Shown one piece after another: positions 1-63,756 of a DNA stretch of 63,756 nt. Under the pieces are notes generated by a model that made no database searches, was not told where the DNA came from, and was given only the letters and a program-made list of their open reading frames with translations. The DNA comes from Actinomycetota bacterium (GTDB taxonomy: Bacteria > Actinomycetota > Thermoleophilia > Gaiellales > Gaiellaceae), in contig VAXO01000026.1 of NCBI GenBank assembly GCA_005888435.1, positions 1 through 63,756 on the forward strand. Direction: 5' to 3'. The stretch's first letter is position 1. Each line of letters opens with the position of its first letter. The position numbers and the translations under genes are program-made.

Positions 1-1494
1 CGTCTCGGACGCGCGGGACTCCGGCTCGACGCCTGCGAGCAGCTCGAGCACCTCCTCGCGCCCGAGCGTCTCCTTCTTGAGCAGCGACGACGCGACGCGG
101 TCGAGCGACGCGCGGTGCTTCGTCAGCAGCCGCACAGCGTCGTTGAACGCCCCGTCGGTCAACCGCGCCTGCTCCTGGTCGCGTAGGCGCTTCGTCTCCT
201 CGGACAGCGCATAGTTGTCCGCCCGCATCGTCCGTGACGTGACCGTGTCGGACATGCCGTACTCGAACACCATCGAACGCGCGAGCGTCGTCACCTTCTC
301 GAGATCGTCCGCGGCGCCCGTGCTGATCCGGCCGAAAACGACTCGCTCCGCCGCGCGACCGGCGAGCGTGATCTTCATCGAGTCGATCAGCTCCTCCTTC
401 GTGCGCACGTACCGGTCCTCGTTCGGGACGTAGTACGCGTACCCGAGCGCCTCGCCACGACTGACGATCGACACCTTCTGCAGCGGCATCAGCTCGCCCA
501 TCAGGTACGACATCACGGCGTGACCGGCCTCGTGGAATGCGAGCACGCGCTTCTCCTTCTCCGTCACGACGCGCCGCTTCTGCAGGCCGGCGACGATCCG
601 CTCCATGGCGCCCTCGAAGTTTTCCTGCGTGACGTACTCCAAGTTCTCGCGGCCGGCGAAGATCGCAGCCTCGTTCGCGATGTTGGCCAGGTCCGCGCCC
701 GTCAGGCCCGCGGTTTGGCGCGCGATCATGGGCAGGTCGACGTCCGGGGCGAGTGGCTTGTTCCGCGTGTGCACGCGCAAGATCGCCTCACGCGAGCCGA
801 GGTCGGGCTGCCCGACGAGGACCTGGCGATCGAAGCGGCCGGGGCGCAGCAGCGCTGCGTCCAGCTGGTCGAGCCGGTTCGAGGCGCCCATGACCACGAC
901 CTGATCCTCGCCGCCGAAGCCGTCGAGCTCGACCAGCAGCTGGTTGAGCGTCTGGTCCTGCTCGCGGTTGAGGCTGTGGCCGCTCCGCGCGGTGCCGACC
1001 GCGTCGAGCTCGTCGATGAAGATGATCGCCGGCGCCTTTTTGCGCGCATCCTTGAACAGCCGGCGGATCCGCGCGGCGCCGAGCCCGGCGAACATCTCGA
1101 TGAAGGACGAGGCGCTCGCCGAGAAGAACGTCGCACCCGACTCCGTTGCCGCGGCCTTCGCCAGCATCGTCTTGCCCGTGCCCGGCGGGCCATGCAGGAG
1201 GATGCCCTTGGGGACGCGCGCGCCGAGCCGTTCGAACTGGCGCGGGTTGCGCAGGAAGTCGACGACCTCCTGCAGCTCTGCGCGTACCTCGTCGACGCCG
1301 GCGACGTCGCTCCACGTCACAGCCGAGCGCGACTTCGTGTCGACCTCGGCCGGCTTCACCTTGGGCATCAACTGGAGCATGCGCCAGAAGATGTAGAGCA
1401 GCAGGATGTAGAACGTCAGGCCGAGGAGCGGCCACCAGTTGACCACGAAGTCGCGCATGGCGACGAAGTAGTGGTGCAGATCCACTCCCGGCAT
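1..1494 (-). CDS. ftsH: FtsH-like ATP-dependent zinc metalloprotease, 3' end outside window
   Basis: Membrane-anchored AAA+ protease that degrades misfolded or short-lived membrane and cytosolic proteins. The visible 498 residues show one hydrophobic segment (about residues 19-38, WWPLLGLTFYILLLYIF), Walker A GPPGTGKT, Walker B IIFIDELDAVG, an arginine-finger region GRFDRQ, the zinc site HEAGH and the distal acidic ligand region GAADDLEK. Start chosen at ATG (MPGVDLHHYF) because an in-frame TGA lies 11 codons upstream. Classical FtsH has two membrane helices around an extracytoplasmic domain; here only one helix precedes the AAA module. The pore motif reads MFAGLGA rather than the usual MFVGVGA. 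The ORF is absent from the supplied track because it runs off the window edge. Family assignment is secure; paralogue status is unknown. Confidence 0.93.
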   Translation of the reverse strand, partial: MPGVDLHHYFVAMRDFVVNWWPLLGLTFYILLLYIFWRMLQLMPKVKPAEVDTKSRSAVTWSDVAGVDEVRAELQEVVDFLRNPRQFERLGARVPKGILLHGPPGTGKTMLAKAAATESGATFFSASASSFIEMFAGLGAARIRRLFKDARKKAPAIIFIDELDAVGTARSGHSLNREQDQTLNQLLVELDGFGGEDQVVVMGASNRLDQLDAALLRPGRFDRQVLVGQPDLGSREAILRVHTRNKPLAPDVDLPMIARQTAGLTGADLANIANEAAIFAGRENLEYVTQENFEGAMERIVAGLQKRRVVTEKEKRVLAFHEAGHAVMSYLMGELMPLQKVSIVSRGEALGYAYYVPNEDRYVRTKEELIDSMKITLAGRAAERVVFGRISTGAADDLEKVTTLARSMVFEYGMSDTVTSRTMRADNYALSEETKRLRDQEQARLTDGAFNDAVRLLTKHRASLDRVASSLLKKETLGREEVLELLAGVEPESRASET

Positions 1495-1527
1495 CCCAAA
1501 CTCATCCTCGTCAGGGAGGGCCGGATG

Positions 1528-2139
1528 TCAACCGGACAGCCCGGAAATCACCCTCGCCGCGGTAGTGAGCTCGACACCGGCTTCGCGCCAGGCGCTCGTG
1601 CAGGCCGTCACACGGCCCTCGTCGAGCCCGCGCGCGGCATCCTCCACGAAGACCACCCTCCGCCCGCGCTCGAGGAACCCGCGGATTGCGGCGTCGTCGC
1701 AGACATCCGTCGCGACGCCGAAGACCACGATCTCGTCGGGATCGAGGTGCTCGAGCAGGCGGTCGGTGTTCGGGTTCGTGAAGACGTCGAAGCTCTTCTT
1801 CAGGAGCAGGAACTCGCGGCCGCTCAGGTAGCGCTCGGGAAGGCTCTCGAGCGTGATCGGGACGGGATCTGCCTGCTCGGTCTCGGGGATCTTCCGCGCG
1901 CCGCGCGTCCCCCGCAGGCAATGCCGCGGATACGTGGTCGAGAAATCGGGCTGCTCGGAGATCTCCGAGTCAGTCAGCTCGTGGTCGTCAGCCGAGGCGA
2001 CGTGGACGACGCCCGCCGCGCGCGCGGCCTCGACGAGCTGCTGCATCGCCGACACCGTCTCTTCCGCGCCCGGGACGTACAGCTTTCCGTGCGGGAGCAT
2101 GAAGTCGACTTGCGTATCGACGTCCCAGAGAATCCTCAC
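1528..2139 (-). CDS. pncA: Nicotinamidase (isochorismatase-like hydrolase)
   Basis: Deamidates nicotinamide to nicotinate for NAD salvage. The 203-residue protein has the N-terminal catalytic aspartate region WDVDTQVDFM, a metal-site segment ADDHELTD, the PRHCLRGTRGA motif typical of nicotinamidases, a lysine in KKSFDVFTN, and the nucleophile cysteine in GVATDVCDDAA. The GTG start overlaps the stop of the upstream pncB by four bases (GTGA), so the two salvage enzymes are translationally coupled and act in sequence: PncA makes nicotinate and PncB converts it to nicotinate mononucleotide. The longer ORF in the track (383 aa) merely extends out of frame over pncB. No anomaly seen. Confidence 0.92.
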   Translation of the reverse strand: MRILWDVDTQVDFMLPHGKLYVPGAEETVSAMQQLVEAARAAGVVHVASADDHELTDSEISEQPDFSTTYPRHCLRGTRGARKIPETEQADPVPITLESLPERYLSGREFLLLKKSFDVFTNPNTDRLLEHLDPDEIVVFGVATDVCDDAAIRGFLERGRRVVFVEDAARGLDEGRVTACTSAWREAGVELTTAARVISGLSG

Positions 2140-3221
2140 TCGACGAGCGAGAGCCGCGGATTCGGCTTGTAGCTGCGGCCGACCTTCGCGGACGGACGCC
2201 CGTCGGTGAGGACGATGTCCGCCGTGAAGTCGTTCGAGCCGCGGATCAGCGACGAGCCGACGCCGTACGCGTCGACGGGCACGGCCTTCTCCTCGAACTC
2301 GCGGATTTTCTCGATCGTGAAGCCGCCGGACGCGACGATCCGCACCTGCTCGAACCCGTCGCTGTCGAGCGCGTCGCGCACCTTCAGCACCAGCCGTTCG
2401 TTCACCCCCGTCGGCTTGAAGTCCCCCATCTCGTGCCACAGCGAGCTGTCGACGAGCGACTCCGACGTGTCGAGCCGCACCCCCCACAGACGCGGACCGA
2501 GAGCGCGCGCGACTTCGAGCGCCGTCTCGATCGAGTTGTTCTCGAAGTCGACCAGGACGGTGATGTTGATGTCTTCGGAGGCCCACTCCGCGAACTTCGT
2601 CGCGGCCAGGACGGTGTTGCCGCCGTACGACGCGATCAGCGAGTGCGGAACGGTGCCGATGCCGCGGCCGCCCCACCACGAGGCCTGCTCGTCGGTGGTG
2701 ACGCCGACAGGCGCTCCAACGATGCGACCCGCGACGTACGCCGCGTAGCCGTCACCCGTCTGCACGCGGTGGTGGTCGTGGCGCGCGGGCATGAAGATCA
2801 TCGGCTTGCCGTTCGCCGCCCGCAGCACGCGTACGGTGTTCGTCGTGATCAGCGTCCGCCGTGCGAGCACACCCAGATAGAGCGTCTCGAGATGCGCGAA
2901 GAGCGTGTAGTCGCCTTCGATCGTCATCACCGTGTCCCAGGGTTGAATCTCGTCGCCGTCGAAGAGCGCGTGCACAGTCAGCGCGTCCCAGTCGTGCGAG
3001 CAGAGCTTGAGGATCGCGATCGCCTCGTCCATGCCGCCGACGTACGAATGCTTCTTCTGGAACACCTGCATCACGACGCGCGGGCGGCGCCCGTCCTGAA
3101 GCAGGGTCGCGCGAGCGTGGTTGAAGTACGCGTCCGTGTAGTAGCCCTCGCGCATCTTCTCGACGGGGAGGTCGAAGACCTCCGGTGCGAGGCGCTCGCG
3201 TGTCCGCTCGCCGACGGACAT
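2136..3221 (-). CDS. pncB: Nicotinate phosphoribosyltransferase
   Basis: Condenses nicotinate with PRPP to give nicotinate mononucleotide. The 361-residue product starts MSVGERTRER and carries the family landmarks TNTVRVLRAA near the middle, the phosphate-binding stretch SLIASYGGNT, and VRLDTSES followed by IVASGGFTIEKI of the TIM-like barrel. The length fits the shorter bacterial/archaeal PncB clade rather than the roughly 430-residue type. ATG was chosen over the longer 483-aa ORF because it lies one base after the stop of the upstream DUF1385 gene (TGAGATG) and matches the start of homology. It is followed by pncA with a 4-base overlap, completing a two-step NAD salvage unit. Confidence 0.93.
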   Translation of the reverse strand: MSVGERTRERLAPEVFDLPVEKMREGYYTDAYFNHARATLLQDGRRPRVVMQVFQKKHSYVGGMDEAIAILKLCSHDWDALTVHALFDGDEIQPWDTVMTIEGDYTLFAHLETLYLGVLARRTLITTNTVRVLRAANGKPMIFMPARHDHHRVQTGDGYAAYVAGRIVGAPVGVTTDEQASWWGGRGIGTVPHSLIASYGGNTVLAATKFAEWASEDINITVLVDFENNSIETALEVARALGPRLWGVRLDTSESLVDSSLWHEMGDFKPTGVNERLVLKVRDALDSDGFEQVRIVASGGFTIEKIREFEEKAVPVDAYGVGSSLIRGSNDFTADIVLTDGRPSAKVGRSYKPNPRLSLVE

Positions 3222-3222
3222 C

Positions 3223-3999
3223 TCAGACGCGTTCGAGCTCGAGGCACGCGGCCAGTGCGGCCTCGGCGACCTCGATCTGCTCGGGCGTCGGCTCGGCGGT
3301 CGCGACGCGGTGCTGCAGCTCGTGGCCGGGCTTCGCGAGCGCACGGGCCAGCGGCTTGTCGGGGTTGCGCACCATCCAGCCGAAGATCTCGGTCGATGCG
3401 GCCACGGCCGCGAACTGCGCGCCGAGCCTGGCCGCTGTCCGCATGTGGGCGGGGGCACGCGACGCGAGTGTGTTGCCGAGCGCGGTCGTCGCCAGCAGCG
3501 GCCCCAGCAGATGCGAGCCGCAGCGCTCGTGCTCGCGCGGCGCCCGCTCACCGTGCTCGTAGGTGCCGATCGAGATGTGCTCCGCACCGTGATACGCGGC
3601 GACGTCCGCGCCGCGCAGGGCGAGTGCGGCCGGCGCGACGGAGAGGAGACCGCTCATGAGCTCCTGCGCCGCCGGTCCGAGCTTCGGCGACGTGCGAACG
3701 AGCCGGACTGCCACCGCGCTCACGAGCATCATCGCGAGCACGCCCTTGCGCTGGAACGGCAGACGCGCCTCGGGCAGAGCCCGGCCGATCTGCGGAACGA
3801 TCGAGAGAGCGTCCGCGAGCCGCGCCGGGCCTCGCAGCAGCGGGCTCTCGATCTTCGCGCCGCTGAAGCGCTTCCGACGCGCGACGACCTTCAGCTCACC
3901 GTCGTCCGTGCGGACTGCACATGCCCACGCGCTCGGCCCGTGGACGAGCACGCCGTTTGCAAGCGCCATCCCGCCGAGGCGGATTTTCTCTTCGCTCAC
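3223..3999 (-). CDS. DUF1385 family protein (YqhQ-like)
   Basis: Protein of about 258 residues of the DUF1385/YqhQ family, whose biochemical function is not established. The N-terminus GGMALANGVLVHGP corresponds to the family's GGQAVxxGVMMRGP-like opening, and the middle contains RGADVAAYHGAEHISIGTYEHG, equivalent to the conserved YHGAEHK signature. Moderately hydrophobic stretches (AMMLVSAVAVRLV; LLSVAPAALAL) could be membrane-associated. GTG start overlaps by one base the TAG stop of the preceding M20 gene (TAGTG). It sits inside the tryptophan/NAD run, but I see nothing that ties its function to NAD. Confidence 0.8.
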   Translation of the reverse strand: MSEEKIRLGGMALANGVLVHGPSAWACAVRTDDGELKVVARRKRFSGAKIESPLLRGPARLADALSIVPQIGRALPEARLPFQRKGVLAMMLVSAVAVRLVRTSPKLGPAAQELMSGLLSVAPAALALRGADVAAYHGAEHISIGTYEHGERAPREHERCGSHLLGPLLATTALGNTLASRAPAHMRTAARLGAQFAAVAASTEIFGWMVRNPDKPLARALAKPGHELQHRVATAEPTPEQIEVAEAALAACLELERV

Positions 4000-5309
4000 T
4001 AACTCGAGAGTAGCGACTGCGCCGCATGACGCAGGAAGCTCACGCCCAGCTCGAGATCCTCGACCGGAACGCGCTCGTCCGCCGAGTGGATCAGCCTCGC
4101 TGCGGTCTCGATCGGCATCGCGCGGGACGGGAAGAACCCGTAGGCAACCGTGCCGAACGCCTCGCGGAACCAGTGGCTGTCCGTGAAGCCGGCCACGCAG
4201 ATCGGAGCCGGCTTCGCGCCCGGGTCGGCGGTCTCGACCCACGCCGAAACGGCGTCCCACAGCGGCGTGCGCATCTCCGAACGCGTCCCGCCGTGCGCCT
4301 CGAGCGACGTGAGCTCGTAGTCTCCGTCCCCGAGGATCCCGCGGACGATCTCCTGCTGCTCGTTGGTAGTCATGCCCGGGAGCAAGCGGCTGTCGACCGT
4401 GACGTCGCAGGTCGCGGGGATGACGTTTCGCTTCTGCGACGCATTCGCCATCGTCGGTGAGAGCGTCATCGACAGCAGCGGCTCCACCATCTCCGCCAGC
4501 AGCGGCGCGACTCCGCGCGCCTGTGCCAGCACCTCGTCCGGCGACGTCGGCCTCACGCCGGTCACCGTCTCGATCAGCGCCTCGACCTCGGGGATCAACT
4601 GTTGCTCGGGCTTGTGCGCGCCGAGCGCCTCGATCAGCGGCGCCGCCTTCACGAGCGCGTTGTCGGCGATGCCCGGCATCGACGCGTGGCCGCTCCGGCC
4701 GTGGACGCGCAGCCTGAACGGCGCGCTCATCTTCTCTGACACCGAGCAGAGGTAGTAGGCGTTGCCGCCCAGCTCGACGCGATCGCCGGACCCTTCGTTG
4801 ATCAGGTAGTCGCACCGCACCGCGTCGCCGTGCGCCTCGCACAGCCACGCCGCACCAAAGCCGGCGCCGACCTCCTCGTCGGCGGTCGCGCAGAAGATCA
4901 GGTCGCCCGCCGGCTCGAAGCCTTCGCGCGCGAGCGACGCGATCGCGACCGCCTCTGCGGCGACCTGGCCCTTCATATCGAGCGCGCCCCGACCCCACAC
5001 CTCGCCGTCGCGCAGCTCGCCTCCGAACGGATCCGCGCTCCACTCCGACGCGTCCGCGAGCACAACGTCGGTGTGGGAGAGGAAGAGCAGCGTCGGGCCG
5101 TCGCCGCGACCGGGAATGCGGGCGACGAGATTCGCGCGCTCGGGGATCTTCGCGTACAGCTCACACGAGACGCCGGCGTCCTCGAGGTAATCGCGCAGCA
5201 GCTCAGCCGCACGCGTCTCGTTGCCCGGCGGATTCGTCGTGTCGATGCGGATCAGCTCCTGCAGGAGCTCCGTCACCTCTTGTCGCAGCGTTGCAACCTC
5301 AACGGCCAT
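3999..5309 (-). CDS. M20 family metallopeptidase / amidohydrolase
   Basis: Zinc-dependent exopeptidase or N-acyl-amino-acid amidohydrolase of family M20, about 436 residues. Visible metal and catalytic positions are FLSHTDVV (His, Asp), GRGALDMKG (bridging Asp), ATADEEVGAG (catalytic Glu pair) and LIHSADERV (distal His). The dimerisation domain includes VHGRSGHASMPG. The ATG (MAVEVATLRQ) with an upstream AGG-type ribosome site overlaps the end of kynA by 11 bases, so it is probably co-translated with tryptophan dioxygenase. Substrate cannot be read from sequence; hydrolysis of an N-acyl intermediate such as N-formylkynurenine is only a neighbourhood-based guess. Alternatives are dipeptidase or acetylornithine deacetylase-like activities. 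Confidence 0.88.
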   Translation of the reverse strand: MAVEVATLRQEVTELLQELIRIDTTNPPGNETRAAELLRDYLEDAGVSCELYAKIPERANLVARIPGRGDGPTLLFLSHTDVVLADASEWSADPFGGELRDGEVWGRGALDMKGQVAAEAVAIASLAREGFEPAGDLIFCATADEEVGAGFGAAWLCEAHGDAVRCDYLINEGSGDRVELGGNAYYLCSVSEKMSAPFRLRVHGRSGHASMPGIADNALVKAAPLIEALGAHKPEQQLIPEVEALIETVTGVRPTSPDEVLAQARGVAPLLAEMVEPLLSMTLSPTMANASQKRNVIPATCDVTVDSRLLPGMTTNEQQEIVRGILGDGDYELTSLEAHGGTRSEMRTPLWDAVSAWVETADPGAKPAPICVAGFTDSHWFREAFGTVAYGFFPSRAMPIETAARLIHSADERVPVEDLELGVSFLRHAAQSLLSS

Positions 5310-6048
5310 GTCCGGGCACCTCCGCTTCGTCTCCTTCCTCTTTTTTCGCACGGGCGGTGAGCTGATTGCGCGCACGCCACAGGGCCGGGAAGAAGTTGTG
5401 ATGGATCATCTTCCCGAGCACCTCCACAGGTGTTCCCTGCGTGCCGACGACCTGGTCGCCGATGATGCGCGCGACGACTTTGTAGTGGCGGATGCGCCAC
5501 ATCGTCACGCGCTCGTCCCACTCGATCAGCGCCTCAGCGAGCTGGTAGAGCTGCTCGTGCTCGCGGCCCTGAACGTACAGCTCGACGATGTCCAACCCGG
5601 CCGCTGCGACCGCCTGCTCGAACGCCTCGCCGAGCGGGGGCGTCACGCGGCGCACCTCGCGGAAGCCGGGCGAGTCGAAGCCGCTGCCGTGGCCGAGCAC
5701 GCGGCGGATCGTCTGGTACTCCCACGCCGACATCTGCTCGAGCATGTCGAGTTGCGCGGTGATGAACTGCAGGCACAGCGCCGCGCGGCGCAGCAGGCGG
5801 AGCGCCGCGTCGACCTCGCCGGCGCGGACGTGGGCCGTCGCGCGCGCGACCTCGCTGGTGCCGAGCTTCAGCCAGAGCTCCGACGACTGGTGCACGGTCT
5901 GGAAGAGCAGCTCGTCCGGGTGGGACTGCTCCTCCGGCGACTTCTGCAACGCGAGCAGGTCGTCGGTGCGCAGGTAGCGCTCGTAGTCCGACGCACCCTT
6001 CCCGGGCAGGATCGGCTCGGAGAAATCCTCGTGCGTCTCGGTTGCCAC
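5299..6048 (-). CDS. kynA: Tryptophan 2,3-dioxygenase
   Basis: Haem-dependent dioxygenase converting L-tryptophan to N-formylkynurenine. The 249-residue protein shows the family signatures HPDELLFQTVHQSSELWLK, WEYQTIRRVLGHGSGFDSP and the proximal haem histidine in IRHYKVVARIIG followed by GTQGTPVEVLG. Length is slightly shorter than the usual 270-290. GTG start; its promoter must lie in or near the 29-bp divergent spacer shared with rarA. It heads a minus-strand run that continues into an M20 peptidase, DUF1385, pncB and pncA, which suggests tryptophan catabolism linked to pyridine-nucleotide supply, although kynureninase and formamidase genes are not in the window. Confidence 0.95.
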   Translation of the reverse strand: MATETHEDFSEPILPGKGASDYERYLRTDDLLALQKSPEEQSHPDELLFQTVHQSSELWLKLGTSEVARATAHVRAGEVDAALRLLRRAALCLQFITAQLDMLEQMSAWEYQTIRRVLGHGSGFDSPGFREVRRVTPPLGEAFEQAVAAAGLDIVELYVQGREHEQLYQLAEALIEWDERVTMWRIRHYKVVARIIGDQVVGTQGTPVEVLGKMIHHNFFPALWRARNQLTARAKKEEGDEAEVPGHGR

Positions 6049-6070
6049 GGGCGCTTCGGGAGCATACTTC
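6042..6070 (+). promoter_or_regulatory. Probable rarA promoter giving a leaderless transcript
   Basis: TTGCCA at 6042 is followed after 17 bases by TACTTC (or after 15 by CATACT). The downstream ATG of rarA lies 7-9 bases after the -10 box, so transcription would start at or within 3 bases of the start codon. No Shine-Dalgarno is visible. The promoter overlaps the first codons of the divergent kynA gene. Confidence 0.45.
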
Positions 6071-6077
6071 CCCTGCT

Positions 6078-7331
6078 ATGAGCGACCTCTTCTCAGACGC
6101 TGCGAAGCAACGGCTGCCGGAGGTCGCCCCGCTCGCGCTGCGGATGCGACCGCAGACGCTCGACGAGTTCGTCGGGCAGCAGCAGGTGCTCGGCGAGGGG
6201 TCGGCGCTCCGGACGGCGATCGAGGAAGACCGCGTTCGCTCGGCGATCTTCTACGGGCCGCCCGGGACGGGGAAGACGACGCTCGCGCGAATCGTCGCGA
6301 ACATGACCGGCGCGGCCTTCGAGGAGCTGTCCGCAGTCTCGGCGACCGTGGCGCAGGTACGAGAGGTGCTTGCGCGCGCCCGCGAGCGCCTGGGAGCGAA
6401 CGCGCAACGGACGATCCTGTTCCTCGACGAGATCCACCGCTTCAACAAGGCGCAGCAGGACGCACTGCTGCCTGGCGTCGAGGAGGGCGTGATCACACTC
6501 ATCGGGGCGACGACCGAGAATCCGTACTTCGAGGTCAACTCGGCACTGCTGTCGCGCTCGCAGGTGTACGAGCTCGAGCCGTTGTCCCTGGAGGACCTGG
6601 AGAGGATCGTCCGGGGCGGGGCGGCGGAGCTTCAGGCAGAGGTGCCGGACGAGCTCGCGCGCCTGATCGCGACGCGCGCCGGCGGGGACGCCCGCTCTGC
6701 GCACAACATCCTCGAGCTCGCGTGGCAGACCGCGCAGGCGGCGAAGGAGCCGCTCGGCGAGCCACACGTCGAGGATGCTGCTCGCAAGCGTCCGCTCGTC
6801 TACGACAAGGCGGCCGATGCGCACTACGACTTCATCTCCGCGTTCATCAAGTCGATGCGCGGGTCCGATCCCGACGCGAGCGTCTACTACCTCGCCGCGA
6901 TGCTCGAGAGCGGCGAGGACGCGCGCTACATCGCGCGGCGCATGATCGTCCTGGCGTCCGAGGACATCGGCAACGCCGACCCGCGCGCGCTGCTCGTCGC
7001 CGTCGCGGCCGCGCAGGCGGTCGAGCACGTCGGCCTGCCGGAGGCGCGGCTGAACCTCGCGCAGGCCGCCATCTATCTCGCGCTCGCGCCGAAGTCGAAC
7101 GCCAGCTACATGGCGTTGAAGCGCGCAACGGCAGACGTCCAGGAGAAGGGGAACATCAAGCCACCGAAGGCGCTGGCCGACGGCAGCTGGTACGGCCGGC
7201 AGCTGGGCAAGGGCGAGGGCTACATCTATCCGCACTCAGACCCGGCCGGCTACGACGTCGACTACCTGCCTGACGAGCTCAAGGGCACGACGTACTACGA
7301 GCCCTCGGGGAACGGCGAGGAAGAGAGCTAG
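6078..7331 (+). CDS. rarA: Replication-associated recombination AAA+ ATPase
   Basis: RarA/MgsA, a clamp-loader-like AAA+ ATPase that acts at stalled replication forks. The 417-residue product has Walker A YGPPGTGKTTLA, Walker B ILFLDEIHRFNKAQQD, the sensor segment LIGATTENPYFEVN (hallmark of the RarA/WRNIP1 family), RSQVYELEPL, and the C-terminal tetramerisation part with SMRGSDPDA and SEDIGNADP. ATG at 6078 is preferred to the ORF-track ATG 36 bases upstream, because homology begins with MSDLF and the -10 box falls between the two. The gene is convergent with a phosphoesterase whose stop overlaps it by four bases. Confidence 0.95.
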   Translation: MSDLFSDAAKQRLPEVAPLALRMRPQTLDEFVGQQQVLGEGSALRTAIEEDRVRSAIFYGPPGTGKTTLARIVANMTGAAFEELSAVSATVAQVREVLARARERLGANAQRTILFLDEIHRFNKAQQDALLPGVEEGVITLIGATTENPYFEVNSALLSRSQVYELEPLSLEDLERIVRGGAAELQAEVPDELARLIATRAGGDARSAHNILELAWQTAQAAKEPLGEPHVEDAARKRPLVYDKAADAHYDFISAFIKSMRGSDPDASVYYLAAMLESGEDARYIARRMIVLASEDIGNADPRALLVAVAAAQAVEHVGLPEARLNLAQAAIYLALAPKSNASYMALKRATADVQEKGNIKPPKALADGSWYGRQLGKGEGYIYPHSDPAGYDVDYLPDELKGTTYYEPSGNGEEES

Positions 7332-7996
7332 TCCGAGCCGTTGCGGATGCGCTGCGCGACTAGCTTGCCCCAACCGGGAAGCTGTTCCCAGGCGCGCGCG
7401 ACGCGCTCGACGTCGTACTCGATTCGGCGGAACTCGAACTCGCCGCCGTCGTGACGCAGCGCGTACGCGGCCCGCACGTCCCCGTCGAGCGGCATGCCCG
7501 CGCTGCCGGGGTTGATCAATATCGTCCCGTTGGGGCCCGGGCGCTTGAACTGCAGGTGGCTGTGCCCGAAGACGACCGTCTTGTCGCGGACGCCGTTCAG
7601 CATGCGCTCGTCGTCGTCACCCGGCTCCGGTGGAAAGCTGTCGACATCGGACAGGGGCGAGCCGTGCACGTAGAGGACTCCGTCGAGCTCGAACTGAGCC
7701 TGCAGCGAATACAGCCATCCCTCTTCGGTACCGAGTCCCGAGTCCAACTCCTCGAGTGCCGCCATCACCTCGGGGCGATCCGTCGGCGGCTCGCGCAGCC
7801 AGCGCTCGCCGTTCCCCCGAATCCAGGTCGCGTTCGGTAGGGCACGTAGCCGCTCAACGGTCTCCAACGGCCACGGGCTTGCTGTCCCAAAGTCGCCGCC
7901 GAGCAGGTAGGCGTCGGCGCCGGCCGCCTCGGCGTCCTTCAGAACCTCCTCCAAGGCAACCAGATTCCCGTGGATGTCGTACAGGACTGCGAGCAC
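7328..7996 (-). CDS. Calcineurin-like metallophosphoesterase (YfcE/MJ0936 type)
   Basis: A 222-residue single-domain metallophosphoesterase. Metal ligands are visible in order: YDIHGN (Asp-x-His), LGGDFG (GD), IRGNGERW (GNxE variant of GNHE), YVHGSP and FGHSHLQF (GHxH). This is the compact YfcE-type architecture that hydrolyses phosphodiesters in vitro; the physiological substrate is unknown. GTG start. It ends convergently with rarA (TAG and TAG share bases 7328-7331) and is preceded by an intergenic hairpin repeat. No signal peptide, so it is cytoplasmic. Confidence 0.88.
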   Translation of the reverse strand: MLAVLYDIHGNLVALEEVLKDAEAAGADAYLLGGDFGTASPWPLETVERLRALPNATWIRGNGERWLREPPTDRPEVMAALEELDSGLGTEEGWLYSLQAQFELDGVLYVHGSPLSDVDSFPPEPGDDDERMLNGVRDKTVVFGHSHLQFKRPGPNGTILINPGSAGMPLDGDVRAAYALRHDGGEFEFRRIEYDVERVARAWEQLPGWGKLVAQRIRNGSD

Positions 7997-8002
7997 CGTC
8001 TC

Positions 8003-8070
8003 CTAAGGCGCCGACTTGGCGGCGCCGCGTAGAGGTCGCACCAGCTCCGTTCGTGCGACCGTCCAACACA
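8003..8070 (+). repeat. Dispersed two-hairpin repeat, copy 1
   Basis: Starts CTAAGGCG and ends CGACCGTCCAACACA. The first palindromic part is GGCGCCGACT/TGGCGGCGCC; the second is GCACCAGCTCCGTTCGTGC. It is closest to the copy at 42462, sharing AGGCGyCG, CGCCGC, TAGAGG, CGTtCG and CCGTCyAACACA at the same spacing. It lies between the divergent phosphoesterase and ETF genes. Confidence 0.75.
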
Positions 8071-8126
8071 GCTTCTTGGTACGTATCGGTCGGAAAAGTC
8101 GATCCATCCCGCCTAGGCTCCCACAC

Positions 8127-9863
8127 GTGAAGATCGTCTGTCTCGTCAAACAGGTTCCGCGGGCGGACTCGATCGAGTTCGACGCGGAGACGAAGCAGCT
8201 TCGGCGCGAAGGCGTCCCGCTGCTCCTGAATCCGTTCGACGCGGCTGCCGTCACGCACGCCGCCGCACACGACGCCGAGGTGATCGCGATGACGATGGGG
8301 CCACCGCAGGCGGAGGCCGCGCTGCGCACGTGCCTCGGGCTCGGCGCCGACCGCTGCATCCACCTCTCCGACCGCGTCTTCGCCGTAGCCGACACGCTCG
8401 GAACCTCGCGGACGCTCGCGCTGGCGATCCGGCACGAGGGCGACGTCGATCTCGTCGTGTGCGGTCGCAAGACGACCGACTCCGAGACGTGGCAGGTGCC
8501 ACCGGAGACCGCGGCGTTCCTCGGCTGGCCGCACCTGACCAGCATCGTCGACACCGAGTTGCACGAGGGCGTGCTGCGCGCCACCCGCGAAACCGACGAC
8601 GGGTATGAGACCTGGGAGGTCCCCGGGCCGGCGGTCGTCTCGCTCGCATACGCCCGCGAAGCCGGCGCCGAGGCAGACGGACGCATCGATGTGTGGACCG
8701 CGCGCGACCTTGTCGACGACCTGCGGGAGAACGACAAGCGCTTCGGACAGACCGGCTCGCCGACGCGCGTGCTCGCCGTCCGTGACGTAACGCCCGAGCG
8801 CGCAGGCGACCGCTACGCCGACCTACCGACCGCTGTCGACCGGATCCGCGCGCTGGCCGCCGAGCGCGGGCCGGAGCCGACGAGCTGGGACAAGCCCGAG
8901 AGGCTCGGCGAGCAGCCGTCTCCAAAGCGGTACGACTGCTGGACTTTCGTCGAGCTCGACGAGGGCCGCCCGGCACGCGTGTCGCTGGAGCTGCTTGCAA
9001 AGGGGCGGGAGCTGGCGGGCAAGCTGGGCGGCGACAACGTCGCGCTCGTCTTCGGGCCGGACGTGTCGGCCGAGCTCGCGCGGCATGGCGCCGACCGCGT
9101 CGTCCTCGTCGACGGACTGGACGAGTACGACCCGCAAAGCTGGGCGGCCGCACTCCGCCAGGTTGTCGAACAGCGGCGCCCGCATGTGCTGCTGATCCCG
9201 GCCACCGCCAACGGACGCGATCTCGGCCCGCGTGTCGCCGGCGAGCTCGAGCTCGGCATGACGGGCGACTGCGTCGGCCTGAACATCGACCGCGCCGGCC
9301 GGCTGATCCAGACGAAGCCCGCGTACGGCGGCAACATCGTCTCGGTGATCATGGGCGCGACCACGCCGCAGCTCGCGACCGTGCGGCCGCGGATGTTCGA
9401 GCCACTCGAGCCGCGCGACGTTCAAGCTGAGGTCGAGCGCATCGAGGTTGAGCTGCCCGCCGTGGACATTCGCCGCGTCGAGCGGAAGGAGGCACCCGCA
9501 CGCGAGCTCGACGAGGCCGACGTAATCGTGTGCCTCGGGTCCGAGCTGCCGCCTGACGACATTCCGCGGGCGCGGGAGCTCGCCGAGCGCGCAGGCGCAG
9601 CGGTCGGCGCAACGCGCACGGTGTGCGAACGCGGAGATCTGCCGATGAACCGTGCGATCGGCCTGTTCGGCCGTCAGGTTGCGCCGCGCCTGCTCGTCGC
9701 CGTCGGCGTGCCCGGCGATGTCGAGGAGCAGACGGGCTTCGTCAAGGCAGGCGTGATCGCGGCCGTCAACCACGCCGAGGCGCCGATGCTCGATGCCGCC
9801 GACGTCGGCGCGATCATCCACTGGGAGGCGGCGATTCCCGCACTCTCAGGCGCGCTGCGCTAA
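8127..9863 (+). CDS. etfBA: Fused electron transfer flavoprotein, beta and alpha subunits in one chain
   Basis: A 578-residue chain carrying two ETF subunits. Residues 1 to about 255 are EtfB-like: KIVCLVKQVP opening, LNPFDAAAV, and the AMP-site pattern LVVCGRKTTDSETWQ. Residues about 270 to 578 are EtfA-like: LLAKGRELAGKL, ANGRDLGPRVAG, TGDCVGLNID, TKPAYGGN and ATVRPRMF. The C-terminal FAD region reads AVGVPGDVEEQTGF and AAVNHAEAP, departing from the usual SGAxQHxAGM and AINKD motifs. ETFs accept electrons from acyl-CoA and other dehydrogenases and pass them to a quinone oxidoreductase. GTG start chosen where homology begins, 37 codons into the tracked ORF. The downstream hydrolase starts within the stop codon (TAATG), so the pair is one operon. 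Confidence 0.9.
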   Translation: MKIVCLVKQVPRADSIEFDAETKQLRREGVPLLLNPFDAAAVTHAAAHDAEVIAMTMGPPQAEAALRTCLGLGADRCIHLSDRVFAVADTLGTSRTLALAIRHEGDVDLVVCGRKTTDSETWQVPPETAAFLGWPHLTSIVDTELHEGVLRATRETDDGYETWEVPGPAVVSLAYAREAGAEADGRIDVWTARDLVDDLRENDKRFGQTGSPTRVLAVRDVTPERAGDRYADLPTAVDRIRALAAERGPEPTSWDKPERLGEQPSPKRYDCWTFVELDEGRPARVSLELLAKGRELAGKLGGDNVALVFGPDVSAELARHGADRVVLVDGLDEYDPQSWAAALRQVVEQRRPHVLLIPATANGRDLGPRVAGELELGMTGDCVGLNIDRAGRLIQTKPAYGGNIVSVIMGATTPQLATVRPRMFEPLEPRDVQAEVERIEVELPAVDIRRVERKEAPARELDEADVIVCLGSELPPDDIPRARELAERAGAAVGATRTVCERGDLPMNRAIGLFGRQVAPRLLVAVGVPGDVEEQTGFVKAGVIAAVNHAEAPMLDAADVGAIIHWEAAIPALSGALR

Positions 9864-10654
9864 TGCTGCTGCAGCTGCACGAATGGGGCGACGCGAGCGC
9901 CCCGCCGGTGGTCTGCGTGCACGGGGTCAACGCGCACGGCCGGCGCTATCGCAAGCTCGCGGAGGAGCGCCTCGCGAAACGGTTTCGCGTACTCGCACCG
10001 GACCTGCGGGGGCACGGCGGCTCCGAGTGGGAACCTCCGTGGACGATCGCCACGCACGTCCACGACCTGCTCGAGACGCTGGACGATGCCGGCGTGCCCA
10101 GCGCCGATTGGATCGGGCATTCGTTCGGCGCCCGGCTCGTGCTCGAGCTTGCCGCCCTCGACGCGGACCGCATCGAGCGAGCGGTGCTGCTCGATCCCGC
10201 GATCCAGCTGCTCCCGCATGTCGGCTTCGACTTCGCGGAACGCGAGCGTTTGGACCGGGCCTACGACACGCCGGAGGCGGCAATCGCCGAACGGCTCGAC
10301 TCGGGCGTGCCGACACCGCGGGAGTACCTCGAGGAAGAGAACCGCGAGCACCTCGTTCAGGACGCGGACGGGAAATTCCGCTTCCGCTACTGTCAGGCTG
10401 CTGTCGTCGCGATGTACGGCGAGCTGTGTACGCCGCCACCCGCACCTGAGACGTTGCGCATGCCGGCACTGCTCGTGCACGCGGGCCAGTTCGGTCTCGT
10501 GCGCGAGGATCAGCTGGAGGTGTACGAGCGCGCCCTCGGCGATCGGCTACGCGTCGCCGAAGTCCCCGGGGGGCACATCGTCTACTGGGATGCCTTCGAG
10601 CAGACCGCGGACGCAATCGAGCAGTTTCTAGAGGATCCGCGCCCCGAGGCCTGA
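9863..10654 (+). CDS. Alpha/beta-fold hydrolase
   Basis: 263-residue alpha/beta hydrolase. The oxyanion-hole segment VCVHGVNAHG, APDLRGHGGS, the nucleophile elbow IGHSFGARL (Ser), an acid in the C-terminal third and the catalytic His in VPGGHIVYWD form the expected order. A helical cap of about 70 residues lies between strands 6 and 7. The ATG overlaps the ETF stop codon by one base, suggesting coupled expression; a thioesterase or ester-hydrolase role in acyl-CoA metabolism is possible but not shown. The 3' end overlaps convergently with arginase by 27 bases. Substrate unknown. Confidence 0.87.
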   Translation: MLLQLHEWGDASAPPVVCVHGVNAHGRRYRKLAEERLAKRFRVLAPDLRGHGGSEWEPPWTIATHVHDLLETLDDAGVPSADWIGHSFGARLVLELAALDADRIERAVLLDPAIQLLPHVGFDFAERERLDRAYDTPEAAIAERLDSGVPTPREYLEEENREHLVQDADGKFRFRYCQAAVVAMYGELCTPPPAPETLRMPALLVHAGQFGLVREDQLEVYERALGDRLRVAEVPGGHIVYWDAFEQTADAIEQFLEDPRPEA

Positions 10655-11536
10655 CGCAACGAGCTCGACCGCCAGCTCGCCGGTCTCGTTCTCGCGGTCG
10701 AGGATCGGGTTGACCTCGACGACGTCGAGCGAGGTCGCGACGCCCGACTCGGCGATCAGCTCCATCGCAAGGTGCGCCTCGCGATAGTTGAGGCCGCCGC
10801 GCACGGGCGTGCCGACTCCCGGCGCGACGTCGGGATCGATGACGTCCATGTCGAGACTGACGTGCACGAAGCCCGGCCCGGCGACGTGCGCGAGCGCCTC
10901 GCGCACAGCGTGCTCGACGCCGAGGCGATCGACGTCGCTCATCGTGAAGACAAGTGCGTCCAGCCCCTTGAGCAGCTCCCGCTCGCCGTCGTCGAGGGAG
11001 CGGACGCCGATCAGAGCCACGCGGCTCGGCACAACCGCCGGCAGGTCCCAGCCGTCTCCCTGGAACCGCTCGCCCGCCAGGCCCAGCGCGGCGGCAAGCA
11101 CCATCCCGTGGACGTTGCCACTCGGACTCGTCTCCGGGCTGTTCAGGTCGCCGTGGGCGTCGATCCAGATCACGCCTCCAGGCCCGTGCACGCGGTGCAG
11201 CCCGCCGAGCGTCCCGAGCGCGACCGAGTGGTCGCCGCCGAGGACGATCGGAATAGACCCGTCGCCGGCGGCATCCGCCACGAGCTCGGCGATGTGTCCG
11301 CACGTCTCCTTGATCTGAGGCAGGAAGCGGGCGTGCTCGTCGCCGGCGTCGATGGCCTCCGCCACCGCCGTGCCGACGTTGCCGCGGTCGGCGTAGGCAT
11401 AGCCGAGGCCCTCGATCCGGGCGTCGAGCCCGGCGTAGCGGATCGCGGAAGGGCCCATGTCGACACCGCGGCGCCCGGCCCCGAGGTCGAGGGCGGCCCC
11501 GATGATCGCGACCTTCCGGCCTGGTTGCATCGACAT
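10628..11536 (-). CDS. rocF: Arginase (ureohydrolase family)
   Basis: Binuclear manganese ureohydrolase, most likely hydrolysing arginine to ornithine and urea. The 302-residue protein shows GADLGAGRRGVDMGP-like opening (LDLGAGRRGVDMGP), VLGGDHSVALG, IDAHGDLNSPETSPSGNVHG and SLDMDVIDPDVAPGVGTP, which carry all Mn ligands. The SPSGNVHG stretch is closer to arginases than to agmatinases. Start MSMQPGRK at 11536; a second ATG two codons later is possible. Its start codon overlaps, on the opposite strand, the promoter region of the response regulator gene. Confidence 0.9.
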   Translation of the reverse strand: MSMQPGRKVAIIGAALDLGAGRRGVDMGPSAIRYAGLDARIEGLGYAYADRGNVGTAVAEAIDAGDEHARFLPQIKETCGHIAELVADAAGDGSIPIVLGGDHSVALGTLGGLHRVHGPGGVIWIDAHGDLNSPETSPSGNVHGMVLAAALGLAGERFQGDGWDLPAVVPSRVALIGVRSLDDGERELLKGLDALVFTMSDVDRLGVEHAVREALAHVAGPGFVHVSLDMDVIDPDVAPGVGTPVRGGLNYREAHLAMELIAESGVATSLDVVEVNPILDRENETGELAVELVASGLGARIL

Positions 11537-11554
11537 GGCCGACAAGGCTAACTT
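11525..11554 (+). promoter_or_regulatory. Probable promoter of the single-domain response regulator
   Basis: TTGCAT (11525-11530) and TAACTT (11549-11554) are separated by 18 bases. The ATG at 11562 is 7 bases downstream, implying a leaderless transcript. The promoter overlaps the start codon of the divergent arginase gene. Confidence 0.4.
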
Positions 11555-11561
11555 CCGCCGA

Positions 11562-11957
11562 ATGGGGAATCTCGATGCGGTAGCCATGATCCGGGTTCTG
11601 CTCGCCGACGACGACCAACCTTTCCTCGACGCGCTCTCGCCGTTGATCGAGCGACAACCCGAGCTCGCCGTCGTCGGGCAGGCGCTCGACGGGCTGGCCG
11701 CGATCGAGCTGGCGGACGAGCTGTCGCCTGATGCGGTCGTGATCGACCTTCACATGCCGCGGCTGGACGGCGTGAGCGCCGTCGCGCGGCTGCGGCGCGA
11801 CCATCCGAACATGTGCGTCATCGCACTGACCGGCGACGAGGCCCCCGCGCTGCATCGTGCGGTCACGGAAGCCGGGGCGGACGCGGTGCTGGTCAAAGAC
11901 GAGTTCGTCGACGTGCTCGTCGACCGGCTCGCCGGCGCGCGCGCAGGAGTCGCTTAG
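11562..11957 (+). CDS. Single-domain response regulator (CheY-like receiver)
   Basis: Receiver-only protein of about 131 residues (123 if started at MIRVLLADDD). Acidic pair ADDD near the N-terminus, phospho-acceptor Asp in AVVIDLHMPRLDG, switch Thr in IALTGDE and the conserved Lys in VLVKDEF are all present. No output domain follows, so it probably works by protein contact with a partner not visible here. ATG at 11562 chosen because a -10 box lies 7 bases upstream; ATG at 11586 is the alternative. Its stop codon interlocks with the end of the MFS gene on the other strand and is followed 28 bases later by tRNA-Phe. Confidence 0.82.
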   Translation: MGNLDAVAMIRVLLADDDQPFLDALSPLIERQPELAVVGQALDGLAAIELADELSPDAVVIDLHMPRLDGVSAVARLRRDHPNMCVIALTGDEAPALHRAVTEAGADAVLVKDEFVDVLVDRLAGARAGVA

Positions 11958-13201
11958 GGCCGCCGGTAAACTTCGGCCTCCCTTTGGCGAGGTAGCTCAG
12001 TTGGTAGAGCACACGGCTGAAAACCGTGGTGTCGCCGGTTCGATTCCGGCCCTCGCCACTGCCACAGCGCCGTGGCGATGGCGATCGCGATGAGCGCCAG
12101 AGCGACGACATCCACCGACGCCGACAACGACAGGCGGAGGTCGACGATCCCGGTCGCAATCACCGCTGACGCTACCAGGAGGTAGATGCAGCTGATAAAT
12201 GCGGAGGTGACCTCGCCACGACGCTCCGAGGGAGCGAGGTCGTTCAGCTCCTGCTGCGCGTTCAGGAAAGCGAGGCCGTGGCCGCCGCCCGCAGCTACCG
12301 CGCCCAAGAGGAGGCAGGCGAGCGACTTGAATGGTCCCGCGAGAACGAGCCCGCCGAGACCCAGCGCGAGCAGCGCAAGACCGGCGGCCTGGTCCGGACG
12401 GCGCCGGCCTTCGAACCGCTGCGCGACGATCTGGGAGACGCAGGACGCGAGCAGCGCCACCGAGGCGATCAACGCAAGCAGCGCGAGGTTCGTCGTCCCG
12501 AGCAGGTCGCCGGCGTAGGACGGGACAATCGACAGTAAGAGCGCGACGCTCGCCCAGACCGTGGCCGCGGTGAGGCTCACCCGGAAGAAGTCGCGGCGAA
12601 GCGCGGCGGGCACACGGGGCCACTCGATGCGCCACCCTTCGCGCTCACGTCCAGCCGGTTCGGGCACCGTCAGCGATGCCGCGGCGGTGAGCGCGGTCAG
12701 GCCGAGCGCGACCAGGAAGCAGAGCTCGAGCGGATTTGGCGCCCATTCCGCGAGCGCGCCGGCGAACAGCGGGCCGACTGCGCTGCCACCAGCCTGCGCA
12801 AGACCGGCCAGCAGCGCCGCCCGCCGACGGTCGCCGGCTGGATCCAGCTCGACCAGAGCTGACGCTGCGGCACCGCTGATCATCCCGACAGCAAGCCCCT
12901 GGAGGGCCCGAGCGGCATACAGCCACGCGACGCCGTCGGCCGCGGCGAAGACAACGAGTGCCACGGCTGCCACCGAGAGGCCGGCGAACAGGACCGGCCT
13001 CCGGCCGAAGCGGTCCGAGAGGCGTCCGAAGAGGATCAGAGCCGGCACGAGCACGAACGCGTACGTCGCGAAGATGGAGGTGAGCACGAGGCTCGAGAAG
13101 CCGAACTCCCGCGCATAGACCGCGTAGAGCGGCGTCGCCAGGTTCGCGCCGGCCATCAGCACCAGCCAGGCGATCCAGACCGTCGACACGGCCCTGTTCA
13201 C
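11954..13201 (-). CDS. MFS transporter with C-terminus read antisense through tRNA-Phe
   Basis: Major facilitator superfamily permease, 415 codons, about 12 hydrophobic helices, with the loop 2-3 motif GRLSDRFGRRPVLF and a central cytoplasmic loop near residues 185-200. Such proteins are usually drug or metabolite exporters; the substrate is not readable. GTG start with a GAGGAG ribosome site. The last helix ends near ALIAIAIATALWQ; the following roughly 34 codons (with NRRHHGFQPCALPTELP) are the antisense translation of tRNA-Phe, and the TAA falls inside the last codon of the response regulator gene. The tail is therefore unlikely to be selected protein; the gene appears to lack a stop codon of its own. 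Confidence 0.85.
   Translation of the reverse strand: MNRAVSTVWIAWLVLMAGANLATPLYAVYAREFGFSSLVLTSIFATYAFVLVPALILFGRLSDRFGRRPVLFAGLSVAAVALVVFAAADGVAWLYAARALQGLAVGMISGAAASALVELDPAGDRRRAALLAGLAQAGGSAVGPLFAGALAEWAPNPLELCFLVALGLTALTAAASLTVPEPAGREREGWRIEWPRVPAALRRDFFRVSLTAATVWASVALLLSIVPSYAGDLLGTTNLALLALIASVALLASCVSQIVAQRFEGRRRPDQAAGLALLALGLGGLVLAGPFKSLACLLLGAVAAGGGHGLAFLNAQQELNDLAPSERRGEVTSAFISCIYLLVASAVIATGIVDLRLSLSASVDVVALALIAIAIATALWQWRGPESNRRHHGFQPCALPTELPRQREAEVYRRP
11986..12058 (+). tRNA. tRNA-Phe (GAA)
   Basis: Acceptor GGCGAGG pairs with CCTCGCC, D-arm AGCTCAGTTGGTAGAGC, anticodon stem CACGG/CCGTG with loop CTGAAAA (anticodon GAA), T-arm GCCGG TTCGATT CCGGC, discriminator A. CCA is not encoded. 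A TAAACT box at 11968 is a plausible -10 element. The full gene lies antisense to the end of the MFS ORF. Confidence 0.97.
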
Positions 13202-13265
13202 AATCTCCTCGCCTACCTGGGCGGCGGTGAACGGAAACCGAGCAAGGTCTCTAAAGGATTCGTTA

Positions 13266-13292
13266 AGACTGCCTCGGCGGGCCGGGCAGTCT
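13266..13292. promoter_or_regulatory. Stem-loop upstream of the SPOR-like gene
   Basis: AGACTGCC and GGCAGTCT form an 8-bp inverted repeat with an 11-base GC-rich loop, ending 16 bases before the GTG start at 13309. It may be an operator or an RNA hairpin. There is no T-run for a terminator. Confidence 0.4.
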
Positions 13293-13308
13293 GCTAGGAC
13301 TGTGCCCC

Positions 13309-13899
13309 GTGAAGGCGGCTCGTCTCCTCGGTTTGGCCTCGCTGGTCGGGGTCGTCTGCGTTGCCGTGCCGTCCCTGGGCCTCTCCAGCTCCGCGCCGAC
13401 AGCAGCGAAGTCTGCGAGCGCGTGCGGTCGGGAAGAGTTCGTGAGCACCCTCGAGGCCGTGTTCGGACGCTTCAAGACGCATCAGGCAGCTATCACCTTC
13501 CGGAATCGCGTGACGAGCCGCGGCTTCGTGAACGCGAACATCATCGAGGGCTGCGACGGGTTCCGGGTGGTCCTCCGCGGGATCGACACGTTCGACGTGG
13601 GCGTCGACCTGCAGAGCGAGGCGCGCAAGGAAGGCTTCGCCGTCACGCTCGAGTGCATCCAGGCAAAGCAGATCGGCATCTGGGACGGGATCCTCGGTCA
13701 CGGACGTGACCGCCCCAGCGCGAACGCGATCGCGAGCCGTGCCGCGTCCGTCGGTTTTCCCGGAGCGAAGCTTCGCAGCGATCCCTGCGGCGGATTCGAG
13801 GTTTACGTCGCCGGATTCCCGGACCAGCGCTCGGCCCAGTCTTGGGCGGAAGCCGCACGAGCCCGCGGGTTCCCCGACGCGGCCGCAGAGCTGAACTAG
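13309..13899 (+). CDS. Secreted protein with two SPOR-like repeats
   Basis: 196-residue protein with an N-terminal signal segment (LLGLASLVGVVCVAVPSLGL) and a mature part made of two similar units, about residues 50-110 and 130-190. Each has an ITFRNRVTSRGF- or IASRAASVGFPG-like helix followed by a strand reading FRVVLRGIDTF or FEVYVAGFPD and then AxSxAxxARxxGF. This pattern resembles SPOR/sporulation-related repeats that bind denuded peptidoglycan, but the match is by eye. Three cysteines lie in the mature part (CGREEF, EGCDGF, LECIQ), with another in DPCGGF. GTG start; the gene is single, between a stem-loop and a structured spacer. Function unknown beyond likely envelope localisation. Confidence 0.7.
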   Translation: MKAARLLGLASLVGVVCVAVPSLGLSSSAPTAAKSASACGREEFVSTLEAVFGRFKTHQAAITFRNRVTSRGFVNANIIEGCDGFRVVLRGIDTFDVGVDLQSEARKEGFAVTLECIQAKQIGIWDGILGHGRDRPSANAIASRAASVGFPGAKLRSDPCGGFEVYVAGFPDQRSAQSWAEAARARGFPDAAAELN

Positions 13900-13906
13900 C
13901 AAGAAG

Positions 13907-13947
13907 AAGGTCGTCCGGGCCGGTGATACCGAGCCGCGAACGACCTT
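13907..13947. terminator. Structured spacer between convergent genes
   Basis: AAGGTCGT (13907) and ACGACCTT (13940) form an 8-bp stem enclosing an inner hairpin CGGTGATACCG. Placed between two convergent genes it could stop transcription in both directions, but no clear T-tract follows. Confidence 0.35.
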
Positions 13948-13959
13948 GTGCCCTGGAGC

Positions 13960-14592
13960 TTAAGTGCCGCTGGCCTTGCGGGCAAGCAGCGCGTTGCCGC
14001 GACCGGCGTCGAACTCCGCAAACTCCGTGAATCCGCGCCTCGCGAGCTCCTCTCGCAGTCGGTTGGTGGGAACGTAGATCGGCGTCTCCGCGCCGCTCGA
14101 GAACGCGAACACCGCATGACCGCCGGGCGCGACGACGCGGGCGACCTCGTCGAAGAACGGAATCATGTTCGCGTGCGCCGCGAGGTCGAACGTGGCGTCG
14201 CCGAACGGCAGCGCTGACGCGTCGGCGCGCTCGAAGCGCAGCCGGTCGCCTAGCTCCCCCGGCGTGTTCCGGCGCGCCTGTTCGAGCATCGCCTCGGACA
14301 GGTCGACGCCGACGATCTGCGCCTCGGGAAAACGCTGCGCCAGCCTCAGCGCGCCCGCACCTGTTCCGGTGCCGACGTCGAGGATGCGCGCCGGCGGGTG
14401 CTCCAGCGCTGCGAGAGCCGCTTCGTACGGCGCGAGCGTGTCCTCGAGGCGCATCGAGTCCCAGACGGGCGCGAGCGCATCGAACTGCCGGCGCACAAAG
14501 GGACGAAAGAGCTTCCACAGCAGCGGGTTGCGCACCGCGGCGTCAGTCGCGAGGCGCGCGAAGCGTCGCCCGATTGCCACCCGGTCGATCAC
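13960..14592 (-). CDS. Class I SAM-dependent methyltransferase
   Basis: 210-residue Rossmann-fold methyltransferase. Motif I is ILDVGTGTGAGAL, motif II VGVDLSEAML, followed by DASALPFGDATFDLAAH and the post-motif RVVAPGGHAVFAF. The N-terminal 40 residues (NPLLWKLFRPFVRRQFDALAPVWDS) resemble the cap of UbiE/COQ5-type enzymes, so a small lipid or quinone substrate is possible, but substrate identity cannot be told from sequence. GTG start overlaps the SAM hydrolase gene by four bases. It is the last gene of the haem/cytochrome run. Confidence 0.85.
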   Translation of the reverse strand: MIDRVAIGRRFARLATDAAVRNPLLWKLFRPFVRRQFDALAPVWDSMRLEDTLAPYEAALAALEHPPARILDVGTGTGAGALRLAQRFPEAQIVGVDLSEAMLEQARRNTPGELGDRLRFERADASALPFGDATFDLAAHANMIPFFDEVARVVAPGGHAVFAFSSGAETPIYVPTNRLREELARRGFTEFAEFDAGRGNALLARKASGT

Positions 14593-15401
14593 GTCGGCTC
14601 GAAACGGATACGCACGTCCCGCCCGGGCTTCGTCCCGAGCATCGCCGCCGCGTTGCCGCCGTTGATCGCGATCGACAGGTTGCGGTAGGAGTCCTCGTAC
14701 AGGATCAGGTCGCCCCGCCTGGCGTCGGCGAACGTCCGGGCGGCGACCGCGTAGTAGCGCTCGGGGCCGATCTGCAGCTCGACCCGTGTGCCCGGCACGA
14801 TGCCAACCGCGTCGGCGTGCGAACGATCGAGGTTGAGCTGGACGTTCCCGAAGCGGTCGATCGCAAGGACGGTGGCGTGGATGCGCGACGTGCCGATCTC
14901 CGGTTCGGGCAGGTCGAGGCGCGCGAGCGCGTCGGCCGCGATCGGCGGGCCGAGCTCGGCGAGCTCGACCCCGAGCGCGAGATGCGCAGCAGCGGGAGAG
15001 AAGAGATCGCGTCCGTGGAACGTCCGTGAGACGGAATCGAGCGCATAGTCGGGATTCGCGAGCTCGTGCGCGACGTCGATGCCGCCGAACTTCTCGGCGG
15101 CAGGAATGAGCAGGCCGTTGTCAGGTCCGACGTGGATGCGGCCGGACTTGTCGCGCAATGCAAGCGCGCGGCGCGAACCGCCGACGCCCGGGTCTACGAC
15201 GGCGAGGTGCACGCCGACAGGCATGAAGGGCAGCGAGTTCGCGAGCGTCAGCGCACCCTGCAATACGCCCTGCGGCGGGATGCCGTGCGTGACGTCGATG
15301 ATCTCTGCGTCCGGCGCGATCCGCTTCATGACGCCGTGGCAGGTTCCGACGAAGTCGTCCTGCAGGCCGAAGTCGGTCAGGAAGGTGATGATGCGCGCCA
15401 C
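14589..15401 (-). CDS. SAM hydroxide adenosyltransferase (DUF62 family)
   Basis: 270-residue member of the DUF62 family, related to SAM-dependent fluorinase/chlorinase; characterised relatives hydrolyse SAM to adenosine and methionine. Signatures seen are FLTDFGLQDDFVG at the N-terminus, VVDPGVGGSRRA, HVGPDNGLL and RTFHGRDLFSPAAAHLA. The C-terminal domain includes DRFGNVQLN. GTG start overlaps hemD by 25 bases, and the end overlaps the methyltransferase by four, placing a SAM-consuming hydrolase directly beside a SAM-dependent methyltransferase. Physiological purpose of this family is still debated. Confidence 0.9.
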   Translation of the reverse strand: MARIITFLTDFGLQDDFVGTCHGVMKRIAPDAEIIDVTHGIPPQGVLQGALTLANSLPFMPVGVHLAVVDPGVGGSRRALALRDKSGRIHVGPDNGLLIPAAEKFGGIDVAHELANPDYALDSVSRTFHGRDLFSPAAAHLALGVELAELGPPIAADALARLDLPEPEIGTSRIHATVLAIDRFGNVQLNLDRSHADAVGIVPGTRVELQIGPERYYAVAARTFADARRGDLILYEDSYRNLSIAINGGNAAAMLGTKPGRDVRIRFEPT

Positions 15402-16027
15402 GCCGCGGCGGAGTCTACGAGCCCTCGGAGGTCGTGCGACTCGGCCTCGGCCACCACCTCGACGCCTGCGCTGCGCGCGGCGCCCGTCGTCTGCGGCCCG
15501 ATCGAGATCGCAGGGCCGCTCCCGCCCGCCCGGCCATACGCGCGCGCGGCCGACGGCGACGCCAGTAGCACGACGTCAGCCTCGGCCAGTTGTTCGACCG
15601 GCTGCTCGACCGTGCGGTACGCCGCGACGAAGTGGGCGTCGAGCTCGTCGGCGAGATGGTCGCGCGCGCCCTCGGCTCCGACGAAGAGAACGAGCCCGTG
15701 CCGCCCGGCGAACGCCTCGACGAGACCTTCCTGGGTGTGAACGCTCGCAACGAGCCCCGGGTCCCATCCGGCCGCAGCGAGCGTGTCCGCCGTGCCCGGT
15801 CCGATCGCGGCGACGCGCGCAGGCCGGCTCATCGCTCGGCGCGCTAGCTCACGCGCACCGTTCGGGCTCGTGACCACGACCCAGTCGTAGCCGTCGACGT
15901 CGATCGGCTCGTCCGAGAGCGGCTCGATCTCGATCAGCGGCTGTTCGACGACGTCGAAGCCCTGCGCGCGGAGCGCGTCGCTGAGCGGCTGCGCCTGCGC
16001 AGCCGGGCGCGTCACGAGCACCTTCAC
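15377..16027 (-). CDS. hemD: Uroporphyrinogen-III synthase
   Basis: Cyclises hydroxymethylbilane to uroporphyrinogen III. The 216-residue sequence is divergent, as usual in this family, but shows the N-terminal VLVTRPAAQAQPL, VVVTSPNGARELARR, AAIGPGTADTLAAAGW and VLLASPSAARAYGRAG, which line the cleft in known HemD. GTG start overlaps the hemC stop by four bases (GTGA). The tracked ORF extends 46 codons upstream into hemC and is not the real start. Order hemA-hemC-hemD supports the call strongly. Confidence 0.9.
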   Translation of the reverse strand: MKVLVTRPAAQAQPLSDALRAQGFDVVEQPLIEIEPLSDEPIDVDGYDWVVVTSPNGARELARRAMSRPARVAAIGPGTADTLAAAGWDPGLVASVHTQEGLVEAFAGRHGLVLFVGAEGARDHLADELDAHFVAAYRTVEQPVEQLAEADVVLLASPSAARAYGRAGGSGPAISIGPQTTGAARSAGVEVVAEAESHDLRGLVDSAAAWRASSPS

Positions 16028-16860
16028 GGCACGGCGGCGAGCAGCTCCTGCGCAAGCGCCGCAGGATCGTCGCCGGTGCGCCGTTCGATCCAGCTCCCGT
16101 CCTCGGCCGCGACGAGCGCTGTCAGCCGTTCGCCGTCGTGGTGCGCCGCGACCGGCGCGAGACAACCCCCGCCGATCGCCGCAACACAGGCGCGTTCCGC
16201 TTCGACACGGCGACGGGTTGCCGCATGGTCCGCCGCCCCGACGAGGTGCTCCTCACCGGCGCGCACCTGCAGCGCGAGCGCACCCTGGCCGGCCTCGGGA
16301 ACCAGCTCTTCGGGATCGAAGCGATGGCCGATCTCGCGGCCGAGACCGAGCCGGTCGAGCCCGCAGGCCGCGAGCACCACCGCGTCGAGCCCCCGCTCTC
16401 GGCGCTTGCGCAACCGCGTGTCGACGTTGCCCCGAAGCGGCTCGATCGAGAGCGATGGCTCGATCGCGAGCAGCTGTGCGCGACGACGGATGGAGGCCGT
16501 GCCGATCCGCATCCCGGGACGGATCGCTTCTGCGCCGCACAGCGCATCGCGTGGGTCGTCCCGCTCGATGTAGGCGCCGACTGCGAGCCCGTCGGTGTCG
16601 GTGGAGGTCATGTCCTTCGCCGAATGCACGGCGACGTCGACGCGGCGGTCGAGCAACGCCTCCTCCAGCTCCTTGACGAACACGCCGCGCGCTCCGATCT
16701 CTCCGAACGGCCGCGTGCGATCGCGATCGCCCGCCGTCGTGATCGGGACGAGGGCGATCTCGATGCCCGGCGCGCGCAGCCGCGCTGCTGCGCCCTCGGC
16801 CTGGGTCAGTGCGAGCCTACTGCCGCGGGAGCCGACGCGAATCAGCACGGCACCACACAC
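16024..16860 (-). CDS. hemC: Hydroxymethylbilane synthase (porphobilinogen deaminase)
   Basis: Polymerises four porphobilinogens into hydroxymethylbilane. The sequence shows LIRVGSRGSRLALTQA, the catalytic-site VHSAKDM, GTASIRRRAQLL, LRGNVDTRLRK and the cofactor-binding cysteine in IGGGCLAPVAAH. Length 278 is slightly short because the C-terminal domain is compact. GTG at 16860 is used; a second GTG four codons on (VLIRVGS) is equally plausible and closer to the usual N-terminus. The 102 bases between hemA and hemC show no clear terminator or ORF, so the genes may still be co-transcribed. Confidence 0.95.
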   Translation of the reverse strand: MCGAVLIRVGSRGSRLALTQAEGAAARLRAPGIEIALVPITTAGDRDRTRPFGEIGARGVFVKELEEALLDRRVDVAVHSAKDMTSTDTDGLAVGAYIERDDPRDALCGAEAIRPGMRIGTASIRRRAQLLAIEPSLSIEPLRGNVDTRLRKRRERGLDAVVLAACGLDRLGLGREIGHRFDPEELVPEAGQGALALQVRAGEEHLVGAADHAATRRRVEAERACVAAIGGGCLAPVAAHHDGERLTALVAAEDGSWIERRTGDDPAALAQELLAAVP

Positions 16861-16962
16861 GGTGTGAGCGCGTCCTGGCGACGCAGGGCCGCCGGCGCCG
16901 AACGCGGACGAACGCCGTCGGCACCTGCACCGGCAGCGGGCGGCCGATCAGATCCGCAGTCT

Positions 16963-18189
16963 TCAACGCTCATCCTCGAGACCGAACAGGTGGCGCACCG
17001 CGTCAGCATAAATGACGCCGTCGGCTGCCGCGGCTGCCTGCTTCATGCGAATCGTCGGCAAGTGCAGGAGCTTGTTCAGGACGGCGGCAGTCACGGACTC
17101 GGCGGCGCGGCGCTCGGCGCCGCTCAGCTTCGCCCGCTCGAGCTCGGCGGTGCGGATCTCCTCCGCGCGTGCGCGCAACGACGCGATCGCTGGAACGACG
17201 TCGAGCGAGGCCTGCCATTCGCGAAAGCGCTCCGCCTCTGTCGCGACGATCCCTTCCGCGCGCTCGGCCTCGCGCCTGCGCCCGGCAAGCGTCTCCGCCA
17301 CGACAGCCTCGAGGTCGTCGATGTCGTAGAGGTAGCAGCCGTCGAGCTCGTGGATCGCCGGATCGAGGTCGCGCGGCACCGCGAGGTCGATCAGGAACAG
17401 CGGCCGCCCTTTGCGCGCGTGCAGCGTCCGCGCCACGTCGCTCTGTGTCAGCGCCCAGTCGGGAGCGGCCGTCGAGGAGAGCACGACGTCGACGTGCTCC
17501 AGGTTGTCCGGGACGTCGTCGAGCGGCAGCGGTGTGCCGCCGTAGAGACCCGTGAGCTCCTCCGCTCGCGCGACGGTGCGGTTCGCGACGAACGCGATCG
17601 CCGCGCCGCGCGCCACGAGGCTCTTGATCGCGAGCTCGCCGGCCTGGCCGGCCCCGACGACGAGAACCGAACGCCCGCTGAGGTCGTCGAAGACCTGTTC
17701 GGCGAGCGCCGCGGCCGCCGACGACACGGACGCAGGGCTCTCGCCGATCGCGGTCTCCGTCCGCGCCTTCTTGCCGGCGTGCAGTGCGTCGCGGAAGAGC
17801 CGGTCGAGAAGCGGGCCTGCTGCGCCGACGTCGTGCGCGGTGCGCACCTGGCCGAGGATCTCGCCCTCCCCCGGCACCATCGAGTCGAGCCCGGCTGCAA
17901 CGCGGAAGAGATGGAGCGCCGCTGCCTCGTCGCGGAGGCGATAGAGCGACGGCCCGAGCTCCTCCTCGAGCGCGAGCAGCGCCGCCTCGGCCTTGCGCTC
18001 GGCCTCGTCGGCCGAGTCATCAGCCAGATACAGCTCGGTGCGGTTGCACGTCGAGAGGCAGACGGCCTCGCCGCGCTCGCCCGCGAGCCGCAGGGCGAGC
18101 TCGCGCGCGCGGTCCGCGTCGAGCGCTGCGCGCTCCCGCAGCTCGACGGGAGCCTGGTGGTGTGAGATGCCGACGAGGACGACGCTCAT
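16963..18189 (-). CDS. hemA: Glutamyl-tRNA reductase
   Basis: First committed enzyme of C5-pathway haem synthesis, reducing glutamyl-tRNA to glutamate-1-semialdehyde. The 408-residue protein has GISHHQAPVELRE, the catalytic cysteine in CLSTCNRTELY, GLDSMVPGEGEILGQV, the NADPH domain VLVVGAGQAGELA and a C-terminal helical dimerisation segment. The ATG overlaps the stop of the upstream HemX/CcsA-like gene by four bases (ATGA). The tracked ORF (587 aa) extends upstream out of context. Haem feedback regulation cannot be read from the sequence. Confidence 0.96.
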   Translation of the reverse strand: MSVVLVGISHHQAPVELRERAALDADRARELALRLAGERGEAVCLSTCNRTELYLADDSADEAERKAEAALLALEEELGPSLYRLRDEAAALHLFRVAAGLDSMVPGEGEILGQVRTAHDVGAAGPLLDRLFRDALHAGKKARTETAIGESPASVSSAAAALAEQVFDDLSGRSVLVVGAGQAGELAIKSLVARGAAIAFVANRTVARAEELTGLYGGTPLPLDDVPDNLEHVDVVLSSTAAPDWALTQSDVARTLHARKGRPLFLIDLAVPRDLDPAIHELDGCYLYDIDDLEAVVAETLAGRRREAERAEGIVATEAERFREWQASLDVVPAIASLRARAEEIRTAELERAKLSGAERRAAESVTAAVLNKLLHLPTIRMKQAAAAADGVIYADAVRHLFGLEDER

Positions 18190-18974
18190 GCGAAATGCGT
18201 GACGGGAAGGGCGAGCCTCACGACGACGACGAGCGCGAACCCCGTGAGCACGAGGTAGGCGGCGCGGCGGCCGCGCCACCCGGCGAAGTGGCGCAAAGCC
18301 AGGTACCCGGCGTAGACGACCCAGGTCAGGGCCGTCACCGCCATGAGCGCGTCGTAGCCGCCGCCGCGGTCCTCGAGCCGGACGATCCCGACCGCGATGC
18401 CGAGCGTCAGCGCGGGTAGCGCGAACTCGATCGTGCGCGCCGCAACGTCGTCGAGCTTCGCGAGCGCCGGCGCGCGCACGCGCAGGATCGAGCGCTCGTG
18501 GCGCTTCAGCCGCCGTTCCTGCCAGAGATAGAGCGCGGACAGCCCGGCCGCGAGCGTGAACCCGGCGAACGCCGCGAGAACGAGGCCGACGTGCAGCACG
18601 AGGAAGAGGTTGGAGTAGTGGCTCTGCCCTGCCGTGCCGGTGCCTCCGCCGAGACGCGCGAGCGCGAACAGTACGACCGCCAGCGGCAGCACGGCGAGCC
18701 CGAGCAACCGGTAGCGCGGGCGGCACCCCCAGATCAGGTACGCGCCGACGACAAGCCAGACGAAGAGGTTGAGGGAGCCGGCCCAGGTTGCCCAGGGAAA
18801 CCCGTCGGCGCGCGCGGCCTGGACGGCGAGCAAGGCGGTCTGCACGAGCCAGCCGATGCGCACGCCCCAGGTCGCAGCCCAGCCGGCGCGGCCGGGCTGC
18901 CGCGCCTCGCCAAAGTACGCCACGGCAGCCTCGCCGTAGGCGAGCAGCGCCGGCCAGAACAGGAACTCAGCCAA
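18186..18974 (-). CDS. Cytochrome c assembly / HemX family membrane protein
   Basis: 262-residue polytopic protein with about eight hydrophobic helices. The stretch LHVGLVLAAFAGFTLAAGLSALYLWQERRLK matches the CcsA/CcmC/HemX superfamily core. The tryptophan-rich WWD haem-binding motif of true CcsA is only faintly represented (FPWATWAGSLNLFVW), so a HemX-like role in supporting glutamyl-tRNA reductase levels, known in Bacillus, fits its position immediately before hemA. TTG start overlaps the end of ccmD by eight bases. Haem handling at the membrane is likely; the exact role is unproven. Confidence 0.8.
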   Translation of the reverse strand: MAEFLFWPALLAYGEAAVAYFGEARQPGRAGWAATWGVRIGWLVQTALLAVQAARADGFPWATWAGSLNLFVWLVVGAYLIWGCRPRYRLLGLAVLPLAVVLFALARLGGGTGTAGQSHYSNLFLVLHVGLVLAAFAGFTLAAGLSALYLWQERRLKRHERSILRVRAPALAKLDDVAARTIEFALPALTLGIAVGIVRLEDRGGGYDALMAVTALTWVVYAGYLALRHFAGWRGRRAAYLVLTGFALVVVVRLALPVTHFA

Positions 18975-19146
18975 CCGCGACGGCCTTCCGCTCGGGCTCC
19001 TCTTTCTTCCGCAGCGCGAGCTGCGTCAGCTCCGCGAGCTCACGTTCGAGCCGCTGCAGCTTCAGCCCGATGATGAACACGTACGCGAGCAGCACCACGA
19101 AGACGACGAGGTACACCGCGGCGACGTACTTCTCCTCGGTCGTCAC
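18967..19146 (-). CDS. ccmD: CcmD-like small membrane protein (not in ORF track)
   Basis: A 59-residue ORF below the track cutoff: one membrane helix (VAAVYLVVFVVLLAYVFIIGL) followed by a basic, helical tail LKLQRLERELAELTQ. This is the layout of CcmD, which helps release haem-loaded CcmE from the CcmABC complex. The GTG start overlaps ccmC by four bases, and the stop overlaps the next gene by eight, so it sits exactly where ccmD belongs. Small size makes homology weak, but position and topology agree. Confidence 0.8.
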   Translation of the reverse strand: MTTEEKYVAAVYLVVFVVLLAYVFIIGLKLQRLERELAELTQLALRKKEEPERKAVAVG

Positions 19147-19853
19147 TGCAGCGCCTCCCGCAGCTCGCGCAGCCGGACGTCCAGCCGCTTGCCCGCCAGC
19201 TCGAGGTGGTAGAGCGTTGCGGCCACCGCGAACATCGCGAGCACGGCGACGCAGAAGGTGAAGAACTGCGAGCCGGCCATGTTCGGCCCGCCCTTGTCGA
19301 ACGCAATGGGGTGGATGAACCGCTGCGACAGCCGGATCGCGAGAATGCTGACAGGGATCAGCGCGACGCCGAACAGCGCGTAGACCGCGCTCAGGTTCGC
19401 GCGCTGCGGCCCCGGCGGCAGCGAGAACCGCAGCATGAAGTACGCGCAGTAGAAGAGAAACAGGACGAGGAACAACACGAGCTGATCCTCACTCCAAACC
19501 CACCAGTGACCCCAGCGGTAGCGCGCCCAGATCGACCCTGTGACGAGCGTCAGCAGTCCAAAGATGACGCCGAGGTGGATGGCGACGTAGCTCTCGAGGT
19601 CCGCGTCCTCGTCGCGCTTCCAGAGATGGCGCAGGGCCTTCCAGCCGCCCCACCCGAAGCAGGCGTAGGCGGTGAACGCGATCGGGACGTGGAAGTAGAA
19701 GATCTTCTGGTTCAGGCCGTCCTCGTCGAGCGGCGCGTAGAAGAAGATCAGCGCGATCGCCGCCGCCATGAGTGTCAGGGCGAGCGCGGCGAGCGCCGGA
19801 AGGCGGTTATTCCGTGACGACGTACTCAAAGGATGCCCAGCAAATGATCGCAA
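19143..19853 (-). CDS. ccmC: Haem exporter membrane protein CcmC
   Basis: Binds haem at the outer membrane face and hands it to CcmE. The 236-residue protein has about six helices, conserved histidines in FYFHVPIAF and RFIHPIAF, and the tryptophan-rich periplasmic motif RWGHWWVWSEDQL. The canonical motif is WGTWWVWDxRLT; here the aspartate after VW is replaced by SED. The ATG at 19853 overlaps ccmB by 47 bases; a TTG at 19829 (overlap 23) is the alternative. Followed by ccmD with a 4-base overlap. Confidence 0.9.
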   Translation of the reverse strand: MRSFAGHPLSTSSRNNRLPALAALALTLMAAAIALIFFYAPLDEDGLNQKIFYFHVPIAFTAYACFGWGGWKALRHLWKRDEDADLESYVAIHLGVIFGLLTLVTGSIWARYRWGHWWVWSEDQLVLFLVLFLFYCAYFMLRFSLPPGPQRANLSAVYALFGVALIPVSILAIRLSQRFIHPIAFDKGGPNMAGSQFFTFCVAVLAMFAVAATLYHLELAGKRLDVRLRELREALQ

Positions 19854-20445
19854 AGAGTGCGTCGTAGAGGCCGAGCAAGCCGAGGTACCGGCCCGGATCC
19901 GCCGAGACGCTGGCGCCGACGCCGCCGATCACGATCGGGATGGCGAGGGGCAGAAAGAGCAGCGGCAGCAGCAGCTCCCTGGCCCGGCTGGCCGTGGCCA
20001 TCGCGGCGAGCAGCGTCCCGACGGCCGCGATCCCGAGGTCGGCGAGGACGACGCCGCCGACCAGCGCCGCGGACACCGGCTTGAAGAAGAGGGCGTACGC
20101 GGGGAGCGCGATCACCTCGGCGAGTCCGAGGAACGCGAGGATCGAGAGCGCCTTGCCGAGCCAGATCGCGCTGCGGTCGCTCGGCGCGAGCACGAGGCCG
20201 TCGATGACGCCCTGCTCCCGCTCTGCGGCGAACGACCGCGAGAGGCCGAGCAGCGCCGTGAAGAGCAGGGCGACCCACAAGAGGCCTGTCGCCGCCAGAT
20301 CGGAGGACCCTACGGGCAGCACGAAGTGGAAGACGACGAGGGTCGAGACGACGAACAGCAACATCGCCGGCAGCGTGTCGCGCGCCCGCAGCTCGAGCAG
20401 GAGGTCCTTGCGCGCGAGTGCGCCGACGTCTGCGAAGTAGGTCAC
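19807..20445 (-). CDS. ccmB: Haem exporter permease CcmB
   Basis: Permease subunit of the CcmAB ABC transporter used in system I cytochrome c maturation, 212 residues with six hydrophobic helices. Characteristic segments are ARKDLLLELRARDTLPAML at the N-terminus and FAAEREQGVIDGLVLAPSDRSAIWLGK. GTG start overlaps the ccmA stop by four bases. With CcmA it provides ATP-driven release of holo-CcmE rather than simple haem export in studied systems. Confidence 0.92.
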   Translation of the reverse strand: MTYFADVGALARKDLLLELRARDTLPAMLLFVVSTLVVFHFVLPVGSSDLAATGLLWVALLFTALLGLSRSFAAEREQGVIDGLVLAPSDRSAIWLGKALSILAFLGLAEVIALPAYALFFKPVSAALVGGVVLADLGIAAVGTLLAAMATASRARELLLPLLFLPLAIPIVIGGVGASVSADPGRYLGLLGLYDALFAIICWASFEYVVTE

Positions 20446-21026
20446 ACCAGTGCCAGCCGCGCAGAGGCGAAATGCTCCAGTCGCTCCGGCTCGTGCGTTG
20501 CGACGACGAACGAGGCGCGCCCCGCACGCTCGGTCAGCTCACGATCCAGCAACTGCTCGCCCTCGTCGTCGAGGCCGCTGTACGGCTCGTCCAGCAGGAG
20601 CAGGCTTGGTTCGTGCAGGAGCGTTCGGCAGAGCGCGAGCCGCTGCAGCATCCCTCGCGAGAACGAGCCCGCGCGCGCGTGCCGGACGTCCCAGAGACCG
20701 AAACGCTCGAGCAGCATCCCGGTCCGCTCGCGCCGGTCGGGGACGCGGTAGAGCCGGCCGTAGAGGTCGAGGTTCTCGAGCGCCGTCAGCTCACGGTAGA
20801 CGAGCGGCTCGTGGCCGAGGTAGCCCAGTCGCCCCCGCTCCACGCCGACCTCGAGCTCGCCGCGGGTCGGCGCGGCGAGACCCGCGCAGAGGCGGAGCAG
20901 CGTCGTCTTGCCGGAGCCGTTCGGACCGGTGACGAGCAGGAAGTCGTCGCTGCCGACGTCGAGCGTGACGCCCCGCAGTATCCGCGTGTCTCCGTACCGC
21001 TTCTCGAGCGCACGGGCGCGGATCAC
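20442..21026 (-). CDS. ccmA: ABC transporter ATP-binding protein CcmA
   Basis: ATPase subunit of the cytochrome c maturation transporter, 194 residues. Walker A is TGPNGSGKTTLL, the Q-loop region GYLGHEPLVY, the ABC signature variant FSRGMLQRLALCR, Walker B LLLLDEPYSGLD and the H-loop VVATHEP. The length is typical for CcmA, shorter than most ABC ATPases. GTG start overlaps the ubiA stop by four bases; the tracked ORF extends far upstream in a shadow frame. CcmE, CcmF and CcmH are not in the window. Confidence 0.93.
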   Translation of the reverse strand: MIRARALEKRYGDTRILRGVTLDVGSDDFLLVTGPNGSGKTTLLRLCAGLAAPTRGELEVGVERGRLGYLGHEPLVYRELTALENLDLYGRLYRVPDRRERTGMLLERFGLWDVRHARAGSFSRGMLQRLALCRTLLHEPSLLLLDEPYSGLDDEGEQLLDRELTERAGRASFVVATHEPERLEHFASARLALV

Positions 21027-21883
21027 AGCGCTACTTCCGCGAGCACGAACAGCAAAAACGCAACGCTGATGACCCCGTTGACTGTGAAGAAGGCCGCGTC
21101 GAGGCGTCGCAGGTCGTTCGGACGCACGAGCGAGTGTTCGTAGGCGAGCAGCGCCGCGACGACGACCACGCCGATCCAGTAGAGCCAGCCGAGGTCGAGC
21201 CCGAAGCCGACCGCGGCGAGCAACGCGACGGTCGCAACGTGCAACAGGCGGGCCCCGGCGAAGACGCCGCGCACGCCGAAGCGTGACGCGACCGAATGCA
21301 GTCCCTGCTGCACGTCGATGTCGCGGTCGAAGAGCGAGTAGAAGAGGTCGAAGCCGGCAATCCAGGCCGCGACCGCCGCACCGAGAGCCCATGCCTCCCA
21401 CGGAAGCTGTCCCGTGATCGCGACCCAGGCGCCCACCGGCGCGAGGCCGTCGACTGCGCCGAGCCACAGATGGCTCAGCCACGTGAACCGCTTCAGGTAC
21501 GGGTAGACGACGAAGCCGACCACCGGGATCGGCCAGAGCCACCGCACGATCGGTTGGAGCTGGAAGCACGCGACGAGGTACAGCGCGAATGCGAGCGCGC
21601 AGAAGACGACCGCCTGCGCCCGCGAAATGAGGCCGGCCGGAAGCTCGCGAGTCGCCGTGCGCGGGTTACGCGCGTCGATCTCGGCGTCGACGATGCGGTT
21701 CAGGCCCATTGCGAGCGAGCGGGCACCGACCATCGCGACGGTGATCCAGAGCAGATCGTGCGCCGACGGAACCTCGTTCACGCTCAGAAGCGCGCCGATG
21801 TACGCGAACGGCAGCGCGAACACCGTGTGCTCGATCTTCACCAGCGACGCGAAACGGCGCGGCAGCGCGACGGCAGAGCTCAC
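21023..21883 (-). CDS. UbiA-family prenyltransferase, probably menaquinone pathway (MqnP-like)
   Basis: 286-residue integral membrane aromatic prenyltransferase. The first Asp-rich motif reads GLNRIVDAEIDARNPRTATRE, the pattern seen in the futalosine-pathway enzyme MqnP, and the second is YSLFDRDIDVQQGLHSVASRFG. About eight helices follow. GTG start is used; the tracked ORF begins 27 codons earlier inside the repeat region. The ribosome-binding stretch GGGAGACGCAGTGAG is duplicated in the repeat 97 bp upstream. Supplying menaquinone next to cytochrome c maturation genes fits a respiratory operon; a haem-modifying role is a less likely alternative. Confidence 0.85.
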   Translation of the reverse strand: MSSAVALPRRFASLVKIEHTVFALPFAYIGALLSVNEVPSAHDLLWITVAMVGARSLAMGLNRIVDAEIDARNPRTATRELPAGLISRAQAVVFCALAFALYLVACFQLQPIVRWLWPIPVVGFVVYPYLKRFTWLSHLWLGAVDGLAPVGAWVAITGQLPWEAWALGAAVAAWIAGFDLFYSLFDRDIDVQQGLHSVASRFGVRGVFAGARLLHVATVALLAAVGFGLDLGWLYWIGVVVVAALLAYEHSLVRPNDLRRLDAAFFTVNGVISVAFLLFVLAEVAL

Positions 21884-21921
21884 TGCGTCTCCCTCGATCC
21901 GAGCGCCGCCGGCCGGCGGCG

Positions 21922-21980
21922 CAGACGGACGCGCGAGCAAGCTCGCACGCCCTGATGTCGGCATCGCAAGCGACGCCTCA
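21922..21980 (-). repeat. Dispersed two-hairpin repeat, copy 2 (minus orientation)
   Basis: Read on the minus strand it starts TGAGGCGTCGCTTGCGATGC, continues CGACATCAGGGCG, then hairpin GCGAGCTTGCTCGC and ends CGTCCGTCTG. It is 59 bases long, and its first 48 bases are identical to the neighbouring copy. Confidence 0.85.
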
Positions 21981-21993
21981 CTGCGTCTCCCTC

Positions 21994-22042
21994 GGCGAGC
22001 AAGCTCGCACGCCCTGATGTCGGCATCGCAAGCGACGCCTCA
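21994..22042 (-). repeat. Dispersed two-hairpin repeat, copy 3, starting in the moaB stop codon
   Basis: 48 bases identical to copy 2, lacking its last ten bases. On the minus strand its first TGA is the moaB stop codon. It is followed by CGAGGGAGACGCAG, the same sequence that precedes the ubiA start, indicating a tandem duplication. Confidence 0.85.
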
Positions 22043-22519
22043 TGTCGGCACGTGTTCCGTCGGGTCGCCGGCGAGCAGCTCGAGCGCGTGCGCGAGCGCC
22101 GGCTTGATCAGCTCGAAGCCGTCACGGCAACCGCCGGGCGAACCAGGGAGGTTGACGATCAGCGCCTGCCCGCGGATGCCCGCGACGCCACGGCCGAGCA
22201 GGCCGTGCGGTGTCTTCTTCACCGCGTCGGCGCGAAGCGACTCGGCGATGCCGGGCACCAGGCGGTCGAGCACCGACTCCGTCGCCTCCGGCGTGAAGTC
22301 CCGCGGCGAGACGCCGGTGCCTCCCGTCGTCAGGACGAGCCGCGCGGTCTGTGCGAGCTCGCGGATCGCGGCAGCGATCCTCGGCCGCTCATCTGGGACG
22401 ACACGGTGCTCGACGTCGTAGCGCTCCGCCTCCAGGAGCTCGACGAGGAGTGCACCGCTCTCGTCGTCCCGCTCACCCGCGGAGACGCCGTCCGAGATCG
22501 TGACGACGGCTGCCTTCAC
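22040..22519 (-). CDS. moaB: Molybdopterin adenylyltransferase (MoaB/MogA)
   Basis: Adenylylates molybdopterin before molybdate insertion. The 159-residue protein has [38 protein letters not shown] and the [16 protein letters not shown] segment of the MoaB/MogA fold. GTG start overlaps the moaC stop by four bases (GTGA), coupling two cofactor steps. The stop codon is the first base triplet of a dispersed hairpin repeat. MoeA, the next enzyme in the pathway, is encoded at 32.5 kb. Confidence 0.92.
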
Positions 22520-22962
22520 GCGGGCTCCTTCGTCTTCTCGACCAGGGTGACGTCGGAGATCGACATTTCCTTGTCGATGGCCTTCGCCATGTCGTAGACG
22601 GTGAGCGCAGCAACCGTGACGGCGGTGAGCGCCTCCATCTCGACTCCCGTCTGCGCCGTTGTCTCCGCCGTCGCCGTGATCTCGACCTCGTCCCCACCGA
22701 CCTCGACCGAGACCTCGATGTGCGACAGCGGCAGGGGGTGGCAGAGCGGGATCAGCTCGCTCGTCCGCTTCGCCGCCATGATCCCCGCGAGCTGCGCGGT
22801 CACGAGGGCGTCGCCCTTGGGCAGCTCCCGAAGTCGCTGCGCGGTCTCCGGCGCCATGCGCACGGCTCCGCGCGCGACCGCGCGCCGCCGCGAGAGCGGC
22901 TTGCCGCCGACGTCGACCATGCGGACGTCGCCAGCCTCGCCGAGGTGGCTCAGCTCCGCCAT
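22516..22962 (-). CDS. moaC: Cyclic pyranopterin monophosphate synthase
   Basis: Second step of molybdenum cofactor synthesis, converting 3',8-cyclo-GTP to cyclic pyranopterin monophosphate. The 148-residue product contains [18 protein letters not shown], the active-site region [13 protein letters not shown] and [20 protein letters not shown] with the catalytic lysine in [11 protein letters not shown] ([11 protein letters not shown]) chosen; the tracked ORF adds 23 unrelated codons. It lies 11 bases after the GT20 gene, so it may be expressed from the trehalose operon. MoaA is not in the window. Confidence 0.94.
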
Positions 22963-22973
22963 TCGAGGCGATG

Positions 22974-24374
22974 CTAGCGCCGGGCGGTTGTCGCGACGCG
23001 GTTCAGGGCGGCGAGTTGGAGGTCGAGCCACTCGTTGACGTCATGTGTGCGCACGTGCGTGCGGATCGCCTCGAGCCGCCGCTGCCGCTCGCCGGCGTCC
23101 ATCGTGAGAGCCTGGTGGATCGCCTCGCCCTGCCCTTCGACGTCGAATGGGTTCACCGTCAGCGCCCACTCGCCGAGCTCCGCGTGCGCGCCGGTGTTTT
23201 CAGACAGGACAACGACGCCGTCGCGCGCGTTGACGAGCGGCGCCTCCTTCGCAACGAGGTTCATTCCGTCGAAGATCGCGTTCACGAGCAGGACGTCGAA
23301 CTGCTTGTACGCGGCGACCGAGCGCGGGAAGTCATCCTCGATGCGCAGCTCGATCGGCGTCCAGTCATCCTGCTGGAAGCGGTCGTTCACGCGCCGCGAC
23401 TCGCGCTCGATCGCGCCGAGGTACTCGGCGTACTCGGGAATGTCCTGCCGCGACGGATCGAGCAGCGCGAGCATGCGCACTCGCCGATGCATCTCCGGAT
23501 GAGCGTCGAGGTACAGCTCGAACGCACGGAAGCCGCGCACGATGTTCTTGGACGGGTCCGTGCGGTCGACCCGCACGACGAGCTTCTCTGGACGCTTCCC
23601 GACGATCTCGCGCTCGGCGGCCAGGACAGGGTCGCTCTGCGCGAGCTCGGCGAACTCGGCGGGGTTGACGGAGATCGGCGCAGTCACCGTCTTCTGCGTC
23701 ACGTCCTCGCCGAGGAGCTCCCGCGTGCTGTACAGGAAGTTGCTCCGCCAGCGCTCGGTGTGGAACCCGATCACATCGTTCGCAATCAGCCCCTCGTGGA
23801 TCGCGCACCGCATCGCGCGTGGGAGCACGCGCCAGCAGTCGGGCTGGGGCCAGGGAACATGCACGAAGTGCATGAGCGTCGAGTCCGGGCACCCTTGCCG
23901 CACGAGCTTCGGCGCGAGATACAGGTGATAGTCGTGGAAGAAGACGGCCGCCTCTGGCTCGTGCTCGAGCTCGGCGAGGACGACTCGCGCAAACCCCTCG
24001 TTCACGGCGGCGTACCCGTCCCGCCACGCCCGGTGGAAGGCGGCGTCGACCTTCGGCGTGTACGCGAGCTCCCAGAGCGAATGCTGGACGAACCAGAGCA
24101 TCGGGTTCGCGACGACGTTGTAGTACCAGTCGTACGCCTGCGCGTCGTGCGCGACAAGGCGTAGGCGGTAATTCTCCTGCTGCAGCGTCTCGCCGGCGAG
24201 CGCACGCTCGCCTTCCGTCGTCGCGCTCGCGATCCACGTCACGTCCTGGTGCTGCAGCAGGCTGCGGAGCGCGGTCGCGAGGCCACCGCTGCTGCGATGC
24301 ACGGAGCCGTCGCGCGCAACGCGCACGGGACCGCGGTTCGAGACGACAATGAGCTTGCGGCGCATCTGCGCCAC
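22974..24374 (-). CDS. otsA: GT20 trehalose-6-phosphate synthase-like glycosyltransferase
   Basis: GT20-family retaining glycosyltransferase, 466 residues, probably joining NDP-glucose and glucose-6-phosphate. N-terminal [16 protein letters not shown], donor/acceptor-site [39 protein letters not shown], the catalytic [11 protein letters not shown] (Arg and Lys conserved but LDYTKG altered) and [14 protein letters not shown] are visible. ENTGAHAEL replaces the usual EFAGAAxEL. These differences mark a subfamily, so the acceptor may differ from classical OtsA. GTG start; an ATG three codons later is possible. It follows treT by eight bases. No trehalose-phosphate phosphatase is seen in the window. 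Confidence 0.82.
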
Positions 24375-24382
24375 GGTATCCG

Positions 24383-25663
24383 CTACGCAGTTGTTGAAAC
24401 GACGGCCACTTCGGCGCCGGACGTGTCGTTACCGAGCAGCTGGTTGAACAGGACGAGCCAGTCGCGAAGCAGGCGCGGCGTCAGGAAGTGGCGGCGGACG
24501 TACTCTTTGCCGCGTAGTGCGCGCTGGCGCGCCTCCGCCGGATCGCGAAGAATCTCGATGCACGCCTCGGCGCACTCCGTCGACGACTCCACGAGCCAGC
24601 CCGTCTGCCCGTCCTGGATCTGCGCGACGATGCCGCCGACACGCCCCGCGACCGTCGGCCGCGTCTTCCAGAGCGCCTCGGTCACGGTGAGGCCAAAGCC
24701 CTCCTTGATCGACTTCTGCACGACCGCAGCCGAATGCACCTGGAAGGCATTGACCTCCACGGAGCCCACGTTGTTGAGGTTGGAGAGGATGTAGATGTCC
24801 GGATCGCCGGCGGCGTAGGCGACCGTCTGGTTGTAGAAGTCCCAGCCCTCGGGGTCGTCGTGCGCCATCGAGCCCACGAGCGCGAGCTGGACGTTGGGGA
24901 ACCGCTCCTTCACGACCCGGTATGCGTCGATCACGCCAAGCGGGTCCTTCCACGGGTCGAAGCGCGACACCTGAGTCAGCAGCGGCCGCTCGACGTCGAT
25001 ACCGAACTGATCGACGATGTACGCGGCGTCCTCCGGCGAAAGCGCCATGTTCTTCGGCGCCAGCGGGTCGATCGCGGGTGGCCAGATGTAGCACGGCGGC
25101 AGGCCCTCGGCCTTCGGCACGTACTCGCGCATGTGGAAGATCGCGGCGTCGTAACGGCGAATCGACGGCAACATGACGTCGAAGACTTCCCGGTTGGGCG
25201 TGGAGAAGTCGATGTGCCCGCGCCAGATCCAGCGAGCGTCCGAATTCGGGAAGTAGTCGACCATCCCGACGGGTTGCGGGTCGTGGACGACGACGAAGTC
25301 GTAATCGTCCTCGAAATCCTCGGCGTTCAGCTGCTGATAGCGCGTGAAGATCTCGCGCTGCTCCTGGTCGAGCCCCTGCGGGTTCCCCTGCAGCGCGTTG
25401 TGGATGGTCTTCGTGACGTTGTAGAACTCCTCGGCCCCGCGGATGATCCGCCACTCGGTGTCGAGGCCTGCGTCCTGCATGAGCGGGATCAGGGTGTAGT
25501 TGATCTCCGCCACGCCGCCGCCGAACGCGGTGGCGGAAAGGTGCACGACGCGTTTCCCGGCGAGCGGCTCGGCGAGCCGGCGGATCTCGTCCATCAGCCC
25601 CCGCGTCGCGATCGTCGCGTAATCGGCGAGGGACTTGTGTCCGACGTTGACGAGTTGGAGCAT
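24383..25663 (-). CDS. treT: Trehalose synthase TreT-like (GT4)
   Basis: GT4 retaining glycosyltransferase, 426 residues; TreT reversibly joins NDP-glucose and glucose to trehalose in one step. The N-terminal domain holds VVHLSATAFGGGVAEINYTL and the acceptor-side WIWRGHIDFSTPN; the C-terminal Rossmann domain has QVSRFDPWKDPLGVI, and the donor-site KEGFGLTVTEALWKTRP. The HLSATAFGGGVAE string is diagnostic of the TreT group. ATG start. It forms an operon with the GT20 gene, giving two possible trehalose or compatible-solute routes downstream of the anti-sigma gene. Confidence 0.85.
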   Translation of the reverse strand: MLQLVNVGHKSLADYATIATRGLMDEIRRLAEPLAGKRVVHLSATAFGGGVAEINYTLIPLMQDAGLDTEWRIIRGAEEFYNVTKTIHNALQGNPQGLDQEQREIFTRYQQLNAEDFEDDYDFVVVHDPQPVGMVDYFPNSDARWIWRGHIDFSTPNREVFDVMLPSIRRYDAAIFHMREYVPKAEGLPPCYIWPPAIDPLAPKNMALSPEDAAYIVDQFGIDVERPLLTQVSRFDPWKDPLGVIDAYRVVKERFPNVQLALVGSMAHDDPEGWDFYNQTVAYAAGDPDIYILSNLNNVGSVEVNAFQVHSAAVVQKSIKEGFGLTVTEALWKTRPTVAGRVGGIVAQIQDGQTGWLVESSTECAEACIEILRDPAEARQRALRGKEYVRRHFLTPRLLRDWLVLFNQLLGNDTSGAEVAVVSTTA

Positions 25664-25714
25664 GGTCTAGGCGCCTGGGTACAACAGCGAACGGCCGCGC
25701 AGCTTACAGCGCGA

Positions 25715-26170
25715 TCAGCTCGAACCCAACTGTTTCTCGAAGCGGAGGCGAGATCCTTTGCCGCCGGGTTGCGTTCCGATCTCGACCTCGTCCGCGATCG
25801 CCCGAATGATCGCGATGCCGAGGCCTCCCTCCGACAGTTCCTCCGGCGGCCGCTTGGCGTCCGCTGGATCGAATCCCCCGCCTTCGTCCGTCACCTCGAT
25901 CACGAGCCGGTCGGGGCGCAACTCGTACGAGATCTCGACGACGCCCGCGCTGTCGGCGCCGGAGTAGGCGTGCCGCACGGAGTTGGACGCCGCCTCGGTC
26001 AGGGCGAGCTTCAGGTCGGCGAGGATCTCGTCCGGCAGGTCGCGCACACGGGCGATCCCGGTCAGCGCGAGCCGGCAGAGCGTGATGTATTCCGCGCGCG
26101 CAGGGATCGTGAGACGCACCGTCGCTCCGTTCCCGTTCGTCGTCGCACTCATCGCCTGGCTCGCCGCCAT
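25715..26170 (-). CDS. RsbW/SpoIIAB-like anti-sigma factor (HATPase_c_2)
   Basis: 151-residue GHKL-type ATPase of the anti-sigma kinase group. N-box ALTEAASNSVRHAY, G1 box VTDEGGGFDP and G2 box EGGLGIAIIRAIADE are intact. Such proteins hold a stress sigma factor (SigB/SigF) and phosphorylate an anti-anti-sigma partner; neither partner is adjacent here. ATG at 26170 is used, with MSATTNGNG six codons later as alternative. A SigB-type promoter lies only 9 bases upstream, implying control by the sigma factor it binds and a nearly leaderless transcript. The 51 bp to treT hold no ORF. Confidence 0.85.
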   Translation of the reverse strand: MAASQAMSATTNGNGATVRLTIPARAEYITLCRLALTGIARVRDLPDEILADLKLALTEAASNSVRHAYSGADSAGVVEISYELRPDRLVIEVTDEGGGFDPADAKRPPEELSEGGLGIAIIRAIADEVEIGTQPGGKGSRLRFEKQLGSS

Positions 26171-26179
26171 TCGTCAGTT

Positions 26180-26204
26180 TTACCCAACAGAAGCCGTTAG
26201 AAAC
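26180..26204 (-). promoter_or_regulatory. SigB-type promoter of the anti-sigma gene
   Basis: Minus-strand GTTTCT, 13-base spacer, GGGTAA matches the SigB/SigF family consensus (GTTT-N13-15-GGGTA). The -10 ends 9 bases before the ATG, so the transcript would start within about three bases of it. Confidence 0.6.
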
Positions 26205-26273
26205 TATCCAAACCTGTCACGGCGCCGAAAGACCCTCCGTGCGCCGTCGGCTTCTGCCCCCTTTTCGGGCGAT

Positions 26274-27560
26274 CTAACCCGTCGGCAGCTGGCGCTCGCC
26301 CAGCGTGACGGCGAGCTTCTTCTGGTGGCCGTCCCGGGCGACGGTGAAGACCGCCACGTCCTTCGGCTTCAGGCTCGAGACAGTCCGCACGACGTCGTCC
26401 GCGCGGTCGACAGGAGTGCCGTTGATGGCGACGATCACGTCGCCGCCCGTAATGAGATTCTGGATGCCGAGGACGTCGACCTCGCTGTTACCGCCCCGGA
26501 AGCCGGCGTGGGCCGCCGGGCTGCCGGGCTCGACCTGAACGACGAGCGCGCCGTGGTCGATCGGGTAGTGCAGAGCCCGCGCGAGCGACGGCGTCATGTC
26601 GTCCGTCTGGATGCCGACGTAGGCGTAGGTCACGCGCCCCTTCTCGAGCAGTTGCTGAACCGAGCGCTTCGCGGCGTCGATCGGGATCGCGAACCCGACG
26701 CCGCTGTCGTTCCCGTTGCCGCTCTGGCTGCGGATCTGGGCGTTGATCCCGATCACGCGCCCGCGGGAGTCGAAGAGCGGTCCGCCCGAGTTTCCGTGAG
26801 TGATCGGCGCGTCGGTCTGGATCGCGTCAACGACCTTGTACTTCTGGACGGTGATGGCGTCGATCGAACGGTGGATCGCGGAGACGACGCCGACTGCGAG
26901 CGAGTTCTCGTTCCCGAGGGGGCTGCCGATGGCAGCGACAGGCTCGCCGACGGCGACCGCCTTCGAGTCGCCGAGCGGTACCGGCGTCAGGTTGTGCTGC
27001 GACGAGGCGAGGCGCAGGAGGCCGACGTCGTCGAAGAGGTCCCAGCCGACGATCTTCGCCTCGGCGCGGTTACCGTCCGCGAACTCCACGTAGAGGTGCT
27101 GGGCCGGCTTGACGGTGGCACCCTCACCGGCGTTCGTGATCACGTGCGAGTTCGTGAGGACGTAGCCCTTCGGCGAGATCACGAAGCCCGACCCCTGGGA
27201 GATCTCGGTCGCCTGTGAGCTCGGATCGCCGAAGTACGCAAAAACCGTGACCACGCCGGGCGAGCGCTGCGCAAAGATCCGCTCCGGGCTGAAGCCCCTC
27301 CCCGGGAGCGGCGAGACGTTCGAGGTGGCATTCGCCGGCAGCGCCGCGGAGGTCGTCGAGGTGCCCGCGTTGACGACGACCGTGCGTGTCTTCTCGTCGA
27401 ACCAGCCTGCGCCCTTGCCGATGGCCAGGGCAGCGCCGCCGCCGAGGACAGCGGCGACAAGAGTTACGGCAACAAGCTGGCCGGGCCGCACCGGGCCACT
27501 GTAGCGGCGGCTTCCGCCGCGTTGGACTGGCCTAATCGGGCCAACCGGCATTCGCACCAT
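26274..27560 (-). CDS. htrA: DegP/HtrA-family serine protease with PDZ domain
   Basis: Membrane-anchored S1C protease for envelope protein quality control, 428 residues. N-terminal cytoplasmic stretch, one membrane helix (LVAVTLVAAVLGGGAALAI), a Ser/Thr/Pro linker, a trypsin-like domain with the triad His in LTNSHVITN, Asp in DLFDDVGLL and Ser in HGNSGGPLF, then a PDZ domain from about residue 320 (YVGIQTDDM; GGDVIVAINGTPVD). ATG at 27560 is used. The first codons overlap the end of a decayed LAGLIDADG reading frame, so a start at the second ATG (MPVGPIRP) is also possible. It is followed by a 103-bp spacer containing the SigB promoter. Confidence 0.93.
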   Translation of the reverse strand: MVRMPVGPIRPVQRGGSRRYSGPVRPGQLVAVTLVAAVLGGGAALAIGKGAGWFDEKTRTVVVNAGTSTTSAALPANATSNVSPLPGRGFSPERIFAQRSPGVVTVFAYFGDPSSQATEISQGSGFVISPKGYVLTNSHVITNAGEGATVKPAQHLYVEFADGNRAEAKIVGWDLFDDVGLLRLASSQHNLTPVPLGDSKAVAVGEPVAAIGSPLGNENSLAVGVVSAIHRSIDAITVQKYKVVDAIQTDAPITHGNSGGPLFDSRGRVIGINAQIRSQSGNGNDSGVGFAIPIDAAKRSVQQLLEKGRVTYAYVGIQTDDMTPSLARALHYPIDHGALVVQVEPGSPAAHAGFRGGNSEVDVLGIQNLITGGDVIVAINGTPVDRADDVVRTVSSLKPKDVAVFTVARDGHQKKLAVTLGERQLPTG

Positions 27561-27742
27561 CGAGATGGATCGCTTCGAGTGGTGCGTAATCCTTCGCTTG
27601 GCTCCGTCGCCGAGGAGTCAGCCAAGGCCACAGCAACTCGATGACTTCAAGCGCTTCGTATTCGGCTCATCGTGACCGTTCCCTCGCCCTCGAAGAACCC
27701 GGCGGCCCAGGCGACCTCTGCATCGAACGTGCGTAGGCCCAT
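27534..27742 (-). pseudogene. Decayed LAGLIDADG homing-endonuclease remnant
   Basis: Two out-of-frame fragments on the minus strand. The first, right after the histidine kinase stop, reads AWAAGFFEGEGTVTMSR and then stops; AGFFxGEG is the LAGLIDADG motif. The second reads ALEVIELLWPWLTPRRRSQA, matching the C-terminal helix of the same short endonuclease family (LLWPWLxPRRxAQA). The usual middle section of some 60-80 residues is missing and the frames differ, so this is an internally deleted remnant. Assignment rests on motif recognition only. Confidence 0.6.
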
Positions 27743-27744
27743 AT

Positions 27745-29187
27745 CTAGATTCTTGGCTCTAGCACGGACGTCGCGCCGTTTCCACGGGGAATCACCTCCC
27801 TTTTAGAGGCGTCCGTTCGGAGGACGAGCGCGAAGACCGTCCGCCCCGCGACGGTATGCAGCTCCAGCGAGCCGCCCATCAGCTCGGCGAGCTCGCGGGC
27901 GATCGCCAGCCCTAGCCCGCTTCCGGACGCAATCGATCCCTCGAGGCGGTAGAAGCGCTCGAAGACCTGCCCGGCGTGCTCGGCAGGAATCCCTGGCCCC
28001 TCGTCCTCGACTGTGAGCAGGGCGGAACCATTCCGCTGGGCCGTCGCGATTCGCACGGGCGTCCCGGGCGGTGTGTGGACGAGCGCGTTCTCGACCAGGA
28101 TGCGGCCAATTTGCAGAGCGCGCTCCTCGTCACCGAGGGCACGCGTCTCGCTGCCGTTTTCGACGGCCAACCGATGGCCACTCGAGAGCGCCACCGCGCG
28201 GAACTCGTCCGCAAGAACATCTGCGAGAGCCGTGAGGTCGACGAACTCCTCCTCGACCGTCATCCGCCCGGCGTCGAGGCGGGAAAGGTCAAGGAGGTCC
28301 GTCGCGAGCTTCGTGAGACGCGCGACCTGCTCCCGCATCGTGACCATGAACTCGGCCTGCGTGGCCGGGTCGAGATCCTCGTCGTCCATGAGCTCGAGGA
28401 AGCCGCCGAGCGAGAAGAGCGGCGTGCGGAGCTCGTGGGAGGCGTTGGCGATGAACTCGCGGCGGGCGTGCTCGAGCTGCGCCAGTCGCTGGCGCATGTC
28501 GTCGAAGGCGACGGCCAGCTGACCGAGCTCGTCCTTGCCGCGATCGACTACGGGCTCGCTGAAGTCGCCCGCGGCGATGCGGTGCGCCGCGCGCTCGAGC
28601 CGTCGGATGCGCCGGGCGAAGAGCGCCGCGAAGAGATAGCCGACGGCGAGCGAGGCCAGCAGCGCGATCAGCCCCGCGATCAAAAGGCGGCGGCGGACCT
28701 GGTGGATGCTCTGAAGCGTGTCCCGCAGCGAAGCGCGGACGAGGACGACTGGGCCGCGCTGTAAGGGGTAGGCGACCTCTGCGTACTCCTTCTCGCCGGA
28801 GGTCACTGTCCCGCTGACCGACTTCGGCCACGCCTTGAACGCTTTCACGACCAGCGGGTCGTCCTCGACGTCGGCGGACGTCACCGGGTTCGAGTCGTCG
28901 AAGACCGTGAGGATCCCCCGGCGAAAGTCCTGCGCTTGGAAGTAGATGACCCGCGCGTCCGCCTGCGCCGCGGCCTTCACGATCCTCGCGTGGAGCTCGT
29001 AGTCGGTGCTGTTGCCGAGCCGCGCGGCGATCGCCGGCGTGTCGTGCCGCAGCTGATTCAGCTTCGAATCGATCAGGTGCCGCTCGAGCGACGGCACCAC
29101 GATCAGATCGGCAAGGAGGAGGGCGCCGGCGACGACGAGGGCAAGGGCGAGTGCGAGCCGCCCGCCGACGCTCCGCAGGGGGTTCAC
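27745..29187 (-). CDS. Sensor histidine kinase (PhoR/BaeS type)
   Basis: 480-residue membrane sensor kinase. N-terminal helix LALALALVVAGALLLADLIVV, an extracytoplasmic sensor of about 130 residues, second helix LLIAGLIALLASLAVGYLFAALF, HAMP linker RIRRLERAAHRIAAGDF, phospho-acceptor His in FIANASHELRTPL, N-box GRILVENALVH, G1 DEGPGIP, F-box FERFYR and G2 SGSGLGLAIAREL. GTG start overlaps the response regulator stop by four bases (GTGA). The stimulus is unknown; divergent sortase and M28-like genes suggest envelope sensing. Confidence 0.94.
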   Translation of the reverse strand: MNPLRSVGGRLALALALVVAGALLLADLIVVPSLERHLIDSKLNQLRHDTPAIAARLGNSTDYELHARIVKAAAQADARVIYFQAQDFRRGILTVFDDSNPVTSADVEDDPLVVKAFKAWPKSVSGTVTSGEKEYAEVAYPLQRGPVVLVRASLRDTLQSIHQVRRRLLIAGLIALLASLAVGYLFAALFARRIRRLERAAHRIAAGDFSEPVVDRGKDELGQLAVAFDDMRQRLAQLEHARREFIANASHELRTPLFSLGGFLELMDDEDLDPATQAEFMVTMREQVARLTKLATDLLDLSRLDAGRMTVEEEFVDLTALADVLADEFRAVALSSGHRLAVENGSETRALGDEERALQIGRILVENALVHTPPGTPVRIATAQRNGSALLTVEDEGPGIPAEHAGQVFERFYRLEGSIASGSGLGLAIARELAELMGGSLELHTVAGRTVFALVLRTDASKREVIPRGNGATSVLEPRI

Positions 29188-29879
29188 CGGTCGCGGAAGC
29201 GGTAGCCGACCCCGCGCACGGTGAGGATGTACTCGGGCTCGGCGGGATCCGGCTCGAGCTTCTCGCGCAGGTGACGGACGTGCACGTCGATCGTCCGTGG
29301 CTCCCGGTAGTCGGCCCCGCCCCAGAGCGCCTCGAGCAGCATCCGGCGGCTGTAGACCCGGCCCGGGTGCGAGGCGAGCGTCCGCAGGAGCTCGAACTCG
29401 ACATAGGTCAGCTGAACTGTTCGGCCGTCGACCTCGACGCTGCGGCGCCCGACGTCGACCATCAGGCCGTGCGCGCTGATCACGTCCTGCTGGCCGTTGA
29501 AGCGGGCGACCGAGGCCCGGCGCAGGAGCGCGCGGACGCGACTGCGGAACTCTCGGATCGAGAACGGTTTCGTGATGTAGTCGTCCGCGCCCAGCTCGAG
29601 CCCGACCACCTTGTCGAGCTCGTCGTCGCGGGCGGTGAGCATGATGATCGGCACCTGGCTCTGGGCGCGTAGGCGCTTGCACACCTCGAGCCCGTCGAGC
29701 TTGGGCAGCATCAGGTCGAGCACGACGAGATCGACCTGCTCGTCCGCGAACCGAGCGAGGGCCTCCTCGCCGTCACGCGCTTGGAGCACGCGGAAGCCGT
29801 CGCGCTCGAGCGGATAGGCGAGGAGCTTCTGGACGGAGTCCTCGTCGTCGACGAGCAGAATGGTCGAGGAATCGGGCAT
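29184..29879 (-). CDS. OmpR/PhoB-family response regulator
   Basis: 231-residue two-domain regulator. Receiver: LLVDDED acidic pair, phospho-Asp in LVVLDLMLPKLDG, Thr in IMLTARDD and Lys in YITKPFS. Winged-helix output domain: TYVEFELLRTLASHPGRVYSR, DVHVRHLREKLEPDP and YILTVRGVGYRFR. ATG (MPDSSTILLVDDE) used; the tracked ORF is 37 codons too long. It is transcribed from the divergent spacer shared with the M28-like gene and forms a kinase/regulator operon. Confidence 0.95.
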   Translation of the reverse strand: MPDSSTILLVDDEDSVQKLLAYPLERDGFRVLQARDGEEALARFADEQVDLVVLDLMLPKLDGLEVCKRLRAQSQVPIIMLTARDDELDKVVGLELGADDYITKPFSIREFRSRVRALLRRASVARFNGQQDVISAHGLMVDVGRRSVEVDGRTVQLTYVEFELLRTLASHPGRVYSRRMLLEALWGGADYREPRTIDVHVRHLREKLEPDPAEPEYILTVRGVGYRFRDR

Positions 29880-29912
29880 GTCGGCTCGGCTTTCGGATCG
29901 GCCTGCCGGCGT

Positions 29913-29945
29913 CCTGGTGCCAGGTGATACGCGGCCTACTATAGC
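29913..29945 (+). promoter_or_regulatory. Divergent regulatory spacer: operator palindrome and -10 box
   Basis: CCTGGTGCCAGG is a 12-bp inverted repeat (5-bp arms, 2-bp centre). TACTAT/TATAGC follows at 29937-29945, 5-8 bases before the M28-like ATG, so that transcript would be leaderless. The palindrome would overlap the -35 zone. Confidence 0.4.
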
Positions 29946-29950
29946 CCTGG

Positions 29951-31828
29951 ATGGCCACCGTTCCGCCCCGGACCGAGCGGCGCCGGGCACGTCCAGGCTC
30001 AGTGGAGCGGCCGGTCAACGGGCGCCTCTATCGAGGGACGTGGCTGCTCGTCGGCCTGCCCTTGCTCGTTGCCGCCTTCAGCGTTGCGCGGCCGACGCCG
30101 CTGCCGCGCGCGTTCCTCCCGGAGTTCGACGGCCAGGCCACGAAGCAGCTCGCCGACGATCTCGTCACGCTCCACGCCGACCGCTTCCCGGGGTCGGTCG
30201 GGGCCGCGCAATGGTTCCGGGACCAGCTCAAGCCGTACGGGCTGCCGATCCGGACAGAACGCTTCAGCGCCGTCATCCCGGGCCACGGCCGCGTGCAGAT
30301 GCAGAACCTCGTCGCCGAGGCGGTTGGGCGTTCGCCGCGGTCGATCGTCGTGATGGCCCACCGCGACAACGACGGCACAGGGCTCGGCGCGAACGACAAT
30401 TCCTCCGGTACCGCCATGCTGGTGCAACTGGCGCGCGCCTACGGAGCGCCGCCCGGCTTCTCCGGCCGGACCCTCCGGCCGAACCACACGATCCTTTTCG
30501 TCTCGACCGACGGCGGCGCGTTCGGCGCCCTCGGCGCGGCCGCGTTCGCCGCCCACTCGCCGCTCCGCCATGACGTCGCCGCCGTGATCGACCTCGATTC
30601 GGTGGGTGGCCCGGGACCGATCCGGATGCAGATCGACGGCGACGTCCCGCGGAACCCCTCCGGAACGCTCGTCGAGACCGCCGCCGCGCGCGTCGCTGCG
30701 CAGATCGGTCGCCGCCCTGCGCGGGATTCGATCCTGCGCCAGCTCACCGACCTCGGCTTTCCGTACTCCCTCTACGAGCAGGCGCCGTTCCTCGCACACG
30801 GCATCGGCGCGCTCACCCTCACGACCGCAGGCGACAATCCGCCGGATCCGCTCGGCGACGTCACCCAGCGGCTGCGCGTCGACAAGCTGAACCAGGTCGG
30901 CCGGTCGGCCCAGGATCTGCTCGGCTCCCTCGACGAGGGCCTCGAGTTCGCGCAAGGCACCTCCAGCTACCTCTATCTCGGCGCGCGGCTGATCCGCGGG
31001 TGGGCGATCGAGCTCGTGCTCATGGCATGCCTGCTCCCGTTCCTCGCAGCGGCCGTCGATCTGTTCGCGCGCTGCCGCCGGCGACGTATCCCCCTGGCGC
31101 CGGCGTTGCGCGCACTGCGGAGTCGGCTCGGCTTCTGGGTGTGGGTCATTGTCCTCTTCGAGATCTTCGGCCTGCTCGGCGCGTGGCCCGACGGCGCCCC
31201 GCGGCCAGTCTCCCCGCGAAGCGACGCAGCAACGAACTGGCCCGCAGGGCTGCTGCTCGTGCTCGGGCTGCTCGCACTCGCGGGCTGGCTCGTGACGCGC
31301 GAGCGGCTCATACCGCGGCGAGAGGTCAGTGTCGAGAACGAGCTCGCCGGCCACACGGCCGCGCTGCTGGCGCTCGGCGCGCTGTCCCTGCTCGTGGTCG
31401 CCACGAACCCTTACGCGCTGCTCTTCCTGCTGCCTTCGCTGCACGCGTGGCTGTGGCTCCCGCAGGTCCAGCGGCTGGGGATCGGGCCGCGCCTGGGCGT
31501 GCTCGCGCTTGGATTCGCGGGCCCGGCGCTCGTGGTCGGTGAGTTCGCCGGCCGCTACGGCCTCGGCTGGGATGCGCCCTGGTACCTGGCGGAGTTGCGC
31601 GCCGTCGGCTATGTCCCGTTCATCGTGATGCCTTTGCTCGTCATCTGGCTCGCCGGGGCCGGCCAGCTCGCCGCGCTCAGTGTCGGCCGCTACGCGCCGT
31701 ACCCCGACGTCGCCGAGCTGCCGCCGCGTGGGCCTGTCCGCCGTGTCCTGCGCAGCACGTACCTCGCCGTCCACAAACGGCGGCAGAGCCGCGCACCTGA
31801 CGAAGTTCAGGAGGCGTTGGAAGGCTGA
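29951..31828 (+). CDS. M28-like peptidase-domain polytopic membrane protein
   Basis: 625-residue protein: a membrane helix near residues 32-46, an extracytoplasmic M28-like domain (about 60-330), then about six further helices. Metal-binding AHRDNDGTGLGANDNSSGTA is recognisable, and VIDLDSVGG supplies a later Asp. Where M28 enzymes carry the catalytic Glu-Glu (xxEExGLxGS), this protein has STDGGAFGALG, so the general base appears missing. It may be a non-catalytic or repurposed member. The stop overlaps the sortase ATG (TGATG), so both are one operon. Confidence 0.8.
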   Translation: MATVPPRTERRRARPGSVERPVNGRLYRGTWLLVGLPLLVAAFSVARPTPLPRAFLPEFDGQATKQLADDLVTLHADRFPGSVGAAQWFRDQLKPYGLPIRTERFSAVIPGHGRVQMQNLVAEAVGRSPRSIVVMAHRDNDGTGLGANDNSSGTAMLVQLARAYGAPPGFSGRTLRPNHTILFVSTDGGAFGALGAAAFAAHSPLRHDVAAVIDLDSVGGPGPIRMQIDGDVPRNPSGTLVETAAARVAAQIGRRPARDSILRQLTDLGFPYSLYEQAPFLAHGIGALTLTTAGDNPPDPLGDVTQRLRVDKLNQVGRSAQDLLGSLDEGLEFAQGTSSYLYLGARLIRGWAIELVLMACLLPFLAAAVDLFARCRRRRIPLAPALRALRSRLGFWVWVIVLFEIFGLLGAWPDGAPRPVSPRSDAATNWPAGLLLVLGLLALAGWLVTRERLIPRREVSVENELAGHTAALLALGALSLLVVATNPYALLFLLPSLHAWLWLPQVQRLGIGPRLGVLALGFAGPALVVGEFAGRYGLGWDAPWYLAELRAVGYVPFIVMPLLVIWLAGAGQLAALSVGRYAPYPDVAELPPRGPVRRVLRSTYLAVHKRRQSRAPDEVQEALEG

Positions 31829-32532
31829 TGCGCCGCTGGGCCCGCTTCACCGGGACGGTCTTGATCGCGCTCGGCGTGCTCACGCTCCTGTGGGCGCTTG
31901 TCGTCTGGCAGTGGCAGGACCCCTTCACGGCGCTCTACACGACGTGGCGCCAGCACCAGCTGACGTCACAGTACGACAAGCGCGTGCGCGCGTTCCACGC
32001 ACCGATCGCCCGGGACTCCGTGGCCGCAGAGCGCCGCAGCGTCGCGCGCGAGGCGCGGCACTACCGGCTCGGTTCCAGGCGAGGCGAGGCGATCGGGCGC
32101 ATCAAGGTGCCCCGCATGGGCGTGAGCATGATCCTCGTCAACGGCACCGACCACGAGACGCTCAAGAAGGGGCCGGGCCGCGACCTGCGCACGTTCATGC
32201 CCGGAGAGAACCGACTCGTCTACATCGCGGGCCACCGGACGACGTACCTCGCCCCGTTCTCGCACATCGACCGCCTGCGCGCCGGCGACCGCGTCACGAT
32301 CGAGGTTCCGTACGGAATCTTCGTCTATGCGGTGACGCATCACCGAATCGTCAAGGCGACCGACTTGTCCGTGCTGCGCTCGCCGCGGCACGAGCAGCTC
32401 GAGCTGCAGGCGTGCCATCCGCGCTTCTTCGCGACACACCGTTACATCGCCTACGCGCGGCTCGTGCGCGTTGAGCCGCGCGGAGCCGCGCCGTTCGCCG
32501 TCGGCACGGTCGCTCAGGCGAGCGGCAAGTAG
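31828..32532 (+). CDS. srtE: Class E sortase
   Basis: Membrane-anchored transpeptidase that attaches sorted proteins to the cell wall. 234 residues: N-terminal helix VLIALGVLTLLWALVVWQW, a linker, and a sortase barrel with catalytic His in YIAGHRTTYLAPF, Cys in LELQACHPRF and Arg in YIAYARL. Position of YIAGHRTTY and length match class E of Actinobacteria; the strand before Cys reads LQAC instead of TLTTC. ATG overlaps the upstream stop codon by one base. No LAxTG-type substrate was recognised in the window. The 3' end overlaps convergently with moeA by 19 bases. Confidence 0.87.
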   Translation: MRRWARFTGTVLIALGVLTLLWALVVWQWQDPFTALYTTWRQHQLTSQYDKRVRAFHAPIARDSVAAERRSVAREARHYRLGSRRGEAIGRIKVPRMGVSMILVNGTDHETLKKGPGRDLRTFMPGENRLVYIAGHRTTYLAPFSHIDRLRAGDRVTIEVPYGIFVYAVTHHRIVKATDLSVLRSPRHEQLELQACHPRFFATHRYIAYARLVRVEPRGAAPFAVGTVAQASGK

Positions 32533-33707
32533 CGCACGCGTGCGCCGGCCTCCAGCTCACCCTCCCCGCGCGGTGCGTAGACGAGCGCGTCGGCTCCGGC
32601 CGCCCGGACGATCATGTGCGACTCCTGCCCCGTAACCGGCTCGAGCACGATGCCGTCGTCGGACTGCCGCGTGCGGGCGCGAAGAAACTCGTCGCGTTTC
32701 CCATTTCGACGTACGGCGCGCGCAAGTCGCCCTTCGGCGTATACCGGTCCAGGCTGCGCCGCACCCTGGAGGGCGAGCACCGCAGGTCGCACGAACAGCT
32801 CGCAGGCGACGAGTGACGAGACCGGATTCCCCGGAAGGCCGAACACGAGCGTCCGGCCGCGCACGCCGAAAGCGACCGGCTTGCCCGGCTTCACCGAGAC
32901 GCCCCAGAAGACCTCCTCGACGCCAAGGTCGCGCAGCAGCCCGCGCACGAGGTCATGCGGGCCGACAGAAACGCCGCCGGAGGTGACGAGGACATCCGCC
33001 ATGAGCCCGACCTCGAGGGCCGAGCGATGTGCGGCGGCATCGTCCGCGACAGCCGGCAGCACGTCGATGTCCGCGCCGGCGGCGGCGAGCGCGGCCGCGA
33101 GCAACACACCGTTCGCTTCGTAGACCTCGCCCGGACCCAGAGTCTCGCCGGGTCGCCGCAGCTCCGTTCCGGTCGCCAGGACGGCGACACGCGGACGTCG
33201 GGCGCACACGACCCCTCCCACACCCGCAGCGGCAAGCGCGCCGATCTGCGCCGCGTGCAGGCGAGCGCCGCGTACCACCACCACGTCGCCCGAGGCCACG
33301 TCACCCGCGCGCGGACGGACGTTGTCATCATGGCCAACAGCCGCGGGAATCTCGACGTAGTTGTCATTGTCGACAACATACTCGATGGGTACGACAGCGT
33401 CGGCTCCGTCGGGGACGACACCGCCCGTCGCGATCCCCATCGCCTCGCCCGCGCCGAGCGCGCGCGGAGCCGGGATTCCGGCTGCGATACGCGCGACGAC
33501 GGGCAGGCGGCCGGGCGTGTCGGCCGACCGCACGGCGAAGCCGTCCATCGCCGAGCTCGGGAACGGCGGCAGGTCGACGACGGCATGAGCGTCCTGGGCG
33601 ACGACCCGGCCTGACGCCTGGGCAACCGGCACAGCCTCGCCCTCGAGCGGCTCCACCCGCTCCAGCACGCGCGACTGCGCCTTCGCGAGCGAGAGCAGCT
33701 CCGCCAT
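32514..33707 (-). CDS. moeA: Molybdopterin molybdotransferase
   Basis: Inserts molybdate into adenylylated molybdopterin. 397 residues with the four MoeA domains: PPFPSSAMDGFAVRSAD, ATGGVVPDGADAVVPIE, VAVLATGTELRRPGE, VTSGGVSVGPHDLV, and SVKPGKPVAFG with VFGLPGNPVSS. ATG (MAELLSLAKAQSR) chosen; the tracked start is 22 codons upstream inside the divergent spacer. Complements moaB and moaC at 22.5 kb. Divergent from a GT2 gene with only 37 bp between starts. Confidence 0.94.
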   Translation of the reverse strand: MAELLSLAKAQSRVLERVEPLEGEAVPVAQASGRVVAQDAHAVVDLPPFPSSAMDGFAVRSADTPGRLPVVARIAAGIPAPRALGAGEAMGIATGGVVPDGADAVVPIEYVVDNDNYVEIPAAVGHDDNVRPRAGDVASGDVVVVRGARLHAAQIGALAAAGVGGVVCARRPRVAVLATGTELRRPGETLGPGEVYEANGVLLAAALAAAGADIDVLPAVADDAAAHRSALEVGLMADVLVTSGGVSVGPHDLVRGLLRDLGVEEVFWGVSVKPGKPVAFGVRGRTLVFGLPGNPVSSLVACELFVRPAVLALQGAAQPGPVYAEGRLARAVRRNGKRDEFLRARTRQSDDGIVLEPVTGQESHMIVRAAGADALVYAPRGEGELEAGARVRYLPLA

Positions 33708-33744
33708 CTCGCGGGGAGCGTAGCGCCGCGGTAACCTCGCAGCC

Positions 33745-34683
33745 GTGATCTCCGTCGTCGTGCCGGTGCACAACGAGGAGCGCAGCGTCGCGCTCCTCTA
33801 CGACGAGCTCCGGTCCGCCCTCGAGCCCCTCGAGATGCAGTGGGAGACAATCTTCGTCGACGACGGCTCCACCGATGGGACGTTCGCGGCCCTGACGCGC
33901 CTGCACTCGAGCACGGACAACGTGCGGGTCGTGCGCCTGCGCCGCAACTTCGGGAAGGCGGCGGCGCTCCGCGCCGGCTTCGACCAGGCGCGCGGCGAGA
34001 CGGTCGTGACGATCGACGGCGACCTGCAGGACGACCCGGCGGAGATCCCGCGCCTGCTCGCGAAGCTGGAGGAGGGCTTCGACCTCGTCTCAGGGTGGAA
34101 GACGCGGCGGCGGGATCCGCTCACGCGGCGCGTGCTCTCGCGCATCTTCAACCGGGTCACCGGCGCGTTCTCCGGCGTGCACCTGCACGACATGAACTGC
34201 GGGCTGAAGGCCTACCGCGCCGAGGTCGTCCACGGCCTGCGGCTGTACGGCGAGCTGCACCGCTTCATCCCGGTGCTGGCCCACTACCGGGGCTTCCGTA
34301 TTGCCGAGCTGCCGGTCAATCACCGCCCCCGCGAGCACGGCCGCTCGCGCTATGGCGTCGAGCGCTACCTCCGCGGCTTCCTCGATCTCTTGACCGTCTC
34401 GTTCATCGGCCGCTACCGCCACCGGCCCCTGCATCTCTTCGGGGGGCTCGGCCTGATCCTCGGTGCGTTCGGGACGGCGATCCTCGTCTACCTGACTGTG
34501 CTCAAGATCCTCGGGAACGCGATCGGCCACCGTCCCTTGTTGCTGCTGGGGGTGCTGCTCGTGGTGATCGGCATGCAGTTCTTCTCGCTCGGGCTGATCA
34601 GCGAGATGATCACGAGCCATCACGAGGAACGCGCCGGTGAGCGCGACCGCGCCGAGCTGCTCGTCGACGAAGTGCTCTCCTAG
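33745..34683 (+). CDS. GT2 glycosyltransferase, dolichol/undecaprenyl-phosphate sugar synthase type
   Basis: 312-residue polyprenyl-phosphate glycosyltransferase. GT-A domain: VVVPVHNEERSV, FVDDGSTDGT, LRRNFGKAAALRAGFDQARG, TIDGDLQDDPAEIPRL (DxD-like DGD) and NHRPREHGRSRYG. Two C-terminal helices (LFGGLGLILGAFGTAILVYL; LLLLGVLLVVIGMQFFSLGL) anchor it, as in GtrB/DPM1-like enzymes. It would make a lipid-linked sugar donor for the GT-C type membrane proteins that follow. GTG start. Sugar identity is not readable. Confidence 0.9.
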   Translation: MISVVVPVHNEERSVALLYDELRSALEPLEMQWETIFVDDGSTDGTFAALTRLHSSTDNVRVVRLRRNFGKAAALRAGFDQARGETVVTIDGDLQDDPAEIPRLLAKLEEGFDLVSGWKTRRRDPLTRRVLSRIFNRVTGAFSGVHLHDMNCGLKAYRAEVVHGLRLYGELHRFIPVLAHYRGFRIAELPVNHRPREHGRSRYGVERYLRGFLDLLTVSFIGRYRHRPLHLFGGLGLILGAFGTAILVYLTVLKILGNAIGHRPLLLLGVLLVVIGMQFFSLGLISEMITSHHEERAGERDRAELLVDEVLS

Positions 34684-34746
34684 CAGCGCAGCGAAGGGTT
34701 CGAACGTGCGCGCACCAACGTTCGGTGTTGGACGACTGAGGTAGTC

Positions 34747-35805
34747 CTGAAAGTCTGTTATTTCGGCACCTACGAGCGTGCGTATCCGCGCAACGCACAG
34801 GTGATCTCGTGCCTGCGCGCGGCAGGGGTGGAAGTCGCAGAGGAGCACGTCGCGGTGTGGGACGACCTGCGTGAGGGCTGGTCCGCCGGCCCGGGACGCG
34901 CGCTGCGCCTCGCGGCGGCAGAAGCCCGGCTGTTCACACGCCGTCCCCGCGGCTTCGACGCGCTCGTCGTCGGCTACCCAGGACATCTCGACCTGCCGGC
35001 GGCGAGGCGTGCGGCGCGCGGGCGGCCGGTGGTGTTCAACCCACTCGTCTCGCTCGCGGACACGCTCGTCGGCGACCGCGGCCGCTTCCGTCCTGGCTCC
35101 CTCGCGGCCGGCGCGCTGGAGCGGATCGACCTCCGTGCCTTCCGTTCCGCCGACCTCGTCGTCGCCGACACCGAAGCGCACGCGCATTTCCTCGGCCCAC
35201 TCACGGGCCGAGACGACATCGCTGTGTGCTTCGTCGGCGCCGAGGACCGGCTCTTCACGCCCGGGTGGGCGCCGCGAGAGCCGTTCACGGCACTCTTCGT
35301 CGGCAAGCTCATCCCGTTGCAGGGCGTCGAGACGATCCTCGCTGCTGCGCGTGCGGTGCCGGACATCGACTTCCGCGTGGTCGGCAGCGGCCAGCTCGAT
35401 GCGCTGCTCGCGGAGCGGCCGCCGAACGTCGACCATGTTCCGTGGATCGAGTACGAGCAGCTCCCCGGAGAGATCCACGCCGCGGGCTGTGCGCTCGGCA
35501 TCTTCGGAACGACCGCGAAAGCGCAGCGGGTGATCCCGAACAAGGCCTTCCAGGCGCTCGCTTCCGGTGCGCCGCTGATCACGGCCGATACGCCGGCGGC
35601 CCGTGAGCTGCTGGTGGACGGAGAGAGCGCACTGCTCACACCCGCGGGCGACGCGGACGCGCTCGCGGACACGATCCGCAGGCTCGCAGGCGACGCCGGG
35701 CTCGCACGCCGGATCGGGACGGGCGGCCGCGCGACCTACGAGCGCGCGGCGAGCGAGGCCGTCCTGGGCAGGCGCTGGCGCGCGCTGATCGAGGGTCTGC
35801 TGTGA
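34747..35805 (+). CDS. GT4 glycosyltransferase, apparent CTG start
   Basis: About 352 residues with GT-B fold. The true N-terminus reads LKVCYFGTYERAYPRNAQV, the conserved first strand of this subfamily, but no ATG, GTG or TTG occurs in frame between the upstream stop (34681) and the tracked GTG at 34801, which would remove that strand. CTG at 34747, five bases after a TGAGG ribosome-like site, is the best start. C-terminal domain: ALFVGKLIPLQGVETIL, VVGSGQLDALL, IPNKAFQALASGAPLITADTPAARELL (Glu/nucleotide site). It overlaps the next gene by four bases. Substrate unknown; envelope glycan assembly likely. Confidence 0.82.
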   Translation: MKVCYFGTYERAYPRNAQVISCLRAAGVEVAEEHVAVWDDLREGWSAGPGRALRLAAAEARLFTRRPRGFDALVVGYPGHLDLPAARRAARGRPVVFNPLVSLADTLVGDRGRFRPGSLAAGALERIDLRAFRSADLVVADTEAHAHFLGPLTGRDDIAVCFVGAEDRLFTPGWAPREPFTALFVGKLIPLQGVETILAAARAVPDIDFRVVGSGQLDALLAERPPNVDHVPWIEYEQLPGEIHAAGCALGIFGTTAKAQRVIPNKAFQALASGAPLITADTPAARELLVDGESALLTPAGDADALADTIRRLAGDAGLARRIGTGGRATYERAASEAVLGRRWRALIEGLL

Positions 35806-37223
35806 GGCGCATGCCGACCGTCGCCGCGACACTGGTCGCGGCGAGCGTCGCCTACGGCGCCGGCTACGCGGCGCTCTCCGTCCTGCGTCACCGCGCCTTC
35901 GCGACGGGACGTTTCGACCTAGGGAACATGGTGCAGGCCGTCTGGTGGACCGCGCACGGACATCCCCTGCGGATGACGAACCTGCACGGCGAGCAGATCT
36001 CGCGCCTCGCGGCGCACGTCGACCCGTTGCTCGCCGTGTTCGGCCCGCTGTGGTGGATCTGGCCGAGCCCTGACCTGCTGCTCGTCGTCCAGGCGCTCGC
36101 GATCGCCACGGGCGCCTTCCCGGTGTACTGGCTCGCACGCAAGCACCTTGGCTCACCGCGCGCGGGGCTCGGCTTCGCGCTCGCGTACCTCCTCTATCCG
36201 GCGACCGGCTGGCTGACGCTCAACGAGTTCCATCCGGTCGCGCTCGCGACGCCGCTGCTTCTCTTCGCATTCTGGTTCCTCGACGACGACTGCCTGCTGC
36301 CGTTTGCGCTCTGCGCGGTTGCGGCCGCCGCCTCGAAGGAGGAGATCGGGCTCGTCGTCGCCGGCTTCGGTCTCTGGTACGCGCTCGCACGGAGACGAAC
36401 CGCGGCCGGGCTCGTGATCGCGGCGCTCGGCTTCGCATGGTCGGCGATCGCGATCGGCGTCGTCATCCCGCATTTCCACACGGCAGGCGAATCCGATTTC
36501 TACGGCCGCTACAGCGAGGTCGGCGGCTCGGCCGTCGGGATCGTCAAGACGACCTTCACCCATCCAGGCCGGCTCGAACACGCCGCCTTCAGCGGACGCG
36601 ACCTGCACTACCTGCTCACGCTCGTCCTGCCGCTCGCCGGGCTTAGCTTGCTCGCCCCGCTCGTACTGATCGCGGCGCTCCCCGAGCTCGCGATCAACTT
36701 GCTCTCGGCGACGCCGACGCAGACGTCGATCCACTTCCACTACACCGCCGGACTGATCCCACCGCTCGTGATCGCCGCGGTGCTCGGCGCGAAGCGGCTC
36801 TCGCGGTGGACGCTCGCGGTCGCGATGATCGCCGTGATCGCCGCGCTCGTCGGCAACTACTGGCTCGGGCCGATTACGGGCTGGCGGCACGTTCCCGGCG
36901 GCTCGAGGTTCCAGGCGACCGCCGCGCACGTGACGGAGCACGACCGCATCGCAGCGCGGGCGTTGAAGCTGATCCCCAAATCGGCCGTCGTCAGCGCGAC
37001 GAACACGCTCGGGGCGCATCTCTCCGCGCGACGACGCGTGCTCAGCTTCCCGTACCTCCAGGACGCGACGTGGATCGCGGCGGATGAGACACAGCCGGGG
37101 TATGGCGATCGCTACGCGCCGCTGCCGGCTGCGCTCGCCCTCTCCGCGCTACGTCGGGACCCGGACTGGCGTCTCGTCTTCGAGCAGGACGGCGTGCTCG
37201 TTTTCAACCGTACGCCGGCATAG
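35802..37223 (+). CDS. DUF2079 polytopic membrane protein
   Basis: 473-residue protein with about ten hydrophobic helices, of the DUF2079 family (function unknown; GT-C-like topology). Characteristic segments are FDLGNMVQAVWWTAHG near the N-terminus, HVDPLLAVFGPLWWIWPSP, and a C-terminal soluble part with IPKSAVVSATNTLGAHLSARR. The aspartate in the first outer loop (FDLGN) corresponds to a likely GT-C catalytic acid. GTG start overlaps the GT4 gene. Its 3' end overlaps a convergent gene by 75 bases. Probably uses the lipid-linked sugar made by the GT2 enzyme, by inference. Confidence 0.8.
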   Translation: MRRMPTVAATLVAASVAYGAGYAALSVLRHRAFATGRFDLGNMVQAVWWTAHGHPLRMTNLHGEQISRLAAHVDPLLAVFGPLWWIWPSPDLLLVVQALAIATGAFPVYWLARKHLGSPRAGLGFALAYLLYPATGWLTLNEFHPVALATPLLLFAFWFLDDDCLLPFALCAVAAAASKEEIGLVVAGFGLWYALARRRTAAGLVIAALGFAWSAIAIGVVIPHFHTAGESDFYGRYSEVGGSAVGIVKTTFTHPGRLEHAAFSGRDLHYLLTLVLPLAGLSLLAPLVLIAALPELAINLLSATPTQTSIHFHYTAGLIPPLVIAAVLGAKRLSRWTLAVAMIAVIAALVGNYWLGPITGWRHVPGGSRFQATAAHVTEHDRIAARALKLIPKSAVVSATNTLGAHLSARRRVLSFPYLQDATWIAADETQPGYGDRYAPLPAALALSALRRDPDWRLVFEQDGVLVFNRTPA

Positions 37224-38456
37224 GACCGCGAACAGGGCGACGACGAGCAGGTCGCGCAGCGCCACGAGCCAGATGTAGCCGCCGAGGGCGAACACGTCGC
37301 GGTAGTGGAAGAACCACACCTGCGCGAGGACGAGCGCCGCTGCGATTAGTGCCCATTCGAGCGGCTGCAGCAGCACCACGAGGGGGACGAGCCAGACAAG
37401 GTACTGCGGCGAGAAGAAGCGCGTGAAGACGAGGAACCCGGCGACCGCCGCGGCGAATGCCGCAGCGAGGCGCTGCGGCTCGTCGCGGCCCCGCCGGTAG
37501 AGCCACACCACGAGGAGCACCGCGAGCAGCTGCAGGAGGGAGCTGAGGCCCGCGAGCACGCGCGGCAGCGTCCCTGTTAGGTCGTAGGAGACGGCGTGCC
37601 CGGTGCGGTGCACGACATGAGCTCCGTACCAGCCGACCCGGTCCGCGACCCCGAGGAGTGCGCCGCCGAGACTCTCGACCTGCAGCGCGCGCGCGGCCTG
37701 CGCGCGAAAGCTCTCGACTAGCCCATGCGGCGAGAGCGCCAGGAAAGGGAGGATCACGATCGCCGCGACCGCTCCGAGCGCACCGAGCGACGAGAGCGCC
37801 GCGCGACGCCCGGCCGTCCGCCAGACGTAGACGAGCGCCGGCGGCACGAGCACGATCGGATACACCTTCGCGGCAAACGCAAGGCCGAGCATCGCGAACG
37901 CCGCGACGGGCCAGGCCGCGACAAGCAGCGCGAGCGCGACGACCGTCAGCAGCGCCGGCCACGCGTCGTAGGTGTTCAGCGAGATCGGCCCGAGCGCGGC
38001 GGGCGAGATCGCAAAGAGCAGCAGTGCGGTCCGGAGCCGCGCACGCGTCGCGCCTAAGCGAAGCAGCAAGAGCGCAAGCACGACGATGGTCGCCGCGCCG
38101 CACAGCGTCATCAGCGCCTTGAAGGCCGCGTTGTAGTGGCTCGTCCCGAAGATCTCCGGCGGGAGAAAGACCGCGAGCGCCCCGGGCGGGTACTCCATGA
38201 AGAAGTCCCGGTACGGGACGCGGCCGTCGAACACCGAGTGCGCGAACGCGCCGTAGAGGTGCACGTCCCGGAAGCGCGCCGCACGGAAGAGGCCGCCGTC
38301 GGGCACGGCGCAGGCGGCGACGTAGACGGGAATCGCGACCGCAGCCGCGAGCCACGCGTCGCGGCGGCTAGTGGCCGTTGCCCGGGACCTGGACGAAGCC
38401 CTGGTTGCCGTTGGTCTCCGTCGGCGTGGTGTCCTGCGACGGAGCCGAGTAGCCAC
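37149..38456 (-). CDS. GT-C-type membrane glycosyltransferase (GT87/DUF2029-like)
   Basis: 435-residue polytopic protein with about ten helices after a strongly basic 32-residue N-terminus. Outer-loop segment FRDVHLYGAFAHSVFDGRVPYRDFFMEYPPGA resembles the DxxxY...GxxPYxD...EYPP pattern of GT87/DUF2029 mannosyltransferases. GTG start at 38456 lies 89 bases inside the PBP gene; no ATG, GTG or TTG occurs nearer the first helix, so a non-canonical start closer to the PBP stop is possible. The basic N-terminus is then translated from PBP coding sequence. Substrate unknown. Confidence 0.75.
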   Translation of the reverse strand: MATRLRRRTPRRRRPTATRASSRSRATATSRRDAWLAAAVAIPVYVAACAVPDGGLFRAARFRDVHLYGAFAHSVFDGRVPYRDFFMEYPPGALAVFLPPEIFGTSHYNAAFKALMTLCGAATIVVLALLLLRLGATRARLRTALLLFAISPAALGPISLNTYDAWPALLTVVALALLVAAWPVAAFAMLGLAFAAKVYPIVLVPPALVYVWRTAGRRAALSSLGALGAVAAIVILPFLALSPHGLVESFRAQAARALQVESLGGALLGVADRVGWYGAHVVHRTGHAVSYDLTGTLPRVLAGLSSLLQLLAVLLVVWLYRRGRDEPQRLAAAFAAAVAGFLVFTRFFSPQYLVWLVPLVVLLQPLEWALIAAALVLAQVWFFHYRDVFALGGYIWLVALRDLLVVALFAVLCRRTVENEHAVLLEDETPVRVPT

Positions 38457-40509
38457 TCGTCGACGAGCTCGACTGGGAATAGCCGCCGCTCATCGCGTAC
38501 TGCAGCGTGTGGGACGTCCACACCGGGGCGTGGGTGGCCACCGGGAACTCCTTCGGGAGCGCCGCGTACCTCACCGCGGGCTCCATGAACAGCCGCCAGA
38601 TGGACGCCGGGAAAGTCGGGCCGGAGACCTCGATACCGTGCACCGAGAGCATCGGGATCTCGCCGCGCGGATAGCCGAGCCAGATCGTCGCCTCGAGGCC
38701 CGGGATGAAGCCGCAGAACCATGCGTCGGCGAAGTTGTCCGTCGTACCGGTCTTGCCGGCGGACGTCGCGCCGAAATACGCGCCGGTGCCGGTGCCGCTC
38801 GTCATGTTCTCCTCGAGGATCCGGGTGACCTCCGAGGCGACCCAGTCGGGGATGACGCGCTTGCGTTGCGCAACACCCCAGCCGGCCTCGCGATCGACTT
38901 TGCCACCCGGGAGGATGACCTTCCGGATCGCCATCGGCTTGGAGTAGATCCCGCCGGCGGCGATCGTCGAGTAGGAAGACGCGAGATCGAGCGGCGTGAC
39001 GACGCGCGAGCCGAGGCCCATCGACGGAACGTACGCGCCGTCGGTCGTGCGGAGATCCGTCCGCACACCGAGCTTGTACGCCATCTTCGCCACGTTCTCG
39101 GGGCCGACGTCGAGCGTCAGCCGCGCGTAGACGGTGTTGTCGGAGCGCAGCGTCCCGTTCTCGATCGACGTCGCGCCGACGTAGGTGTGGTCGTAGGTCT
39201 CCGGGCACCATGCCGTCGGGGGGTTCGTGTCGCAGGAGCCTGTCTCGGACGGGTCGTACTTGAACGGCGCGGAGAGGTACTCGGTCGACGGGCTGATCCC
39301 CTCGGAGATCGCCGTGGTGAGAACGAACATCTTGAACGTCGAGCCGGGCTGCCGCCGCGCAGACGACGCGAAGTTCACCTGGTTCTTCGGATCGCCGGGG
39401 CTGACCTCGGTCATCGCCCGGATCGCCCCGTTCAAGGGGTTGATCGCGACGATCGCCGCTGCCGGATCTGTCGTGTACGGCAGCGTGCGCTTGATCGCCA
39501 GGAGCGCCAGCTTCTGCAGGCGGGGATCGATCGTCGTGTAGACGCGCAGCCCGCCGCTGCGCACCGTGTTCGAGCCGTACTGCTTTTGCAGCTCGTCGCG
39601 CACGTAGCTGAAGAAGTAGGGCTCCCGGATGCGCGTGTACAGGCGTCCCGCTTTCAGGTGGAGATGGCGGTCGGCAACGGTGTCGGCGTACTGCGTGGCC
39701 GTGATGTAGCCGTTGCCGAGCATCGCGCGCAGCACCTCGTCCCGCCTCGCGATGGCCTGCTGCGGGCGGTGGAAGGGATCGAAGAGCGACGGCGCCTGCG
39801 GCAGCCCGGCGAGCAGCGCGGCCTGCGCTAGCGTCAAGTGCCTCGCGGGCTTGGAGAAGTACGTCTGGCCGGCTGCCTCGATCCCGTACGCGCGGTTCCC
39901 GTAGAAGACCTGGTTGATGTACGAGTTGAGGATCCAGTGCTTGGATTTTTCGCGGGCGAGCTTGATCGCAAGACACGCCTCCGTCGCTTTGCGACCGAAA
40001 GTCTGCGAGGGCTTCTTGATGTACAGGTTCCGCGCGAGCTGCTGCGTGATCGTGGAGCCACCCTGCACGACGTGGCCGGCGCGCACGTTCGCGAACAGTG
40101 CCCGCGCAATGCCGGGGTAGTCGAGTGCCCCGTGCTGCCAGAAACGCCTGTCCTCGATCGCGACGGTGGCGCGCGCCACCCACTTGCTCATGTCGCTGAG
40201 GTCGACCGGCTGGCGGTTCTTCTCCGCCGGGATCGAGCCGAGCAACGAGCCGTCGGCCGCGTACACGAACGAGTTCTGGCCGACGTCGACCGGACGCAGC
40301 GAGTTCAGGTCACAGCTCGACATCCATACCGCCGCGCCGGTGAACCCGCTGACGGTGAGGATGAGCACGACTGCGAGCGCCGTGCCCGCGACGAAGTGTG
40401 CGACGCGCCGCCGATGCTTGCGTACGCGCTCGCGACGCTTGCGCCTGATGTGCGCGAGCAGCTGATCGGGCTCGCGCCCGCGGCCCCGCCCTCGAGGAGG
40501 CGGCGTCAT
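38368..40509 (-). CDS. Class A penicillin-binding protein (PBP1A-like)
   Basis: 713-residue bifunctional peptidoglycan synthase. Basic cytoplasmic tail, one helix (FVAGTALAVVLILTVSGFTGAAVW), GT51 glycosyltransferase domain with catalytic Glu in AIEDRRFWQHG and GGSTITQQLARNLY, and a transpeptidase domain with active-site Ser in PGSTFKMF, SxN motif RSDNTVYA and KTG motif SAGKTGTTDNFADAWF. The C-terminus is Ser/Thr/Gln-rich and unstructured. ATG start; its own end overlaps the mscS... upstream neighbour shares four bases at 40506-40509. Secure assignment. Confidence 0.95.
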   Translation of the reverse strand: MTPPPRGRGRGREPDQLLAHIRRKRRERVRKHRRRVAHFVAGTALAVVLILTVSGFTGAAVWMSSCDLNSLRPVDVGQNSFVYAADGSLLGSIPAEKNRQPVDLSDMSKWVARATVAIEDRRFWQHGALDYPGIARALFANVRAGHVVQGGSTITQQLARNLYIKKPSQTFGRKATEACLAIKLAREKSKHWILNSYINQVFYGNRAYGIEAAGQTYFSKPARHLTLAQAALLAGLPQAPSLFDPFHRPQQAIARRDEVLRAMLGNGYITATQYADTVADRHLHLKAGRLYTRIREPYFFSYVRDELQKQYGSNTVRSGGLRVYTTIDPRLQKLALLAIKRTLPYTTDPAAAIVAINPLNGAIRAMTEVSPGDPKNQVNFASSARRQPGSTFKMFVLTTAISEGISPSTEYLSAPFKYDPSETGSCDTNPPTAWCPETYDHTYVGATSIENGTLRSDNTVYARLTLDVGPENVAKMAYKLGVRTDLRTTDGAYVPSMGLGSRVVTPLDLASSYSTIAAGGIYSKPMAIRKVILPGGKVDREAGWGVAQRKRVIPDWVASEVTRILEENMTSGTGTGAYFGATSAGKTGTTDNFADAWFCGFIPGLEATIWLGYPRGEIPMLSVHGIEVSGPTFPASIWRLFMEPAVRYAALPKEFPVATHAPVWTSHTLQYAMSGGYSQSSSSTSGYSAPSQDTTPTETNGNQGFVQVPGNGH

Positions 40510-41222
40510 GCGTACACGCCGTCGGTGCGCAGGGCGTCGTACGCCTGCAGGCGCAGCTCGCGCTCGAGCCGCTCCGCGGCGGGCTCGTCGTCTGCTGCGA
40601 CGCGAACGACGACCGTCGCGGTGCCGGAGAGATCGCTCACGAAGACGTCCGCGCCCTCCCGAAGGCCACGCAAACGAGCGACGACCGCGCCGACATCGCG
40701 ACCAAGTGGAACCTGAAGGGTGATCTCGGCGACCTTCTCTCGACTGCGAATCGTGGAGTTGCGGATGGTATCCGAGGCCAGCTTCTCGTTCGGGATCACA
40801 AGCCGGTCGCCGTTCCGCGTGCGCACGAAGGTGTAGATCAGACCGATCTCCTCCACGATCCCCTCTGTGTCCTCGATGACGACGTCGTCACCCAGCCGCA
40901 CAGGCTGGTTGAACGCGATCAGCAGCCCGGCCACGAAGTTCCCGAGCGTGCGCTGAGAGGCGAAGCCGATGATGATCCCGAGCACCGCCGACGAGGCGAG
41001 GAGCCCGCCGGCTACCGCCCGCACCTGTGGAATCACGAGCAGCGCGGACAGGAGCCCGACGAAGATGACCCCCACACTGATGCTGCGGCGGACGACGCGG
41101 TAGCGCGTCATGGTCTCCGGCGTCAGCTGGCGGCGGGCGATGCGCCGGTCGATCAGGCGGGCGACGACAGCCGCGATCAAAAGGACCACGACGACGACGA
41201 TCAAGCGGTGCCAGAACAGCAT
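40506..41222 (-). CDS. mscS: Small-conductance mechanosensitive channel (MscS family)
   Basis: 238-residue MscS-type channel. Two N-terminal helices, the pore-lining TM3 region AVAGGLLASSAVLGIIIGFASQRTLGNFVAGLLI (alanine/glycine packed), beta domain QPVRLGDDVVIEDTEGIVEEIGLIYTFVRTRNGDRLVIPNEKL, and an alpha/beta C-terminal domain. These are the core MscS signatures. It protects cells from hypo-osmotic shock. ATG start; the end overlaps the PBP start by four bases, so cell-wall synthesis and turgor relief are coupled in one transcript. A degenerate hairpin repeat lies upstream. Confidence 0.92.
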   Translation of the reverse strand: MLFWHRLIVVVVVLLIAAVVARLIDRRIARRQLTPETMTRYRVVRRSISVGVIFVGLLSALLVIPQVRAVAGGLLASSAVLGIIIGFASQRTLGNFVAGLLIAFNQPVRLGDDVVIEDTEGIVEEIGLIYTFVRTRNGDRLVIPNEKLASDTIRNSTIRSREKVAEITLQVPLGRDVGAVVARLRGLREGADVFVSDLSGTATVVVRVAADDEPAAERLERELRLQAYDALRTDGVYA

Positions 41223-41280
41223 GCGCCCCTATTCGACAACCAACAGACAAAACCCCTGCCCAGCGCCCACGACCCAGGAG

Positions 41281-41327
41281 CGCGCGAGCTCAGCTCGCGC
41301 GCGTTCCCCGCGAAGCGGCGTACCTCA
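41281..41327 (-). repeat. Degenerate two-hairpin repeat after the MBL-fold gene
   Basis: Minus strand: starts TGAGG at the stop codon of the upstream gene, continues with CCGCTTCGCGG and then the hairpin CGCGCGAGCTGAGCTCGCGCG. Layout and the second hairpin fit the family; the first half is divergent. Confidence 0.45.
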
Positions 41328-42065
41328 CAGCGAAGACGCGGTCTTCGCTGTTGAGCTCCAGCGAAACCCCTTGCCGGCGCGCTCGATGCGGCCGATCCCG
41401 GGGAAGTGACCGGCGATCACGGCGGCGCCTTCCGCGGCGAGCTCGGGGATGAGGCGGCGTCGCGTCGCTGCGGAGACGTCGGCGTCCATGTCGTTCACGA
41501 AGACGAGGTTCGGATCCGCGATCTGCAGCTCGTGCGCGGCAGCGTCGCCGATCACGGCGAGCCCCTCCGCGCGCACGATCATGTGTCCGGGTGTATGCCC
41601 GGGCGCCGGCTGCACGTGGATTCCTGGAGCGATCTCCGTCTCGGCAGTCACCCGCTCGACGCGCTCGAGCGAAAGGACCTTCTCGCGTAGGTGCTGACGC
41701 TGTGCGAGGGAGGCCTCGCTCATGAAGTAGGCCCAGTCGTCCTCGTGGACGACGTAGCGCGCGTTCGGAAACGAGCCCGTCCAGCCGACGTGGTCGACGT
41801 GGAGGTGCGTATGGACAACGACGTCCACCTCATCCGGTTGGACTCCGACGCGCGCGAGCTCGTCGAGTAATGCCGCGTCGCCGTCGGGCATGAACGGTCG
41901 CGGCTTCGGACCGGCGCCGGTGTCGACGAGCACCGTCGCGTCACCGCTGCGAAGCAACGCGCAGTTCACCGGGATCCACCAGTCCTCGTCGGAGTGGATC
42001 GCGGGGAACGCCTCGCGCAGCGTCGCGAACGTGCCCTCGCAGTCCGCGAGGACGTCGACTTTCAC
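41325..42065 (-). CDS. Metallo-beta-lactamase-fold hydrolase
   Basis: 246-residue MBL-fold enzyme of the quorum-quenching-lactonase/glyoxalase-II-like group. Metal ligands: HTHLHVDHVG, APGHTPGHM, IGDAAAH and the terminal AGHFPG. No signal peptide. Substrate cannot be assigned; lactonase, thioesterase and phosphodiesterase activities all occur in this fold. GTG start overlaps the DUF2203 gene stop by four bases. Followed by a degenerate hairpin repeat that begins at its stop codon. Confidence 0.88.
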   Translation of the reverse strand: MKVDVLADCEGTFATLREAFPAIHSDEDWWIPVNCALLRSGDATVLVDTGAGPKPRPFMPDGDAALLDELARVGVQPDEVDVVVHTHLHVDHVGWTGSFPNARYVVHEDDWAYFMSEASLAQRQHLREKVLSLERVERVTAETEIAPGIHVQPAPGHTPGHMIVRAEGLAVIGDAAAHELQIADPNLVFVNDMDADVSAATRRRLIPELAAEGAAVIAGHFPGIGRIERAGKGFRWSSTAKTASSL

Positions 42066-42457
42066 AGCGGTTTCCTGCCGGCGAATCCCTCGTCGGCGCC
42101 GTGCCAGTACCGGATCTCGTCCTCACCGAGCTTCCAGCAGAGCAGGACGAGCTCGCCGTCGCGCCGCGACGGGAAGTCGAGCAGGCCCTCCTCGAGGGAC
42201 TTGATCTGCGCACCGGCGGCGTTGATCTCCTCCGCGCAGGCGCCGATCGAGTCTGCCTCGCTCTGGATCGTCTCGGCCAGCTCGCGCAGGTCGCTCGGCT
42301 GCATGTCGCCGCCGTTCCCTGCGATCCGCGTCACGAGACGGCGCTGCGCCCGCTGCGCCTCCGCCAGCCGGCGTCCGTGCTCGACCATGCGCTCGACAAC
42401 CGGACGCAGTTCGTCGACCGCTGCGCTCGCTTCCTCCAGTGTGAACTCGCGATCCAC
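42062..42457 (-). CDS. DUF2203 family protein
   Basis: 131-residue mostly helical protein. N-terminal [21 protein letters not shown] and C-terminal [28 protein letters not shown] are the conserved ends of DUF2203, with a likely coiled coil between ([10 protein letters not shown]...). Function unknown; the C-terminal CWxxGExxIxxWH stretch is the family signature and could bind metal. Overlaps the MBL-fold gene by four bases. Divergent from the PIG-V-like gene across a hairpin repeat. Confidence 0.8.
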   Translation of the reverse strand: [131 protein letters not shown]

Positions 42458-42461
42458 CCGC

Positions 42462-42529
42462 CTAGGCGTCGGCTCGCCGACGCCGCATAGAGGCCGGGCG
42501 AGCTCTGCTCGTTCGGCCGTCTAACACAC
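42462..42529 (+). repeat. Dispersed two-hairpin repeat, copy 5
   Basis: CTAGGCGTCGG/CTCG/CCGACGCC forms the first hairpin and CGGGCGAGCTCTGCTCG the second; ends CGGCCGTCTAACACA. Very close to the copy at 8003 over its full length. Sits in the divergent spacer between DUF2203 and the PIG-V-like gene. Confidence 0.8.
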
Positions 42530-42580
42530 CTACTCGGACCCGATCCAGACCTGAGCTCACAAACACCCCGCCTATCATCA

Positions 42581-43696
42581 TTGTTCGTGCTCGGCATCTA
42601 CGTGTGGAGCCGAGCCGTAACCTGGCTCGGAGCGATCGTCGCGTTCTACTGGTTCGAGCCGAACCGCAACCCGCGCGCCGGCCGCTGGGATTCGCCGCTG
42701 ATCCACGACCTCGGGTCCTTCACGGATATCTGGGCGCGTTGGGACAGCGTCTTCTTCGTCCGCATCGCGGAGCACGGCTACGACCACGCGTCGGCCGCGT
42801 TCTATCCGCTGTATCCCGCGCTCGTCGCGGCGCTCGGGCGTGTCTTCTTCGGCCACTACGTGCTGGCGGGAATCGTGATCTCCCTAGCGGCGTGCCTCGG
42901 CGCCTTCGCGCTGCTCTACCGCCTCGCGGAGGAGCGCCTCGGCCCCGAGGGCGCCTGGCGGGCGGTGCTGTACCTCGCGATCTTCCCGACGGCACTCTTC
43001 CTCCAGGCGGTCTACAGCGAGTCGCTCTACCTACTGCTCGTCCTCGCAGCGTTCGTCGCGGCCGAGCGCGGCCGGTTCGCGGTCGCCGGCGTCGTCTCCG
43101 GTCTGGCGATCCTCACGCGCGTGACCGGCGTCGCATTGCTCCCGGCGCTCGCAGTGCTCGCCTGGCGTGCCGCGGACCGCAAGCGCGCGCTCGGCGAGCT
43201 CGCGCTGGCCATACCGATCGCAGCGATCTACCCACTGCTGCTCTGGCAGCAGGTCGGCGACCCGTGGGCGTTCTGGAACGCCCAGGACGAGTGGCATCGA
43301 CACCTCTCGCGCGCCGGACCCCTCGGCGGCATCTGGTCGGCGCTCGTGCACTGGACGCCGTCGCACGCGGACTTTCAGCACGCGGTCGCCGTCAACGCAG
43401 AGGGGCTCATCGCTCTCGTGCTCTTCATTCCGCTGACCGTGGTCGCGTGGCGGCGGTTCGGCGCGCCGTACGGGCTGTTCGCAGCCGTCAGCCTGGCGCT
43501 CCCCGTCAGCTACCCGAGCTCGCGCTGGCCGCTGCTCTCGCTGCCGCGCTTCGGCCTCGTGATCTTCCCCTTCTTCCTCGCACTCGCCGCGCTGACCGCA
43601 GGACGCCCGCGTGCGCACACGATCGTCGCGGCGACGAGCGCGCTGTTCCTCGGCGTCGCGATCGTGCAGTGGGCGCTGTGGCAATGGGTGGCTTGA
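42581..43696 (+). CDS. PIG-V-like GT-C mannosyltransferase
   Basis: 371-residue polytopic membrane protein with about nine helices. The first outer loop contains WDSPLIHDLGSFTDIWARWDSVFFVRIAEHGY, matching the WDxxxYxxIAxxGY signature of PIG-V/GPI mannosyltransferase II-like bacterial proteins, followed by FYPLYPALV. Likely transfers a sugar from a polyprenyl-phosphate donor on the outer face. Start TTG (LFVLGIYVWSR) as no ATG is nearby; GTG two codons later is possible. Operon with HAD and CPBP genes. Acceptor unknown. Confidence 0.82.
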   Translation: MFVLGIYVWSRAVTWLGAIVAFYWFEPNRNPRAGRWDSPLIHDLGSFTDIWARWDSVFFVRIAEHGYDHASAAFYPLYPALVAALGRVFFGHYVLAGIVISLAACLGAFALLYRLAEERLGPEGAWRAVLYLAIFPTALFLQAVYSESLYLLLVLAAFVAAERGRFAVAGVVSGLAILTRVTGVALLPALAVLAWRAADRKRALGELALAIPIAAIYPLLLWQQVGDPWAFWNAQDEWHRHLSRAGPLGGIWSALVHWTPSHADFQHAVAVNAEGLIALVLFIPLTVVAWRRFGAPYGLFAAVSLALPVSYPSSRWPLLSLPRFGLVIFPFFLALAALTAGRPRAHTIVAATSALFLGVAIVQWALWQWVA

Positions 43697-44313
43697 ACGC
43701 GGCCGAGCTCGACGGCGTCACCATCGACGCCTACGGGACGCTCGTGACGCTCGTCGACCCGTTGCCGCGGCTGACGGCTGCGCTCGCGGAGCGCGATGTC
43801 GTGCGGGACCGCGAGACGGTCGCCCATGGGTTCCGCACGGAGGTCGCGCACTACACGAAGCATTCGGCCGAAGGGCACGACGAGGCCGGGCTGGCGCAGT
43901 TGCAACGCGACTGCGCGCGCATCTTCCTCGAAGCAGTCGGCGCCGAGCTCGACCCCGGGGAGTTCGCACCGGCATATGCGAGCGCGATGCACTTCGAGCT
44001 CCTGCCCGGCGTCATGCCGGCGCTCGCGCGCCTGCGCAGCCTCGGCCTCGAGCTCGCCGTCGTCGCGAACTGGGACCTGACTCTGCGCCGCATGCTCGAC
44101 GAGGTCGGGCTCGCCGAGCACTTCCGCGTCGTCGTGCATGCAGCGGGCAAGCCGGCGGCGGACGGATTGCTGCGCGCGCTCGACTCGCTCGGCATGAGCT
44201 CGGGCCGCGCGCTCCACATCGGCGACGACGCGGTCGACGAGCTCTCGGCCCGCGCTGCGGGAATGCACTTCGCCGCCGCACCCTTGCCCGAGGCCGTGGC
44301 AGGGCTGACGTGA
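43684..44313 (+). CDS. HAD-superfamily hydrolase
   Basis: About 209 residues. Motif I TIDAYGTLV (nucleophile Asp), helical C1 cap, motif II VVANWDLT, motif III Lys in AAGKPAADG, motif IV IGDDAVDE. Phosphatase or haloacid-type activity; substrate unknown. Start is ambiguous: ATG 43684 overlaps the previous gene by 13 bases, and TTG 43693 would give the 4-base TTGA overlap common here. The tracked 569-aa ORF is an extension over the PIG-V-like gene. The downstream CPBP gene overlaps by four bases. Confidence 0.85.
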   Translation: MGGLNAAELDGVTIDAYGTLVTLVDPLPRLTAALAERDVVRDRETVAHGFRTEVAHYTKHSAEGHDEAGLAQLQRDCARIFLEAVGAELDPGEFAPAYASAMHFELLPGVMPALARLRSLGLELAVVANWDLTLRRMLDEVGLAEHFRVVVHAAGKPAADGLLRALDSLGMSSGRALHIGDDAVDELSARAAGMHFAAAPLPEAVAGLT

Positions 44314-45014
44314 GGCCGCTTGCCGCCTGGACGAGCTTCGTCCTCGCCTTCGCATCGCTCAGCTACGCAGTCCGCTTCACCGAGGGCAAGCCGCAGAAGG
44401 ACGTGCTCTACCAGTGGTCGACCGTGGCGAACAGCCTCGTCCAGTTCGCGATCATCGGCCTGATCGTCTACGGCATCTCAGGCCTCGGGAACCGGCGCCA
44501 GCTGCTGGCCCTGCGCCGGCCGACGTCGTGGTGGGTCGCGCTCGGCATCGGCGTCGCGATCGGCATCGGCATCACGATCCTCACCGCGGCGCTCGGCCCG
44601 CTGCTCCATCCCGGGCGTGAACAGGGCGTGACGCCCGACGTCTGGGAGCCGAAGCATGCGGCCGCCTACGTCGCGAACGGCCTCGTCATCTGCATCATCG
44701 CGCCGATCGTCGAGGAGCTGACCTTCCGCGGGCTCGGCTACTCAGTGCTCGTCCGCTTCGGCCGCTGGACCGCGATCATCCTCGTCGGCATCGCCTTCGG
44801 GCTCGCCCACGGCCTCGTCGAGGCCTTCCCGTTCCTGGCCGCGTTCGGTGCCGGCCTCGCGTACCTGCGCAGCAAGGTCGACAGCGTCTACCCGGGGATG
44901 ATCGTCCACGGGCTCTTCAACGCCACCGCGCTCGCCGTTGCCGTTTCGGGCAAGCCTCAGCAGGAAAATATGCTGCGCGCATGCGCTGGGGTCTGGTCAC
45001 TACTGCACTTCTGA
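44310..45014 (+). CDS. CPBP-family intramembrane metalloprotease
   Basis: 234-residue protein with about seven helices, CPBP/Rce1-like. The three signature motifs are present: EELTFRGLGY (Glu-Glu...Arg), FGLAHGLVE (His) and VHGLFNATAL (His...Asn). Such proteases cleave near prenylated or membrane peptides; bacterial roles include peptide maturation and self-immunity. GTG start overlaps the HAD stop by four bases. The last 34 bases overlap the L,D-transpeptidase gene. Substrate unknown. Confidence 0.87.
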   Translation: MRPLAAWTSFVLAFASLSYAVRFTEGKPQKDVLYQWSTVANSLVQFAIIGLIVYGISGLGNRRQLLALRRPTSWWVALGIGVAIGIGITILTAALGPLLHPGREQGVTPDVWEPKHAAAYVANGLVICIIAPIVEELTFRGLGYSVLVRFGRWTAIILVGIAFGLAHGLVEAFPFLAAFGAGLAYLRSKVDSVYPGMIVHGLFNATALAVAVSGKPQQENMLRACAGVWSLLHF

Positions 45015-46303
45015 GCATCACCATCCAGGCGTCGCCGACCTCGGGACCGGCACCGCTACGGGTGACGTTCAGCGCGGGCGGCGCATCGTCGGCCCACTGG
45101 GACTTCGGCGACGGAACCGCCGCGGACGGCGTCGCGGTGGAGCACACCTACGCCGCGGGACGCTGGAACGCGACCGTGACGGCGCAGGCGCCCGACGGCA
45201 GCACCTCCACCCAGACCATTCCCATCACCGCGTACGGGCTCTCGCTGACAGCCCCGCGCGCGGCGCGTTACGGGCGCCCCGCCGTGTTTCGCGGGGCCGT
45301 CGCTCCCGCCGAGCGCGGGCTGACGGTGAAGCTGAGCGGACCGGGCGGCGGATCGCTCGGGTCGGTGAAGACGAACGCAAAGGGCGCGTACGCGATCAGG
45401 GCGGCCATACGGCTGCCGGGGACGTACACCGCGACCAACTCGCGCGGCTCCTCGGCGCCGGCGTCGCTGCAAGTCGTCCCAAAGCTCGTCACGAGGCTCG
45501 TCGGCAGCGGCGCGCGCGGCAGCGGCTACTTCTTCACCGCCCGCATGACGCCGGCCGCAGCAGGCGCCCTCGCGGTAAGGATCACGCGCGGCGGTGCGGC
45601 GGTCGTCGACCGCACGTTCAACGGACCGGTTCGGATCAAGCTCGACACCCACCGGTTGGCGAGTTACCGCATCCGCGTCGAGCTCATCCCCGGTGAGGGC
45701 TACCTCGCGACGGCGCGCCTGCTGCATGCGAACGTCGTCCTCCCACGGCTCGCCGTCGGCTCCCACACCACGGCTGTCGCGCAACTCGGGAACCAGCTAC
45801 GCCGGCTGCATTACGCGGCGCCCTACGGCACGAGCTTCGACGGGCGCATGCTCGACGCCGTCTACGCGTTCCAGAAGGTGCAGGGCCTGCCGCGCACCGG
45901 CGTCGTCGACCCGCGCTTCTGGCGCGCCCTGGGGAACGCCCGAACGCCCGCGCCGCGCTACAAGCAGCCGGCGACCCACCTGGAGGTGAACAAGGGCCGG
46001 CAGGTGCTCTTCGTTGTTCGCGGCTCGCGGATCGCGCTGATCGTGCCCATCTCGACGGCGGGGCTGCCGGGGAAGTTCACCCCCGTCGGGCGGTTCTCGA
46101 TCTACCGGAAGGTCGTCGGCTTCGACCCCAGCCCGCTCGGGACCCTCTACGACCCGATGTACTTCACGGGTGGCTATGCGATTCACGGCAACCCGTCCGT
46201 TCCGCCGTACCCGGCGAGCCACGGCTGCGTCCGCGTCCCCATGTGGGTCGCGCCGCATCTCTACGCCACGAATCCGTACGGCGAGACGGTGTACGTGTAC
46301 TAG
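44981..46303 (+). CDS. L,D-transpeptidase with PKD and peptidoglycan-binding domains
   Basis: 440-residue secreted cell-wall enzyme. Short N-terminal signal-like segment (LVTTALLSITIQA), a PKD domain (AHWDFGDGTAADG, VEHTYAAG), an Ig-like region, a PG_binding_1 unit (LDAVYAFQKVQGLPRTGVVD) and a C-terminal YkuD catalytic domain with YAIHGNPSVPPYPASHGCVRVP, containing the active-site His and Cys. It would form 3-3 crosslinks or attach proteins to peptidoglycan. ATG start inside the end of the CPBP gene. Directly followed by a lipoprotein frame. Confidence 0.9.
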   Translation: MRWGLVTTALLSITIQASPTSGPAPLRVTFSAGGASSAHWDFGDGTAADGVAVEHTYAAGRWNATVTAQAPDGSTSTQTIPITAYGLSLTAPRAARYGRPAVFRGAVAPAERGLTVKLSGPGGGSLGSVKTNAKGAYAIRAAIRLPGTYTATNSRGSSAPASLQVVPKLVTRLVGSGARGSGYFFTARMTPAAAGALAVRITRGGAAVVDRTFNGPVRIKLDTHRLASYRIRVELIPGEGYLATARLLHANVVLPRLAVGSHTTAVAQLGNQLRRLHYAAPYGTSFDGRMLDAVYAFQKVQGLPRTGVVDPRFWRALGNARTPAPRYKQPATHLEVNKGRQVLFVVRGSRIALIVPISTAGLPGKFTPVGRFSIYRKVVGFDPSPLGTLYDPMYFTGGYAIHGNPSVPPYPASHGCVRVPMWVAPHLYATNPYGETVYVY

Positions 46304-46721
46304 CGTCGCCCTGCTCCTGCTCGCCGGCTGCGGCGCCGCCAAGCGGCCGCTTGCCTATGAAGATCTGACCGCGAAGGTCGGCGGGCTCGAGTTCACGCAT
46401 CTGACCGTGGACACGTCTCGCGCCCGAGCGCAGCTGCTCGAGGTACTCGAGCGCAACAATCCCGGCGTCAAGATCGGGCTACCGCCCATCGACTACACGA
46501 ACAAGGAGACGTTCGTCGTGGCGGCGGGCCCGCGGTCGAGCACGGGTTACTCTCTGCGCGTCGTGCGCGTCTACGAACACGGAGATCACGTGCAGGTCGT
46601 GGTGCGAGAGCAGACCCCCACGCTCGGCGACCGAGTTCGCGCGCGCGTGACGTATCCGTTCCGGCTGCTCGTGCTGTCGAGTCACAAGCCCGTCCACCTG
46701 AAATGGTTGGGACGCCCATGA
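46272..46721 (+). CDS. Putative lipoprotein, start codon unclear
   Basis: Reading frame with a lipobox (VALLLLAGC) followed by a mature part of about 130 residues (KVGGLEFTHLTVD; AAGPRSSTGYSLRVVRV; TYPFRLLVLSSHKPVHLKW). GPRSSTGYSLRV resembles protease-complex (PrcB-type) domains. No ATG, GTG or TTG lies between the end of the transpeptidase gene and the lipobox; the nearest upstream ATG (46170) would be 134 bases inside that gene, and the next GTG (46407) would remove the lipobox. The boundary given is arbitrary (ATC codon giving a basic n-region). Overlaps chorismate mutase by four bases. Confidence 0.6.
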   Translation: MRTARRCTCTSVALLLLAGCGAAKRPLAYEDLTAKVGGLEFTHLTVDTSRARAQLLEVLERNNPGVKIGLPPIDYTNKETFVVAAGPRSSTGYSLRVVRVYEHGDHVQVVVREQTPTLGDRVRARVTYPFRLLVLSSHKPVHLKWLGRP

Positions 46722-46999
46722 CCGACGACGCGCTGATCAAGCAGCTGCGCCAGCAGATCTCCGACACGGACCGGTCGATCGTCGACGCATTCAACGCGCG
46801 GCTGCGGCTCGTCGCGCGACTGAAGAGCTACAAGGAGTCGCGCGGAATCGACTTCCTCGACCCTGAGCGCGAGGAGTGGATGCTGCAGTACCTGACGCGC
46901 GCAAACCGCGGCCCGCTCTCGCCCGACGGGTTGAAGGAACTGTTCGAGGAGGTTCTGGACCTCACGAAGCGGGAGGTCCAGCGCGGCGAGGACCCCTAG
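46718..46999 (+). CDS. Chorismate mutase type II (AroQ)
   Basis: 93-residue all-helical AroQ-type mutase converting chorismate to prephenate. Opening LIKQLRQQISDTDRSIVDAFNARLRLVARL and DFLDPEREEWMLQYL show the usual Arg, Lys and Glu positions of the active site. ATG at 46718 is chosen, since it forms an ATGA overlap with the lipoprotein stop; the tracked ATG is five codons upstream. No fused dehydratase or dehydrogenase domain. Ends convergently with the nuclease gene (4-base overlap). Confidence 0.88.
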   Translation: MTDDALIKQLRQQISDTDRSIVDAFNARLRLVARLKSYKESRGIDFLDPEREEWMLQYLTRANRGPLSPDGLKELFEEVLDLTKREVQRGEDP

Positions 47000-47502
47000 T
47001 CGTCGTCAGGGTCAACTGCGAATTCGTCGGGCGTGACCTGCTCGAGGAACTGCTTGAACTCGGAAACCTTCGACTCGATCTCCTCCTCGGTCACTTCCTC
47101 ACCCTCGAACTCGATCCCGGACTCCTCGATCACTTCGTCCGCGGCGAAGATCGGCGCTTCCGCGCGAATCGCCAGCGCGATCGCGTCGGAAGGGCGCGAG
47201 TCGATCTCGATCTCCGAGCCGTCGAGCTGCACCGTGATCTGCGCGTAGAACGTGTTCTCGCGCAACTCGGTGACCGTGATCCGGGTCACCTGCGCCCCAA
47301 GCTGCTCGAGCATGTCGGTGACGAGGTCATGCGTCATCGGCCGCGGCGTCGTCGCACTCTGCAGCTTCATCAAGATCGCCGCCGCCTCAGGGTGGCCGAT
47401 CCAGATCGGCAGAAACTTGTTGCCCTCGGACGTCTTCAGGAGGACGATCGGCTGCTTGCCGACCAGATCGAAGCTCACGCCGTAGATCTGCATCTCCTGC
47501 AT
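46996..47502 (-). CDS. Bifunctional nuclease (BFN/DUF151) family protein
   Basis: 168-residue DUF151 protein, conserved across Actinobacteria and plants (BBD/BFN nucleases). Signatures: VLLKTSEGNKFLPIWIGHPEAAAI, RPMTHDLVTDML and IDSRPSDAIALAIR. The C-terminal acidic tail (EEVTEEEIESKVSEFKQFLE) resembles a UVR-like helix. RNase/DNase activity is known for plant relatives; the bacterial role is unsettled. ATG start; the 189-bp upstream spacer has no ORF. Confidence 0.88.
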   Translation of the reverse strand: MQEMQIYGVSFDLVGKQPIVLLKTSEGNKFLPIWIGHPEAAAILMKLQSATTPRPMTHDLVTDMLEQLGAQVTRITVTELRENTFYAQITVQLDGSEIEIDSRPSDAIALAIRAEAPIFAADEVIEESGIEFEGEEVTEEEIESKVSEFKQFLEQVTPDEFAVDPDDD

Positions 47503-47668
47503 CGGGCGACCTTTTCTGATGGTAGCTCAGGCCCTGCGCGTCAAACGTCACCCGTCGGCCCGTTCCAAAACCTTTAACGAAGCCGCAGGCCGCTCACAAA
47601 AGGCCGGGACGAACTGATGCGAGAGAACATTTTGCCGCGCGCCCTAGAGCGGAGTGGATAACCCCAGC

Positions 47669-47697
47669 CGCTAGCGAAAGCGCAGCTTTCGCTAGCG
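47669..47697. terminator. 13-bp perfect hairpin at the end of the CBS gene
   Basis: CGCTAGCGAAAGC, loop GCA, GCTTTCGCTAGCG. The TAG stop of the CBS gene (minus) lies inside the stem. No T-tract on either side, so it may be a Rho-associated or mRNA-stabilising hairpin rather than an intrinsic terminator. Confidence 0.5.
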
Positions 47698-48069
47698 CTC
47701 CTTGAGCCGCCACTCGGCGACATCTCGGATACTGACGATGCCGACGGCCCGCTCGCCCGAGACGACCGGAATGTGACGGAAGCCGCGTTCGATCATCGTC
47801 TCGCCCGCCTCCTCGACCGAGGCGTCCTCGGTCATGGTCACGGGGTCGGGCGTCATCCACTCCCGCACGCGCGCTTCGCTCGAGTGCACGCGGCCTGCGA
47901 CCGCGCGCATGAGGTCGCGCTCGGTGAAGATCCCGATCATCCGGCCGAAGTCGGAGACGACGACGGCGCCCACGCCGAGGCTCGTCATCTTCTCGGCAGC
48001 CTCGCCGATCGTGTCGGACGGCTCGACCGTCAAGACGTCCGTGGTCATCACCTCGCGCAACGTTGCCAT
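47692..48069 (-). CDS. Tandem CBS-domain protein
   Basis: About 125 residues consisting of two CBS motifs: TLREVMTTDVLTVEPSDTIGEAAEKM with VVSDFGRMIGIFTERDL, and VREWMTPDPVTMTEDASVEEAGETM with IPVVSGERAVGIVSIRDV. Stand-alone CBS pairs bind adenosine nucleotides and act as energy or stress sensors; the partner here is unknown. MATLREV chosen as start; an ATG four codons upstream (MLAAMAT) is equally possible. A strong hairpin includes the stop codon. Confidence 0.87.
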   Translation of the reverse strand: MATLREVMTTDVLTVEPSDTIGEAAEKMTSLGVGAVVVSDFGRMIGIFTERDLMRAVAGRVHSSEARVREWMTPDPVTMTEDASVEEAGETMIERGFRHIPVVSGERAVGIVSIRDVAEWRLKER

Positions 48070-48090
48070 GGCGGCGAGCATATAACCGCC

Positions 48091-48184
48091 GCGAGCGCCG
48101 GCTTAGCCGGCGTTCGCCACAGACGCTCTACGAAGCAAAGTCCGAAGGAAATCATCATGGCGCGAAGCGCCGGATTTCCTCCGG
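48091..48184. other. Composite hairpin region between the CBS gene and tRNA-Ile
   Basis: Two structures: GCGAGCGCCGGC TTA GCCGGCGTTCGC (48091-48117, one mismatch), and a nested one at 48142-48184, with outer arms CCGAAGGAAATC/GATTTCCTCCGG (11 of 12 pairs) around inner GGCGC GAA GCGCC. The nested one lies just downstream of tRNA-Ile on its strand and could end that transcript. Confidence 0.5.
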
Positions 48185-48189
48185 CTAAA

Positions 48190-48263
48190 TGGGCGATCGT
48201 GGATTCGAACCACGGACCTCCGCCTTATCAGAGCGGCGCTCTAACCAACTGAGCTAATCGCCC
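48190..48263 (-). tRNA. tRNA-Ile (GAT)
   Basis: On the minus strand: acceptor GGGCGAT/ATCGCCC, D-arm AGCTCAGTTGGTTAGAGC, anticodon stem CCGCT/GGCGG with loop CTGATAA (anticodon GAT), T-arm CGTGG TTCGAAT CCACG, discriminator A, CCA not encoded. It stands alone, not in an rRNA spacer. Confidence 0.97.
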
Positions 48264-48288
48264 GCGAGGGCCCGAAGTGTAGCCGGGG

Positions 48289-48540
48289 CTAATGCAGCCG
48301 GTCTGTGCACTGGAGGTAGTCCTCGACGGCGAGTAGGAAGGTGTTGTCCTCCGCGAGCTCGCGGAGCGTCCCCTTCGTCTCGTCGTCCAGATCCTCGTCG
48401 CGCGCCAACTCGGTCAGGAAGTTGCCCATCTGACCGTCACGGGACAGCGCGGCCATGCGGAGGAAGATCCGCTTCGCCTCGTCGTCCTGCGAGATCGCCT
48501 CCAGGGATTCGATGTCGTGATTGAGCCACAGACCCAGCAT
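48289..48540 (-). CDS. Small acidic helical protein of unknown function
   Basis: 83 residues, rich in Asp, Glu and Leu, predicted mostly helical (AISQDDEAKRIFLRMAAL; ELARDEDLDDETKGTLREL). No family recognised. Single Cys near the C-terminus (LQCTDRLH). ATG preceded by CGGTGAG. It lies between parB and tRNA-Ile on the same strand as both; 39 bp separate it from parB. Codon usage looks like the neighbours, so it is probably a real gene. Confidence 0.65.
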   Translation of the reverse strand: MLGLWLNHDIESLEAISQDDEAKRIFLRMAALSRDGQMGNFLTELARDEDLDDETKGTLRELAEDNTFLLAVEDYLQCTDRLH

Positions 48541-48579
48541 CTCACCGGTTAAACGTGGCGAGAGCCGAGGGAGATACGG

Positions 48580-49428
48580 CTAGGGTGCCGCGCGCTCCAG
48601 AGCTTCGGCGAGCTCTTCGAGCTCCGTCTCGTCGGCGAAGGAGATCTCTAGCCGATTGGACACGACGCGGCTCGAGAACCCCGTGATGCGATCGGCGGCC
48701 TGCTTCGCCCGCGCGACGAGATGGGGATCGAGCTTCGCCTGTTGACGTCGCTGCTTCGTCTTCGCTCCGGCCCAGCGCGCGGCGCGCTCGGCCGCGCGCA
48801 CCGACATTCCCTTCTGCACGATCTTGCGCGCCAGTGCGCGCCGGCCTTCGTGATCGGGCACCGCGAGCACTGCCCGCGCGTGGCCCTCCGTCAGCTGCCC
48901 CCGCTCGAGCATCTTCAGCACGTCCTCGGGCAGCTCGAGCAGCCGCACCCGGTTCGAGACGGCGGGCTTCGACTTGCCGACCTGCTCCGCCAGCTCGCCG
49001 AGCGAGAGCCCGAACTCGTCGAGCACGACGGCGAACGCGCGCGCCTCCTCGACGGGCGACAGATCCTCCCGGGCGATGTTCTCGACGAGGCCGAGCAGGA
49101 GCGAATCCCGGTCATCCGCCTCGCGCACGACAGCAGGAACGGTCTTCAACTTCGCATCGCGAGCCGCCCGCCAGCGGCGCTCGCCGGCAATCAGCTCGTA
49201 GCCGCCCGCCACGCGCGGCCGGACGAGTACCGGCTGCACGACGCCCTGGGAGCGCACCGAGTCCGCGAGCCCTGCGCCTGCATCGGAGTCGAACTTGCGG
49301 CGCGGCTGCCGCGGGTTGGGATGGATTGAGTCGACCGGCAGCTCCGCAAGGTCTGTCGGCCCGGCCCCGCCGAGCAGGACTTCCAGCCCGCGGCCAAGAC
49401 CGCGTCGTTGTTCAGGCGCGCTCGACAA
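48580..49428 (-). CDS. parB: Chromosome partitioning protein ParB
   Basis: 282-residue CTP-dependent clamp that loads at parS sites near the origin. N-terminal GLGRGLEVLLGG (ParA-interacting), CTPase/ParB box IHPNPRQPRRKF and AGERRWRAA, helix-turn-helix LGELAEQVGKSKPAVSNRVRLLELP, linker, and C-terminal dimerisation helix. TTG start at 49428, overlapping parA by 17 bases, fits the homology start; the 335-aa tracked ORF runs further upstream in a shadow. No perfect parS was recognised in the window. Confidence 0.94.
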   Translation of the reverse strand: MSSAPEQRRGLGRGLEVLLGGAGPTDLAELPVDSIHPNPRQPRRKFDSDAGAGLADSVRSQGVVQPVLVRPRVAGGYELIAGERRWRAARDAKLKTVPAVVREADDRDSLLLGLVENIAREDLSPVEEARAFAVVLDEFGLSLGELAEQVGKSKPAVSNRVRLLELPEDVLKMLERGQLTEGHARAVLAVPDHEGRRALARKIVQKGMSVRAAERAARWAGAKTKQRRQQAKLDPHLVARAKQAADRITGFSSRVVSNRLEISFADETELEELAEALERAAP

Positions 49429-50164
49429 GTTCCATCGCCACCTTCCAGTAGGCGTCCGCGCCGCGCGAGCGGCGGTCGTAGGCAATCGCAGGAAGGCCGT
49501 GACTCGGCGCCTCCGCCAGCCGGACCGACCGCGGCACGGTCGTCGCAAACACGAGATCGCCGAAGTGCTTCCGCACCTCCGCCTCAACGTCGGCTGACAG
49601 CCGCGTTCGCCCGTCCACCATCGTCAGCAGCACGCCGCCGACCGCAAGCCGCGGGTTGAGGCGCATCTTCACCAGGTTGATCGAGTGAACGAGCTGCGAC
49701 AGTCCCTCGAGCGCGTAGTACTCGGCCTGCACCGGAATCAGCACGCGATCCGCTGCGGCAAGCGCGTTGACCGTTAGCGGCCCGAACGAGGGCGGGCAGT
49801 CGAGAAACACGAACGAGTACTGCTCGACGCCCGCTGCAAGAGCATGCCGAAGGTACGTCTCGCCCTCCCCGTGTCGCGTCAGCTCGACGGTCGCACCCGC
49901 CAGCTCCGGCTTCGCCGGAACGAGGTGCAGGTTGGGGAAGCGCGTCGGCTTCGCGAGCTCGCCCAGCGGCGCGCCGTCGAGCAAGTCGTACGTCGATGTC
50001 CCGTTTGCGTGCTCGCCCAGCCCGGACGTCGCGTTCGCCTGCGGATCGAGGTCGATCACGAGCGCGCGCTCGCCGGCCTCGGCAAGGCAGGCCGCGAGGT
50101 TGATGGCGGTTGTCGTCTTGCCGACTCCGCCCTTCTGGTTCGCGAGTGCGTAGACCCTGGCCAC
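49412..50164 (-). CDS. parA: Chromosome partitioning ATPase ParA/Soj
   Basis: 250-residue Walker-type ATPase. Deviant Walker A ANQKGGVGKTTTAINLA, Walker A' VIDLDPQANATSGLG, FLDCPPSFGPLTVNAL and the C-terminal basic region. Short form lacking an N-terminal HTH, i.e. chromosomal Soj type. GTG start (VARVYALANQKGG) chosen; the tracked ORF adds a shadow of rsmG. With ParB it moves origins and may influence DnaA, as shown in other bacteria. Confidence 0.95.
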   Translation of the reverse strand: MARVYALANQKGGVGKTTTAINLAACLAEAGERALVIDLDPQANATSGLGEHANGTSTYDLLDGAPLGELAKPTRFPNLHLVPAKPELAGATVELTRHGEGETYLRHALAAGVEQYSFVFLDCPPSFGPLTVNALAAADRVLIPVQAEYYALEGLSQLVHSINLVKMRLNPRLAVGGVLLTMVDGRTRLSADVEAEVRKHFGDLVFATTVPRSVRLAEAPSHGLPAIAYDRRSRGADAYWKVAMELVERA

Positions 50165-50177
50165 GCCGCCAGAGTAC

Positions 50178-50792
50178 TCAGGCCAACGGACGCTTACGCG
50201 CGACTCCGGTCCGCCGCGGAAAGCCGGCAGGCGTCGGTCGCACTTTGCGCAAGACGAGCAGCCCCGCATGCTCGTCGGACAGCTCTCCGCCGACCTGCTC
50301 GGCAGCGCGCGCGACCCGTTCGACGTCTGCCGTCTCGCCGATCCACAGCACCACAGCGCCGCCCTCACGGACCAGCGGCAGACACCACTCCGCTGCGACC
50401 GGCGGCGGCGCGAGCGCCTTCGCGACGGCGACGCCGAACCGGTCCGTCGCCTGCTCCTCGGCGCGCCCGCGGACGACACGCGCGTTCGGCGGCGCCCACT
50501 CTCGCAGGAAGTCGCACTTGCGCCCGTTTGCTTCGAGGAGCGTCACGTCACGGTCGGGCAACGAGGCTGCAAGCGGGATGCCGGGCGCGCCGGCGCCGGA
50601 GCCCACATCGACGATTGGCCCTTCGAAACGCGACACGAGGTCGACTCCGCGCAGCGAATCCTGCAACAAGGCGCGTCGCGCCTCGGCGACGTCGCCGATC
50701 GCGGTCAGACCCGAAGTTGCAACGACGGCGCGCAGCCAGTCGTCAAGCAACGGGCCGTATGACGACGAAGCGGTTCGGCTCGGTGCCCTCAC
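50178..50792 (-). CDS. rsmG: 16S rRNA (guanine-N7) methyltransferase RsmG/GidB
   Basis: Methylates G527 of 16S rRNA. 204 residues with SAM-binding IVDVGSGAGAPGIPLA, VTLLEANGRKCDFLREW and VVRGRAEEQ, followed by AVAKALAPPPVAAEWCLPLVREGG. The N-terminus (LLDDWLRAVVATSGLTAI) is short. GTG at 50792 overlaps jag by 50 bases; TTG at 50750 with an 8-base overlap is the alternative. Placement between jag and parA is the standard origin order. Confidence 0.92.
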   Translation of the reverse strand: MRAPSRTASSSYGPLLDDWLRAVVATSGLTAIGDVAEARRALLQDSLRGVDLVSRFEGPIVDVGSGAGAPGIPLAASLPDRDVTLLEANGRKCDFLREWAPPNARVVRGRAEEQATDRFGVAVAKALAPPPVAAEWCLPLVREGGAVVLWIGETADVERVARAAEQVGGELSDEHAGLLVLRKVRPTPAGFPRRTGVARKRPLA

Positions 50793-51429
50793 TCGTCGTC
50801 TCGACCCCGTCGAACTCCTTCAGCCGGATATGCACGACCTTGCGCTCCACTGCGGTCATCGGGTCCAACTCGACCGCATCGCCGTCCGCGAGCGCGCGCT
50901 CCGCGGAGCGAACAGCGAGAGCCTCGAGCGAGGCACGCCGGCGCGCGCGGTAGCCCGCAGCGTCGACGACAACCTCCTTGCGCTCGTCGTCGTGGCCGCG
51001 GTACATGGCGGCGTTCGCGAGGTACTGGATCGCGTCGATCGTTTGGCCGTGCCGGCCGATCAGCATCCCAAGGTCCGGCCCTGTGCAAGAGAGAGTGATC
51101 GTCTCGTCACCTTCCTCGACGTCGACCAGCGCGTTCACCCCGATTCCCTCGACGATGCGCTGAACGAGCTCGCGCGCTTCAGCTGCGAGATCGCTCTCGT
51201 CCGCCGGCGCCACGACCGGCGAGGCTGCGGCCGTCGTATCCGCCGACACCGTTGCGATCACGCGCGCGGGCGTGAACCCGACGCCGAGCAGACCCCGCTC
51301 GCCCTCCGACACGACCTGGAAGCGAACAGCCGACTTGTCGAGCCCCGGCCGTTGCCGCTCGAGCTCCCGCAGCGCTGCCCACTTGGCCTCGCCGACCGTC
51401 TCCCCGGTCGCCTCGACCTGAACCTCCAT
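50743..51429 (-). CDS. jag: Jag/KhpB RNA-binding protein
   Basis: 228-residue protein with Jag_N domain (VQVEATGETVGEAKWAAL...ERGLLGVGFTPARV), KH domain (DLGMLIGRHGQTIDAIQYLANAA) and R3H domain (RARRRASLEALAVRSA; MTAVERKVVHIRLKEF). Binds RNA and links to cell-division control in other bacteria. ATG at 51429 overlaps the yidC stop by one base (TGATGG). The tracked 558-aa ORF covers a yidC shadow. Its distance to yidC supports co-translation. Confidence 0.92.
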   Translation of the reverse strand: MEVQVEATGETVGEAKWAALRELERQRPGLDKSAVRFQVVSEGERGLLGVGFTPARVIATVSADTTAAASPVVAPADESDLAAEARELVQRIVEGIGVNALVDVEEGDETITLSCTGPDLGMLIGRHGQTIDAIQYLANAAMYRGHDDERKEVVVDAAGYRARRRASLEALAVRSAERALADGDAVELDPMTAVERKVVHIRLKEFDGVETTSEGTEPNRFVVIRPVA

Positions 51430-52253
51430 CAGCGTCGCGCCTTCTTCTTCCGTCTCACCTGGCGGGGCTGGCCGCTGGGCTTCGGCTCCGGCGGCTCGGC
51501 CGGCGCGCCGCCGTCCGGAGAGTCCTTCGGCGGCGTGCGCGAGGAGCGCTTGGGCCCGCCCCCACCGCCACCGCCGCCGGGCGGACCAACCTTCGGGATC
51601 AGCCGGCGCGTGATCAGCCCCTGCCCGACCGTCCACAGGTTCGTCGTCATCCAGTAGAGGACAAGGCCGGCCGGGAAGCGCGCGATCACGAAGATGAACG
51701 CGAACGGGAGGACGTACATGATGATCCGCTGCGACTGCTGCATCGAGCCGGACATGAAGTACGTCGAAGCCAGCTGGCTCGTCACGTAGACCGCCAGGAG
51801 GATGTAGCCGGACCAGTGGCTCGTCACGTGCGCGGCGATGCTCGGCACGAAGTGCAGCCACGACAGATTGCCGGCCGGCGGGTGCTTCGCGAAGTTCCGC
51901 AGGGTGTAGTAGAGGCCGATGAAGATCGGGAACTGCGCGACCAGTGGCAGGCACGACGAGGCCGGGTTGATGTTGTTCTCCTTGTAGAACTTCATCAGCT
52001 CTTCGTTGAGCTTCTGGCGGTCGCCCTTGTACTTGCGCTGGAGCTCCTTCATCTGCGGCGCGTGGGCCTGCATGTTCTGCATCGAGTGGATCTGCTTGAC
52101 CGTCAGCGGGACGAGCAGCATCCGCACGAGCAGCGTCAGCGCGACGATCGACCACGCCCACGTGAACCCGATCGAGTGGATCCCATTGAGGATGTGCCGG
52201 AGCAGGTGCTCGAGCGGCTGCAACAGGTAGAGCAGCGACAGCAGCATCGTCAT
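51429..52253 (-). CDS. yidC: Membrane protein insertase YidC/OxaI
   Basis: 274-residue insertase of the Gram-positive/Oxa1 type. Five hydrophobic segments; conserved cytoplasmic hairpin VKQIHSMQNMQAHAPQMKELQRKY, VAQFPIFIGLYYTLRNF, and PAGLVLYWMTTNLWTVGQ. It lacks the large N-terminal periplasmic domain of proteobacterial YidC. C-terminal tail is glycine- then Lys/Arg-rich (RRKKKARR), a ribosome-binding feature. ATG at 52253 overlaps the yidD stop by four bases (ATGA). Confidence 0.95.
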   Translation of the reverse strand: MTMLLSLLYLLQPLEHLLRHILNGIHSIGFTWAWSIVALTLLVRMLLVPLTVKQIHSMQNMQAHAPQMKELQRKYKGDRQKLNEELMKFYKENNINPASSCLPLVAQFPIFIGLYYTLRNFAKHPPAGNLSWLHFVPSIAAHVTSHWSGYILLAVYVTSQLASTYFMSGSMQQSQRIIMYVLPFAFIFVIARFPAGLVLYWMTTNLWTVGQGLITRRLIPKVGPPGGGGGGGGPKRSSRTPPKDSPDGGAPAEPPEPKPSGQPRQVRRKKKARR

Positions 52254-52480
52254 GTGAACACCTGCTGGTCGTGCGCGTAGTCGACGCCGCCGCGGCTCCA
52301 CGGATTGCAGCGCAGTAGCCGCCACGCGGCGAGCACTGTCCCCTTGAAGAGGCCGAACTCCTTGTACGCGTCGATGGCGTACTCCGAGCAGGACGGATGG
52401 TACTTGCAGCTTCCGGCACCGAGGAAGGGTTTCAGCGTCAGGCGATATCCCCAGATCAGCGCGACGCCGAGATACCTCAC
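52250..52480 (-). CDS. yidD: Membrane protein insertion efficiency factor YidD
   Basis: 76-residue protein with the UPF0161 signature LKPFLGAGSCKYHPSCSEYAIDAYKEFGLFKG and the Cys-containing LLRCNPWSRGG. GTG (VRYLGVALIWGYRL) chosen; the tracked ORF runs 54 codons upstream through a hairpin repeat. Small peripheral protein assisting YidC. In the standard rnpA-yidD-yidC order. Confidence 0.93.
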   Translation of the reverse strand: MRYLGVALIWGYRLTLKPFLGAGSCKYHPSCSEYAIDAYKEFGLFKGTVLAAWRLLRCNPWSRGGVDYAHDQQVFT

Positions 52481-52518
52481 GATGCGCGCTCCGACTCCGG
52501 CGCTGTCGGTCGGCTGCA

Positions 52519-52577
52519 CAGACGGACCTGCGAGCAAGCTCGCCCCCCTGGAGGTCGGCAGCGCAGGCGGCGCCTCA
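52519..52577 (-). repeat. Dispersed two-hairpin repeat, copy 6, starting in the rnpA stop codon
   Basis: Minus strand: TGAGGCGCCGCCTGCGCTGC, CGACCTCCAGGGG, hairpin GCGAGCTTGCTCGC, AGGTCCGTCTG. Same 59-base length as the copy at 21922. Its first TGA is the rnpA stop codon; it separates rnpA from yidD. Confidence 0.82.
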
Positions 52578-52922
52578 CGCGGCCGCCTTCCCGAGCACCT
52601 CGTCCACGCGCTCGCCGAGCCACTCGAACCCGTTCGCTGCAATAGCCTCCGACAGGCCCGGCTTGGCGATCAGCACGTAGTCGCGGCCGCCGGGAACGTC
52701 CCCGAGTCGTGCGCGCCACACCTCGCGCAGCTGCCGCTTGATCTTGTTACGGGCGACTGCATTGCCGGCCGCCCTCGGCACGGCCAGGCCGAGGCGCGGC
52801 TCGCCGGGCTCCTCCTCGCGGTCGAACCAGTACATGACCAGGAACCGCGTGGACGTCGATCGGCCCTGCCGGTAGACGGCGTCGAAGTCTCGCGAACGAG
52901 ACAAGCGGTGCCGGCGTTGCAC
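52575..52922 (-). CDS. rnpA: Ribonuclease P protein component
   Basis: 115-residue basic protein assisting tRNA 5' maturation. RLSRSRDFDAVYRQGRS at the start, the RNP signature AVARNKIKRQLREVWR and a C-terminal helix. GTG start. It lies between rpmH and yidD, the usual position, but is flanked on both sides by copies of the dispersed repeat, so this part of the rpmH-rnpA-yidD run is interrupted by structured spacers. Confidence 0.95.
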   Translation of the reverse strand: MQRRHRLSRSRDFDAVYRQGRSTSTRFLVMYWFDREEEPGEPRLGLAVPRAAGNAVARNKIKRQLREVWRARLGDVPGGRDYVLIAKPGLSEAIAANGFEWLGERVDEVLGKAAA

Positions 52923-52925
52923 GGA

Positions 52926-52986
52926 CTAAGGCGTCGCTCGCGACGCCGACATCAGGCCGAGCGGGCTTTGCCTGCTCGACCGTCGG
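52926..52986 (+). repeat. Dispersed two-hairpin repeat, copy 7
   Basis: CTAAGGCGTCGC TC GCGACGCC, then GACATCAGG, hairpin GAGCGGGCTTTGCCTGCTC and GACCGTCGG. Perfect first stem. Lies between rpmH and rnpA, in the orientation opposite to copy 6, so the two flank rnpA as inverted copies. Confidence 0.82.
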
Positions 52987-53034
52987 AAATCGCCGGCCGA
53001 CACGATTGAAGTAACCACTATGGCTTGAACCAGC

Positions 53035-53169
53035 CTACGCGGAAAGACGCTTTCGGCCCCTCGCGCGGCGGCGCTTCAGGATCGCGCGACCCGCACGCGT
53101 GGACATGCGGGCACGAAACCCGTGGCGACGCTTCCGCCGGCGCACGTTGGGCTGATACGTCCGTTTCAC
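53035..53169 (-). CDS. rpmH: 50S ribosomal protein L34
   Basis: 44 residues, too short to be resolved alone in the ORF track. [20 protein letters not shown] and [18 protein letters not shown] are the L34 hallmarks. GTG start. Divergent from dnaA across the 278-bp origin-like spacer. A TATACT -10 box lies about 50 bases upstream. Confidence 0.97.
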
Positions 53170-53218
53170 GAGGTCGAAGAGGGAGGAAAATGGCCCAAAA
53201 AGGGGCCGTGGTCGCGCC

Positions 53219-53224
53219 AGTATA
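53219..53224 (-). promoter_or_regulatory. -10 box of the rpmH promoter
   Basis: TATACT on the minus strand, about 50 bases before the rpmH GTG. No convincing -35 is seen at 17 bases. Confidence 0.4.
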
Positions 53225-53245
53225 GATGAGCGTTGGTGCACACCG

Positions 53246-53254
53246 TTATCCACA
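53246..53254 (+). other. Perfect DnaA box TTATCCACA
   Basis: Exact match to the R1-type DnaA-binding consensus within the rpmH-dnaA spacer. It is the only perfect box I found in the origin block. Confidence 0.75.
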
Positions 53255-53447
53255 GCCCGGCGTGTGCGAATTGCCTCCAAATATGACGAACCGTCACTAT
53301 TGCTCCACAGGTGTGGAGAGTGGTGTGGAGTGAGCGAAAGCCCTGCAAATCCGAGGGATTTCTTCCCCAGTTTCCACGCATTGTCGGCCGTCAGACACGC
53401 TGGTATGCTCGCCGCTCCCCCGAGGCGGAGAGGAGTGGTACAGCGGC

Positions 53448-54806
53448 GTGGATCGCCCAATCGAGCTGACCGCAGAGAGTCTTTGGAACGAGGTTGCCGG
53501 TCGGCTCAAAGGGGCCCTCAACGAGACCACGTACCGCACCTGGTTCGCCGAAGCGGAAGCCGCCGAGCTCTCGGACGACGCCTTCGTCCTCGGAGTGCCG
53601 AACGACTTCACGCGTGAGTGGATCGAAGGGCACTTCCTCGGCCTGATCGGGGCGGCGGTCCGCGACGTGACGGGACAGGAGCGGCGGGTCGCACTCTCGG
53701 TCCTCGAGCGCGTGCCCGTGGATACGCCCAGCCCGGCGGCGGAGGCGAAGCCGCGCCAGATGGGGGGCGCCGGCGACACGGGGATGAATCCGAAGTACAC
53801 GTTCGACCTGTTCGTCATCGGCTCGTCGAACCGCTTCGCCCACGCTGCCGCGTTGGCCGTGGCCGAAGCGCCGGCTCAGGCGTACAACCCGCTCTTCATC
53901 TACGGCGGCACGGGGCTCGGCAAGACGCATCTCATGCAGGCGATCGCGCAGTACGTCGGGGAGCACTCCAGCGACCTGTCCGTTCGCTACGTCACCAGTG
54001 AGACGTTCATGAACGACTTCATCAACTCCCTGCGCGACAAGCGGATCGAGGGGTTCAAGCAGCGTTACCGCACCTATGACCTGCTGCTCGTCGACGACGT
54101 GCAGTTCTTCGAGCACAAGGAGCGGATCCAGGAGGAGTTCTTCCACACCTTCAACTCGCTCTACGAGGCCGGCTCCCAGATCGTCATGTCCTCGGACCGC
54201 CCGCCACGCGACATCGCGACCCTGGAGGAGCGGCTCCGCTCGCGCTTCGAGTGGGGGTTGATCACCGACATCCAGCCGCCCGATCTCGAGACGCGCATCG
54301 CAATCCTGCGCAAGAAGGTCAAGACCGACGGCATCCACGTGCCGGATCCACAGGTCCTGTCCTTCATCGCGTCGCGTATCTCGACCAACATTCGCGAGCT
54401 CGAAGGAGCGCTCACCCGCGTCGTCGCGTTCTCCTCCCTGACGGGCCGCGCGCTCTCCGTCGAGCTTGCGGAGGACGTGCTCAAGGATGTCTTCCCGCAG
54501 GGGGAGGCCGCAGAGGTGTCGATCCGTCGCATCCAGGAGCTCGTCTCGGAGCGCTTCCAGCTGTCGATGGACGAGCTCTGCGGCGACAAGCGCTCCCAGA
54601 ACATCGTCTATCCCCGGCAGGTCGCGATGTACCTCTCCCGCGAGCTGACGGACTCCTCCCTCCCGAAGATCGGCAAGGAATTCGGCGGGCGCGACCACAC
54701 CACCGTGATCCACGCAACCTCCAAGATCGCGCGCCTGATCCGTGAGGACAGATCTGTCTACAACCTTGTGCAGGAACTGACCGCACGTGTGAAGCAGGTC
54801 CGGTGA
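53448..54806 (+). CDS. dnaA: Chromosomal replication initiator DnaA
   Basis: 452 residues with all four domains: N-terminal [22 protein letters not shown], a short linker (about 90-110), AAA+ domain with [22 protein letters not shown] and the DnaA box VII area, and the C-terminal DNA-binding HTH with the signature [40 protein letters not shown] start. The linker domain is much shorter than in Streptomyces. Its promoter and possible autoregulatory boxes lie in the upstream spacer. Confidence 0.97.
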
Positions 54807-54934
54807 CGGTCCGGACCTGTTGATGTCCCCGACCTTTCCACCATCTGCATCCCCTGCGAGAATGGCTCAACCAACGGGGAGAAGGGCCTCGTCCACGACG
54901 TCCACACCCCCTATGACTACAACGAGGTTTTTAA

Positions 54935-56071
54935 ATGATTGAAAGCAACACCAACACCATGGTGGGGACGGGGATGAAAGTCGTCTGTCGCCGCGAGGAG
55001 CTCTCGCAGAAGCTCGGTGTCGTCGCGCGTGCCGTGTCGACACGTGCAAGCGTGCAGATCCTTTCCGGTGTGCTGCTCCGCGCCGAGGCGGGGCACCTGC
55101 ACCTCGCCGCCACCGACATGGAGCTGTCGCTGCGCTCCTCTCTCGAGGCGCAGGTCGAAGGCGACGGTGCGGTCGTCGTGCCCGGCCGGCTCCTGGTCGA
55201 GCTCGTGCGTCTGCTGCCGGACAGCGAGGTGACGATCGAGCATCGCGCCGACGAGAGCGTCGTGCGCATCACGTCGGGTCCGTCCGCGTCGACTCTGCAC
55301 ACGTATGCGGCGGAGGACTTCCCTCGTCTGCCCGACCTGGACGCGTTGGGCACGTTCACCGTCGATCGCGAGTCGCTGCTCGACACGGTCTCGCGCGTCG
55401 CACGCTCCGCGTCGCGCGACGAGTCGCGCCCCGTGCTGACCGGGATCCTCGTCCGGTTCGAGGCCGGCAAGATCGTGATGGCGGCGACCGACTCGTATCG
55501 CCTGTCCGTGAAGGAGACCGACCTGCCGGGTGACGTGCCCGAACTGGAGGCGATCATCCCGGCACGTGCGCTCGCGGAGCTCGCGCGCATCGCACAGGGC
55601 GGCGACACCATCGAGCTCGGCGTGCACGAGAACCAGGTTGTGTTCGCAGCCGACGACGTCTGGCTGACGACGCGCCGCATCGACGGGCAGTTCCCGAACT
55701 ACAAGCAGCTGCTCCCCGAGACGTTCGAGCACGAGCTGACGCTGCCGCGTAACGAGCTCCTCGACGTCGTCCGCCGCGTCGGCGTGATGGTGCAGCGCAC
55801 GTCGCCGATCCAGCTCCGCTTCGCGGAGGGCGAACTGACGGTGTTCGCGCGCACGCAAGACGTCGGCGAGGCGAAGGAATCGATTCCCGCGCAATTCTCC
55901 GGCGACGCAATGGAGATCGGGTTCAACGCCGAGTTCCTGCGCGAGGGGATCGAATCGATGAGCTCCGACGACCTGCGCCTGAAGCTGATCTCGCCGCTGC
56001 GGCCGGCCGTGATCGAGGGCGGCGAGGACGACCCGACGTATCTGATCATGCCGATCAGGCTGCCTGGCTAG
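54935..56071 (+). CDS. dnaN: DNA polymerase III beta sliding clamp
   Basis: 378 residues forming three clamp domains. RREELSQKLGVVARAVSTRASVQILSGVLLRA, ATDMELSLRSS, and the C-terminal LKLISPLRPAVIEGGEDDPTYLIMPIRLPG (hydrophobic-pocket end) are typical. ATG at 54935 with GAGG eight bases upstream is used; an ATG 13 codons later (MKVVCRREEL) preceded by GGGGACGGGG fits the homology start better. 128 bp downstream of dnaA. Six bases before the apparent recF start. Confidence 0.96.
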   Translation: MIESNTNTMVGTGMKVVCRREELSQKLGVVARAVSTRASVQILSGVLLRAEAGHLHLAATDMELSLRSSLEAQVEGDGAVVVPGRLLVELVRLLPDSEVTIEHRADESVVRITSGPSASTLHTYAAEDFPRLPDLDALGTFTVDRESLLDTVSRVARSASRDESRPVLTGILVRFEAGKIVMAATDSYRLSVKETDLPGDVPELEAIIPARALAELARIAQGGDTIELGVHENQVVFAADDVWLTTRRIDGQFPNYKQLLPETFEHELTLPRNELLDVVRRVGVMVQRTSPIQLRFAEGELTVFARTQDVGEAKESIPAQFSGDAMEIGFNAEFLREGIESMSSDDLRLKLISPLRPAVIEGGEDDPTYLIMPIRLPG

Positions 56072-56076
56072 GCGGT

Positions 56077-57138
56077 CTGATCGTCTCGGCAGTCTCCCTG
56101 CGCAACATCCGGTCGTACGCGCGCCTCGACCTCGACCTTCGGCCCGGTCTCGTCCTCGTAGTCGGCGAGAACGGCGCCGGCAAGACGAACCTGCTCGAGT
56201 CGCTGCACGTTGGCACGCAGGGATTTTCGCCCCGCACCCGGGCGGACGCGCAGCTCGTCCGCTTCGGAGAACGCGCGGGACGAGTCGCGCTGAAGGGGGC
56301 ACGCGGCGGCACGCCGCTCGAGCTGGAGCTGACGATCGAGGTCGGCGCCGCGAAGCAGGGAAAGGTCAACGGTGCGCCTTTGCGCGCGGCGGAACAGTTG
56401 CGCACTGAGGTTGCGACGCTTGTGTTCACACCCGACCGCCTCGCAGTCGTGAAAGGCGGCCCGGCAGTGCGCCGCGCGTACTTCGACCGCGCGCTCGGCC
56501 GGCTCGGACCTGCACGCGCACAGCTGTCGATTGAGTATGGGGCGGCGCTTGCGCAGCGGAACGCGGCGCTCCGCCGTGTTGCTGGCGGCTTCTCCTCGCG
56601 TGACGCGCTAACGCCCTGGACCGAGCAGGTCGCTGCGCTCGGCCGGCAACTCGTCGAAGCCCGAAGTGAAGTCCTCGCCGCGCTCGCCCCGGGATTCGCG
56701 GAGCGTGCCGACGAGCTCGGCCTGCCGGGTGCCCGCATGACGTACGACGGCGAGCCGCCCACCGTCGCCGCGCTCGAGGCACGGTTCGACCGCGATGTCG
56801 AGCGTGGCTCGACCGGTCTCGGCCCGCATCTCGACGACGTCGTCCTGACGAGCGCGACGCGCGATCTGCGCAGCTTCGGGTCGCAGGGCGAGCAGCGCCT
56901 GACGGTGCTTGCGTTGCTGCTCGCGGAGGCCGAGTTGATCGCCGAGCGCCGGGGGTTTCCGCCGCTGCTGCTTCTCGATGACGTTCTCTCGGAGCTCGAT
57001 CCGAACCGTCGCCGCGTACTGGCCGAGCGCGTTCAGGGCGTCGGCCAGACACTCGTGACCGCGACCCAGGCATCTTCGTTGCCGGTCGATCCGGCGCTGC
57101 TCTTGGAGGTCACACCCGGTTTGGTCAGGGCCGCGTGA
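56077..57138 (+). CDS. recF: RecF recombination protein, apparent CTG start
   Basis: About 353 residues: an SMC-like ATPase acting in gap repair. N-terminus IVSAVSLRNIRSYARLDLDL, Walker A VVGENGAGKTNLLES, VFTPDRLAVVKGGPAVRRAYFD, signature FGSQGEQRLTVLALLLAEAEL and Walker B LLLLDDVLSELD. No ATG, GTG or TTG exists in frame upstream of the conserved N-terminus; the tracked ORF begins only at codon 102 and lacks Walker A. CTG at 56077, preceded by AGGCGG and six bases after the dnaN stop, is the likely start. The stop overlaps the DciA-like gene. Confidence 0.92.
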   Translation: MIVSAVSLRNIRSYARLDLDLRPGLVLVVGENGAGKTNLLESLHVGTQGFSPRTRADAQLVRFGERAGRVALKGARGGTPLELELTIEVGAAKQGKVNGAPLRAAEQLRTEVATLVFTPDRLAVVKGGPAVRRAYFDRALGRLGPARAQLSIEYGAALAQRNAALRRVAGGFSSRDALTPWTEQVAALGRQLVEARSEVLAALAPGFAERADELGLPGARMTYDGEPPTVAALEARFDRDVERGSTGLGPHLDDVVLTSATRDLRSFGSQGEQRLTVLALLLAEAELIAERRGFPPLLLLDDVLSELDPNRRRVLAERVQGVGQTLVTATQASSLPVDPALLLEVTPGLVRAA

Positions 57139-57572
57139 TGGACCGCGTCGGCGCCGCCGTGAGCCGCGAGCTGCGCCGCTTCGGACCGGCTGCGGGCATG
57201 GCGCCGATCGTCGAGGCATGGCCGCAGGCGGTCGGTGACATGATCGCGCGGAACGCCTGGCCCGCGCGTCTTGCTCGCGACGGCACGCTGCACGTGAACA
57301 CGACCGATTCGATCTGGGCGTTCGAGCTGAAGAGCCGCGCGGAGGAGATTCGCGAGCGTCTGGGGGAGCACGCGCCGCAGCGGCTCGCGTTTGCCGCCGG
57401 ACCGATCCCGGAGCCGCCCGAACCGTCCTCCGGGGACGCCGTGAAAGAGCCCCTCGAGCCCTCTGCCGAGCACGTCGCGGAAGCTGACTCACTCGCGCGA
57501 GTCATTCGTGACGAAGAGCTCCGCAAAGTGGTCGCAAAAGCGGCTGCTTTGAGCCTGGCAAAAGGCGGCTGA
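57135..57572 (+). CDS. DUF721 / DciA-like protein
   Basis: 145 residues. N-terminal DUF721 domain with VSRELRRFGPAAGMAPIVEAWPQAVGDMIARNAWPARLARDGTLHVNTTDSIWAFEL, resembling DciA, the ancestral DnaB-helicase loader/operator. The C-terminal third is Pro/Glu/Ala-rich and then helical. GTG at 57135 or ATG at 57138, both overlapping the recF stop. Position between recF and gyrB is the usual one in Actinobacteria. Confidence 0.85.
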   Translation: MMDRVGAAVSRELRRFGPAAGMAPIVEAWPQAVGDMIARNAWPARLARDGTLHVNTTDSIWAFELKSRAEEIRERLGEHAPQRLAFAAGPIPEPPEPSSGDAVKEPLEPSAEHVAEADSLARVIRDEELRKVVAKAAALSLAKGG

Positions 57573-57588
57573 CGACCGCTCGTTCTGG

Positions 57589-62549
<4,961 letters not shown>

Positions 62550-62574
62550 CCCGGCCACAAATCTGCGGAATTTC

Positions 62575-62596
62575 GTCCCCGAAAGGGGGAGATTTT
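62575..62596 (+). terminator. Weak intrinsic terminator after gyrA
   Basis: GTCCCC GAAA GGGGGA followed by GATTTTG: a 5-6 bp GC stem with a GNRA-type loop and four T. It lies 26 bases after the gyrA stop. Confidence 0.5.
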
Positions 62597-62679
62597 GAAG
62601 AAACCCCTTCCCCCTCAGGAACAAGAGCTGTATACCTTTGAAACTAGGGGTTCCACTTTCCCAGGGAAATGAGGACGAC

Positions 62680-62994
62680 ATGGCAGCCAGTCGACAGGTA
62701 GATCTTCTCGAGCCGATCGACCTCGCTGAGCACCTCGGGAAGGTCGAGCTCTACCTCGGCCAGGTCTGTCAGATCGCCGGCATCTCCAAGATGCAGCTCG
62801 ACTACTGGACGAACAAGGCGCAGATCCCGACCAAGGGCAAGAAGCAGCGCATCTACGACATCGAAGCGCTCGAGACCGTCATGCTGATCAAACAGGCGAA
62901 GGACAAGGGCCTGAACCTCGGCGCAGCGATCGACGCGGCGCGGCGCTTCCGCGATCAGGGCCCCACGACGCCTCAGCCGGACGGGGCGGCCTAG
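62680..62994 (+). CDS. MerR-family-like DNA-binding protein
   Basis: 104 residues with a MerR-type winged helix-turn-helix: YLGQVCQIAGISKMQLDYWTNKAQIP, KKQRIYDIEALETVMLIKQAKDKGLNLGAAIDAARRF. The usual RYYE is replaced by DYWT. There is no long dimerisation helix or effector domain, so it resembles short MerR-like regulators. ATG with GAGGA upstream; the tracked start is 14 codons too early. The spacer to gyrA holds a TATACC box and AACCCC/GGGGTT arms. Targets unknown. Confidence 0.82.
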   Translation: MAASRQVDLLEPIDLAEHLGKVELYLGQVCQIAGISKMQLDYWTNKAQIPTKGKKQRIYDIEALETVMLIKQAKDKGLNLGAAIDAARRFRDQGPTTPQPDGAA

Positions 62995-63756
62995 CCGCTC
63001 AGCCGCCGCGCCGCCTCTTCGGGCGGCAGGGTGTTCACGAAGATCCCGGCGCCGAGCTCGAGGCCGGCGAGGATCGTCAGGCGCGGGAGCAGGACGAGGC
63101 GCCAGTCACGCTCGTCGTGCTCGAGCCAGGCGTTGAGCGGCACGGGGCCCTCGACGGTGTGCAGTCGACGGACAACGTCGACGAGCAACTGCAGCGCCGG
63201 CGCGACCAGCTCGCTCTCGACGCCGGCCGGATCCGGTGCCGCAGGCGCGATCACCGTCTCGTAGGGGAGGCGGCTCGCCCACGGGCAGCCGACGACGAGC
63301 CCGTCCTTCGCCGCGAACTCCTCGAGGCGCGGGCGCGTGCGCGCGGGCGGCGGCTCCGGCAGCCAGACGAGCTGCGAGTGCGAGTGCGGCAGGCTCGAGC
63401 CGGCCTCGCGGCCCTCGTTCACGAGTGCGTGCACGTAGCCGGGGTGCGCGGCGGCGCGGCGCCGCCAGGCCTCAGCGACGAGCTCCGGCTCGTCGTCCTC
63501 GAGCTCTGCGAGCGACCGCACGTGACGCCGGCTGTGGACGACGACCTCCTGGCGCTCGAGCGCCGGATACAGGTTGGGCACGACCCGCACGAGCCAGTCG
63601 CCCTCCTCCGGCAGCACGAGCGTCTGCGGCGGCGTCATCTCCTCGTGCCCGGCGCAGAACGGACATGTCGCGAGCTCTTCGGGCGTCGGCGGATCGAGCG
63701 TTGCGCGTGCGGCCCCGGGTCGCTTCGCCCGCCCGGGGGCGATCACGGCAATGCGG
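62991..63756 (-). CDS. galT: Galactose-1-phosphate uridylyltransferase-like (GalT/HIT superfamily), 5' end outside window
   Basis: At least 255 residues of a GalT-like nucleotidyltransferase. N-terminal VIAPGRAKRPGAAR continues the frame to the window edge, so the tracked GTG start is internal and the gene is partial. Zinc/active-site features: CPFCAGHE, VRVVPNLYPAL, VVVHSRRHVRSL, LVNEGREAGSSLPHSHSQLVWLP with the catalytic HxHxQ. Substrate may be another sugar-1-phosphate, since bacterial relatives vary. Its stop overlaps the MerR-like gene by four bases (convergent). Confidence 0.85.
   Translation of the reverse strand, partial: RIAVIAPGRAKRPGAARATLDPPTPEELATCPFCAGHEEMTPPQTLVLPEEGDWLVRVVPNLYPALERQEVVVHSRRHVRSLAELEDDEPELVAEAWRRRAAAHPGYVHALVNEGREAGSSLPHSHSQLVWLPEPPPARTRPRLEEFAAKDGLVVGCPWASRLPYETVIAPAAPDPAGVESELVAPALQLLVDVVRRLHTVEGPVPLNAWLEHDERDWRLVLLPRLTILAGLELGAGIFVNTLPPEEAARRLSG

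Follow-up and report, generated by a model that had tools for sequence, protein, structure and literature searches.

A dispersed family of two-hairpin intergenic repeats, probably a non-autonomous insertion element with MIRU-like behaviour

The repeats that flank rnpA in the window (the whole stretch of DNA that was analysed, 63,756 nucleotides) belong to a dispersed family which, on comparative evidence, is probably a non-autonomous mobile insertion element. It is MIRU-like in behaviour, with target duplications of variable length and with coupled ORFs in part of the copies. The element appears to be a family separate from MIRU and new as a family, set apart by its features. The window is on contig C86 of the host MAG (G000; 2.45 Mb, 144 contigs, 89% complete). 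The sequence-only reading had proposed a dispersed REP- or MITE-like family; its dispersed, mobile and non-autonomous character is supported here by ~48 copies in the genome, 224 compensatory cells in the alignment and empty sites in relatives.

Copies in the window

R1, a covariance model made from five of the window copies, was run on the window with filters off. The five building copies score 64–79 bits. Seven copies sharing one layout had been listed, and reading and alignment show true members with this layout at six of these places (8003, 21922, 21994, 42462, 52519 and 52926; 42–79 bits). The one at 21994-22042, outside the building set, scores 42 bits; it is 3'-truncated and part of a tandem pair. 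The seventh candidate, 41281-41327, was rejected as its match is confined to one hairpin and scores similarly on both strands. The features are as follows.

8003..8066, + strand: type-B core between divergent genes, upstream of an electron-transfer flavoprotein gene (67.1 bits; neighbours by Pfam)
21880..21981, - strand: 33-codon ORF in the 21901..21981 copy, its TGA overlapping the ubiA GTG start
21901..21981, - strand: moaB/ubiA copy, second in the tandem pair (79.4 bits)
21988..22043, - strand: 3'-truncated first copy of the tandem pair, at the moaB stop codon (42 bits)
41281..41327, no strand: not a member, an unrelated GC-rich palindrome (20.7 bits, versus 18.3 bits on the opposite strand)
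42461..42524, + strand: type-B core in a divergent intergenic region, adjoining a DUF2203 gene (73.8 bits; neighbours by Pfam)
52573-52578 and 52475-52480: GTGAGG repeats bordering E1
52477..52578, - strand: 33-codon ORF within E1 (frame-0 stop 99 nt past the element start, context GTGAG)
52481..52578, - strand: copy E1, a 98 bp net insertion at rnpA/yidD (64.4 bits)
52518-52578, - strand: E1 hairpin core
52575..52922, - strand: rnpA, between E1 and E2 (Pfam Ribonuclease_P, E=1.1e-26)
52926..53012, + strand: copy E2 at the rpmH/rnpA junction, antisense to both genes (76.1 bits)

The GTG of the E1 ORF overlaps the TGA of rnpA, and its TGA overlaps the GTG of yidD. The core of E2 is 52926-52986, with a tail to ~53012, the 3' end being approximate. 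The 21901..21981 copy is bordered by an 18-bp direct repeat, CGAGGGAGACGCAGTGAG, and the truncated copy beside it contains a 21-codon ORF that ends in a TGA overlapping the next copy's GTG. Four minus-strand copies had been placed at preceding stop codons; three of these are true ones (at the moaB stop, its tandem partner and at the rnpA stop). The inverted orientation of the two copies around rnpA stands, while nothing was found linking them to the origin. Two tRNA genes, at 11986-12058 (+) and 48190-48263 (-), are the only Rfam matches in the window at the gathering threshold.

Copy number and distribution

In the host MAG, R1 identifies ~48 copies at E<1e-3. Chance similarity among GC-rich palindromes is excluded because R1 finds ~40 further genomic copies at E<1e-5, and plain BLAST with one copy finds several matches outside the window at E<1e-3. 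The scan of the genome and its relatives that had been suggested as a check returned tens of matches with compensatory changes. R1 matches are present in 19 of 61 relatives, with a maximum of 87 copies (G022). Within the genus nine of ten genomes have matches, in other genera of the family the distribution is patchy, and no match occurs in 24 genomes from other families of the order. Of 219 genomes sampled across the class, 17 match, every one in the same family. The sole genome of the genus without R1 copies, G006, has two Y1 transposase genes. The element matches no known family in Rfam, a plasmid search gave no match to it, and viral contigs, searched for one specific pattern, gave none either.

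Structure and covariation

The element reads, 5' to 3', (C/G)TRAG(GC), hairpin P1, a short spacer, hairpin P2, CCGTC and a tail of 20–35 bp. The core spans 62 bp, and the whole element, at ~85–100 bp, is longer than the 59–68 bp of the sequence-only reading owing to the less conserved tail after CCGTC. Two types are distinguished by the end of the spacer, which is ..TCAGG in type A and ..AGAGG in type B. Past CCGTC, type A is conserved for ~20 bp (TGAAATGACCGGTCGA..CG; the type A tail is TGAAATGACCGGTCGACACG), and type B more weakly. The P2 stem has 12 bp and a loop of 3–4 nt. In type B, pairing is possible between TAGA ahead of P2 and TCTA behind it (checked on the 42462 copy), and in type A, by eye, TCAG can face CTGA. 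No terminal inverted repeats were seen by eye when the 5' end was compared with the tail in full copies delimited by duplications. At one locus (L049, G000:C80 near 6242-6302) an extra P1-like palindrome, ACCGAGGCGCTGCTTGCAGCGCCTCGGT, directly adjoins the element, as if a longer form of P1 had been duplicated.

Both stems show extensive covariation. Among 106 distinct copies 97.2% of cells are paired, 14 of the 20 pairs have changed on both sides and 224 cells are compensatory, in an alignment fitted to R1 itself, which favours pairing, and with shared ancestry inflating the counts. None of 500 shuffles matches the pairing on any measure, and sliding the partners abolishes the signal. Wobble pairs are strongly asymmetric, G·T outnumbering C·A by 108 to 6; this skew indicates that it is the forward strand that folds, in single-stranded form, and is compatible with RNA as well as with single-stranded DNA (ssDNA). 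At several separate pairs the intermediate is G·T, not C·A. The ratio is 25:1 where both neighbouring genes are antisense and 40:3 where both are sense, with similar mismatch rates. Skew and mismatches thus do not depend on whether a copy is sense or antisense, and the structure therefore seems to be important for the copying or movement of the element, and not for transcripts at individual sites.

Empty and filled sites

Mobility is well supported by comparison of orthologous junctions, because relatives have empty sites. In seven of nine same-genus genomes rnpA and yidD share a GTGA or ATGA overlap with no insertion; the host MAG has 98 extra bp between GTGAGG repeats, and G009 also has an element there. 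The rpmH-rnpA spacer is 4–17 bp in seven same-genus genomes, and an element occupies it in the host MAG and G003. Between PAP2 and cdd, seven genomes read TGTGAGCAA or similar (an RTGA overlap), the host MAG has the element between two CAGTGAG, and G002 has an apparent decayed remnant of it. The RTGA overlap of oppD and oppF is intact in four species and filled by the element in the host MAG, with unrelated extra DNA in a fifth species. In G009 (L304, G009:C7) this overlap holds a larger, different inverted-repeat insertion.

The host MAG groups with G001 in a tree of the dnaA region (100% support), and G001 has neither E1 nor E2. The same tree puts the host MAG and G003 apart. Shared ancestry of E2 in these two genomes is unsupported, as each copy is closer to many others: they are not mutual nearest neighbours and rank 16 and 43 among ~120 copies. 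The rpmH-rnpA junction has thus probably been hit twice independently. For E1 in the host MAG and G009 the comparison is ambiguous, with cores that favour separate origins and tails that are weakly most alike.

Target duplications

In many copies the end of the left flank recurs after the element, and the left repeat stops exactly at the element's 5' end. The duplication is variable in length, from 5–7 bp at overlaps up to ~36–45 bp at rnpB, guaB and elsewhere (39 bp at guaB, L238; 45 bp at L245; 16–20 bp at L040, L207, L201 and L031). All 353 mismatched pairings are outscored by 21 of 118 copies in a right-anchored alignment test, and around half of the 21 belong to tandem pairs, where a repeat is expected regardless. 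For most copies no target duplication can be detected, which decay would presumably explain.

Target duplication is seen most clearly at rnpB in G005, where GCAGCTACAATTCGACACGCAGGCCGGGTGACCGCG stands twice, around the element; in six relatives it is present once. The duplication is ~36 bp and includes the promoter -10, and its decayed copy is the one no longer driving rnpB. The sequence from the element to the right repeat was considered as a native promoter and rejected, since the empty rnpB sites show that it is the right-hand half of a duplication which was longer and has partly decayed.

Tandem copies occur at L031, L035, L044, L066, L205, L228, L230 and L242; such arrays would follow naturally from recombination between flanking repeats. 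At L066 (G000:C30:26817-27007) two tandem elements lie just inside the 5' end of an apparent tRNA gene, the 5' part of which is duplicated at each copy. At L063 (G000:C82:16857-16921) the 3' end of a sigma-factor-like gene holds the element, and the direct repeat there, ~75 bp, is longer than elsewhere.

Gene context and coupled ORFs

All four combinations of neighbour direction occur, as called by a simple codon-usage gene finder: 36 copies are in the same sense as both neighbours, 33 are antisense to both, 21 are between convergent and 18 between divergent genes. Where the upstream gene runs in the same direction (61 copies), its stop codon is formed by element positions 2-4 in 23. In the host MAG an open frame of 63–102 nt that ends in RTGA is present in every one of the seven RTGAG-starting copies. 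At six of the seven the next start, of a gene or of a tandem copy, is recognised at this RTGA by inspection or gene call, giving a -4 nt overlap. A coupled ORF is also present in the E1 copy of G009 and at L206; most copies have none.

The position at gene ends, the strong covariation and the RNA-type wobble asymmetry could also be expected of an immobile, cis-regulatory or terminator-like RNA structure held in place by selection, and part of the family could affect mRNA processing. However, neighbours are found in every combination of direction, sense and antisense copies are alike in pairing quality and wobble skew, presence at orthologous junctions is patchy, target duplications are found, and Rfam has no match. 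This explanation is unlikely overall, and as the cause of the structure it was rejected for the lack of any sense/antisense difference.

Search for a mobilising enzyme

A further explanation is that the element is of REP/REPtron type, with P1 after the CTRAG tag serving as a REP-like foot that a RAYT moves through ssDNA. The short conserved tag before a hairpin, the folding of the forward strand and the presence of Y1_Tnp genes in most genomes, including one in the host MAG, are all compatible with this. However, the search for a RAYT suggested with the sequence-only reading argues against it: 30 Y1 (RAYT-type) loci that were fetched have no convincing copy within 1.5 kb (only matches with E of at least 0.016), no Y1 gene was found in three element-bearing genomes (G030, with 38 copies and 91% complete; G003, with 24 copies; and G034), and several element-free genomes have Y1 hits. 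The long target duplications are a further difficulty, as Y1 chemistry is not expected to yield them. The tag, the size and the head-to-head dimer organisation of REPs are also unlike what is seen here (PMC3733652). A REP/RAYT origin is therefore improbable, and it was rejected as the best reading on account of the Y1 loci without copies and the element-bearing genomes without Y1. The earlier label REP does not suit an element of ~85–100 bp with two hairpins, target duplications up to ~45 bp and no copy near Y1 loci.

Retrotransposition, in which an RNA copy is inserted by target-primed reverse transcription, would account for duplications of variable length and an RNA-like wobble bias, but is very improbable: RVT_1 has no match in the same-family genomes searched (incomplete MAGs, including the element-rich G005, G008, G009, G012 and G022, and drawn from outside G023-G036, the range that contains G028 and G030), and the boundary that is sharply fixed lies 5' on the folded strand, opposite to the usual LINE pattern. 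Action of an IS1634/IS1549-type DDE transposase on a derived miniature element has a precedent in the long, variable-length direct repeats of these insertion sequences (PMC2266710), but no searched genome of the family exceeds the IS1634-type cut-off and the element has no visible terminal inverted repeats, so that this too is very unlikely. Across the Y1, RVT_1 and IS1634 searches and the element copies themselves, no mobilising enzyme or autonomous copy was identified. Incompleteness of the MAGs weakens each of these absences taken alone, and the joint pattern less.

Proposed mode of insertion

As a non-autonomous insertion element, the repeat inserts at gene boundaries and duplicates 5–7 to ~45 bp of target, with one copy of the duplication exactly abutting its 5' end; tandem amplification or decay follows. 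The copied unit would be the forward strand in folded, single-stranded form, probably as ssDNA because no reverse transcriptase was found, and its movement may depend on an enzyme acting in trans whose cuts are widely staggered. In stop/start overlaps the RTGAG-starting subset re-creates, through an ORF of ~33 codons, the translational coupling at -4 nt with the gene that follows, and translation of the operon should thus be retained. The near-restriction to gene edges is probably mostly due to selection, because the target duplication together with the supplied stop codon or coupling ORF keeps both neighbours intact.

We know of no account of how MIRUs and other orphan bacterial repeats move. 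One possibility, which we regard as doubtful but worth stating, is an undescribed transposition system in which an enzyme of the host, or one acting in trans, makes widely staggered cuts (5 to ~45 bp) and inserts a forward-strand, two-hairpin ssDNA there without the help of a RAYT, a reverse transcriptase or an IS1634-type transposase; it might also explain MIRU-like and CGTC-REP-like orphan repeats. The family makes the insertion reaction testable: it supplies many empty and filled ortholog pairs, long target duplications from which the 5' boundary can be read to the single base, a structural signature specific to one strand, and stop/start overlaps that have been hit independently more than once. 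From the sequences compared, insertion also appears to rebuild the translational coupling of operon genes such as rnpA and yidD.

Comparison with known systems

GTAG REPs are single palindromes of 20–40 bp with a GTAG tag (PMC3733652, PMC2817692). The element shares with them and their RAYTs a short 5' tag on a hairpin and strand-specific folding (PMC3733652, PMC2817692), but starts with (C/G)TRAG and has no GTAG tag, is larger with two hairpins, and shows no association with a tyrosine transposase. CGTC-tagged REPs are 20–40 bp long with stems of 8–9 bp and loops of 4–5 nt, form head-to-head dimers and have no dedicated transposase (PMC3733652). The element likewise is intergenic, with a hairpin adjoining CGTC and no dedicated transposase known; it differs in its two hairpins, 12-bp P2 stem, 3–4 nt loop, target duplications and tandem rather than head-to-head arrangement.

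The CIR elements of Caulobacter and Brucella resemble it as intergenic, linker-joined pairs of hairpin arms whose mobility mechanism is not known (PMC2229807). However, CIR elements carry a GANTC motif and are closed by stops in every frame (PMC2229807), whereas a subset of the present element has a coupled ORF. IS1549 and IS1634 provide a precedent for long and variable target duplications, but they are complete insertion sequences that possess terminal inverted repeats as well as a transposase (PMC2266710), both of which the element lacks. The description MITE-like is apt only broadly, for a small non-autonomous insertion: the element has a target-site duplication, long and variable (5 to ~45 bp), but no terminal inverted repeats were seen.

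In behaviour the element comes nearest to MIRU, the mycobacterial interspersed repetitive unit known from tuberculosis. MIRUs are 40–100 bp long, occur at tens of gene junctions and often in tandem, with spacers of a few bp there in close relatives (PMC12548453, PMC2734929), and their insertion sites are start codons, with coupling at -4 nt through an internal ORF (PMC12548453). The element is similar in its 85–100 bp length, its ~48 loci in the host MAG, its tandem copies, its empty junctions with few-bp spacers and, in a subset of copies, its insertion at stop/start overlaps with a -4 nt coupled ORF. It is unlike MIRU in having two covarying hairpins and long, variable target duplications, in the restriction of the coupled ORF to a subset, and in its confinement, in our sample, to one non-mycobacterial family; the likeness is one of behaviour.
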